The position numbers and the translations under genes were made by a program. From assembly GCA_021820975.1 (NCBI GenBank), contig JAKADA010000023.1, forward strand, positions 1-33,975: DNA of 33,975 nt, given 5' to 3'. The notes under the pieces are model-generated. The model did no database searches. It was given only the letters and a program-made list of their open reading frames with translations, and was not told the origin of the DNA. The first letter of the stretch is position 1. Every line of letters begins with the position of its first letter. Positions 1 through 33,975 of the stretch are shown here, one piece after another. The stretch comes from Bacillota bacterium (GTDB lineage: Bacteria; Bacillota; Bacilli; Alicyclobacillales; SLC66).

Positions 1-937
1 GGAGTGCTTCATTGCGTTTATTGTTTACAAAAGTCCGGTATTCCGTTTCATTCGTATGCGCTACAATCATTTCATCGGCTGAGATAAGGGCAAAACGACC
101 GGCTTTAAAATTGCCCTCTTGCGATAACGAAAGGAGATGCCAGAGGAATTTTTCATCAGACTTTAGCATTTCTTGAAATTCCATCAGTCCCCGATTAGCC
201 TTGTTCAGTTCACCATCAAAACGGTATGCCCGCGGGTCGCTCTCTGATCCATACTCAGCGATCGTGGAAAAATCAATGCTGCCTGTGAGATCTGCAATAT
301 CCTGACTTTTGGGATCCGATGGGCTAAATGTGCCTATGCCCACCCGTTCTTCTTCCGATAATAAGACACGTTCCACTAAGACATTTTCAATCGTGCCTCC
401 GTACTCAGTTTGTAACCTCACACGGCATGACGGGCAAAGGCTCCCTTCGATGCGTACACCAAGTTCTTCTTCAACATCTTTTCGCATTGATTCAGGAATG
501 AGGTGCAGTGGTTCCTCGTGCATGGGACAACCTTTAATGCCATACAAAGCACCAGTCGGTGTCCTTGAATATCGTTCAAGGCCTTTCTTGAGTAACGTAA
601 CAATAGTTGACTTTCCGCCACTTACAGGTCCCATCAAAAGTAAAATGCGTTTTCGTACGTCAAGTCGTTTTGCTGACGAATGAAAGTATTCCTCGATCAA
701 TCGTTCCAAAGGTTGATCCAGGCCAAACAATTCATCGGCAAAAAAACGATATTGTTTTCTTCCATTCTCCCCTTCATCAATACCTGCCCGAGCGATCATG
801 TGATAGATACGTGAATGTGCAGTTTCAGCAATACTAGGCTGTTTTTTTACAAGTTCAATGTAGTCAGCCATGGTTCCTTCCCACAACAATTCTTCTTCTT
901 GTGCTCGGTAAGCAGCCAGACGGTCAAGTATTCCCAT
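1..937 (-). CDS. prkA: PrkA-family serine protein kinase / AAA+ protein (N-terminal part, runs off the window)
   Basis: The 312 residues visible are the N-terminal AAA region of PrkA, an ATP-binding protein described as a serine kinase, and more recently as Lon-like, that acts in the mother cell during sporulation of Bacillus. The start MGILDRLAAYRAQEE, the P-loop GPVSGGKST near residue 100 and the following LYGIKGCPMHEEPLHLIP stretch are characteristic of the family. A CPSC motif follows near residue 150. The ATG is preceded by AAAGGGGG at good spacing. The gene is cut by the left edge, so the kinase-like C-terminal half is not visible, nor are the usual partner genes (yhbH, spoVR). It is divergent from the TetR gene. 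Identification is firm from the sequence; the role is family knowledge. Confidence 0.95.
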   Translation of the reverse strand, partial: MGILDRLAAYRAQEEELLWEGTMADYIELVKKQPSIAETAHSRIYHMIARAGIDEGENGRKQYRFFADELFGLDQPLERLIEEYFHSSAKRLDVRKRILLLMGPVSGGKSTIVTLLKKGLERYSRTPTGALYGIKGCPMHEEPLHLIPESMRKDVEEELGVRIEGSLCPSCRVRLQTEYGGTIENVLVERVLLSEEERVGIGTFSPSDPKSQDIADLTGSIDFSTIAEYGSESDPRAYRFDGELNKANRGLMEFQEMLKSDEKFLWHLLSLSQEGNFKAGRFALISADEMIVAHTNETEYRTFVNNKRNEAL

Positions 938-987
938 GCCATTTACCCCCTTTGACACACGGACTAGCGATTCCATCTCGAGGGATG

Positions 988-1017
988 TGCTATTATGCTT
1001 ATGCACGGCTTGCGTGC
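988..1017 (+). promoter_or_regulatory. Candidate extended -10 promoter and palindromic operator before the TetR gene
   Basis: TGC followed by TATTAT (988-996) reads as an extended -10 element, with no clear -35. Just downstream, GCACG-GCTTG-CGTGC (1003-1017) is a perfect 5-bp inverted repeat with a 5-base spacer, of the kind a TetR protein could use for autoregulation. It lies in the gap shared with divergent prkA, so it could serve both genes. This is pattern matching only. Confidence 0.3.
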
Positions 1018-1062
1018 GGGTTGCCGTTTTTTGAATGATCATTATACGAGGATGTGAATAAG

Positions 1063-1656
1063 ATGGCTTCTTTAAAAACGCGTCTGATCTTTCAGGCCGC
1101 TATCGATGTATTTTCATTGCGAGGTTTTGAAAAAGCAACCATGGATGAAATTGCATCGCGTGCCAATGTGGCTAAGGGAACAATTTACTACCATTTCAAA
1201 AGTAAGGAGGAACTTTTTCTTTTTCTCGTTGTCGAAGGTACTGAATTACTTAAAGAAAGTGTCTTATCCAAAGTCGATGACACCGACACACCAATCGATC
1301 AAATTAAAACGATCATAAGAGAACAGTTAAACTTTTTTCGGGAATATCGTGATTTATGTATCATTTTGTTACGCGAAGCATGGGGTGATGACAGCCGACA
1401 GCGAGAGTTTCGGCGCATGTTGGTGCACTATGTGAATGCCATTCAAAGTATCGTACAAGCAGGTATACAATCAGGAGATTTTTTGCCGGGTGATCCCCAG
1501 ACCGGGGCATGGTCCATCTTTGGATCAATTAGTATGGCAGCACTACACCACTTATTCACTGATCCTAATATGGATCTTATAATTCTTGCACCCGATCTGG
1601 AGCAGTGGGTTCTTCGTGGGTTCACCCCATCCCCTAACCTAAACCAGGAAAACTAA
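1063..1656 (+). CDS. TetR/AcrR-family transcriptional regulator
   Basis: This is a 197-residue one-component repressor. The N-terminal helix-turn-helix (about residues 26-45, TMDEIASRANVAKGTIYYHF) is a textbook TetR DNA-binding domain, followed by a helical ligand-binding domain of normal length. I prefer the ATG at 1063 to an in-frame GTG at 1054 because the GAGG ribosome site at 1048-1051 suits the ATG and sits almost against the GTG. The ligand cannot be told from the sequence. No transporter or enzyme follows on the same strand; the next gene, the tRNA methyltransferase, is convergent and overlaps by about 20 bases. Self-regulation through the palindrome at 1003-1017 is plausible. Family certain, target unknown. 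Confidence 0.93.
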   Translation: MASLKTRLIFQAAIDVFSLRGFEKATMDEIASRANVAKGTIYYHFKSKEELFLFLVVEGTELLKESVLSKVDDTDTPIDQIKTIIREQLNFFREYRDLCIILLREAWGDDSRQREFRRMLVHYVNAIQSIVQAGIQSGDFLPGDPQTGAWSIFGSISMAALHHLFTDPNMDLIILAPDLEQWVLRGFTPSPNLNQEN

Positions 1657-2098
1657 GTTGCCGCAATGCCTCGTACAACGCAATGGCAACCGTATTAGAA
1701 AGGTTAAGGGACCTCATTTGCGGCCCCATTGGAAGCCGTAAACCTTTATCTGGGTACGTAGTATGGACATAATCTGGCAATCCAGTGGTTTCCTTGCCAA
1801 AGACGAGATAATCGGAAGCATTATAACGTACATCGCTATACGTTTTCTTTCCAAACTTAGTAAAAAAGTAAAAGTTTGCTTCATTTGCTTCAGCTTCTTC
1901 AATCACTTCTGTCAAGGATTCATGTAAACGAACATCGACTAGATGCCAGTAGTCCAATCCAGCACGTTTTAAGGATCTATCATCGATCTGAAATCCTAAC
2001 GGTTTTACTAGATGTAACACAGTTCCCGTTGCGGCACAGGTTCTTGCAACATTGCCCGTATTGGGCGGAATTAATGGTTCGAACATGACAATATGCAT
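1634..2098 (-). CDS. trmL: tRNA (cytidine/uridine-34-2'-O)-methyltransferase, TrmL type (SpoU/SPOUT)
   Basis: This 154-residue SPOUT enzyme belongs to the family that 2'-O-methylates the wobble nucleotide of leucine tRNAs using S-adenosylmethionine. The three SpoU signatures are present: PPNTGNVART near residue 11, FGKETTGLP in the middle, and LRLPMGPQMRSLNLSNTVAIA near the C-terminus, which form the knotted cofactor site. The ATG at 2098 has a GGAGG ten bases upstream. Upstream in-frame codons would add a 20-residue tail lacking family similarity. The length matches the minimal TrmL/YibK type, which lacks the extra RNA-binding domain of TrmH. It lies 62 bases after the amidase gene and may be co-transcribed with it. 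Confidence 0.94.
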   Translation of the reverse strand: MHIVMFEPLIPPNTGNVARTCAATGTVLHLVKPLGFQIDDRSLKRAGLDYWHLVDVRLHESLTEVIEEAEANEANFYFFTKFGKKTYSDVRYNASDYLVFGKETTGLPDYVHTTYPDKGLRLPMGPQMRSLNLSNTVAIALYEALRQLSFPGLG

Positions 2099-2160
2099 AG
2101 CTCTCAATCCTCCGTGCCTACTATACATGACACGACGAACAACCGCAATGAGAACCACTT

Positions 2161-3063
2161 TTAGTTCGTAAAATGAGTGAAAAGGTACCTGGTTGATGGT
2201 GTAAATGCATAGCTGTCTTCATAGGAGAAAAATCTCTTATGACTGTCAATTGTGTGTGCATTTACAAGTGGATAACCGTTAGCATCCATACCTGTAACGA
2301 CCGTACTATGCGTATATTGCCCGGTTCCCTTCCAATCATAAGAAATCATGTCACCAATAGTTAGATTCTCCGGTTGATCAACAATTTGTGCATGAAATGA
2401 TTCCGGGTGATTTATCATTAATAGAGCTAGGGCATGTGCGACAGACCAAGAGAAGCTCCAATCAGGTTTCGAACCAAACTGGTACCACCAGCCTGCTTCA
2501 CGTTTTGTCATTTTACCTGTGAAAGGAAATCCTCCTGCATGCAGTACCTGTGACACGTAATTTGTACAATCAACGCCCATATTGACGTATTCACGATTGC
2601 GCTCATTCCACCAACGTTCCGCATATTTCATAGCAAGAACACGATCATATAAAAATCGATAGTCCCTGTTCGTTAATACAGCATCCTTATCGAAGTTGAT
2701 CAATTCCGTGTTTTCGTGTACCGCTTCATTCAATTGTTGATGATCTATCGGTTCATTTTCACCTCGTTGCCATGTCAACACATGCGGAATAAAACGTTCT
2801 TCGTGTTCCATGGAATCGCCGATGTCATACAAAAACCGGATGTATTCAATCACATCGACCTCCATGATTGACTGCTCATTATCAACATACCGACTACCTG
2901 TGATTTGTACATCTGTAATGACCTTGCGATCAACTGCGGCACGTCGTTTGTTCATCGTTTGTCTAAGAAAAGCTTCTTGATCCATTTTCGTGCTATGCCC
3001 AGGTAGCCAACGAGCGCTACGTTGCGAAAACCACTCTTTTATAAGCTTCGATGTGTCGTCCAT
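2161..3063 (-). CDS. Amidase-domain (Amidase_6-like) protein, probable cell-wall or spore-related hydrolase
   Basis: A protein of 300 residues whose C-terminal half (about 145-300) is a putative NlpC/P60-like cysteine amidase domain of the Amidase_6 type. The motif VDCTNYVSQ places a likely nucleophile at Cys166, with His252 (YTHSTV) and His270 as candidate partners. The N-terminal 140 residues are charged and resemble the uncharacterised leader region of Bacillus YhbB-like proteins; no signal peptide is visible, so it may act inside the mother cell or spore. An AGGAGGTG ribosome site lies eight bases before the ATG. Candidate mother-cell promoter elements lie at 3085-3110. Domain assignment is confident; substrate and timing are inferred. 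Confidence 0.85.
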   Translation of the reverse strand: MDDTSKLIKEWFSQRSARWLPGHSTKMDQEAFLRQTMNKRRAAVDRKVITDVQITGSRYVDNEQSIMEVDVIEYIRFLYDIGDSMEHEERFIPHVLTWQRGENEPIDHQQLNEAVHENTELINFDKDAVLTNRDYRFLYDRVLAMKYAERWWNERNREYVNMGVDCTNYVSQVLHAGGFPFTGKMTKREAGWWYQFGSKPDWSFSWSVAHALALLMINHPESFHAQIVDQPENLTIGDMISYDWKGTGQYTHSTVVTGMDANGYPLVNAHTIDSHKRFFSYEDSYAFTPSTRYLFTHFTN

Positions 3064-3084
3064 ACTAGGTGCACCTCCTGCACC

Positions 3085-3110
3085 AATGTATGCTCACAAA
3101 AGCCCATTGT
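3085..3110 (-). promoter_or_regulatory. Candidate sigma-K/sigma-E-like promoter for the amidase gene
   Basis: On the minus strand CATACATT (3085-3092) matches the -10 pattern of the mother-cell sigma factors (sigma-E CATACANT, sigma-K CATANNNTA). An AC dinucleotide sits 16 bases upstream (3109-3110), as in sigma-K promoters. A sigma-E -35 is not obvious. Short motifs like this arise by chance, so this is only a candidate. Confidence 0.3.
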
Positions 3111-3118
3111 GGTACACT
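3110..3118 (+). promoter_or_regulatory. Candidate extended -10 element for the IclR gene
   Basis: TGGTACACT (TG at 3110-3111, TACACT at 3113-3118) reads as an extended -10 hexamer about 20 bases before the IclR start codon. No convincing -35 is seen. It overlaps the candidate amidase promoter on the other strand, so the two divergent genes may share control. Confidence 0.3.
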
Positions 3119-3139
3119 ATCGCCAAAGAGAGATGACAT

Positions 3140-3907
3140 ATGGAACGCACCAATACCGTACGTGCCGTTGAACGGTCACTGGATATTTTACTTTGCTTCA
3201 CCGAATCGGACGAAAACAAACTGGGTTTAACAGAAATTGCAAGACGCGTCTCCCTTCATAAAAGCACGGTACATCGTCTACTATCATCACTAGAAAGTCG
3301 CGGATTTGTGCGGCGTGATACGCATTCCGACATGTATCAACTAGGTTGGAGCATATTGCAATTAGCTTCCCATGTTCACCATGATCAAGATTTATCAGTT
3401 ATTTTATTACCTTTAATGACCGAACTGAGAAACCTGCTCGGAGAGACGATTAGCCTTTACATTCGAGACGGGGCAGAAAGAATACGTATCCAAGCCGTTG
3501 AAGGAACTCAGGCTGTTCGCCGAGTGGCTAATATTGGTCATCGTTTTCCACTTTACATAGGTGCCTCAGGGAAAATCTTTCTTGCTTACGGTGGTCTTGC
3601 ATTACTTGAGGATCTCAAACACATACATGCTTTCCCTCAGGACTTTGCCTTTGAAGAACTCACTCGTCAAATGAATGTGGTTCTTGAGCAAAAGTATGCT
3701 GTAAGTATTCAAGAGAGAGAGCTAGGCGCAGCTGCCGTAGCAGTTCCTATCACAGATCACTTAGGTCGAGTAATCGCCGCATTATCTGTTTCAGGTCCTG
3801 TCGATCGATACGATGAAAAAAACGTCCTTCATTTTGCTAAAGAAGCGACGACTTTTGCTGAAACCATGTCTAATTTGATCAATCAACCTCATCTCATCAT
3901 ACGATAA
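3140..3907 (+). CDS. IclR-family transcriptional regulator
   Basis: This 255-residue protein has the standard IclR layout: a winged helix-turn-helix near the N-terminus (about residues 24-52, LTEIARRVSLHKSTVHRLLSS region), a linker helix, and an effector-binding domain from about 75 to 245 containing the hallmark ALSVSGP motif. IclR proteins typically control catabolism of small aromatic or organic acids, but no catabolic genes lie beside it, so its regulon must be elsewhere or it may act on itself. The ATG has only a weak AGAGAG-type ribosome site just upstream. It is followed 37 bases later by a coat-like protein gene on the same strand, which may be transcribed with it. Confidence 0.93.
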   Translation: MERTNTVRAVERSLDILLCFTESDENKLGLTEIARRVSLHKSTVHRLLSSLESRGFVRRDTHSDMYQLGWSILQLASHVHHDQDLSVILLPLMTELRNLLGETISLYIRDGAERIRIQAVEGTQAVRRVANIGHRFPLYIGASGKIFLAYGGLALLEDLKHIHAFPQDFAFEELTRQMNVVLEQKYAVSIQERELGAAAVAVPITDHLGRVIAALSVSGPVDRYDEKNVLHFAKEATTFAETMSNLINQPHLIIR

Positions 3908-3944
3908 AGGCAAAGGGTATTTGCCCGTGTGGGGGTGTGTCATA

Positions 3945-5393
3945 TTGAATGCAGGTAATGTGCCTCCTTGGCTACAAACTTTATGGTCTGAGCTAACGAA
4001 ACCACCAGCCATTTTGCGGCAGGAGCACCAGGAAAGAACCGTTGAGGATAAAGAATCGATGCCTGAAAGCCAAGCAGATCCCATGGACAACGCGAAAAGA
4101 GTAGCGAGACAGTTTTTTGCAGTAGATCACCAACCTGCCTCACGTCCACGGCCAAAGTCGACAAAATCTATCAAATCAGGTGCGCCTTATAAAAAGGCGC
4201 ATTTTCACAGTAAAATCCAGAAAAATCCGCTAAAGAAACCGCTACCTTCGGTAGTCAGGGAGTCTCAAGCAAACCCTGAAACAGCGAATATTGTCCGCCC
4301 AAGTGGTTCTCACCAAAATGGTGCAATGATGCGAAATACAGCTTACGCACCGCCAAAAGAAATAAATCCAGAGATTTCACAACCCCTAGAAGCTACCATT
4401 CATTCAGCTTACAAGGAAGATATTGCACACATTCACCGTGTACAAGGTATTTGGCAAATCGAAACAAGCTCAGGTAACCTTTATGCTTTAAAGAAAACGC
4501 GTCTCAATCGTGCGCGAATCTTATTTTTAGCAGATACACTCGACCAATTACGCGAAAAAGGGTTCGCCTATGGTACTCGAATCCTTCGTACGCAGCAAGG
4601 CCTTCCTTATGTAGTTGAAAATGGGGCCACCTACTATGCATCCGAGTGGTTAATAGGTGAACCAGTACGACTAACATCCACGAGACAAGCGGGATCCTGT
4701 GCTAAAACACTCGCTAAATTATACGAACGATCCTTAGACATCATCTCAAACAAAAACTCCGTAATTCCAGGCACATTTGATGTTAATGCAGATCTTGAAG
4801 CGAAGAAAAAAGCTTTGCTTTATTCGTTGCATCGTACCTCGCATACCTCAATCGCCAAAGATATTGAACACACCATCGCAGAACACGCAACACGCTTAGA
4901 AGCGGATGCGGGCCGCGCGCTTTCCCTGCTGCAATCGTCAGATGCAAGAATCACTTTGAATCGATTTAAGCAAAAGCCCGGTCTTTGTTATTTTAATGTC
5001 ACAAGTAAACACCTATTATTACATCCATCAGGTTTTATTCAACTCGCCGACTTTGAAGAGATGAGGTACAGTCCACGAGTAGTCGATTTGGCACATTTGA
5101 TCCGTCACATCATGCAAGAAAGCGGTACTTGGTCAAATGTCACTTTACTTGCTCCTTTGATCGCCTATAATCGCACGCGTCCGCTTTCCCAAGGGGATTA
5201 TCTTATCTTACAAGCGATGCTGACATTCCCGTTTCGAATTGAAAATCTTCTTTATCAGTACGTAAATCAGGGAGATGTCTCTCTTTCCTCTCGCGAACAA
5301 TGGCTAAAAACTTTTAGACAGGCTATCTTCCAAGAGGAAAGTCGTCATGAATTTCTTAACGAATTTGCTAAAAAAGTCACTCACCAAGCCTAA
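3945..5393 (+). CDS. CotS/YutH-like spore coat protein (degenerate kinase fold) with long basic N-terminal tail
   Basis: A protein of about 482 residues. From about residue 145 to the end it resembles the CotS/YsxE/YutH group, spore coat proteins built on an aminoglycoside-phosphotransferase fold. A kinase-like lysine (YALKKT, about 183) and an ADFEE motif (Asp about 369, followed by VVDLAHLIR) are present. The catalytic loop, normally HGDLHPGN, reads CYFNVTSKH, so the catalytic Asp is Asn and the flanking His is Tyr; phosphotransfer is unlikely. The first 140 residues are a Lys/Ser/Pro-rich, probably disordered tail absent from typical 340-350-residue members. I chose the TTG at 3945 because GGGGGTG precedes it by seven bases; TTG 3921 or GTG 3927 would add up to eight residues. 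Its 3' end overlaps convergent queG by 17 bases. Confidence 0.72.
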   Translation: MNAGNVPPWLQTLWSELTKPPAILRQEHQERTVEDKESMPESQADPMDNAKRVARQFFAVDHQPASRPRPKSTKSIKSGAPYKKAHFHSKIQKNPLKKPLPSVVRESQANPETANIVRPSGSHQNGAMMRNTAYAPPKEINPEISQPLEATIHSAYKEDIAHIHRVQGIWQIETSSGNLYALKKTRLNRARILFLADTLDQLREKGFAYGTRILRTQQGLPYVVENGATYYASEWLIGEPVRLTSTRQAGSCAKTLAKLYERSLDIISNKNSVIPGTFDVNADLEAKKKALLYSLHRTSHTSIAKDIEHTIAEHATRLEADAGRALSLLQSSDARITLNRFKQKPGLCYFNVTSKHLLLHPSGFIQLADFEEMRYSPRVVDLAHLIRHIMQESGTWSNVTLLAPLIAYNRTRPLSQGDYLILQAMLTFPFRIENLLYQYVNQGDVSLSSREQWLKTFRQAIFQEESRHEFLNEFAKKVTHQA

Positions 5394-6534
5394 GTACAGA
5401 AGAATCCTCCCTTGCCCATTGCATATCTTTGCGTACAGCAGTATCTTGTTCGTTTTCATACGCTTGTCGTACCTTTTCTTGCCCACCCTTTGGATCAATT
5501 TGTGAAATGGCCCATGCAGCACTAGCACGTATTTCTGGTCTTACGTCAGCTAAGAGGCTAATAGCAAGCGGCATGGCTCGACGATCTCTCATATTACCTA
5601 GAGCAATCAGTGCATTTCTGCGCCACACATTCGCTCCACGCCATGCTGCGGATGTGTGGCCAAACTCACGCAAAAATGCGCGATTGGATAAAGACAATAT
5701 ATGATACAAATCAGGAAAGCAAAGTTCTGCGTCAGGGCTAAAATCAGGCTCTTGCGCTACTAAACTCCCTTTATTTTTGGGGCAAACTGTCTGGCACGTA
5801 TCGCAACCCCATACGCGGCGGCCAAGCGGTGCTCGAAATTCCTCTGGAATGATGCCTTTCATTTGTGTCACGTACGATAAACATCGCTTCGCATCAATTT
5901 CAAAGGGCTTGATGAGTGCCCCCGTTGGACAAGCCGTTAAACACAACGTGCAATCAGCACAATCATCCCACCGTGTTACATCTTCGTGCATTTTTTCAAT
6001 AATCACATCGGTCACAAGCGTTCCTAAAAATACCCACGATCCGTATTCATCAGTAATTAAAGAGCAGTTTTTACCAATAAATCCAATTCCTGATCTGGCA
6101 GCTACTGCTCGATCAACAAGCGCACTCGTATCGATGGCGCATACTGACAGAATCGGTCTGTTTACCGCTTCTTCAATCTTTTTAGCCACGTGTTGTAACT
6201 TATCACGTAAAATGCGATGGTAATCATTACCCCATGAATAGACGGACACCATTCCGCGCGGCTCCTTGGGGCGTGATACAGTTCTCGTCTCTTGCGTAAT
6301 ATATGGCACGGCAATACTAATCAAACTTTGTGCATCCGCTAACAACGTTTTAGCATCAATTCTTTGCTCAACAACAGGGTATTCAAACCCTGACGCTCGT
6401 CCTTCTTCATAATAGCGTTGTAAAAAGGGCATCAAATCATCAAATGGTTCTGCATCCGTTACTCCAATAACCTGAATGCCAATTTCTTTGGCAATTGCTT
6501 TTAACTTCCCCTGTGACAATTCAAAAGTAATCAT
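5377..6534 (-). CDS. queG: Epoxyqueuosine reductase QueG
   Basis: A protein of 385 residues that catalyses the last step of queuosine synthesis, the cobalamin-dependent reduction of epoxyqueuosine to queuosine at position 34 of tRNA. It carries two ferredoxin-type 4Fe-4S motifs: CADCTLCLTAC (Cys192, 195, 198, 202) and CDTCQTVC (Cys244, 247, 251), plus Cys218. The catalytic-type Asp135 lies in DTSALVDRAVA, followed by SGIGFIGKN. The C-terminal 90 residues form a HEAT-like repeat pair, as in Bacillus QueG. ATG 6534 is chosen over an in-frame TTG at 6540 because GAAAGG lies six bases upstream. It follows rnhA by 15 bases, so the two are probably co-transcribed. Confidence 0.96.
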   Translation of the reverse strand: MITFELSQGKLKAIAKEIGIQVIGVTDAEPFDDLMPFLQRYYEEGRASGFEYPVVEQRIDAKTLLADAQSLISIAVPYITQETRTVSRPKEPRGMVSVYSWGNDYHRILRDKLQHVAKKIEEAVNRPILSVCAIDTSALVDRAVAARSGIGFIGKNCSLITDEYGSWVFLGTLVTDVIIEKMHEDVTRWDDCADCTLCLTACPTGALIKPFEIDAKRCLSYVTQMKGIIPEEFRAPLGRRVWGCDTCQTVCPKNKGSLVAQEPDFSPDAELCFPDLYHILSLSNRAFLREFGHTSAAWRGANVWRRNALIALGNMRDRRAMPLAISLLADVRPEIRASAAWAISQIDPKGGQEKVRQAYENEQDTAVRKDMQWAREDSSVLRLGE

Positions 6535-6549
6535 ATGCAACCTTTCACT

Positions 6550-6987
6550 TTACCCTTTTTTAACGGCAGCACGTGCCAGAGCATCACACCGTTCATTGTA
6601 ATGATGACCGCTATGCCCTTTGACTTTGCCAAATTGAACATCGTGTATCTCGATTTGTTGGAGTAATTGCTCCCATAAGTCCTTGTTTTTTACTGGTTCG
6701 CGTTTACTATTAACCCATCCTGTTTTCTGCCAAGTAAGATACCACTTTTTCGTCATCGCATTGACCAAATACGCTGAATCACTGTAAAGAATCACCTGGC
6801 AGGCTCGGTTTAGCCCCTTGAGCCCCTCAACGGCGGCTTGTAGTTCCATACGTTGGTTTGTTGTATGTGGTTCTCCACCTGAGAGCTCTTTTTCATGAAT
6901 TCCAGAAACCAAAATAGCTGCCCATCCACCTGGCCCTGGATTACCACTGCAGGCTCCATCCGTATAGATTTGTACTTGTGTCAACAT
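6550..6987 (-). CDS. rnhA: Ribonuclease HI
   Basis: This 145-residue enzyme degrades the RNA strand of RNA-DNA hybrids in the cytoplasm, helping remove primers and R-loops. All catalytic residues are visible at positions almost identical to the E. coli enzyme: Asp10 (YTDGACSGNPGPGG), Glu48 (NQRMEL), Asp70 (YSDSAY), His125 (GHSGH) and Asp135 (NERCDALA). The length is normal, and the basic handle region (KKWYLTWQKTGW) is present. Its start region overlaps no coding sequence once the deacetylase start is placed at 7065. It is followed 15 bases later by queG in the same direction. Identification is firm. Confidence 0.97.
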   Translation of the reverse strand: MLTQVQIYTDGACSGNPGPGGWAAILVSGIHEKELSGGEPHTTNQRMELQAAVEGLKGLNRACQVILYSDSAYLVNAMTKKWYLTWQKTGWVNSKREPVKNKDLWEQLLQQIEIHDVQFGKVKGHSGHHYNERCDALARAAVKKG

Positions 6988-7064
6988 CGATCACTCCAAT
7001 TACCTTTGCTTATTTCATGCGCAAAACTAGGCATACTACCTATAAACGGCGAGGGGGGTCTGTC

Positions 7065-7811
7065 TTGAAACGATTTCGCAAATATCTACTTTCCCTACTT
7101 TTGTGTTGTTCTCCACTTTTTGTACAGACTGCACAGGGGGCCGTCCGTGGTAGTCCCTATTGGACGCAAAAAGGGGATGGATGGATCGTATACTCCATAA
7201 CTACCAGCCAACCCATAATTGCTATTACGTTTGATGATGGACCAAGCCAACAATTCACACCAAAAATACTGCAAATATTACATCACTACCATGCCCACGC
7301 AACATTTTTTGTCATTGGATCGGTAGCCAGACAGTATCCTAACTTACTCCTTAGTATAAAACAGGACGGCCATGAAATTGGCAATCATACTGAACACCAT
7401 CGACAGCTATCAGAAGTTACAACATCTGATATTACAATGTGCGATAAGACCGTACAATCCTTAACAGGTGTTCGACCTTCCTTGTTACGACCACCTGGCG
7501 GACATTTGACTATGCAATTTTTATCGATGGCGCGAAAAACCAATCATAAAATCGCGATGTGGACTTGGGATGTGGATGCGAAAGACTGGTCTCGGCCAGG
7601 TGTGCAAAAAATTGTGAACACAGTGATCAAAAATGTGGATCCAGGGGATATTTTAATTTTACATGACGGCGGTGGAAAACGATCTCAAACGGTCGAAGCT
7701 CTTTCCATCATATTAGCCCATTTGCATAAAGATGGCTATCAGTTTGTGACGGTAAGTGAATTACTACAGCATGGATCCATCCTTCAAAAAAAGAGTTTCG
7801 ATACTAAATAA
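7065..7811 (+). CDS. Secreted polysaccharide deacetylase (NodB domain, PdaB/PgdA-like)
   Basis: The enzyme is 248 residues and has an N-terminal signal peptide (residues 1-26: basic KRFRK, hydrophobic core, cleavage near AQG-A). It belongs to carbohydrate esterase family 4, metal-dependent deacetylases of N-acetylated sugars such as peptidoglycan. Motif 1 is TFDDGP (Asp57/Asp58), motif 2 is NHTEHH (His108 and His112, completing the metal site), motif 3 is RPPGG, motif 4 is DVDAKDW and motif 5 is ILHDGGG, so the active site is complete. The TTG at 7065 has a strong GAGGGGGG six bases upstream; earlier in-frame codons would bury the signal peptide. It may modify cell wall or spore cortex, but PdaA/PdaB identity cannot be settled by eye. 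Confidence 0.92.
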   Translation: MKRFRKYLLSLLLCCSPLFVQTAQGAVRGSPYWTQKGDGWIVYSITTSQPIIAITFDDGPSQQFTPKILQILHHYHAHATFFVIGSVARQYPNLLLSIKQDGHEIGNHTEHHRQLSEVTTSDITMCDKTVQSLTGVRPSLLRPPGGHLTMQFLSMARKTNHKIAMWTWDVDAKDWSRPGVQKIVNTVIKNVDPGDILILHDGGGKRSQTVEALSIILAHLHKDGYQFVTVSELLQHGSILQKKSFDTK

Positions 7812-7966
7812 GTGATACTTAAAACACTGGTCAAAAGGGTCAAAACACTCGCACCCACGGTTGAAAGAATATGCTTTGCGCTCCAGAGCCAGCGGATGAA
7901 ATTTAACGCATAAAGCAAAACCCCAATGGCCACCAAAAATTCAAGTAAAAATGCCACTGCATTCAT
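7784..7966 (-). CDS. Small two-helix membrane protein, candidate germinant-receptor D-type subunit
   Basis: This is a 60-residue protein with two predicted membrane helices (about 4-27 and 35-57) joined by a short basic turn (RWLWSAKH). The ATG at 7966 has GAGGGGG nine bases upstream. It is the last gene behind the gerA- and gerB-type genes, 26 bases downstream of the latter. Small two-helix D proteins (GerKD-type) are known next to germinant receptor operons in Bacillus, where they modulate germination. That position and architecture suggest the same here, but I cannot show sequence homology. Its 3' end overlaps the convergent deacetylase by 28 bases. Confidence 0.72.
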   Translation of the reverse strand: MNAVAFLLEFLVAIGVLLYALNFIRWLWSAKHILSTVGASVLTLLTSVLSITYLVSKLFF

Positions 7967-7992
7967 TGTATCATCCCCCTCTAGGCAGGCAC

Positions 7993-9132
7993 TTAACTTT
8001 GTGCCTGCTGATTTGCGCCGCGTAGGCGATTGATAAAAACGGAAACGATCACCAGCAACAAGGGTGTTAGTAACTCCACAATCCAACCAAATGGCTCGAT
8101 AATCCTTGATTCAATGGCTTCTATAGTCATGATGTTTTGAGGCAGAAAAACAAAAATATACAGCAACAAGGCCATGGGAAATATGATCGGACGGTACACC
8201 GGCATCCGAAAAGCACTTGCATATAAGTAACCGCTCAACCATAAACCAAACCCCATTTTAAGCACAGCTCCCGCCGTCCATAAAAAAACGAAGACTGATT
8301 CTAATCGTTGAACAAAACGACCGACATAAATTAATCGTGCTAATTGATACAACGGAAATGACACCTGTCCGCTAACTGCATCGGTAAAAACACCTAACAC
8401 AACAAACAATACAGCAGACATTGTAAGCGCAGTAAAGAAGATACTCATCAACCCTATTCGTACAAAATGTTGCTGATTGCGCACCGCAGGATACAAAATG
8501 GCTAGCATGAGCACATTGGCAAAGGCGCTTGTATTTAAGAATGAATGTACCAAGGTAACAGACCAGCCGCGGCCTGCAAGTGGCATCAAGTAAGGAAGAT
8601 GAAACCACGTCAAGGGCAAAACCAACAAAACCACGAAACCTACGCCAAGGATATAGGCGATCAGAACGGCTACCCGAGTCAATCCTTCGAGCCCTTTATA
8701 GGCGTAGTACACGACCACAATCAAAAAACTTGCAGCGACAATCTCCGATGGCGTTCGCGGCAATACTGTAGTGACCACCGTTTCCGTAAATTCGCGCATA
8801 ACGATAGCTGTTTGCAAGAAAAAGAAAATACTAAAGGCGATCGCGACCGGAATCCCGATCACAGGCGACAACGAGTTCGTAACAAGTTCCATCAAATTTT
8901 GCGTTGGTGTTTTTCTCATCGCAAGGTACAAGAGTAAAAACACAGCAAAGCTAATTACACCTGCAAAGAGTGGAATCATCCATGCGGCAGTAGCACCTTC
9001 AACAGCAACGCGTGATGGATAACTCAAGAACACATCCGTCGAACAGTAAATTGTAATAAGTGCTGTGAGTTCTGCAATACCTACTCGGCCGATGCGGATC
9101 GACGACGATGAATTATTTGCGCTTTTCTTCAT
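7993..9132 (-). CDS. GerB-type (GerAB/GerKB family) spore germination transporter-like subunit
   Basis: A protein of 379 residues with about ten hydrophobic helices and the APC-superfamily fold of endospore germination permeases, the B subunits that bind germinants in the inner spore membrane. Early residues (GRVGIAELTALITIYCSTDVFLSYP) match the family's first helix, and its length is close to the usual 360-370. Of two adjacent ATG codons, 9132 sits six bases after GAGGTG and is preferred; 9135 would add one Met. Its start overlaps the end of the A-subunit gene by 20 bases, so the two are translationally coupled. No C (lipoprotein) subunit gene follows. The germinant cannot be predicted. Confidence 0.92.
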   Translation of the reverse strand: MKKSANNSSSSIRIGRVGIAELTALITIYCSTDVFLSYPSRVAVEGATAAWMIPLFAGVISFAVFLLLYLAMRKTPTQNLMELVTNSLSPVIGIPVAIAFSIFFFLQTAIVMREFTETVVTTVLPRTPSEIVAASFLIVVVYYAYKGLEGLTRVAVLIAYILGVGFVVLLVLPLTWFHLPYLMPLAGRGWSVTLVHSFLNTSAFANVLMLAILYPAVRNQQHFVRIGLMSIFFTALTMSAVLFVVLGVFTDAVSGQVSFPLYQLARLIYVGRFVQRLESVFVFLWTAGAVLKMGFGLWLSGYLYASAFRMPVYRPIIFPMALLLYIFVFLPQNIMTIEAIESRIIEPFGWIVELLTPLLLVIVSVFINRLRGANQQAQS

Positions 9133-11005
9133 CATTATCACCTCGATCCTGTGCCATCTGATCTGCATCTTTGGCAAGTGGGCTCCAAGATCGAGACATA
9201 GGCGTTTGTCGTCTTTTGCGAATAGGAAAGTATGGGTTGGGCCGCACCTCCATTTTATAAGCGGGTGCTCGCCAAATCGTATCAGGCGAACTGTTTCGTC
9301 TAGGGGCAATTGGGGAAAGAATGGGCACCCCAAGACTACGTAACGTAACCGCGTGCATCATCAGTACCATAAAGAGCAAAATGATACCATAAAAACCAAA
9401 GACAGCAGCGCTCGCAATAAATCCAAAGCGCAATACACGTACCGTAAATGATAAATTGTAGTTTGGCATCGTAAAAGAACCTAATGCAGTAACCGCCACG
9501 ACAATAATCAAAAGTGGACTGATAATACCTGCCGCTACAGCCGCTTGCCCTAAAATAAGTGCACCGACGATGCCAATAGTAGGGCCAATTACTGACGGTA
9601 TTCGTATTCCCGCCTCGCGGATTAATTCAATAGAAAACTCCATAATCAATACTTCAATCACAACAGGAAATGGAACCCGTTCACGCGATGAGGCGATGGA
9701 TAACATAATTTCCGTCGGGATCATTTCCGGATGAAAATTCGTAACAGAAATATATAAAGCTGGTAAAAGCAAAGCAATAAACAAAGCAATGACCCGAATA
9801 AAGCGGATAAATGTGCCAAAAGGCCAATGTAAATAAGCATCCTCTGCTGTCTGCAACAACGACCAGAAGAGTACTGGTACAAGCAGAACATACGGACTAT
9901 GCCCTACAAAAATAGCAACTTGACCCTCTGTTAGACCGTATGCTACACGATCTGGGCGCTCCGTCGACAGCAACTTAGGGATAACACCCATCGGTGCATC
10001 CTCGATAAATTGCTCCACAAGGCCACTTTCTGGCACATAATCTACTTTAATGCTCTCAATTCGGCGCATCACTTCTTTTACGACGTTCGGGTTAACCACA
10101 CCATCCATATACATAATCGCAATATCTGTGGAGGCAAGCGTTCCTAACTGTCTCATCTCGGTAATAAGATTCGGTGATCGAAGTTTTGAACGAACAAGTC
10201 CTGTATTGGATCGAAAATTTTCCGTAAAGGCATCATGTGGCCCTCGAACTGCGGCCTCGGTCTGATTGATTCCCACAGGCCGATGTTCCCATCCCTTAGT
10301 TTCTACAGAGATAACTACATTAACGCCATCAATAAACAAGACAGTACTACCAGCTAGGATATTTTCAATGGCATCTTTATACGTGGAAAATTTCATCACC
10401 TGATTGCCAGGCAACAAGACATTTTGTACTCGATCTTCTAATGTTAAGGAAGCAATGTCATGTTCCAAATCAGACAACATCATGAGCGGTTCAAGAATGT
10501 GGTTATTGATGATTGTCTTATCAGCGATTCCATCTACAAAAATGGCCATGGCATCAGCTACGTGTTCACCGCCAAGGCGAAATTTACGTATGATGATGTC
10601 CGCATTGATAGGCAGACGAAAAACTTTCTCAAGAATCTGTTGATTATCAGCTAAAGCATACTGGATAAAAACGGGGGGTTCTTCTGCCGACGATCCTTTT
10701 TTCATCTTACTTGTTCGCTTAAAAGCTCTTTGTTGTAATTCAACATACGAGATCGATGTGACTTCTTTGTGCCCATGAACGGTATTTACCGTTACATCAT
10801 CAACTCGATACCGCTCGCCAAACCGCACGATCGTTTTTTTGAGGCGAAAAGAACCGCCTGAAGCTCTTTGCTGATTGTTCCTAGGTTGTGTTTGCGTTTC
10901 TTTATACGATGGATTTTCATCTGTCACAGGGGTTAATTGGAATTCTTGATCTAAAATACGGTCATCCACTGACAAAAGTCGCTTGAAAAAACTTGTTATA
11001 GCCAA
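9113..11005 (-). CDS. GerA-type spore germination protein (A subunit) with an N-terminal extension
   Basis: A protein of 630 residues; typical GerAA proteins are about 480-520. The core begins near residue 115 (FIQYALADNQQILEKVF) and contains the GerA soluble domain, with the conserved AVRGPHDAFTEN and PERPDRVA-like (STERPDRVAYGL) stretches. About five membrane helices and the FTMPNYNLSFTVRVLRFGF segment follow near 500-530. The first 115 residues are a charged extension I cannot assign. A basic tail ends the protein. The TTG at 11005 is chosen because GGGGTGG precedes it at good spacing; upstream codons would run back into nth. In germinant receptors the A subunit multimerises into the ion channel. 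Function is family knowledge. Confidence 0.9.
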   Translation of the reverse strand: MAITSFFKRLLSVDDRILDQEFQLTPVTDENPSYKETQTQPRNNQQRASGGSFRLKKTIVRFGERYRVDDVTVNTVHGHKEVTSISYVELQQRAFKRTSKMKKGSSAEEPPVFIQYALADNQQILEKVFRLPINADIIIRKFRLGGEHVADAMAIFVDGIADKTIINNHILEPLMMLSDLEHDIASLTLEDRVQNVLLPGNQVMKFSTYKDAIENILAGSTVLFIDGVNVVISVETKGWEHRPVGINQTEAAVRGPHDAFTENFRSNTGLVRSKLRSPNLITEMRQLGTLASTDIAIMYMDGVVNPNVVKEVMRRIESIKVDYVPESGLVEQFIEDAPMGVIPKLLSTERPDRVAYGLTEGQVAIFVGHSPYVLLVPVLFWSLLQTAEDAYLHWPFGTFIRFIRVIALFIALLLPALYISVTNFHPEMIPTEIMLSIASSRERVPFPVVIEVLIMEFSIELIREAGIRIPSVIGPTIGIVGALILGQAAVAAGIISPLLIIVVAVTALGSFTMPNYNLSFTVRVLRFGFIASAAVFGFYGIILLFMVLMMHAVTLRSLGVPILSPIAPRRNSSPDTIWRAPAYKMEVRPNPYFPIRKRRQTPMSRSWSPLAKDADQMAQDRGDNDEEKRK

Positions 11006-11020
11006 AAAATCCACCCCGCA

Positions 11021-11042
11021 CCATAGACAAAATGTCCTATGG
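11021..11042. promoter_or_regulatory. Imperfect hairpin between nth stop and the germination operon start
   Basis: CCATAGACA and TGTCCTATGG form a stem of nine pairs with one bulged C around a three-base AAA loop. It lies three bases past the nth stop and about 16 bases before the TTG of the germination A gene. There is no T-run, so it is not a good terminator; it could shape the leader of the germination transcript or be an operator. Confidence 0.35.
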
Positions 11043-11045
11043 CTA

Positions 11046-11693
11046 CTATCCCCCGGGATGGAAGGAGTATGCATACCGACACAATGTTTGTAATGCACAG
11101 GAAGAACACTTAGGGGATCGCGCATGGCATACTAATCTGCCATGGTAAATTAACCAGTGGTGTGCAGAAGACCATAAAGGACGAGGAATTTTCTTCATAA
11201 GTTGTTGTTCTGTTTTTGCAACATCATCACTGTTAGCCAGACCCAAACGATTGGAAACGCGTTGTACATGCGTATCAACAGCGATCGCAGGAATATGAAA
11301 AGCGTTTGATAAAACAACGTTGGCCGTTTTTCGACCAACACCGGGAAGCGCGATCAAAAGGGGAAGTTGATCAGGAACTTGACTATGATAGTCTTGCACA
11401 AGAATTTGGCTCGTACGAATAATGTTTTTCGCTTTTGTCTTATATAATCCACAACGAGCAATCATCATCTCTACATCTGGCACCGCAGCATCGCTTAAAG
11501 CTAGTGGTGTAGGATACTTTGCAAATAAGGTTGGCGTCAACTCATTGACCATTTTATCTGTACATTGCGCAGACAAAATCGTTGCGATAAGAAGTTCAAA
11601 CGCATTTCTATGATGTAGTGCACATTGCGCGTCCGGATACAAACTTTCGAGCATACGCAAAACAGCAGGAACGTCAACTTTAAAACGCGGCAT
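11046..11693 (-). CDS. nth: Endonuclease III (DNA glycosylase/AP lyase)
   Basis: This 215-residue base-excision repair enzyme removes oxidised pyrimidines from DNA and cleaves the abasic site. The helix-hairpin-helix LPGVGRKTA carries the catalytic Lys122, and VDTHVQR supplies Asp140. The C-terminal 4Fe-4S cluster motif is C-x6-C-x2-C-x5-C (Cys189, 196, 199, 205). The length is normal for Nth. In many Bacillales nth is grouped with dnaD and a penicillin-binding protein; here it sits instead just upstream of a germination operon. That may place the germination genes partly under its read-through. The window also carries mutY, the related adenine glycosylase, 8 kb away. Confidence 0.97.
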   Translation of the reverse strand: MPRFKVDVPAVLRMLESLYPDAQCALHHRNAFELLIATILSAQCTDKMVNELTPTLFAKYPTPLALSDAAVPDVEMMIARCGLYKTKAKNIIRTSQILVQDYHSQVPDQLPLLIALPGVGRKTANVVLSNAFHIPAIAVDTHVQRVSNRLGLANSDDVAKTEQQLMKKIPRPLWSSAHHWLIYHGRLVCHARSPKCSSCALQTLCRYAYSFHPGG

Positions 11694-11705
11694 TTTTATT
11701 TGCTC

Positions 11706-13142
11706 CTAAAGAATCTTCTGATCTTGGTGTCGATAGCGGGGCTTTCTCGCGCTATTTAGTATAGATTGAGACTGCAATCCCTTCTCTAACATGGTACGAA
11801 GCATCGGTGCCTGGTACCTGAATGCGGGACCCTTTATCGCCTTAAATAGAGAAGACAATGCAACGTATTCACACACAGCTATGCGATATGTTTGCGTGAG
11901 ATCGATAGGTTTCCCAGCGATCATCATGGTGAGAACCTGCTCATCACACAATTCTTCCGACATCTCACGATCGATCCATACTTCGCCGCCTGCAATATGC
12001 AGGCGCCCGACAAAATGTCCACGAAATCCGAATCCAATACCTTGACTCGCAATGAGATCTTTACGCAAACTATCACTAAAAAGTTGTAACAATTGATGAC
12101 CGGTTACGTCTATCACTACGGCACGCATAGGTGTTGCACAAACGGCGAGTAGATCTCCCCTTTTTACCGGACCCATACGAAAACCTGCTGTTATCACGCC
12201 ACCATTGACGATGGCCACTTGCACTTCTAATGTCTCTTTCATCTGATCACATAACAAATTCACCATTTGTGATTCACCAAACAAGGAGTGCGCTAGATGG
12301 GTAGGGATTACCGCTACTGACTTTTGCAATTCATCACGAGCGATTGGCACGTACGTGTCAATGACTTGCGCTACGGCTTCATCCATGGGTGTATCTTCTT
12401 GCGTATACTCTAAGCACCCCGTGACACACTCCAAATGCCTATCCTTGCCTACGGTCATCGTGATATGACCAAAAGCTTTTGCGTGTTTGCCTGCTTGAAA
12501 AATCCACACATTTTTTCGTTTGATACCGTTTGTGAGAAATTGATGCGTATGTGATCCTATGATAATATCTGCAGCAATTCCTTGATCAACCAACATTTCA
12601 TCAATGTGAAGTCCGAGATGAGATAGTAGGATTACCACATCTGCGCCCGCATGGTATAAATTTTGACATAGGTTAAAGGCTAGAGAAACAGGATCTTGAG
12701 AAGCGACGCCAATGGTCTCTAATAGGTTCCTATACTCCACCGTAACTCCGCAAACGCCAACTTTTACGCCGGAAACCGTAAAAATCATACCAGATGGAAC
12801 AAGCCATTCATTATCCGGCATAGCAATGTTACTGCAAAACATTGGCGTTTGCGAAAGGATTGCTAATTCGCTCCATACTGCATGATCTACGGTAACCGTT
12901 TCGTTATTACCATAAACTAAACCATCATAACCTACAACGTTTAGTACATTCGCATTGATCCTACCCATCGTCGCATAGGACAAGGGATTTGATAAATCGA
13001 TATGATCGCCTAAGTCAAAGCACAGTACATCAAAACCCTCATCAGTCAACTTTTGTCGTAATGATCGCATTTGCGTTACAAGTCGAGCATACGACAAAAG
13101 TTCACTGTGAACATCATTTGTGTGTAATATATGAAGTTGCAA
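11706..13142 (-). CDS. 5'-nucleotidase/UDP-sugar hydrolase-family metallophosphatase, YunD-like
   Basis: About 478 residues with no signal peptide, so probably cytoplasmic like Bacillus YunD rather than exported like UshA. The N-terminal calcineurin-like domain shows LHTNDVHSE (first metal ligands), DLGDHID, YGNNET (the GNNE variant typical of YunD in place of GNHE), LLSHLGLH and IIGSHTHQ. The C-terminal 5'-nucleotidase domain starts near residue 280, with VNGGVI and the TPMRAVVIDVTG region. The TTG at 13142 is preferred because AAGGTGA lies five bases upstream; in-frame GTG codons at 13163 and 13151 are alternatives overlapping the previous gene's stop. It is coupled to the receiver-like gene upstream. 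The substrate is probably a nucleotide or nucleotide sugar. Confidence 0.88.
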   Translation of the reverse strand: MQLHILHTNDVHSELLSYARLVTQMRSLRQKLTDEGFDVLCFDLGDHIDLSNPLSYATMGRINANVLNVVGYDGLVYGNNETVTVDHAVWSELAILSQTPMFCSNIAMPDNEWLVPSGMIFTVSGVKVGVCGVTVEYRNLLETIGVASQDPVSLAFNLCQNLYHAGADVVILLSHLGLHIDEMLVDQGIAADIIIGSHTHQFLTNGIKRKNVWIFQAGKHAKAFGHITMTVGKDRHLECVTGCLEYTQEDTPMDEAVAQVIDTYVPIARDELQKSVAVIPTHLAHSLFGESQMVNLLCDQMKETLEVQVAIVNGGVITAGFRMGPVKRGDLLAVCATPMRAVVIDVTGHQLLQLFSDSLRKDLIASQGIGFGFRGHFVGRLHIAGGEVWIDREMSEELCDEQVLTMMIAGKPIDLTQTYRIAVCEYVALSSLFKAIKGPAFRYQAPMLRTMLEKGLQSQSILNSARKPRYRHQDQKIL

Positions 13143-13147
13143 TTCTG

Positions 13148-13507
13148 TCACCTTAGTAACCACTTGCCTAAAATACTATTTATATCCGTTTTAAAACGCG
13201 TACTCGCATAAATATCATCAACCTGTGCTGACTGCGCCCTCGCCACAAGATCCCGCTTTGCATGTGCTGCATAAGCCAGTACTCTACTACCATGCTCTTT
13301 ACTTTGTCGCACCAGCGACTCAAGCGTTGGTCCCACTGCTGCCAAGTCAAGCACGACGATCGATGGTTTCACTACCTGTAATCGATCGATAAAAGCTTGA
13401 TCGTTTGACACGATGGATACTGTGCAATGAAAATTTGCTGCTGCCTCACGCAACCGTACGGAAAACATGAGATCGGGAACAAAAGCCAAAATCGCTTCTC
13501 CAGCCAT
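13148..13507 (-). CDS. Stand-alone receiver-like protein (atypical response-regulator domain)
   Basis: A protein of 119 residues with the alternating beta-alpha pattern of a CheY-type receiver domain and no output domain. The usual phospho-acceptor position appears as VVLDLAAVG (Asp near 54). However, the acidic pair normally near residue 10 is only PD (AFVPDLMFSVRL) and the switch Lys-Pro is missing (YASTRFKTD), so phosphorylation may not occur. An in-frame stop at 13148-13150 is followed almost directly by the nucleotidase start, which implies translational coupling and a shared role. GGAGGGG lies upstream of the ATG. I do not recognise a named family; the receiver call is from fold pattern only. 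Confidence 0.65.
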   Translation of the reverse strand: MAGEAILAFVPDLMFSVRLREAAANFHCTVSIVSNDQAFIDRLQVVKPSIVVLDLAAVGPTLESLVRQSKEHGSRVLAYAAHAKRDLVARAQSAQVDDIYASTRFKTDINSILGKWLLR

Positions 13508-13584
13508 TTCGAACCCCTCCGCCTCATTCTTTATGTTTTAGTGTATCACAGATACCAAGTCTGTTCATGCCCACCGAGTAGACA

Positions 13585-13590
13585 TATAAT
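13585..13590 (+). promoter_or_regulatory. Candidate -10 element (TATAAT) for the Dabb gene
   Basis: A perfect TATAAT lies about 36 bases before the start codon. The -35 region (around 13562-13567, TGTTCA) is weak, so the promoter would need an activator or another contact. Confidence 0.4.
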
Positions 13591-13626
13591 TGGCTTATTC
13601 TTGACAACAAATGAGGAGGCACCACT

Positions 13627-13926
13627 ATGGTTGAACATATCGTTTTAATCACTTGGAAAGAGGATGTAACAAATGAAACTAGAAACCAAATTCTTGCGGA
13701 GTTATTGACATTAAAAGATAAAATCCTTGGAATTGTCAGCTATCACGTAGGTCATAACTTTTCATCTCGTAGTCAAGGCTTTGACGCAGCGATTACCTCA
13801 ACATTTGTCGATGAAAAAAGTCTGGAGGCCTACAGTGTACACAAAGAACACGTAGCCATTGCACAAAAGCTACGTACTTCTACCAAAAATATTCTCGCCC
13901 TAGATTTTCATCATCTATCAGCTTAA
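13627..13926 (+). CDS. Dabb-family (stress-responsive alpha/beta-barrel) protein
   Basis: A 99-residue single-domain protein of the dimeric alpha/beta-barrel (Dabb) family. The N-terminal MVEHIVLITWK strand, the SYHVGHNFSS segment and the central AITSTFVDEKSLEAY-HKEH stretch are typical of the family. Members are often small stress-induced or cyclase-like proteins, and no specific reaction can be named. GAGGAGG lies seven bases before the ATG. It stands between the divergent receiver-like gene and the prespore regulator rsfA downstream, with about 114 bases before rsfA. A TATAAT-like hexamer at 13585-13590 may be its -10 element. Confidence 0.88.
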   Translation: MVEHIVLITWKEDVTNETRNQILAELLTLKDKILGIVSYHVGHNFSSRSQGFDAAITSTFVDEKSLEAYSVHKEHVAIAQKLRTSTKNILALDFHHLSA

Positions 13927-14040
13927 TCATCACTAGAACACTTCTATAAACATATCATGCATTATCGAACAACATTGACAGGTATCTTTCTTCCAGATTT
14001 CGGACATAAAGATATTATCATGATTTGGAGGGAACCTGAA

Positions 14041-14688
14041 ATGGAAGTCATGGAGCGATGGGCTTCACGTTCGGATGCATGGACTCCCGAGGACGATGTC
14101 ACGTTAGCAGAACTTGTTTTGCGACATATTCGAGAGGGCAGTACTCAGCTTGTTGCTTTTGATGAAGCTGCCGCACTTTTAGGCCGAACCGCAGCAGCTT
14201 GCGGTTATCGCTGGAACGGTGTTGTACGTAGGCATTATGAAGACGCCATTCGCGAAGCCAAACAGATACGTAGAAAAGCACTGGAGGAAAGACGTAATCG
14301 ACGGCCAAATCGTACACAAATTGTACTTGGCGCAGATCATGAATTCACCTTGGATCTCCTGATTCGAGGGCTACGTGATTTTGAACGTCGTTATCACGAA
14401 CTTTCTGATGAAGTGAAGCAATTAGCAAGGGAAAAACGAGACTTAGAAGAACACATAACACAACCGGTGGTTTCCACGACATCGTCCGTTCTGCCACAGA
14501 TCACTGCGATTAGTGCGACGCCACCTACTGCACCGGCAGTAGCCACAGAGCAGATCGAAGAAGATTCGCGTACACTTCTTGCAATCATGGAACGAGCTAG
14601 AAGACTTCTCGATGCCGAAAATGATGCACTAAAACCACGATTTCGTGTTGATGCCCATGGAAATGCAGAACGCTTTACAACAGAATGA
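14041..14688 (+). CDS. rsfA: RsfA-family prespore-specific transcriptional regulator (Myb-like)
   Basis: This 215-residue protein begins with the Myb/SANT-like DNA-binding domain characteristic of RsfA (about residues 8-65: AWTPEDDVTLAELVLRHI, then AFDEAAALLGRTAAACGYRWN). It continues as a basic helix (REAKQIRRKALEERRNRR) and a coiled-coil segment (about 110-145). In B. subtilis RsfA is made in the forespore and tunes sigma-F-dependent genes. GGAGGG lies eight bases before the ATG at 14041; earlier in-frame ATGs add a leader without family similarity. It ends at a hairpin shared with the convergent ytvI-type gene. Identification is good; the target genes here are unknown. Confidence 0.85.
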   Translation: MEVMERWASRSDAWTPEDDVTLAELVLRHIREGSTQLVAFDEAAALLGRTAAACGYRWNGVVRRHYEDAIREAKQIRRKALEERRNRRPNRTQIVLGADHEFTLDLLIRGLRDFERRYHELSDEVKQLAREKRDLEEHITQPVVSTTSSVLPQITAISATPPTAPAVATEQIEEDSRTLLAIMERARRLLDAENDALKPRFRVDAHGNAERFTTE

Positions 14689-14695
14689 CACAACG

Positions 14696-15841
14696 TTAGT
14701 GGTCAGAATCCATTTTCTGGCCACTATTTGCGTCTTTTGATGGTAAGCCCAACTTCTCGGAATTCGGGAAAAAATCGATGAACATTCGTGCACGAATCAG
14801 GGACCGCAAGGCAATTAGCAAAATGGGACCTAGCAACAGACCGATAAATCCCATACTCGTCAACCCTACGTACATGCCAAACATCGTAGCAAACGTCCCT
14901 AACTCCATATTTGAAGCAAGAATTTTAGGTTCAATCGTATGACGGACAAGCGATGCGACTGCCTGCAAGAGTAAAATCTTGATAGCGAGCACGTAATTGC
15001 CTAAAGCCACTGCCCCGATCGCCCACGGTAACGTGACAATACCCGATCCTAAAATGGGAACCCAACCCGTAAGCCCAATGAGCGTCCCTAAAATAAGCGC
15101 GTAGTGCACACCCATCACAAGTAATCCGATCACACAGATGACACTTGTGACGATAATCAAAATAGCTTGGGCACGGGCCAAGCCAGCCAAGGCGCGGCCA
15201 ACATCTCCTGCAACTAGCCCTAACTTCGGTGCCCACCCAGGGGGTAAGATCTTTTTTAGACCACCTATCATGGATTCTCGCTGTGCCATAAAAAAATATG
15301 CTGCAACAACAGAAATTACAACAACCACGATCACATCGGGCAAAAAAGCTACACCAGAGAAAAATCCTGATAATAAAGCCAAGGCCACTTGTCGAACTTG
15401 ATCTACTGCGGTCAGAGCTGCAGATTGTACAGCAGATACGATTTTCGGAGGAAGATGCCCATAGACAGCCATACCCTGCTCTATCCATTGCGACACAGAG
15501 TACGCCCAAGTATGAAAATAATGCGGCAAACTTTGTGAAAGACTGATCGCTTCTTCTGCCCCCTGCACAGCGACAAATCCTATTAAACCAAGTAAACCAC
15601 CTATCACCAACACCAAAGTGGAAACGATCGATACACGGCGAGACATTCCCCACCGTTCAAAAACATGGACAAGCGGAAAGAGAACCACGGCAATCACAAA
15701 CCCGATGATAAACGGCAATATGTAGACGATGATTTTAGCAAACAGCAGCAAGGCTATCATAACAAAGACTAATAAAACAGCCACCTCAAGCAAGCTTAAC
15801 AAATAGCGTTGTAATGCTGGCTGTAGGGACACCCGTTTCAC
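14696..15841 (-). CDS. YtvI-type / AI-2E transporter-family membrane protein
   Basis: A 381-residue integral membrane protein of the AI-2E transporter superfamily, most like the sporulation-linked YtvI branch. Helices cluster at about 15-60 and 70-95 and in a dense C-terminal half (about 150-345). The conserved GLTGWVPILGSGIVTLPWAIGA segment and IEPKILASNMELGTFATMFGMYVG, with its PKI..S..L pattern, are diagnostic. A polar tail ends at a terminator hairpin. It starts four bases after the sensor kinase stop, so it is certainly in that operon. Exported or imported substrates are not known for this branch. The association with a two-component system could mean envelope stress control. Confidence 0.86.
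   Translation of the reverse strand: MKRVSLQPALQRYLLSLLEVAVLLVFVMIALLLFAKIIVYILPFIIGFVIAVVLFPLVHVFERWGMSRRVSIVSTLVLVIGGLLGLIGFVAVQGAEEAISLSQSLPHYFHTWAYSVSQWIEQGMAVYGHLPPKIVSAVQSAALTAVDQVRQVALALLSGFFSGVAFLPDVIVVVVISVVAAYFFMAQRESMIGGLKKILPPGWAPKLGLVAGDVGRALAGLARAQAILIIVTSVICVIGLLVMGVHYALILGTLIGLTGWVPILGSGIVTLPWAIGAVALGNYVLAIKILLLQAVASLVRHTIEPKILASNMELGTFATMFGMYVGLTSMGFIGLLLGPILLIALRSLIRARMFIDFFPNSEKLGLPSKDANSGQKMDSDH
14697..14726. terminator. Hairpin terminator shared by rsfA and the ytvI-type gene
   Basis: A 12-bp stem (TAGTGGTCAGAA against TTCTGGCCACTA, one G-U pair) with a six-base loop lies between the convergent gene ends. It overlaps the last codons of the minus-strand gene. It is followed by a short T-rich stretch on the plus side (TATTTG), so termination strength is moderate. 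Confidence 0.55.
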
Positions 15842-15845
15842 TTGT

Positions 15846-17315
15846 TCACTCTCCCGCTAATCGTGGCAATCGCACTTGAAAACGTGCCCCACCCATCGTT
15901 CCATTATCTGCAATAATTGTGCCATGGTGCTTCTCAATAATCGCGCGCGCAATTGGCAGTCCTAAACCAGTATCGCCTTTCGCTCCATGAAAGAAACGTT
16001 CGAAGACGCATGCCGCATCATCATCTTGAAAACCTTCTCCGTCATCTTCTATCGTGAGATACACAAAATCCTCGTAAGACGAAGCAATAACTACACAACT
16101 TTTAGCATGGCGAATCGCATTTCCAATAATATTGATTAATGCCTGTTCCATCTTTTCCATATCAATATTCAAAAAGAGATCTGTCATCTCCTGCTGCCAC
16201 AAAACCTTAACTTGACATTGCTTCGCCAAAGGCGCAAGCAATTCTATCGTGAGGCGAATAACATTTTGAAATGACGCAGGGGCGAGGTCGTAAATTTCTT
16301 CTAACGTTTCAAGTTTCGATAGATAAATTAATTCATCAACCAGTTTTTTCATTCGAACGCTTTCTTGCACAACAATATCTAAGATTCGTGCTGATTCACT
16401 ACCTGAAAAAACGCCATCTCGCAATCCTTCTGCATACCCGCGAATTGCCATTAAAGGTGTCTTCAATTCATGGGATGCATTTTGCAAAAAACGCTTTTGC
16501 GCTTCATCATACGATTGCAAAGATTGCACCATGTCAGTAAACACCAAAGAGATGTCCTCCCATTCATCTCCTGTATGTACGGTATGTACAGGGGAAAAAT
16601 TACGCTTTTGCACTTGACTCATAGCCTTTTTTAAGATCCCTGCGGGTCGCATAAGCCGCTTCATCATAAATGCGCCAACAAGGATAGTAATCAACGTTGA
16701 AGCTAGGAGTCCTTGCTCTACCGCCAACCCTATTTGTGACGCTATGCGTTGCAAATCGGATACTCTAGCAAACAAAGCGACAACTTTGGTCGCTTTGTGC
16801 TCCACGACAGGTGGATTTTGCATAAAGAGTCTCGGGGGAATATGGGATTGTAATGAATTTATAGGAACTGTCTGGACGTAGGTGAATGGGATAGCGACAA
16901 ACACAAAGATCGGATTCTGTTGTGGGTACAAACCTGTAGCAATTTTGCCGGCCAGTGCCCGTGTGACCACAACTTGAATTTTACTTAACAAATGAAGATC
17001 AGAAGGTACAAAATTATTCCATAAAACCTTACCATCGGATGCAACGACCACATATTCGTGAGGAATGTTTTTCTCTACGATGTGAAGGTCCGGCGGCGGT
17101 ATAATACGCCTCGAATCTTTTTGTGAGGAAATAAGATTGCCATATAACTCATAGCTGTCAATAATACGAGATCCCTCGCGGATGAGACTCGTCTGCGTCG
17201 TTGTAATAACGTAGTTGTGTATACCTTGATTAGTTAAATATCCTGCTAAAATCAACGAGCCAATAGCGATTACCGTATAAACGGACACCACCTTGAGTGT
17301 GATCGATACTTTCAT
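15846..17315 (-). CDS. Sensor histidine kinase (HisKA/HATPase_c), membrane-bound
   Basis: A kinase of 489 residues. There is one membrane helix near residues 8-28, an extracytoplasmic sensor region to about 200, a second helix near 203-223, then HAMP-like linker, HisKA and HATPase domains. The phospho-acceptor is His282 in NASHELKTPL; the ATP-binding boxes are NIIGNAIRHA (N box), IEDDGEGF (G1) and GDTGLGLPIA (G2). The ATG at 17315 has AAGGGTGAG just upstream; a longer reading would overlap the regulator gene. It lies 25 bases after the response regulator, its obvious partner, and four bases before the ytvI-type gene. The signal sensed cannot be read from the sequence. Confidence 0.95.
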   Translation of the reverse strand: MKVSITLKVVSVYTVIAIGSLILAGYLTNQGIHNYVITTTQTSLIREGSRIIDSYELYGNLISSQKDSRRIIPPPDLHIVEKNIPHEYVVVASDGKVLWNNFVPSDLHLLSKIQVVVTRALAGKIATGLYPQQNPIFVFVAIPFTYVQTVPINSLQSHIPPRLFMQNPPVVEHKATKVVALFARVSDLQRIASQIGLAVEQGLLASTLITILVGAFMMKRLMRPAGILKKAMSQVQKRNFSPVHTVHTGDEWEDISLVFTDMVQSLQSYDEAQKRFLQNASHELKTPLMAIRGYAEGLRDGVFSGSESARILDIVVQESVRMKKLVDELIYLSKLETLEEIYDLAPASFQNVIRLTIELLAPLAKQCQVKVLWQQEMTDLFLNIDMEKMEQALINIIGNAIRHAKSCVVIASSYEDFVYLTIEDDGEGFQDDDAACVFERFFHGAKGDTGLGLPIARAIIEKHHGTIIADNGTMGGARFQVRLPRLAGE

Positions 17316-17340
17316 CGTCTCACCCTTCTCTCGTGCGGCA

Positions 17341-18039
17341 TCATCCCTGTTCAAGTTTATACCCATAGCCCCACACAGTCACGATTTCTGCATGAGATGC
17401 CTTCGAACTCAGCTTTTTGCGTAATCGCTTCACTAAATCGTCGATAGCTCGTTCATCACCGATAAAGTCATATCCCCATACTTGTGTGAGCAATTGTTCC
17501 CTTGTAAAGGCTCTTCCTTTATGTCTTATAAAGTAGGCTAAAAGTTCAAATTCCTTTGCTGTTAATACAAGATCTTCTTCGTTACACAAAATGCGCCGCT
17601 CATCATCATGCAAAATAAGATCAGCACATATAGGGTAGGCTATATGTATGGGAACAGTAGGCACTGATGGGCGCAAACGCCGAAATACTGTACGTATGCG
17701 TGCCACAAGTTCACGTGGTGAAAAAGGTTTTGAGAGATAATCATCAGAACCTAATTCCAGCCCTAAGATACGGTCCACTTCTTCATCACGAGCAGAAACC
17801 ATAATGATTGGGATATCACTTCGTCCTCGAATCCACTTGCATACATCATAACCACTGACACCAGGTAGCATGATGTCAAGAATCACCATGTCAGGCATGG
17901 CTTCTTGCATACGAGCAAGCGCTGTCTCACCATCTTTAAAACTAAAAACATCGAACCCTTCACGTTCTAGATAACGCTCCACGATAGTCCTTACACTTTC
18001 CTCATCATCGATGACAAAGATAGTGCGCATCGACTCCAT
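17341..18039 (-). CDS. OmpR/PhoB-family response regulator
   Basis: The protein has 232 residues: an N-terminal receiver domain with the acidic pair Asp11/Asp12, phospho-acceptor Asp55 (VILDIMLPG) and switch Lys104 (SKPFSPREL), followed by a winged-helix DNA-binding domain (about 135-230, LTAKEFELLAYFIRH and AIDDLVKRLRKKL). All key residues are intact. The ATG at 18039 follows a GGTGAT site; a second ATG three codons later is possible. It precedes the sensor kinase by 25 bases, forming a two-component system. The operon also includes upstream mutY and a selenoprotein candidate, so the signal could be redox or envelope related, but that is only inference. Confidence 0.96.
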   Translation of the reverse strand: MESMRTIFVIDDEESVRTIVERYLEREGFDVFSFKDGETALARMQEAMPDMVILDIMLPGVSGYDVCKWIRGRSDIPIIMVSARDEEVDRILGLELGSDDYLSKPFSPRELVARIRTVFRRLRPSVPTVPIHIAYPICADLILHDDERRILCNEEDLVLTAKEFELLAYFIRHKGRAFTREQLLTQVWGYDFIGDERAIDDLVKRLRKKLSSKASHAEIVTVWGYGYKLEQG

Positions 18040-18072
18040 GAATCATCACCATTCTTTCCTTACAACGTAGGT

Positions 18073-18249
18073 CTATCGACGCAAGATTCTACCTCGTGCA
18101 ATAAAACCACCACCTGCTGCCAAAAGTGCAATGACAAAAAGAAGTAAGGCAAGTCCCAAATTACTCTCCATCATAAGAGCTCCTATACCCAACATGACAA
18201 TAACAAACACAGATAGAAAAAAGAACATAATCTTATGACGTTTCGTCAC
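18073..18249 (-). CDS. Small membrane protein, YlaF/DUF5325-like
   Basis: A 58-residue protein with two membrane helices (about 8-26 and 31-50), a basic N-terminus (MTKRHKIMFF) and a basic C-terminal tail (ARGRILRR). The GTG at 18249 is preceded by AAAGGG at about eleven bases. The overall pattern, with a glycine-rich end to helix 2 (ALLAAGGGFIARGR), resembles Bacillus YlaF (DUF5325), whose function is not known; the match is from memory. It sits 15 bases after the GntR gene and 33 before the response regulator, so it belongs to this operon. It is short enough to be missed by automated annotation. Confidence 0.72.
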   Translation of the reverse strand: MTKRHKIMFFFLSVFVIVMLGIGALMMESNLGLALLLFVIALLAAGGGFIARGRILRR

Positions 18250-18264
18250 CGTATCAGCATCCCT

Positions 18265-18975
18265 TTACTCATGATCAGGCATATCGCGCAGAAATTGCGC
18301 AAAGTCCAATAATTGTTGCCTATACAAAACAATTTGCCGCTCGGCTCCTGTCGAGTTCCTCAAACAAACACTATCATACAAAGTTCGATGCATTGCTACC
18401 AATACTTGTGAAAAATCTGATTCTTTTGCCAGTAAATGATACACACTGACAAGAGGTTGGTACAAAACCCGTAAAAGGTTAGCAGCAATCACATTGCCCG
18501 ATGCATCTGCCAAAGCCAAATGAAAAGCACGCTCTGCTTCTGTGAGTATGGCACTATCGGGATATCCTGTTTCCATAGCAAACAAAGCCTCAGCGAGTTT
18601 TGCGCAATGCGCTTCTGTTCGCCTTAGTGCAGCTGCCGGAGCAAGCCCTGACTCCAACCACAAAGCAATTTCAAGAAGCCCTTTAACGTCGGATGTCCCT
18701 ACAAGTAGTGCCGCGTGCATAGGACGTAAAATGGTCTCGGGGGAAAACAAACGGACATACGTTCCATCACCTTGGCGTAACTCAAGTAATCCCGATCCGA
18801 TCAGCAAACTACATGCTTCACGTATCACGGTCCGAGAAACTTGAAAAAGCGCGGCGAGTTCGGCTAAAGTCGGCAAACGCTGACCCGGCAACCACTCGCC
18901 GCGCATGACGGCAGCCTCAATTTGTGCCGCTACCTCAAGGTATAGTGTCTTTCCTGTGCTAGGCACTCTTCCCAT
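18265..18975 (-). CDS. GntR-family (FadR/FCD-type) transcriptional regulator
   Basis: This 236-residue regulator has an N-terminal winged helix-turn-helix (about 8-72: LYLEVAAQIEAAVMRGEWLPGQRLPTL, then LAALFQVSRTVIREA) and a helical FCD ligand-binding domain (about 95-225), with the AERAFHLALADASGN motif and a later MHRTLYD histidine that form the usual metal-linked effector site. FadR-type members mostly respond to organic acids or sugar acids. The ATG at 18975 has a GGATGG nine bases upstream. It lies 31 bases after the selenoprotein-like gene and 15 before a small membrane protein gene, within a seven-gene run. No obvious catabolic target lies adjacent. Confidence 0.93.
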   Translation of the reverse strand: MGRVPSTGKTLYLEVAAQIEAAVMRGEWLPGQRLPTLAELAALFQVSRTVIREACSLLIGSGLLELRQGDGTYVRLFSPETILRPMHAALLVGTSDVKGLLEIALWLESGLAPAAALRRTEAHCAKLAEALFAMETGYPDSAILTEAERAFHLALADASGNVIAANLLRVLYQPLVSVYHLLAKESDFSQVLVAMHRTLYDSVCLRNSTGAERQIVLYRQQLLDFAQFLRDMPDHE

Positions 18976-19006
18976 AACTTAATCCATCCACTCTATCTAT
19001 CTTACA

Positions 19007-19300
19007 TCAACAACAATCTGAATCCAACTCAGGACCTGTGACATGAAAACTATCATAGGTTTCATTGTAGTGAATAGAGACTTGCCCTTGTACAACTTGC
19101 AAAGTAAATGGATCAAAAATTAGCGGAACATCCTGTACTGTAAATACTCGGTCACGCGCAGATTGCTCATCCAGAGCAATGGTAAAACGAACTCCACCTC
19201 ACCCAGGCGATGCTACAATACGAATTCGCAACTTTTCATCCTGTTCTTGTTTGAGGATCTCTGCGAGACGCACCGCACCTGGCTGATCCATTTCTATCAT
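19007..19300 (-). CDS. HesB/IscA-like selenoprotein read through an in-frame TGA (CC/Se-motif type)
   Basis: Reading through one TGA (19199-19201) gives a 97-residue protein with Sec at residue 34. It has the IscA/HesB pattern: LRIRIVASPG-U-GGVRFTIALDE, then RVF, PLIFDP, VVQGQVSIHY, and a C-terminal DSDCC. The TGA falls where E. coli IscA has its first Fe-S ligand (Cys35), and the terminal Cys pair matches IscA's C-terminal CGC. A SECIS-like hairpin lies downstream (19162-19180). From memory this resembles families annotated as HesB-like or CC/Se-motif selenoproteins. The ATG at 19300 is chosen with GGTGG eight bases upstream; a GTG at 19312 (GGGAGG upstream) would add four residues. It starts about 27 bases after the mutY stop. 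It probably binds metal or does thiol/selenol redox chemistry. The alternative is a nonsense-mutated pseudogene. Confidence 0.85.
19162..19180 (-). promoter_or_regulatory. Candidate bacterial SECIS element
   Basis: On the minus strand ATTGCTC-TGGAT-GAGCAAT forms a perfect 7-bp stem with a five-base loop. The loop begins 25 bases after the in-frame TGA, and its second base is G. Both fit the published bacterial SECIS pattern as I recall it: apical loop about 16-37 bases from UGA, with a G in the first two loop positions. It would recruit SelB to insert selenocysteine. Confidence 0.75.
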
Positions 19301-19327
19301 CAAGTCTTCCACCGATTACCATCCTCC

Positions 19328-20404
19328 CTAAAAGCTTATGAACTCTTGCATCATTCTATTAAATATCGTGCCAAATGTCATGGAACTACGCTCATTTGGT
19401 GACACGAATCGACAATCACTCGCACATTCATCTGATGACACACAGATTTCATGCAATTGCATATGCCATTTCACATGTGAAAACGCATGCTCATATTCTC
19501 CTAAATATACTACAGGACGGTCTATCTTAATTGAAAAAGCCATCATAGCATCATGATAAATGGACTCTTCATCCACTATAGAAGTTCCTTCACATGGAAG
19601 ATTTGGCAATTCCCACATTCTACCTAATAGTCCCTTCTTTGGACGTTGCCGCACTAAGATGCGATCGTCATTGTGAATCAAAAAAGCGTGATAAAACAAA
19701 GTGGGCGTTGCCTTTTTGGGCTTTTTCACAGGGTACCGATCCTGCGTGGCAGATACGTTTGCACAACACATGGCATGAATCGGACAAGACTCGCATTTAG
19801 GTCTTGATCGCGTACATATAGTTGCACCAAGATCCATAACAGCCTGATTGAATTGCCCTGCGTAACCAGGCGGTAGTATCTCCTGAACCATTTTTGTAAC
19901 AATGCGTTTAGCATTTGCCGATGCAACATCTTCGTTTACACAGTATACCCGTGAAAAAACGCGCATGGCATTACCATCTACTGCTACTGTATCCTTACCA
20001 TACGCGATCGAAAGAACCGCTCCCGCCGTATAGTCTCCCACTCCAGGTAACAAACGAAACGATGTAAATTCCGAAGGAACACTACCGCCGTACGTTTCAT
20101 CTACTTCACGAACAGCTTCATGAAGCCTTCGAACCCGTGAGTAATACCCCAAACCTTCCCAATATTTGACCACTTCGTCATCTGTAGCCTGCGACAAGCT
20201 ATGAATATCGGGAAAGCGAGTAATAAAACGCTTAAAATAAGGAATTACCGTTTCTACCCTTGTTTGCTGTAACATGACTTCAGATACCCAAATTTTATAG
20301 GGATCTGTTGTCTCCCGCCAAGGAAGTTGTCGACTTTTTGCAGCGTAATATTGTAGCAAAGCTTGTGCTATCTCGTGCAATAACTCACCATCCCACGTGA
20401 TCAT
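19328..20404 (-). CDS. mutY: A/G-specific adenine glycosylase MutY
   Basis: This 358-residue repair enzyme removes adenine paired with 8-oxoguanine. The catalytic Glu42 lies in SEVMLQQTRV, the helix-hairpin-helix is LPGVGDYTAGAV, and Asp143 lies in AVDGNAMRV. The 4Fe-4S ligands are Cys197, 204, 207 and 213 in the C-x6-C-x2-C-x5-C arrangement. The C-terminal third is a NUDIX-like domain that recognises 8-oxoG, with PKKGLLGRMWELPNLP. The ATG at 20404 follows GAGG closely; an upstream in-frame codon would run through the inverted repeat. It heads the seven-gene run and is followed at once by the selenoprotein-like gene. Identification is firm. Confidence 0.96.
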   Translation of the reverse strand: MITWDGELLHEIAQALLQYYAAKSRQLPWRETTDPYKIWVSEVMLQQTRVETVIPYFKRFITRFPDIHSLSQATDDEVVKYWEGLGYYSRVRRLHEAVREVDETYGGSVPSEFTSFRLLPGVGDYTAGAVLSIAYGKDTVAVDGNAMRVFSRVYCVNEDVASANAKRIVTKMVQEILPPGYAGQFNQAVMDLGATICTRSRPKCESCPIHAMCCANVSATQDRYPVKKPKKATPTLFYHAFLIHNDDRILVRQRPKKGLLGRMWELPNLPCEGTSIVDEESIYHDAMMAFSIKIDRPVVYLGEYEHAFSHVKWHMQLHEICVSSDECASDCRFVSPNERSSMTFGTIFNRMMQEFISF

Positions 20405-20415
20405 TTGCCTCACTC

Positions 20416-20464
20416 TTGCAAGTTTACCATAGCAAACTTGCAATGGAATACATCGGCGTATTCC
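20416..20464. promoter_or_regulatory. Two adjacent perfect inverted repeats between mutY and a divergent small gene
   Basis: The first is TTGCAAGTTT-ACCATAGC-AAACTTGCAA (20416-20443), a perfect 10-bp repeat with an 8-base spacer. The second is GGAATAC-ATCGGC-GTATTCC (20445-20464), a perfect 7-bp repeat with a 6-base spacer. The first lies 12 bases upstream of the mutY start. Two operators for dimeric repressors, or RNA hairpins in the mutY leader, would both fit. Confidence 0.5.
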
Positions 20465-20520
20465 TTAGTGCATTGAACATCAACGGTCTGCACACGTTAG
20501 TAGCGGAGGTGGTGCAAGCC

Positions 20521-20715
20521 ATGTGGGACATCATTGAAGGAATGCGCAGACCCGCTCATAAACAGTCAAGGATGAATGTCATTCCCGTCATGCTACTTGG
20601 TGCAGGACTTGGAATCGCAACTTGGGAAGTTGTCAAGCGCCGGACCAACAATGGTTCTTTCAGCGCTTCCGAACTTATGGAAAAGGTCAGTGATGCTGTA
20701 AATATGGATTCTTGA
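20521..20715 (+). CDS. Small hypothetical protein with one membrane helix
   Basis: A 64-residue protein. A positively charged N-terminal stretch (GMRRPAHKQSR) is followed by one hydrophobic segment (about 19-33, NVIPVMLLGAGLGIATW) and a polar C-terminal half. GGAGGTGG lies eight bases before the ATG at 20521, which is why I choose it over longer in-frame readings that start inside the inverted repeats. A clean terminator follows the stop, so it is a single-gene transcript. I do not recognise a family. It resembles the small glycine-rich membrane-anchored proteins common in Bacillales, and no function can be proposed. Confidence 0.65.
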   Translation: MWDIIEGMRRPAHKQSRMNVIPVMLLGAGLGIATWEVVKRRTNNGSFSASELMEKVSDAVNMDS

Positions 20716-20740
20716 GGGCCGTTGTACGGCCCTCTTTTCC
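20714..20740 (+). terminator. Rho-independent terminator after the small protein gene
   Basis: GAGGGCCGT-TGT-ACGGCCCTC is a perfect 9-bp GC-rich stem with a three-base loop, followed by TTTTCC. It overlaps the stop codon of the small gene and isolates it from the GntR/efflux operon. Confidence 0.88.
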
Positions 20741-20742
20741 TA

Positions 20743-20795
20743 TTGACATCATAGAAAATTACGGCATACACTATAGACATCATAATGTCATGACA
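20743..20795 (+). promoter_or_regulatory. Sigma-A promoter and overlapping palindromes before the GntR/efflux operon
   Basis: TTGACA (20743-20748) and TACACT (20767-20772) are separated by 18 bases, a good vegetative promoter. GACATCATA occurs twice (20745 and 20776). The second copy is half of GACAT-CATA-ATGTC (20776-20789), next to the perfect palindrome TGTCATGACA (20786-20795). These are natural operator candidates for the GntR protein encoded just downstream. Confidence 0.6.
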
Positions 20796-20820
20796 ATACG
20801 ATAGGCGATAAGGATGATTC

Positions 20821-21546
20821 ATGTTGTTGCGAACTGGATATCCACTCTATCTACAAATCAAAGCCATCCTGCTTGACAATATCAATTCAGGTGCCTTCCC
20901 TCCTGGCACGATGATACCGACTGAGCAGGAATTAATGGCGATACATGGTGTCTCTCGAACAACGGTGCGGCAAGCTATTTCGGACCTCGTTGTAGTCGGC
21001 AAATTAATTCGTCATGCCGGGCGTGGAACGTTTGTTGCAAAACAAGAACAAATCATCACCTCATCACCGCTGTATGGGTTTGCTGAAGAATTGGAGCAAA
21101 GCGGAAGAGCAATTGCACTTGAACATAGTATCTCCATGGTGCAAGCGGATTTTCGCGTCGCCACGCACTTACAAGTACCTCTCGATAGTAACGTTGTATT
21201 AATTGCAAGAACAGCTAAAGCCGATCTTCACCCTGTTTTTTACGATGAGTCCTACCTCCCCGAAACGCTAGCAGGGCTATTTAAGGATACCGTAGATAAA
21301 CCACCTTATATTTATTCCATGTTAGAAGCTCATGGCATTGTTATTGCCTCTGGTGCACAGTCCATCAGTGCCGAGATTGCCAATGAAGCGTATGCCGCAT
21401 TACTGCGTTGCGCTCCATCAAGCCCGCTTCTTGTGATTGAACGAACCACACAAGATGTGACGGGCAAACCAGTCGAATATTCCATTGCCAGATATCGTTC
21501 AGACTTATATCAATATAAAGTTCGATTACAACGAACTGCACCTTAG
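20821..21546 (+). CDS. GntR-family (HutC/UTRA-type) transcriptional regulator
   Basis: The 241-residue regulator carries an N-terminal GntR winged helix (about 7-75: PLYLQIKAILLDNINSGAFPPGTMIPTE, then MAIHGVSRTTVRQAISDL, and GRGTFVA in the wing), followed by a UTRA effector domain (about 95-235) with SSPLYGF and the C-terminal VEYSIARYRSDLYQYKV signature. AAGGATG lies just before the ATG. It is followed 12 bases later by a DHA2-type efflux transporter, which it probably represses together with itself through the palindromes upstream. UTRA domains usually bind sugars, amino acids or similar small molecules; the true inducer is unknown. Confidence 0.94.
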   Translation: MLLRTGYPLYLQIKAILLDNINSGAFPPGTMIPTEQELMAIHGVSRTTVRQAISDLVVVGKLIRHAGRGTFVAKQEQIITSSPLYGFAEELEQSGRAIALEHSISMVQADFRVATHLQVPLDSNVVLIARTAKADLHPVFYDESYLPETLAGLFKDTVDKPPYIYSMLEAHGIVIASGAQSISAEIANEAYAALLRCAPSSPLLVIERTTQDVTGKPVEYSIARYRSDLYQYKVRLQRTAP

Positions 21547-21558
21547 GAGGCCGTTTTT

Positions 21559-23034
21559 GTGCATACATCGGATCCCTTGACAGACATCGTTCAACCTAGA
21601 TTGTCACTTCCCCTTCGCAAAATTACAGCAAGACCTAATTATCATTGGTTTGTTGTTGGTACAGTATGTATTGGTGCCTTTATGGCAGCACTTGATGGCA
21701 GCATTATTACGGTCGCTTTGCCGTCCATTGGGCGACAATTTCACGTGAGTTTTAGCGCTACGGCATGGGTTGCTCTAAGTTACTTACTTACATTGACTGC
21801 GTTGTTGGCCGTCTTTGGCCGTATCGCAGATATCGTGGGGCGGCGTCCACTCTATACGATTGGTTTTTCTGTTTTTATTGTAGGTTCGGCAATTTGCGGT
21901 GCCTCACCCAACATTACCGTTCTTATCCTAGCGCGTATTTTGCAGGCGATTGGCGCTGTGATGCTACAGGCCAATAGTGTTGCTATTATTACAGCTGCCG
22001 TGCCAAGCAAAGTTAGAGGTAAAGCGATCGGTATTCAAGGCTCTGCTTTAGCAGTTGGTTTATCCCTTGGCCCGGCAATTGGCGGCTTGCTCATCGCAGG
22101 GTTTGGCTGGCGGGCCATTTTCTATGTTAATGTCCCTGTCGGAATCATCGGGACGACGATGGCTGCTCTCATTTTGCCAAAAGATCAAATAAAAGATGAA
22201 GCAGCCAAAGAACAGCATTTTGATTATCTCGGTGCACTATTACTTAGCATTGCATTAGTCGCTGTATTACTTGGTTTAAATCAAGGTAACGAGAAAGGTT
22301 GGGCTTCGCTTTTTATCCTTTCCTGTTTCTTTATATTCGTTGTATTCGTAGGGGCTTTTTTATGGCAAGAAAACCGTCATAAAGCACCTTTGATTGATTT
22401 GAAACTATTTAAAATCAGTCAAATTACTTGGGGGAATATTACAGGCGCCATTTCCTATGCACTCATGTATGGTGTACTGTTCATCATCCCTTATTTTTAT
22501 GAAGATGTGCTCAAAAAGCCATCATCTGTATCAGGGCTTCTCACCACACCACTTCCTATTGGCATGATGCTTTTAGCTCCTATCGCAGGACGTATAGCTG
22601 ATCGCTTAGGTTCTAAATTGCCTACCATCATCGGTATGGCGCTATCGACACTTGGCGTTATCGCACTCACGTTTATTACCGCAACGACCTCATTTTTCTA
22701 TATTACTTTCGCTTTACTATTTATCGGAATTGGGATGGGGATTTTTACACCTCCCAACAACAGTACGGTCATGGGCAGTACCCCCAAAAACCGTCTTGGC
22801 GTTTCTTCCGGAGTACTCAATATGGCTCGATCGCTTGGGCAGGGCTTCGGGATTGCCTATTCCTTTGCGATCTTTCAAGGAGTCATTCAGTCCTTTGGGT
22901 ATAATTCCTTACATGCGCCGGACGCTACACTGCTCGATGGTTTTCACTTCACCTTTATCGGAGTCACTATCTTAGGTATTGTCGCCATTGCTATTTCTCT
23001 TTTGAGAGGTAACGTAGAAAAAGCGAAAGGATAA
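21559..23034 (+). CDS. MFS multidrug efflux transporter, DHA2 (EmrB/QacA) family
   Basis: This 491-residue inner-membrane protein has about 14 predicted helices, the drug:H+ antiporter-2 layout. Motifs include LDGSIITVALPSIGRQF in helix 1 (the LD..IVNVALP signature), GRIADIVGRRP in the loop between helices 2 and 3, and LGPAIGGLLIAGFGWRAIFYVNVP (antiporter motif C). A PPNNSTVMGSTPKNRLGVSSG stretch lies in the second half, as in EmrB-like pumps. The GTG at 21559 has AGGAGG nine bases upstream. It is co-transcribed with the UTRA regulator upstream and ends at a bidirectional hairpin. Substrate is unknown. Confidence 0.95.
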   Translation: MHTSDPLTDIVQPRLSLPLRKITARPNYHWFVVGTVCIGAFMAALDGSIITVALPSIGRQFHVSFSATAWVALSYLLTLTALLAVFGRIADIVGRRPLYTIGFSVFIVGSAICGASPNITVLILARILQAIGAVMLQANSVAIITAAVPSKVRGKAIGIQGSALAVGLSLGPAIGGLLIAGFGWRAIFYVNVPVGIIGTTMAALILPKDQIKDEAAKEQHFDYLGALLLSIALVAVLLGLNQGNEKGWASLFILSCFFIFVVFVGAFLWQENRHKAPLIDLKLFKISQITWGNITGAISYALMYGVLFIIPYFYEDVLKKPSSVSGLLTTPLPIGMMLLAPIAGRIADRLGSKLPTIIGMALSTLGVIALTFITATTSFFYITFALLFIGIGMGIFTPPNNSTVMGSTPKNRLGVSSGVLNMARSLGQGFGIAYSFAIFQGVIQSFGYNSLHAPDATLLDGFHFTFIGVTILGIVAIAISLLRGNVEKAKG

Positions 23035-23056
23035 TATCCCTTCGCTTTTTTTCTAC
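23014..23056. terminator. Terminator hairpin after the MFS gene
   Basis: GTAGAAAAAGCGAAAGG pairs with the CCCTTCGC-T(7)-CTAC arm around ATAATAT, with an A-C mismatch and uneven T/A runs. It overlaps the end of the MFS gene and ends in a T-run on the plus strand and an A-derived T-run on the minus strand. It can therefore stop transcripts from both sides. Confidence 0.75.
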
Positions 23057-23065
23057 CGTAACCGA

Positions 23066-23260
23066 TCAGCCTTTTAATGAGCTAAAGAAAATATACCCAA
23101 CGAGCGGAAGCGCTAAAAATACATAAATGCGCAATGACCACATCAAGATAAGGAGACCAGGACCTAGAGCTTTTCGCCCTAGACGAGTGCGCCGGGATTT
23201 CGAGAGCTGACCGGGTTCCAGAATACCTTGCAATGGCTCTTCAGGAGACATCACACTCAC
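23066..23260 (-). CDS. Small hypothetical protein with a C-terminal membrane helix
   Basis: A 64-residue protein: an acidic N-terminus (SPEEPLQGILEPGQL), a basic middle (KSRRTRLGRKALGPG) and a single long hydrophobic stretch at the C-terminus (about 35-60) before a short SSLKG tail. The GTG at 23260 lies six bases after GAGGTG; the ATG three codons on (23251) is the alternative. It is bounded by the MFS terminator on one side and a repeat-rich 206-base gap on the other, so it is transcribed alone. I do not recognise a family. The topology suggests a tail-anchored membrane protein with a cytosolic basic domain. Confidence 0.6.
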   Translation of the reverse strand: MSVMSPEEPLQGILEPGQLSKSRRTRLGRKALGPGLLILMWSLRIYVFLALPLVGYIFFSSLKG

Positions 23261-23466
23261 TGTTACCACCTCGCATAAAAAACAGAAAATTCTCTTTCTG
23301 TTTTGATTATATCACTGTTTTGTGATAAGGCAAAAGTTTTTCCCGCCTACAACTTTTATATTCAAACCGTAGATTTTGTGTGCACGCTCACTTGATTTAT
23401 TTAAACGCAGGTTCTATGTTTAAATGGGATAATTTCTCTAGGAATGGAGATGGGAGTCGATAGAAG
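23261..23466. other. AT-rich intergenic region with three inverted repeats
   Basis: No gene fits here. It holds AAAACAGAAA-ATTCTC-TTTCTGTTTT (23279-23304, perfect 10-bp arms), TATCAC-TGTTTT-GTGATA (23310-23327) and ATTTAAAC-11 bases-GTTTAAAT (23399-23425, perfect 8-bp arms). The last lies directly before GGGATAAT (23426-23433), a possible -10 element for the cardiolipin synthase gene. The first two may regulate the small minus-strand gene. Confidence 0.55.
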
Positions 23467-24693
23467 GTGCCTATTCATGTGAACGTTGAAAATGGGTTCT
23501 TATTGGCTTTTGGCATTATTATCTCATTACAAATTATCGTCGTTGCTGTCTCTGCATTAAATACCCGCTTTCGCCGCCGTCGTCATAACACCATGCTCGG
23601 ACGGTTTCCTCTTGATCCACTAACGATCGGCAACAACCAAGTGCAATTATTTACTTATGGCAACGATCTTTACGCTTATATGCTTGAGGATATTCGACGA
23701 GCTACACACCGGATTTGTTTGGAATCCTTTATCTGGAAATCCGATAGAATCGGTACCGAAATAAAAAACGCTTTAATTGAAAAAGCTAATGAGGGCATTG
23801 AAGTGTATGTTATCTTTGATGCTTTTGCTAATCTGGTCGTTCGTCGGTCTTTTAAACGTTTCCCTGAAAATGTACATGTATGCCGTTATCATGCTTGGCG
23901 GCATTTGATCGACATCGTTGATCCAAGGCGCTTGGCAAGAGATCATCGCAAATTACTCGTCGTTGATGAAGAGATCGGCTACGTCGGGGGATACAATATC
24001 GGTGATTTATATGGAAAAAAATGGCGTGATACACACGTTCGCCTCATGGGTGATGTAGCCACAAATTTATATCAATCATTTATTACTATCTGGAATGACA
24101 ACACGAAAAAAGATCTTGCACTAGGGTCAACCGTCACAGCGTTACAGCCTAACATTCGGGTTTATGCCAACAATCCATCGCGAATCACATTTCCTATTCG
24201 GTCAATGTACATCGATGCAATCGACTTAGCAAAAGAACAAATTTATTTGACTACTCCTTATTTCATTCCGGATCGCTATGTATTACATGCCTTAATCAAA
24301 GCCGCAAAGCGCGGAGTTAAGGTGCAATTGATGGTTCCTGAGCAGTCAAACCACTTACTTGCGGATTGGTTGGCTCGGACCTACTTTACCGACTGTCTAC
24401 AACAAGGCATTCGCATTTGGTTATATCAAGGGGCGATGATTCATGCTAAAACGGCAATGATCGACGGAAAATGGACGACGATCGGCACTGCCAATCTTGA
24501 TCGCTTAAGTCTTATGGGCAACTACGAGATGAACTTGGAATTTTTCCACGAAGAGTTAGCAGAACAAATGAAGTCAGTCTTTGCACATGACAGCAAGGCT
24601 TGTAGAGAATTAGAGTTACATGAATGGGTTCATAGACCCCTCGTGCAAAAATTAGGTGAGCTCGTGCTCTCTCCTTTATGGCCCTTTTTATAA
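23467..24693 (+). CDS. Cardiolipin synthase / phospholipase D-family protein
   Basis: A 408-residue protein with one N-terminal membrane helix (about 8-30) and two phospholipase D catalytic motifs. HKD1 is HRKLLVVDEEIGYVGGYN (His160, Lys162, Asp167) and HKD2 is HAKTAMIDGKWTTIGTANLD (His326, Lys328, Asp333). This is the arrangement of ClsA-type enzymes that condense two phosphatidylglycerols into cardiolipin, although it is shorter than ClsA (about 480) and has one helix rather than two. The GTG at 23467 has GGGAG ten bases upstream; the GTG at 23479 with AGAAGG is equally possible and would drop four residues. It ends at a strong bidirectional terminator. A YwiE/YwjE-like paralog is possible. 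Confidence 0.9.
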   Translation: MPIHVNVENGFLLAFGIIISLQIIVVAVSALNTRFRRRRHNTMLGRFPLDPLTIGNNQVQLFTYGNDLYAYMLEDIRRATHRICLESFIWKSDRIGTEIKNALIEKANEGIEVYVIFDAFANLVVRRSFKRFPENVHVCRYHAWRHLIDIVDPRRLARDHRKLLVVDEEIGYVGGYNIGDLYGKKWRDTHVRLMGDVATNLYQSFITIWNDNTKKDLALGSTVTALQPNIRVYANNPSRITFPIRSMYIDAIDLAKEQIYLTTPYFIPDRYVLHALIKAAKRGVKVQLMVPEQSNHLLADWLARTYFTDCLQQGIRIWLYQGAMIHAKTAMIDGKWTTIGTANLDRLSLMGNYEMNLEFFHEELAEQMKSVFAHDSKACRELELHEWVHRPLVQKLGELVLSPLWPFL

Positions 24694-24735
24694 CAGATTG
24701 CCGCTTCCCTATTTGGAAGCGGCAATCTGCTTTTT
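24694..24735. terminator. Strong bidirectional terminator between cls and fumarase
   Basis: CAGATTGCCGCTTCC-CTATTT-GGAAGCGGCAATCTG is a perfect 15-bp stem (24694-24729) with a six-base loop. It is followed by CTTTTT on the plus side and preceded by AAAAA-equivalent bases for the minus side. It separates the convergent cardiolipin synthase and fumarase genes. Confidence 0.95.
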
Positions 24736-24740
24736 ATCAC

Positions 24741-26258
24741 CTACATGACAGGCTCTTTGAAGTCCTCAAGTTTTTTCTTTGAAAACTGATCAATATCGAA
24801 ATGTAAGCTATTACCGTGAGAATCCATCGTAACAATTGCCGCAAATTCCTTAACCGTGATGTGCCACATCGCTTCGGGAATGCCAAATTGATCTAAGAAA
24901 TCAACCCCATCCACTTGTTCCACACATTTTGCATAATACTGTGCAGCGCCACCGATTGCATTGAGATAGACCGCGCCATAATCCTGCAGCGCTTGTAACG
25001 TTTTGGGGCCCATACCGCCTTTTCCAATGACAACACGCAATCCAAGTTTCTTGATAATATCTGCTTGGTAGGGTTCCTCGCGGGAACTTGTCGTCGGACC
25101 TGCTGCTTTAACATGCCACTGTTTATCGTCATCTTGCAACATCACAGGACCACAGTGATAGAGCACACCACCGTTTGTGTTCACAGGAGCGTCATGATCC
25201 ATTAAGTATTTGTGTAGAGCATCACGGCCGGTATGCAACTCGCCATCGATGATGACGACATCGCCTACTGACAATGACCGTATCTCCTCTTCTGTTATAG
25301 GAGCGTGCAATACTTTGGCACCATCGCGCAACATAGACGTATTGGCTTGATCAAGCCCACCAGCACCATCTTTATATAACCATGACAAAATGGTACCTGT
25401 CGCATCCATACGAATGCCCTGACGACGAAATGCCCAACAATTATACGCTACTGATACAAAAAAGCTCGCTGGAAGTCGATTTTGCACACCGATCTTGCAT
25501 CCAAGTAACGTCACTTTGCCACCGAAACCCATGGTGCCTATCCCTAACTGATTCGCATTTTCCATAATATAGTTTTCAAGCTTAGCCAAGCTTGGTTCTG
25601 GGCTCATATCATCCATGGGGCGAAATAACTGCTCTTTAGCATGTTGATACCCTGACGTTCGATCGCCACCGATTGATACGCCGATAAAACCTGCCGCACA
25701 CCCTTGCCCTTGCGCCTGATAAATAGCATGCAAAATACACTTACGCACACCATCCAAGTCCCGTCCTGCCTTACCTAATCCGTCAAGTTCAGTCGGCAAA
25801 CTATACTGGATGTTCTTGTTTTCGCAACCGCCGCCTTTTAGCAAAAGACGCATTTCAATATCGTCGCGTTCCCACTGATGAAAATGAATGACTGGAGTTC
25901 CCGGGCCTAAATTATTGCCTGTATTTTTACCCGTCAAAGAATCCACGGAATTCGTCCGAAGTTTTCCCAGCCGAGTTGCTTCAACCACAGCCTCTTTAAT
26001 TTGCCTTTCCATCTCCAATTGATTGATTCCTACAGGAACCATAACTTCAAACGTTGGCATACCCGTATCTTGACAGATAGGCCCTTGTTCCGCATCGGCC
26101 GTCAATACATTATCGATGATCGTTTCTAACGCAAGAGATGCTCTGCTTCCAGCATCTTCATGCATACGTGCTCGAGCCAGAGCCCTTCTCGCATCAGGAG
26201 GAAGATTCGTCGACGTATCAATGATCAAATCAAGTATGCTCTGATAAAAATTATCCAT
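24741..26258 (-). CDS. fumA: Class I fumarate hydratase (iron-sulfur, FumA/FumB type)
   Basis: This 505-residue enzyme interconverts fumarate and L-malate in the TCA cycle using an oxygen-sensitive 4Fe-4S cluster. The N-terminal alpha domain shows ICQDTGMPTFEV (Cys near 62, a cluster ligand) and KGGGCENKN; later GQGCAAGFIGVSIGGDRTSG and LLGCKIG complete the cluster region. The C-terminal beta domain (about 330-490) has GDVVIIDGELHTGRDALHKYL and AAGPTTSSREEPYQADIIKKLG. The single-chain two-domain form matches FumA/FumB rather than split tartrate dehydratase subunits, though L-tartrate dehydratase cannot be fully excluded. The ATG at 26258 has AGGTG six bases upstream. It lies 21 bases after the PBP gene. 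Confidence 0.93.
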   Translation of the reverse strand: MDNFYQSILDLIIDTSTNLPPDARRALARARMHEDAGSRASLALETIIDNVLTADAEQGPICQDTGMPTFEVMVPVGINQLEMERQIKEAVVEATRLGKLRTNSVDSLTGKNTGNNLGPGTPVIHFHQWERDDIEMRLLLKGGGCENKNIQYSLPTELDGLGKAGRDLDGVRKCILHAIYQAQGQGCAAGFIGVSIGGDRTSGYQHAKEQLFRPMDDMSPEPSLAKLENYIMENANQLGIGTMGFGGKVTLLGCKIGVQNRLPASFFVSVAYNCWAFRRQGIRMDATGTILSWLYKDGAGGLDQANTSMLRDGAKVLHAPITEEEIRSLSVGDVVIIDGELHTGRDALHKYLMDHDAPVNTNGGVLYHCGPVMLQDDDKQWHVKAAGPTTSSREEPYQADIIKKLGLRVVIGKGGMGPKTLQALQDYGAVYLNAIGGAAQYYAKCVEQVDGVDFLDQFGIPEAMWHITVKEFAAIVTMDSHGNSLHFDIDQFSKKKLEDFKEPVM

Positions 26259-26279
26259 GAAAAACACCTGTCCCTTCTT

Positions 26280-28154
26280 TTAATTAACATGGATCGGCGT
26301 AGGTGGAATTGATTTTTGGGCTGCCAATTCATTTAAATACGCATCGATAATTTTTCTTGCCACAGGTCCAGAGGACATATATCCTTCACCAGCACCTGGG
26401 ACGATGACAGCGACAGCAATTTTAGGATGATTAAAAGGTGCCCAACCAATAAACAAGGCAATGTCTCGTCCTTTTAATCCGGTTTGCGCTGTACCGGTCT
26501 TGCCAGCAACCGAATAGGGATCCCCTAAAAATGTTGACCACGCTGTCCCCATACGTTGCGTGGTGACCCAGAGCATGCCTTGGCGAATAAGGTTCAAATT
26601 ACTCTGCGACACGGGAATCCTATTCATCATGACTGGCTTAACAACTTTTAGCAATTTTCCTGTTGGAGACAATACCTCATGCAATACTTCAGGTTTCATG
26701 CGTTTTCCACCATTGGCGATAGCAGATACATATTGCGCCAATCCTATTGCTGTATACGCCTGATCCTGACCAATGGCCATGTAAGCTAAGTCTGACAGAT
26801 AACCGTTATCATGAAAATACCCTGTTTGTTCATTCGGTAGATCCACACCAGTCAACGAAGTAAGGCCAAATTGTTTCGCATATTTTGCTAATCCGTTGAA
26901 CGCTTTTACCCGCTCTCCATTCATCCAAGTATTAATATCCCCATTTTGAGGGGGGTAATGGCCTAACCACAGGCCGACCTGATACAAGTAGACATCCGAG
27001 GAATATTCAAGTGCTTCAGGTAATGTAACCGTGCCAAAACCATAAGGAACCCATTCATTTAACCGTGTATTACCAACCATAAGGTACCCTGGATCATACA
27101 CCGTGGTATACGGTGTAATAACACCTTGCTTTAATGCGTACATCAACGTCAACGGCTTTTCCGTGGAACCAGGCATAAATAATCCCGATACAGCCTGATT
27201 CAGTGCTGCTTGCGTATATTCATTGTAATGCTTTTGACTAATTCCTCCAACGAACCATTGCGGGTTGTAAAATGGATAACTTCCCATAGCAAGTACAGCA
27301 CCCGTAGTAGGATCCATGGCAACAGCGACACCAGAATTCACCCATGAAGAGCCTTGCGTTTGCAAACTTTGCACTTGTTGTTTAATCGCATTTTGCAAGA
27401 CGTCTTGCAAATGGCCATCGATATTTAATACGAGATTATCCCCTGCAACAGGTGCTGGATACAAACCAAGATCACGCATAGGTACTTGCTGATTATTGAC
27501 CTCGACACGCATGGTCCCTGGTTTACCTTGCAACAGATTTTCATACTGTGCCTCGATGCCATCCAATCCCACCAAGGCATTTGGCGGGTAGTTTGCGTAC
27601 TGTTTAGTAGCGCTTTGCGTGTTAGGAATTGCCCCGATATACCCTAAAACATGACCAGCCAGCGCATCATAAGGATAGTAACGCACAGGTGTTGCAATCA
27701 CCGTAACACCAGGTAAACTTGTCGCGTGCTCTTCCACATAAGATACAGCGCGCTCCGATGCGTTTTGTAATATCGTGACCTGGGGATTGTACCCTTTCAA
27801 TTGCATGGCATTTATAATCGTTTTGGCAGACACACCAAAGGACACAGCCAGTTGATCAGCTATCGCAACTGGGTTTTGTGCACTAGAGTTTAGATTCGTG
27901 AATACTACATCAAACGTAGGTTTGTCTGCAGCTAAGAGATTATGATTTCTATCGTAAATCCATCCCCTTGATGGCGCAACTGTCAGGGTATCGTAAGCGT
28001 TGGTATTTGATTCTTGGTTAAACTGTGATCCAACTTTTACCTGAAGATAACCCAATCGTAAAATCAATACAGAAACCGCAGCAAATACCCCGATAAAGAC
28101 CAAGCTCAGCCGGTTTTCAAACGGACGTTTATCCGGCTTGTCGGCCTTATTCAT
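26280..28154 (-). CDS. mrdA: Class B penicillin-binding protein, PBP2 (elongation-type transpeptidase)
   Basis: This 624-residue membrane-anchored transpeptidase crosslinks peptidoglycan. An N-terminal cytoplasmic tail and one helix (about 17-35, LSLVFIGVFAAVSVLILRLGYLQ) are followed by the PBP dimer domain with SRGWIYDRNHNLLA (about 72-85). The transpeptidase domain carries the SxxK serine in GSTEKP (Ser330, Lys333) and the KTGT box (Lys552). The SxN position reads SSD (385-387), an Asp instead of Asn. The ATG at 28154 follows AAGGGG at nine bases. No rodA or mreC gene is next to it; it sits between a SpoVAF-like gene and fumarase, so a vegetative or a sporulation role is open. Confidence 0.9.
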   Translation of the reverse strand: MNKADKPDKRPFENRLSLVFIGVFAAVSVLILRLGYLQVKVGSQFNQESNTNAYDTLTVAPSRGWIYDRNHNLLAADKPTFDVVFTNLNSSAQNPVAIADQLAVSFGVSAKTIINAMQLKGYNPQVTILQNASERAVSYVEEHATSLPGVTVIATPVRYYPYDALAGHVLGYIGAIPNTQSATKQYANYPPNALVGLDGIEAQYENLLQGKPGTMRVEVNNQQVPMRDLGLYPAPVAGDNLVLNIDGHLQDVLQNAIKQQVQSLQTQGSSWVNSGVAVAMDPTTGAVLAMGSYPFYNPQWFVGGISQKHYNEYTQAALNQAVSGLFMPGSTEKPLTLMYALKQGVITPYTTVYDPGYLMVGNTRLNEWVPYGFGTVTLPEALEYSSDVYLYQVGLWLGHYPPQNGDINTWMNGERVKAFNGLAKYAKQFGLTSLTGVDLPNEQTGYFHDNGYLSDLAYMAIGQDQAYTAIGLAQYVSAIANGGKRMKPEVLHEVLSPTGKLLKVVKPVMMNRIPVSQSNLNLIRQGMLWVTTQRMGTAWSTFLGDPYSVAGKTGTAQTGLKGRDIALFIGWAPFNHPKIAVAVIVPGAGEGYMSSGPVARKIIDAYLNELAAQKSIPPTPIHVN

Positions 28155-28219
28155 GAAACCATACCCCTTTACAATCATTCTATCGATATTATACCGATGC
28201 AAGTAAAGGAATGACAGAC

Positions 28220-29719
28220 CTAGCCACGACGGGTATAACTTTTAGGTCGAAAAATCTTAGGACGTTTATCTTCTTCAAAGAGCGGGCGCCTGATAAAAGC
28301 TCCTTTAACACCTTCCCAATCAAATGGGATAATAGGCCAAAAGAAAGGGACCCCAAAGGAACGTGTGGTGGATAATAAAACAATGACACCGATCATACCA
28401 AGTACATAACCGATCCATCCCAATGCCCAGGTAATCAAGATCATGCCGAAACGCAAAATACGATTGGCCGATGCCAATTCATGCGATGAGGTGGCGAATT
28501 GTGCGATAACAGCAGCACCCATAAAAACGAGAACCTCAGGGGTCACCAAATTCATCATGACAGTAAACTGACCAAAAACAAGTGCTGCCACGACGGCAAT
28601 GGCTGTCGCCATAGGCGTTGGTGTATTAATGACAGCACGTTCAAATAAGTCTACTGATACTTGCGCAATTAAAAATTGAAAACCTAAGGGCAATGGTAAC
28701 GGTTTGGGAATAACAATCGAAGCGATTCCCTTAGGTAAATAATGACCAAACTGCGCCACAACAATGAAAAAACTTGGTGAAAACACCGATATAATCGATC
28801 CAAAAATAAGAATCCATCGCAAATACGTTCCATTGATCGGGTACACGTGATAGTCTTCTGGATGATGAATATGATGAAATGCAGTGGCTGGTGCAATAAT
28901 GACTTCTGGCGTTGTATCTACAACGATGACTACTTGGCCCTCAAGGATACTCGTTACAGCAACATCAGGCCGTTCTGTGTAACGCACGATAGGATAAGGG
29001 TTCCACTTTACTTTGCCAAGGTACTCAGTGACTGCCTGCTCACCCATCGCGACGGTATCTGTGCTCATAGCCTTCAATTCCTTGCGCATATTGTTAACAA
29101 GTTTTGGGTCAGTTACATCTTCCAGATAAATAAGACTAACGTCAGTTTGCGACCGCGTTCCGACTTGAATCAATTCAACACGCAAACGAGGATCACGCAT
29201 ACGACGACGGATAAGAACAACGTTAATTAGCATCGTTTCGGTAAAACCGTCTTTAGGTCCTCGTACGATGCGTTCAACTTCAGGCTCCTGAATTCCGCGC
29301 ATCGGGTATACACGAGTATCAATCAGTAAAACCTGTGAATAACCATCTAGAAAAATAACTAAAGGACCTGATAGGATGAATCGCACAGCATCTTTTAACT
29401 TATCCACGATTTGTACCTGTACAAAGCTCACCGTTACGTTGAGGTAATTCACAAGATCTTTTAATTCAAAGCCGTCTTTGTTACGGCTCACGAATTCTTT
29501 GATCGTCATTTCCATATTTTCGACGATCATAACCATATTCATGGTCAAAAAGTAGCCGTTCGCCGTATAAGCTGTCATACGGATGTTTTCAAAAATAAAC
29601 GGTTTAGCAATGAGATCCCAGCTCACGCCGATACCTAACAACTCTTTTAGCATACTATCATTTTCATCTAAATTCGGGGATATTTGAACATTTTCCAAGG
29701 ACTCCATGGCCGTTGTCAT
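28220..29719 (-). CDS. SpoVAF-like GerA-family spore membrane protein
   Basis: A 499-residue protein closely matching SpoVAF (about 490 residues) rather than GerAA. It has a soluble N-terminal domain with EVERIVRGPKDGFTETML and YTERPDVA, then about five membrane helices. The SpoVAF-like run LPLPLGFQFLIAQVSVDLFERA is followed by TPTPMATAIAVVAALVFGQ and ASANRILRFGM. SpoVAF forms a channel complex with FigP that amplifies germinant signalling in spores. The ATG at 29719 follows GAGGTG at nine bases. Normally spoVAF ends the spoVA operon; here no spoVAA-E gene is in view. A candidate sigma-G promoter lies at 29741-29770. It could also be a second GerAA-type protein. Confidence 0.85.
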   Translation of the reverse strand: MTTAMESLENVQISPNLDENDSMLKELLGIGVSWDLIAKPFIFENIRMTAYTANGYFLTMNMVMIVENMEMTIKEFVSRNKDGFELKDLVNYLNVTVSFVQVQIVDKLKDAVRFILSGPLVIFLDGYSQVLLIDTRVYPMRGIQEPEVERIVRGPKDGFTETMLINVVLIRRRMRDPRLRVELIQVGTRSQTDVSLIYLEDVTDPKLVNNMRKELKAMSTDTVAMGEQAVTEYLGKVKWNPYPIVRYTERPDVAVTSILEGQVVIVVDTTPEVIIAPATAFHHIHHPEDYHVYPINGTYLRWILIFGSIISVFSPSFFIVVAQFGHYLPKGIASIVIPKPLPLPLGFQFLIAQVSVDLFERAVINTPTPMATAIAVVAALVFGQFTVMMNLVTPEVLVFMGAAVIAQFATSSHELASANRILRFGMILITWALGWIGYVLGMIGVIVLLSTTRSFGVPFFWPIIPFDWEGVKGAFIRRPLFEEDKRPKIFRPKSYTRRG

Positions 29720-29740
29720 GTGTTGGATCACCTCTGCATG

Positions 29741-29770
29741 GAGTATGTGGAAAGCCTCTTCATGGTATGC
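29741..29770 (-). promoter_or_regulatory. Candidate sigma-G promoter for the SpoVAF-like gene
   Basis: On the minus strand GCATA (29766-29770) and CATACTC (29741-29747) are 18 bases apart. This matches the sigma-G pattern GHATR-N17/18-CATNHTA except for the last base. It lies about 22 bases before the start codon, and late forespore expression is expected for this protein class. Confidence 0.5.
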
Positions 29771-29875
29771 ATATAGGCGATACCATAAAATTTACTAATT
29801 CCATCCTTGCGATGAAACTTTTTTGAAATGGATCTCGTCTCATGTTTGGGACCGATAAAAAGCGGGGCGATCGAT

Positions 29876-30415
29876 ATGGTTGACAATCGTTCATTTAAAG
29901 TGCGTTTGGCTGTGATTTTTATAGTATCCCTTGGTTTGGTGCTCTGGTTGCCCTTGGCACACGTGACGCGCGCAAGTCATGTGTCGCATGTCATGAACCA
30001 AACTTGGCGTGTGCATCATCTAAATAATTGGGTTGAATTTGCTTATCCAGCTTCCTTCGTATCGGTCAATGATGGATCGCCCACTATGGTACTTGCCGGT
30101 GGAGCCTTGCTGAATAAAGCACATACAAACTATCAGATTTTGATGGGTGTAGCTGTGGACACCAATACTCGCCATACGATTGACCAAGTGGCTTCTCAAC
30201 TTCTTCATTCCTATAAGACGGCCAAAGTATTACATGACACGGGTTCACTCTACGGAAGAGAACTTGTGTTTTCTTGGCCCACAGGTGGGACGTATACCGT
30301 ATACCTCACTCATTTTGCTCATGGTATTCGTGAAATCATCATCAACAATGAACAGTCCAATCAAGCGTATGAACCTTGGATCACCCACTTTTTACGAAGC
30401 GTCCACAACGTTTAA
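29876..30415 (+). CDS. Exported hypothetical protein
   Basis: A 179-residue protein with a clear signal peptide or N-terminal anchor (about 8-32: basic FKVR, then LAVIFIVSLGLVLWLPLAHV, then TRA). The remainder is a small, mainly beta-rich soluble domain (NWVEFAYPASFVSV, then YQILMGVAVDT, and YTVYLTHFAHGIREIIINNE near the C-terminus). This pattern resembles PsbP-like or DUF-type exported domains, but I cannot assign a family. The ATG at 29876 is preferred because it begins the signal peptide. The ribosome site is weak (GGGGCGAT). It is followed 29 bases later by another exported protein gene, so the two form a probable operon. Confidence 0.7.
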   Translation: MVDNRSFKVRLAVIFIVSLGLVLWLPLAHVTRASHVSHVMNQTWRVHHLNNWVEFAYPASFVSVNDGSPTMVLAGGALLNKAHTNYQILMGVAVDTNTRHTIDQVASQLLHSYKTAKVLHDTGSLYGRELVFSWPTGGTYTVYLTHFAHGIREIIINNEQSNQAYEPWITHFLRSVHNV

Positions 30416-30444
30416 AAACTCTCTGTGGAAAAAGAGGAGATTGC

Positions 30445-31398
30445 ATGATAATCAAAAATCGCCATTGGCTCCTTAGTGTCTTATGCACAACTGCCTTACT
30501 TGCACCATTGGGGCAAGCGTTTGCACAGACATCAAAAGTTCCATCGTATGTGTCTGCACTTTTACCACAAGGAACCCCTATTGGTAGCAGCATGATATTT
30601 TCCTTTCACAAGCACCAATTTGCACTCGTAACGACTGGTACAACACCTCAAAACACGCATCCATGGATTGTTGTAGGTGAACGTGAAAATGCCAAGTGGA
30701 CACCTATATTTGCAACAGATACCCTATCCGCCTATGCGGCTTCGCAATTCGTCGTTGGCCCTAGCTCGCCTTCACAGCAGGCCGTGGCTGTATCCTTTAT
30801 CATCGATGCAGCAACAGGCATTGAGACGAACGTCTACACACTTCTTGTAACGGATCATCATGCAAAAACGGTGTCCATTTTGCCCACGGTTATCAATGGC
30901 GACATAGTTAAAGGTACGACAAAAAAATCAATCGTGGTCAATGCGTTGAATCTACAAGTCAAAGAATATTTTCACCACAACCAGTTTGTTGCGACATTTA
31001 CGCCTCTTACGACGTTACTCGATGACAGTGCCACCAATCATGTGCCTTTCGTTCTCGATGCCTCGACGACTGTTACAGGCGGTACAGTTCGCTTACTTGG
31101 TCCATCAACCATCACCCTTAAAGTGGGCCAGTCCATTTCGTTTGTGCCATTAAATAAAACTGGTCAAAATCAGATGCTTGGGGCAAAACCTAGTTTAGGA
31201 AGCAACCAAGGCATCTCTGTTTATACGAATGGTGGAGCAAAATCTCCCGTCAGTTTTTATCAAGCAGCGCAAGTAATGACCAATTCGTATCACTTTTCAT
31301 CTCCTGGCACCTATGAATTTGCAATCGTTCCGAAAGGTTACACTGCCATGAATCCTAATCATCAAGTAGCACTACTTCACGTACATGTGACTCACTAA
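30445..31398 (+). CDS. Exported hypothetical protein with signal peptide
   Basis: A 317-residue protein with a Sec signal peptide (1-27: MIIKNRHW, hydrophobic SVLCTTALLAPLG, cleavage after AFA). The mature protein is polar and beta-rich, without membrane helices or cysteine motifs. A C-terminal third (about 205-317, TVTGGTVRLLGPSTITLKVG, then SPGTYEFAIVPKGY) looks like an Ig-like or cupredoxin-like beta sandwich, which often binds partners on the cell surface. GAGGAG lies six bases before the ATG at 30445. It is paired with the preceding exported protein. I do not recognise a family, and no enzymatic residues are evident. Confidence 0.72.
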   Translation: MIIKNRHWLLSVLCTTALLAPLGQAFAQTSKVPSYVSALLPQGTPIGSSMIFSFHKHQFALVTTGTTPQNTHPWIVVGERENAKWTPIFATDTLSAYAASQFVVGPSSPSQQAVAVSFIIDAATGIETNVYTLLVTDHHAKTVSILPTVINGDIVKGTTKKSIVVNALNLQVKEYFHHNQFVATFTPLTTLLDDSATNHVPFVLDASTTVTGGTVRLLGPSTITLKVGQSISFVPLNKTGQNQMLGAKPSLGSNQGISVYTNGGAKSPVSFYQAAQVMTNSYHFSSPGTYEFAIVPKGYTAMNPNHQVALLHVHVTH

Positions 31399-31405
31399 CG
31401 GATAT

Positions 31406-31427
31406 ATCATGCTACAATTAGTATGAT
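31406..31427. promoter_or_regulatory. Palindrome overlapping a -10-like element before the SDR-recQ pair
   Basis: ATCATGCT-ACAATT-AGTATGAT forms an 8-bp inverted repeat with one G-T pair around six bases. TACAAT (31413-31418) inside it could be the -10 of the SDR-recQ transcript, so the palindrome may be an operator. No T-run follows, which argues against a terminator. Confidence 0.4.
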
Positions 31428-31455
31428 CCTACTTGTGTAAGGAATGAGATCATAC

Positions 31456-32304
31456 GTGTCTACAAACAACTCAACTACTGTACTGATTACGGGTGCTTCA
31501 AGCGGCTTTGGATTAGCATCTGCGGTAGCTCTCGCAAGCGAGGGTTACCGTGTCATTGCAGCCATCCGTAATCTCGATAAGCGTTCCGTTATCGAAGAAA
31601 AAGCGCTTAGCCAAGGCGTACATCAATCTATCGATATTCGCCAACTCGATATTACCGACATGGCTTCTATCCCTTTATTTATCCAACACCTTCTAACGGA
31701 CTATGATCACATCGATATTTTGATCAATAACGCAGGATTTGCATCTGGTGGCTTTGTCGAAGACATTCCCCTATCTATGTGGCGTGAACAATTCGAGACC
31801 AATTTCTTTGGATCTTTGGCGATGATGCAAGCCGTTTTACCATCAATGAGACAAAAACGCTCAGGCATGATCATCAACGTGAGTAGCGTCAGTGCCATTC
31901 TGGGATTCCCTGGCATGGGTCCATACTCCGCCTCGAAGTTTGCTCTTGAAGGATTATCGGAATCATTGCGTCTTGAGATGGCGCCTTATCATGTACGCGT
32001 CGTGTTGATTGAACCAGCGTCCTACAAAACAAGCATCTGGGAAAAAGGCATGGAGCACTCCGCCATGGACGCCAATTCTCCCTATAAAGTGCGGATTGAA
32101 GCCTTAAAAAAAGATGTGGAACATATCGCACGCACAAGTGGTGATCCTAATGAAGTTGTGCAACTTATTTCTAAGATCATCAAAAAGAAGAATCCGAGAT
32201 TTCGGTACCCCGTAGGCAAAGGTGCAAACGCATTAGCGATTAGTAAAAAACTACTTCCATGGCGGTTTTTAGAACTCATGCTGACGAGAAATACTCCCTT
32301 ATGA
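31456..32304 (+). CDS. Short-chain dehydrogenase/reductase (SDR) family oxidoreductase
   Basis: This 282-residue NAD(P)-dependent enzyme has a Rossmann fold. The cofactor motif is TGASSGFG (residues 12-19), the structural motif NNAG is near 92, and the catalytic triad is Ser143/144 (NVSSVSA), Tyr157 and Lys161 (YSASK). It resembles classical SDRs of the 280-residue retinol or steroid dehydrogenase-like type; the substrate cannot be deduced. The GTG at 31456 is chosen because AAGGA lies 12 bases upstream; the ATG at 31444 directly abuts that site. Its stop overlaps the recQ start (ATGA), so the two genes are translationally coupled although unrelated in function. Confidence 0.92.
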   Translation: MSTNNSTTVLITGASSGFGLASAVALASEGYRVIAAIRNLDKRSVIEEKALSQGVHQSIDIRQLDITDMASIPLFIQHLLTDYDHIDILINNAGFASGGFVEDIPLSMWREQFETNFFGSLAMMQAVLPSMRQKRSGMIINVSSVSAILGFPGMGPYSASKFALEGLSESLRLEMAPYHVRVVLIEPASYKTSIWEKGMEHSAMDANSPYKVRIEALKKDVEHIARTSGDPNEVVQLISKIIKKKNPRFRYPVGKGANALAISKKLLPWRFLELMLTRNTPL

Positions 32305-33975
32305 CGACACTTCAAAATGAAAAAGCTAGCCATCTTCTTGCGCGTCATTTTGGATATCGTGCGTTTCGCGAAGGACAGCAGTCAATTATTGAAAGTATCT
32401 TGCAAAACCAAGATACCGTCGGAATTATGCCCACAGGTGGGGGCAAATCGATATGCTACCAAATTCCTGCCCTGCTATTTACGGGAATCACACTGGTTAT
32501 ATCACCACTTATTTCGCTGATGCAAGATCAAGTAGACACCCTCAAAGAAAGTGGTATAGGTGCTACATTTTTAAATAGCACCTTAGATACTGCCACTTGG
32601 CGTGACCGTATGATAGGCATCAAGAGCAAAGCGTACAAATTAATCTACGTATCTCCTGAACGGCTTGAAAATGAATCCTTCTTATCGATGCTAACGGAGT
32701 TGGATATTGACTTTATTGCTGTGGATGAAGCCCATTGCGTTTCCCAGTGGGGACATGATTTTCGGCCAAGCTATCGTGCCATCGCAGTCGTCGTAGACCG
32801 GCTTCGAAAACGCCCTGTGATAGCTGCCTTTACAGCAACCGCAACGCCAGAAGTCACCAAAGATATCGAGCACTCATTGCGACTTCAGAGCCCTAATGTC
32901 TATGTAACGGGGTTTGATCGAGCTAACCTTACTTTTTCTGTTGCTAAAGTTGGAGATAAGAAAAGTTTTCTTTGGGAGTATGTAAAAAGCCATCAAGGAC
33001 AGTCAGGCATTATCTATGCTGCGACGCGAAAAGATGTTGATATGTTGTGCGATGAATTGACCCGTCGCAAGATTTCTGTCGATAAATATCATGCAGGTAT
33101 GTCTGATGATGATCGCGCATCGAGTCAAGCTCGATTTTTATACGATGAAACCCAGATCATGGTAGCCACCAATGCGTTTGGCATGGGCATCGACAAGTCC
33201 AATGTGCGATTCGTTATTCATTACAATATGCCAAGAAATATTGAATCCTATTATCAAGAAGCAGGACGCGCGGGGCGTGATGGTGATCCAGGCGAATGCA
33301 TCTTGTTATTTGCCGCGCAAGATGTACAAGTGCAAAAGTTTCTGATCGAGCAATCCGATACTACACTCGATCGTAAAGCCGCTGAATATAGACGGTTGCA
33401 GTCGATGGTTGATTACTGCCATACGACAGGTTGTTTGCGTGCGCACATTTTGCGGTACTTCGGTGAACAACCAGCGACAACATGCCATCGTTGCGGTAAT
33501 TGCAACGGTAGTTTCGATGTGGTCGAAATCACCGTTTTAGCTCAACAGATTTTATCTTGTGTTGTTCGTCTAAAAGAACGCTATGGAATCACCACGGTAG
33601 CTTCCGTACTTAAAGGATCGCAGAGCAAACGCATGCAGGAACTAGCGCTTCAGCATCTAAGTACTTTTGGTTTACTTAAAGATAAATCCGAAAAACAAAT
33701 TGTAGCATACGTTCAGATGCTAGTTGCCGATGGATATCTACAGGTCACGGAAGGGAAGTACCCTGTTGTACAATTGACTGCAAAAGCTGTTCCTGTATTG
33801 AAAGAAGGACAAGCTGTCGTGATACGCGTGCCGAAAAAATCACAACACATCGCTGATAACAGCTTATTTGAGGCATTGCGCCAACTACGGCGACAACTTG
33901 CGCAAGCTGAGGGTGTTCCACCTTATGTTATTTTTTCAGACGCAACATTGCGTGAACTGTCCCTCCATTGTCCTA
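32301..33975 (+). CDS. recQ: RecQ-family ATP-dependent DNA helicase (3' end outside the window)
   Basis: The 558 residues visible cover almost a complete RecQ, a 3'-5' helicase used in recombination and repair. The Walker A is MPTGGGKS (Lys49), the Walker B is DEAHC (142-146), and the aromatic-rich loop is SQWGHDFRPSY. Motif VI is YYQEAGRAGRDG. The zinc site cysteines appear as YCHTTGCLR and CHRCGNC. A winged-helix RQC domain follows near 410-490. The last residues (NSLFEALRQLRRQLAQAEGVPPYVIFSDATLRELS) are the start of an HRDC domain, cut by the window edge. The ATG at 32301 overlaps the SDR stop by four bases. Bacillus RecQ-like length would be about 590 or more. Confidence 0.96.
   Translation, partial: MTTLQNEKASHLLARHFGYRAFREGQQSIIESILQNQDTVGIMPTGGGKSICYQIPALLFTGITLVISPLISLMQDQVDTLKESGIGATFLNSTLDTATWRDRMIGIKSKAYKLIYVSPERLENESFLSMLTELDIDFIAVDEAHCVSQWGHDFRPSYRAIAVVVDRLRKRPVIAAFTATATPEVTKDIEHSLRLQSPNVYVTGFDRANLTFSVAKVGDKKSFLWEYVKSHQGQSGIIYAATRKDVDMLCDELTRRKISVDKYHAGMSDDDRASSQARFLYDETQIMVATNAFGMGIDKSNVRFVIHYNMPRNIESYYQEAGRAGRDGDPGECILLFAAQDVQVQKFLIEQSDTTLDRKAAEYRRLQSMVDYCHTTGCLRAHILRYFGEQPATTCHRCGNCNGSFDVVEITVLAQQILSCVVRLKERYGITTVASVLKGSQSKRMQELALQHLSTFGLLKDKSEKQIVAYVQMLVADGYLQVTEGKYPVVQLTAKAVPVLKEGQAVVIRVPKKSQHIADNSLFEALRQLRRQLAQAEGVPPYVIFSDATLRELSLHCP

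Follow-up and report, generated by a model that had tools for sequence, protein, structure and literature searches.

The window, by which we mean the whole stretch of DNA that was analysed, comprises 33,975 nucleotides of contig JAKADA010000023.1 (assembly GCA_021820975.1, a Bacillota bacterium), and its source genome is a draft of 84 contigs with 92% completeness. Between mutY and a gene for a GntR-family regulator, and on the same strand as both, lies a short frame interrupted by a single TGA. The features of the locus are as follows.

19328..20443, minus strand: mutY, encoding an A/G adenine glycosylase with the Fe-S motif C-x6-C-x2-C-x5-C; it ends 15 nt upstream of the start codon of the next gene
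19323..19329, minus strand: probable ribosome-binding site AGGGAGG, 10 nt before the GTG
19007..19312, minus strand: predicted HesB-like selenoprotein gene, 101 codons plus the stop TGA at 19007-19009
19310-19312, minus strand: start codon GTG, giving a product of 101 residues
19199..19201, minus strand: internal TGA at residue 38, predicted to encode selenocysteine; it falls in the IscA Cys35 column
19163..19179, minus strand: putative SECIS upper stem-loop UUGCUC-UGGAU-GAGCAA, the loop starting 25 nt after the TGA
19010..19015, minus strand: codons of the terminal Cys100-Cys101; of these two, the kin conserve just the final one
18265..18975, minus strand: GntR-family regulator, 31 nt downstream of the HesB-like gene

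Translation of the minus strand gave VEDLMIEMDQPGAVRLAEILKQEQDEKLRIRIVASPG-U-GGVRFTIALDEQSARDRVFTVQDVPLIFDPFTLQVVQGQVSIHYNETYDSFHVTGPELDSDCC-stop, where U stands for the TGA at 19199-19201 and the final TGA occupies 19007-19009. A preliminary description of this DNA had reported a frame broken only by the former TGA, without naming the strand, and a product of 97-101 residues; the translation agrees on the frame, assigns it to the minus strand and, from the GTG, yields 101 residues. When the source genome was searched with the Pfam profile PF01521, the only match was at this locus, with one TGA inside it (E = 1.2e-4; 23.4 bits, cut-off 26.3). The protein with Cys typed in for Sec scored 28.7 bits, above the gathering score of 26.3. 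An AlphaFold2 model (mean pLDDT 91.8; residue 101, 49) matched PDB structures of IscA, HI1723, SufA, AQ_1857 and DsrR, of which the first three were the best, and on this model the protein has the HesB/IscA (A-type) fold. DsrR of Allochromatium (PDB 2k4z), which has an A-type-like fold, gave a TM-score of 0.76 over the query, the highest among the matches listed; it differs from the window protein in having no Sec. DsrR is not known to carry clusters. Profile alignments to 1r94, 1s98, 2apn and 1nwb set Sec38 against the first ligand Cys of IscA, HI1723 and AQ_1857, and thereby confirm the earlier placement of the TGA in the IscA Cys35 column.

The interrupted frame is widely kept. Of the 18 genomes of the family, 15 have a single in-frame TGA at the same place and three have no match for the gene; the same TGA, with no further internal stop, is common to genomes from nine genera. 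The random stops and frameshifts that would have marked a decaying gene were thus not seen in these relatives. Among 101 relatives there were 25 stop-bearing matches, each with exactly one TGA and no TAA or TAG. In all 17 sequences that we laid out (15 from the family and two from other families of the class), the TGA lies within PG-U-GG, and their terminal stops differ, being TGA, TAA or TAG. A class-wide search returned TAA or TAG inside three rows (G578, G077 and G069); since the frames of G578 and G077 end near the C-terminus, the match there probably ran past the true stop. Homologues with Cys at the TGA position, which the preliminary description had suggested looking for, were found in a single family of the class, f22, in the three genomes G078, G097 and G500; a fourth genome of f22, G512, has the Sec form. 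The SelB search covered two of these Cys genomes, G078 and G097, and neither is among the 50 SelB-positive genomes of the 101. Among 398 sampled genomes of the phylum, 28 match the set A1 at E <= 1e-8, the source genome at 136.7 bits and the next at 48.4. A search of genome_contigs with the Cys version of the protein gave 54 stretches that fitted a pattern, none of which was confirmed, probably because a back-translated Cys excludes TGA.

The genome also carries the machinery that decoding would need. The preliminary description had suggested looking for the sel genes, and all of them are present: selA and selD are adjacent on contig C69, which also holds the tRNA-Sec gene (selC; 61.4 bits, TCA anticodon), and selB is on contig C16. 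SelD itself is predicted to be a selenoprotein, as its gene (L080:6016-7020, contig C69 of the source genome) has an in-frame TGA, EKSG-U-GCKIGPGDL, at the first residue of the UxxK motif. Across the 101 genomes searched, SelB was found in all 23 that have a TGA-bearing HesB-like gene, the source genome included, and no such gene was found in the 51 genomes without SelB (Fisher p = 3.4e-9, kinship ignored). The same held within family f2, where the gene occurs in 4 of 12 SelB genomes and in 0 of 29 without SelB (p = 0.005, kinship again ignored).

Just downstream of the TGA, inside the coding region, is a candidate SECIS hairpin with the loop UGGAU; it has seven base pairs in the fold, six of which were tested for covariation, and its 25-nt distance from the TGA falls inside the published spacing of 16-37 nt. 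The 48-nt region, which also holds another hairpin, folds at -13.4 kcal/mol as a whole; this is not unusual for a single sequence (z = -0.97; 32 of 200 shuffles were as good), and the hairpin therefore rests on comparison. Rfam returned nothing in the window at the gathering threshold. The comparison was made on 32 sequences that a protein search had found in the class, leaving out L284 and L164 (which have the same letters as L270 and L278, respectively) and the more distant TGA frames L059, L066, L067, L070, L260-L263, L280 and L281. In this set 97.9% of the cells of the six stem pairs are paired, and three pairs show changes on both sides, in 20 cells, against 0-5 cells when the alignment was slid. 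The counts of paired cells and of double-changed cells, and the covariation score, were each reached by none of 500 shuffles; the remaining two of the five measures were unremarkable, the number of double-changed pairs being reached in 58 and the pair types in 224 of 500. The hairpin appears in the minimum-energy fold of 15 of the 17 sequences, L012 and L017 being the exceptions. In the 15 family sequences the codons beneath it (the ALDE stretch) are nearly fixed (GCT 15, CTG 15, GAG 15), and for the two Gly codons after the TGA all four forms are used.

These results support the earlier proposal that the TGA is decoded as selenocysteine, through the sel genes, the TGA kept in relatives, the Cys forms and the covarying hairpin. 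We therefore consider it highly probable, from sequence comparison, that the gene encodes a selenoprotein of the HesB/IscA fold; this judgement covers identity and decoding, function being a separate matter. UGA codon 38 would be read as Sec by SelB and tRNA-Sec, owing to the hairpin just downstream, and the terminal UGA would act as a stop. Alternatively, a dead gene or an ordinary Cys gene might have acquired the TGA through a nonsense mutation or a sequencing read error; the frame is short and the genome a draft. However, nine genera share it with no other internal stop, and codon use and pairing point to selection on both RNA and protein; the conserved TGA and the covarying hairpin in relatives speak so strongly against a pseudogene or sequencing error that we reject it as exceedingly improbable. 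A TGA inside a frame could also reflect a lineage in which UGA is read as something other than Sec, whether recoded, for example as Trp, or simply read through. Yet TGA serves as a normal stop here: it terminates this gene and, of 10 long ORFs examined nearby, 3 more; relatives have Cys at the position, and the SECIS hairpin and sel genes are present. We have likewise rejected general recoding of UGA, which we judge very improbable.

As a kind, HesB-like selenoproteins are not new, publications on them going back to 2005-2006, and the window protein is a divergent branch of this kind. The literature lists 11 HesB-like selenoproteins (PMC1794560), names HesB among the known selenoproteins (PMC1242214) and gives the motif of TIGR01911 (HesB_rel_seleno) as UxGP (Table 1, PMC13188914). 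An example of the TIGR01911 kind is the HesB-like selenoprotein of Methanococcus maripaludis, which is reported to have been recognised through mutagenesis together with 75Se labelling; disrupting its gene did not impair nitrogen fixation, and in 2024 the function of the protein was described as not clear (PMC11097638). TIGR01911 proteins resemble the window protein in having a HesB fold with Sec at the first A-type Cys. They differ in motif: the window has UGGV, and the residue after UGG is V in 11, M in three and I in one of the 15 family sequences, UGGP occurring in 3 of 28 kin. The window protein scored 26.4 bits against TIGR01911 (cut-off 66.35) and 37.1 bits against NF038090 (IscA_HesB_Se; cut-off 85), a model named nowhere in the PMC open-access literature searched. 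All 16 members of A1 and all 52 of A4 matched NF038090 at E <= 0.01; judging by E-values, the 15 relatives in A1 would also lie far below both NCBI models. With such scores, the entire branch may remain without a name and have its genes truncated by gene finders.

A DNA pattern combining the TGA and the SECIS element, made from the window gene and its kin, occurred in at least 116 stretches of genome_contigs, against about 0.5 expected by rough arithmetic. All 81 places in the 80 loci read from among these were HesB-like by profile, 80 with UGGP and one with UGGA; as they were picked by the letters of the hairpin core, their pair counts are no test of the hairpin. In 77 of 79 rows of these genes, the final six residues include a Cys; the genes span Bacillota, Thermodesulfobacteriota, Myxococcota, Gemmatimonadota and others. 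In a tree of 136 rows, which has few columns and long branches, the window protein fell among its family's own 15 rows (96/80), within a 39-row set (99/91) made up of the 28 kin, three Cys forms and eight others. It thus groups with kin of its class, in a set that contains a few UGGP rows and stands apart from 12 canonical carriers and from the genome_contigs rows except L164. The 28 kin, a grouping of our own (15 of the family and 13 from five further families in its class), are not firmly supported as a clade: they require two changes on the tree and come out together in 25% of bootstrap trees.

Two further sets of TGA-bearing frames were observed. The longest end branch of the tree belongs to L066 (G064:C6), whose HesB-like frame is highly divergent; it reads UGFT and, as displayed, lacks a terminal Cys. 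Additionally, seven genomes of family f170 each have two different TGA-bearing HesB-like genes and one stop-free gene (L266-L270, L274-L277, L283 and L284, of which about nine were read).

The preliminary description had paired the Sec with a terminal Cys pair, taken as the two further ligands of IscA, so that a selenol would face two thiols. This part did not hold. Among the 28 kin only the window protein and L057 end in CC; 27 have Cys as their very last residue, the one Cys that is conserved, the exception being L273, and 21 have just one Cys besides the Sec. The terminal Cys is missing in one of the three Cys forms, L279. A-type carriers are defined by three ligand cysteines, of which the second and third belong to a motif in the C-terminal tail (PMC7144353), and this CGC motif is absent from all 28 kin; it was seen in at least 6 of 12 canonical A-type rows, which were trimmed. 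Compared with IscA, SufA and ErpA, the window protein would share the fold and the first ligand column, but has Sec for Cys, no C-terminal CGC and a single conserved terminal Cys. As judged from the alignments, the conserved pair is Sec38 with one terminal Cys.

The gaps of 15 and 31 nt, and the AGGGAGG 10 nt before the GTG, suggest that mutY, the HesB-like gene and the GntR gene probably form one operon. In the family, mutY is the nearest upstream gene at all 13 loci that have upstream sequence; two further loci start at a contig edge and, for one of these two (G003), another contig has mutY beside the first part of the gene. Kin from outside the family contributed 13 loci, and there mutY is the closest gene in six, second in two and absent in five. 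The Fe-S motif is kept in 21 of 21 MutY proteins adjoining or second from the gene. A membrane protein that we take, by eye, for the BI-1 type and the GntR gene often follow the HesB-like gene. This arrangement makes it attractive to suppose that the protein serves MutY, as a co-transcribed factor for insertion, repair or redox control of its [4Fe-4S] cluster. The sister family f2 weakens the idea, however: in all 14 loci read (the best 14 of the 39 genomes with a match, out of 41), mutY is followed by BI-1 without a HesB gene. Within the family, too, G009 (83% complete) has an intact mutY-to-BI-1 interval without the HesB gene (L298, G009:C35), with GntR kept and SelB present, and among the UGGP relatives mutY was found within up to two neighbours on each side in 0 of 81 places. 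The HesB-like gene therefore sits in an older gene order, which makes its link to MutY weak evidence for function. The two papers listed in the PMC open-access library as containing both mutY and HesB concern cancer and the cell cycle. We think a role specific to MutY improbable.

The absence of CGC also bears on a possible role as a classical A-type Fe-S carrier of the SufA or ErpA type, with Sec merely replacing one of three ligands. Such a role would suit the fold, the profile relation to IscA and ErpA, and the fact that this is the sole PF01521 match in its genome; a stop-free A-type gene was not found in 9 of the 18 family genomes, four of them at least 90% complete (G000, the source genome; G001; G006; and G007), and in family f14 a carrier with a CGC tail has a TGA at this very Cys. 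Gaps in the drafts may explain the missing canonical gene, since congeners of G006 have one. Against this role stand the loss of CGC in every one of the kin, the single Cys besides Sec in most of them, and the separate canonical A-type gene in the other nine family genomes. We regard a classical carrier as unlikely, if somewhat less so than a service to MutY; a selenol/thiol pair, acting in redox chemistry or binding metal as a dimer, would fit better than a standard three-ligand Fe-S carrier.

In either form of the selenol/thiol pair, Sec38 would stand in for the first ligand Cys of A-type proteins and act together with the single conserved C-terminal Cys. Our first choice, held tentatively and at somewhat under even chances, is a redox pair that would form an Se-S bond reversibly and probably serve Fe-S or thiol homeostasis. 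It is slightly favoured because Sec is usually kept for redox work. The next choice, plausible though less likely, is a site for a metal or an Fe-S cluster between two protomers, built from two Sec and two Cys. Included in the latter is its carrier form, in which a dimer would hold an Fe-S cluster or other metal via the two Sec and the two C-terminal Cys and so be a naturally Se-ligated carrier; taken jointly with the three-ligand TGA carriers of f14 as a second case, this is possible but doubtful.

The f14 genes deserve separate mention. In three of four genomes of that family, a canonical A-type carrier that keeps its CGCGSSF tail has TGA as the codon of its first ligand position, followed downstream by GGCAC-UGGAUC-GUGCC (L059/L315, G070:C32; G496; L317, G508). 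G496 (L316 and L319) has a Cys copy as well, and G520 (L318) has TGC in place of TGA and one stem base changed. Minimum-energy folding gives this hairpin for G496 and G508 and not for G070. The f14 protein would be an Fe-S carrier with three ligands, one of them Sec.

For the window gene and its kin, Sec, Cys and absent states occur in related genomes, often in a fixed neighbourhood, so that the role of selenium in this protein is open to direct test.
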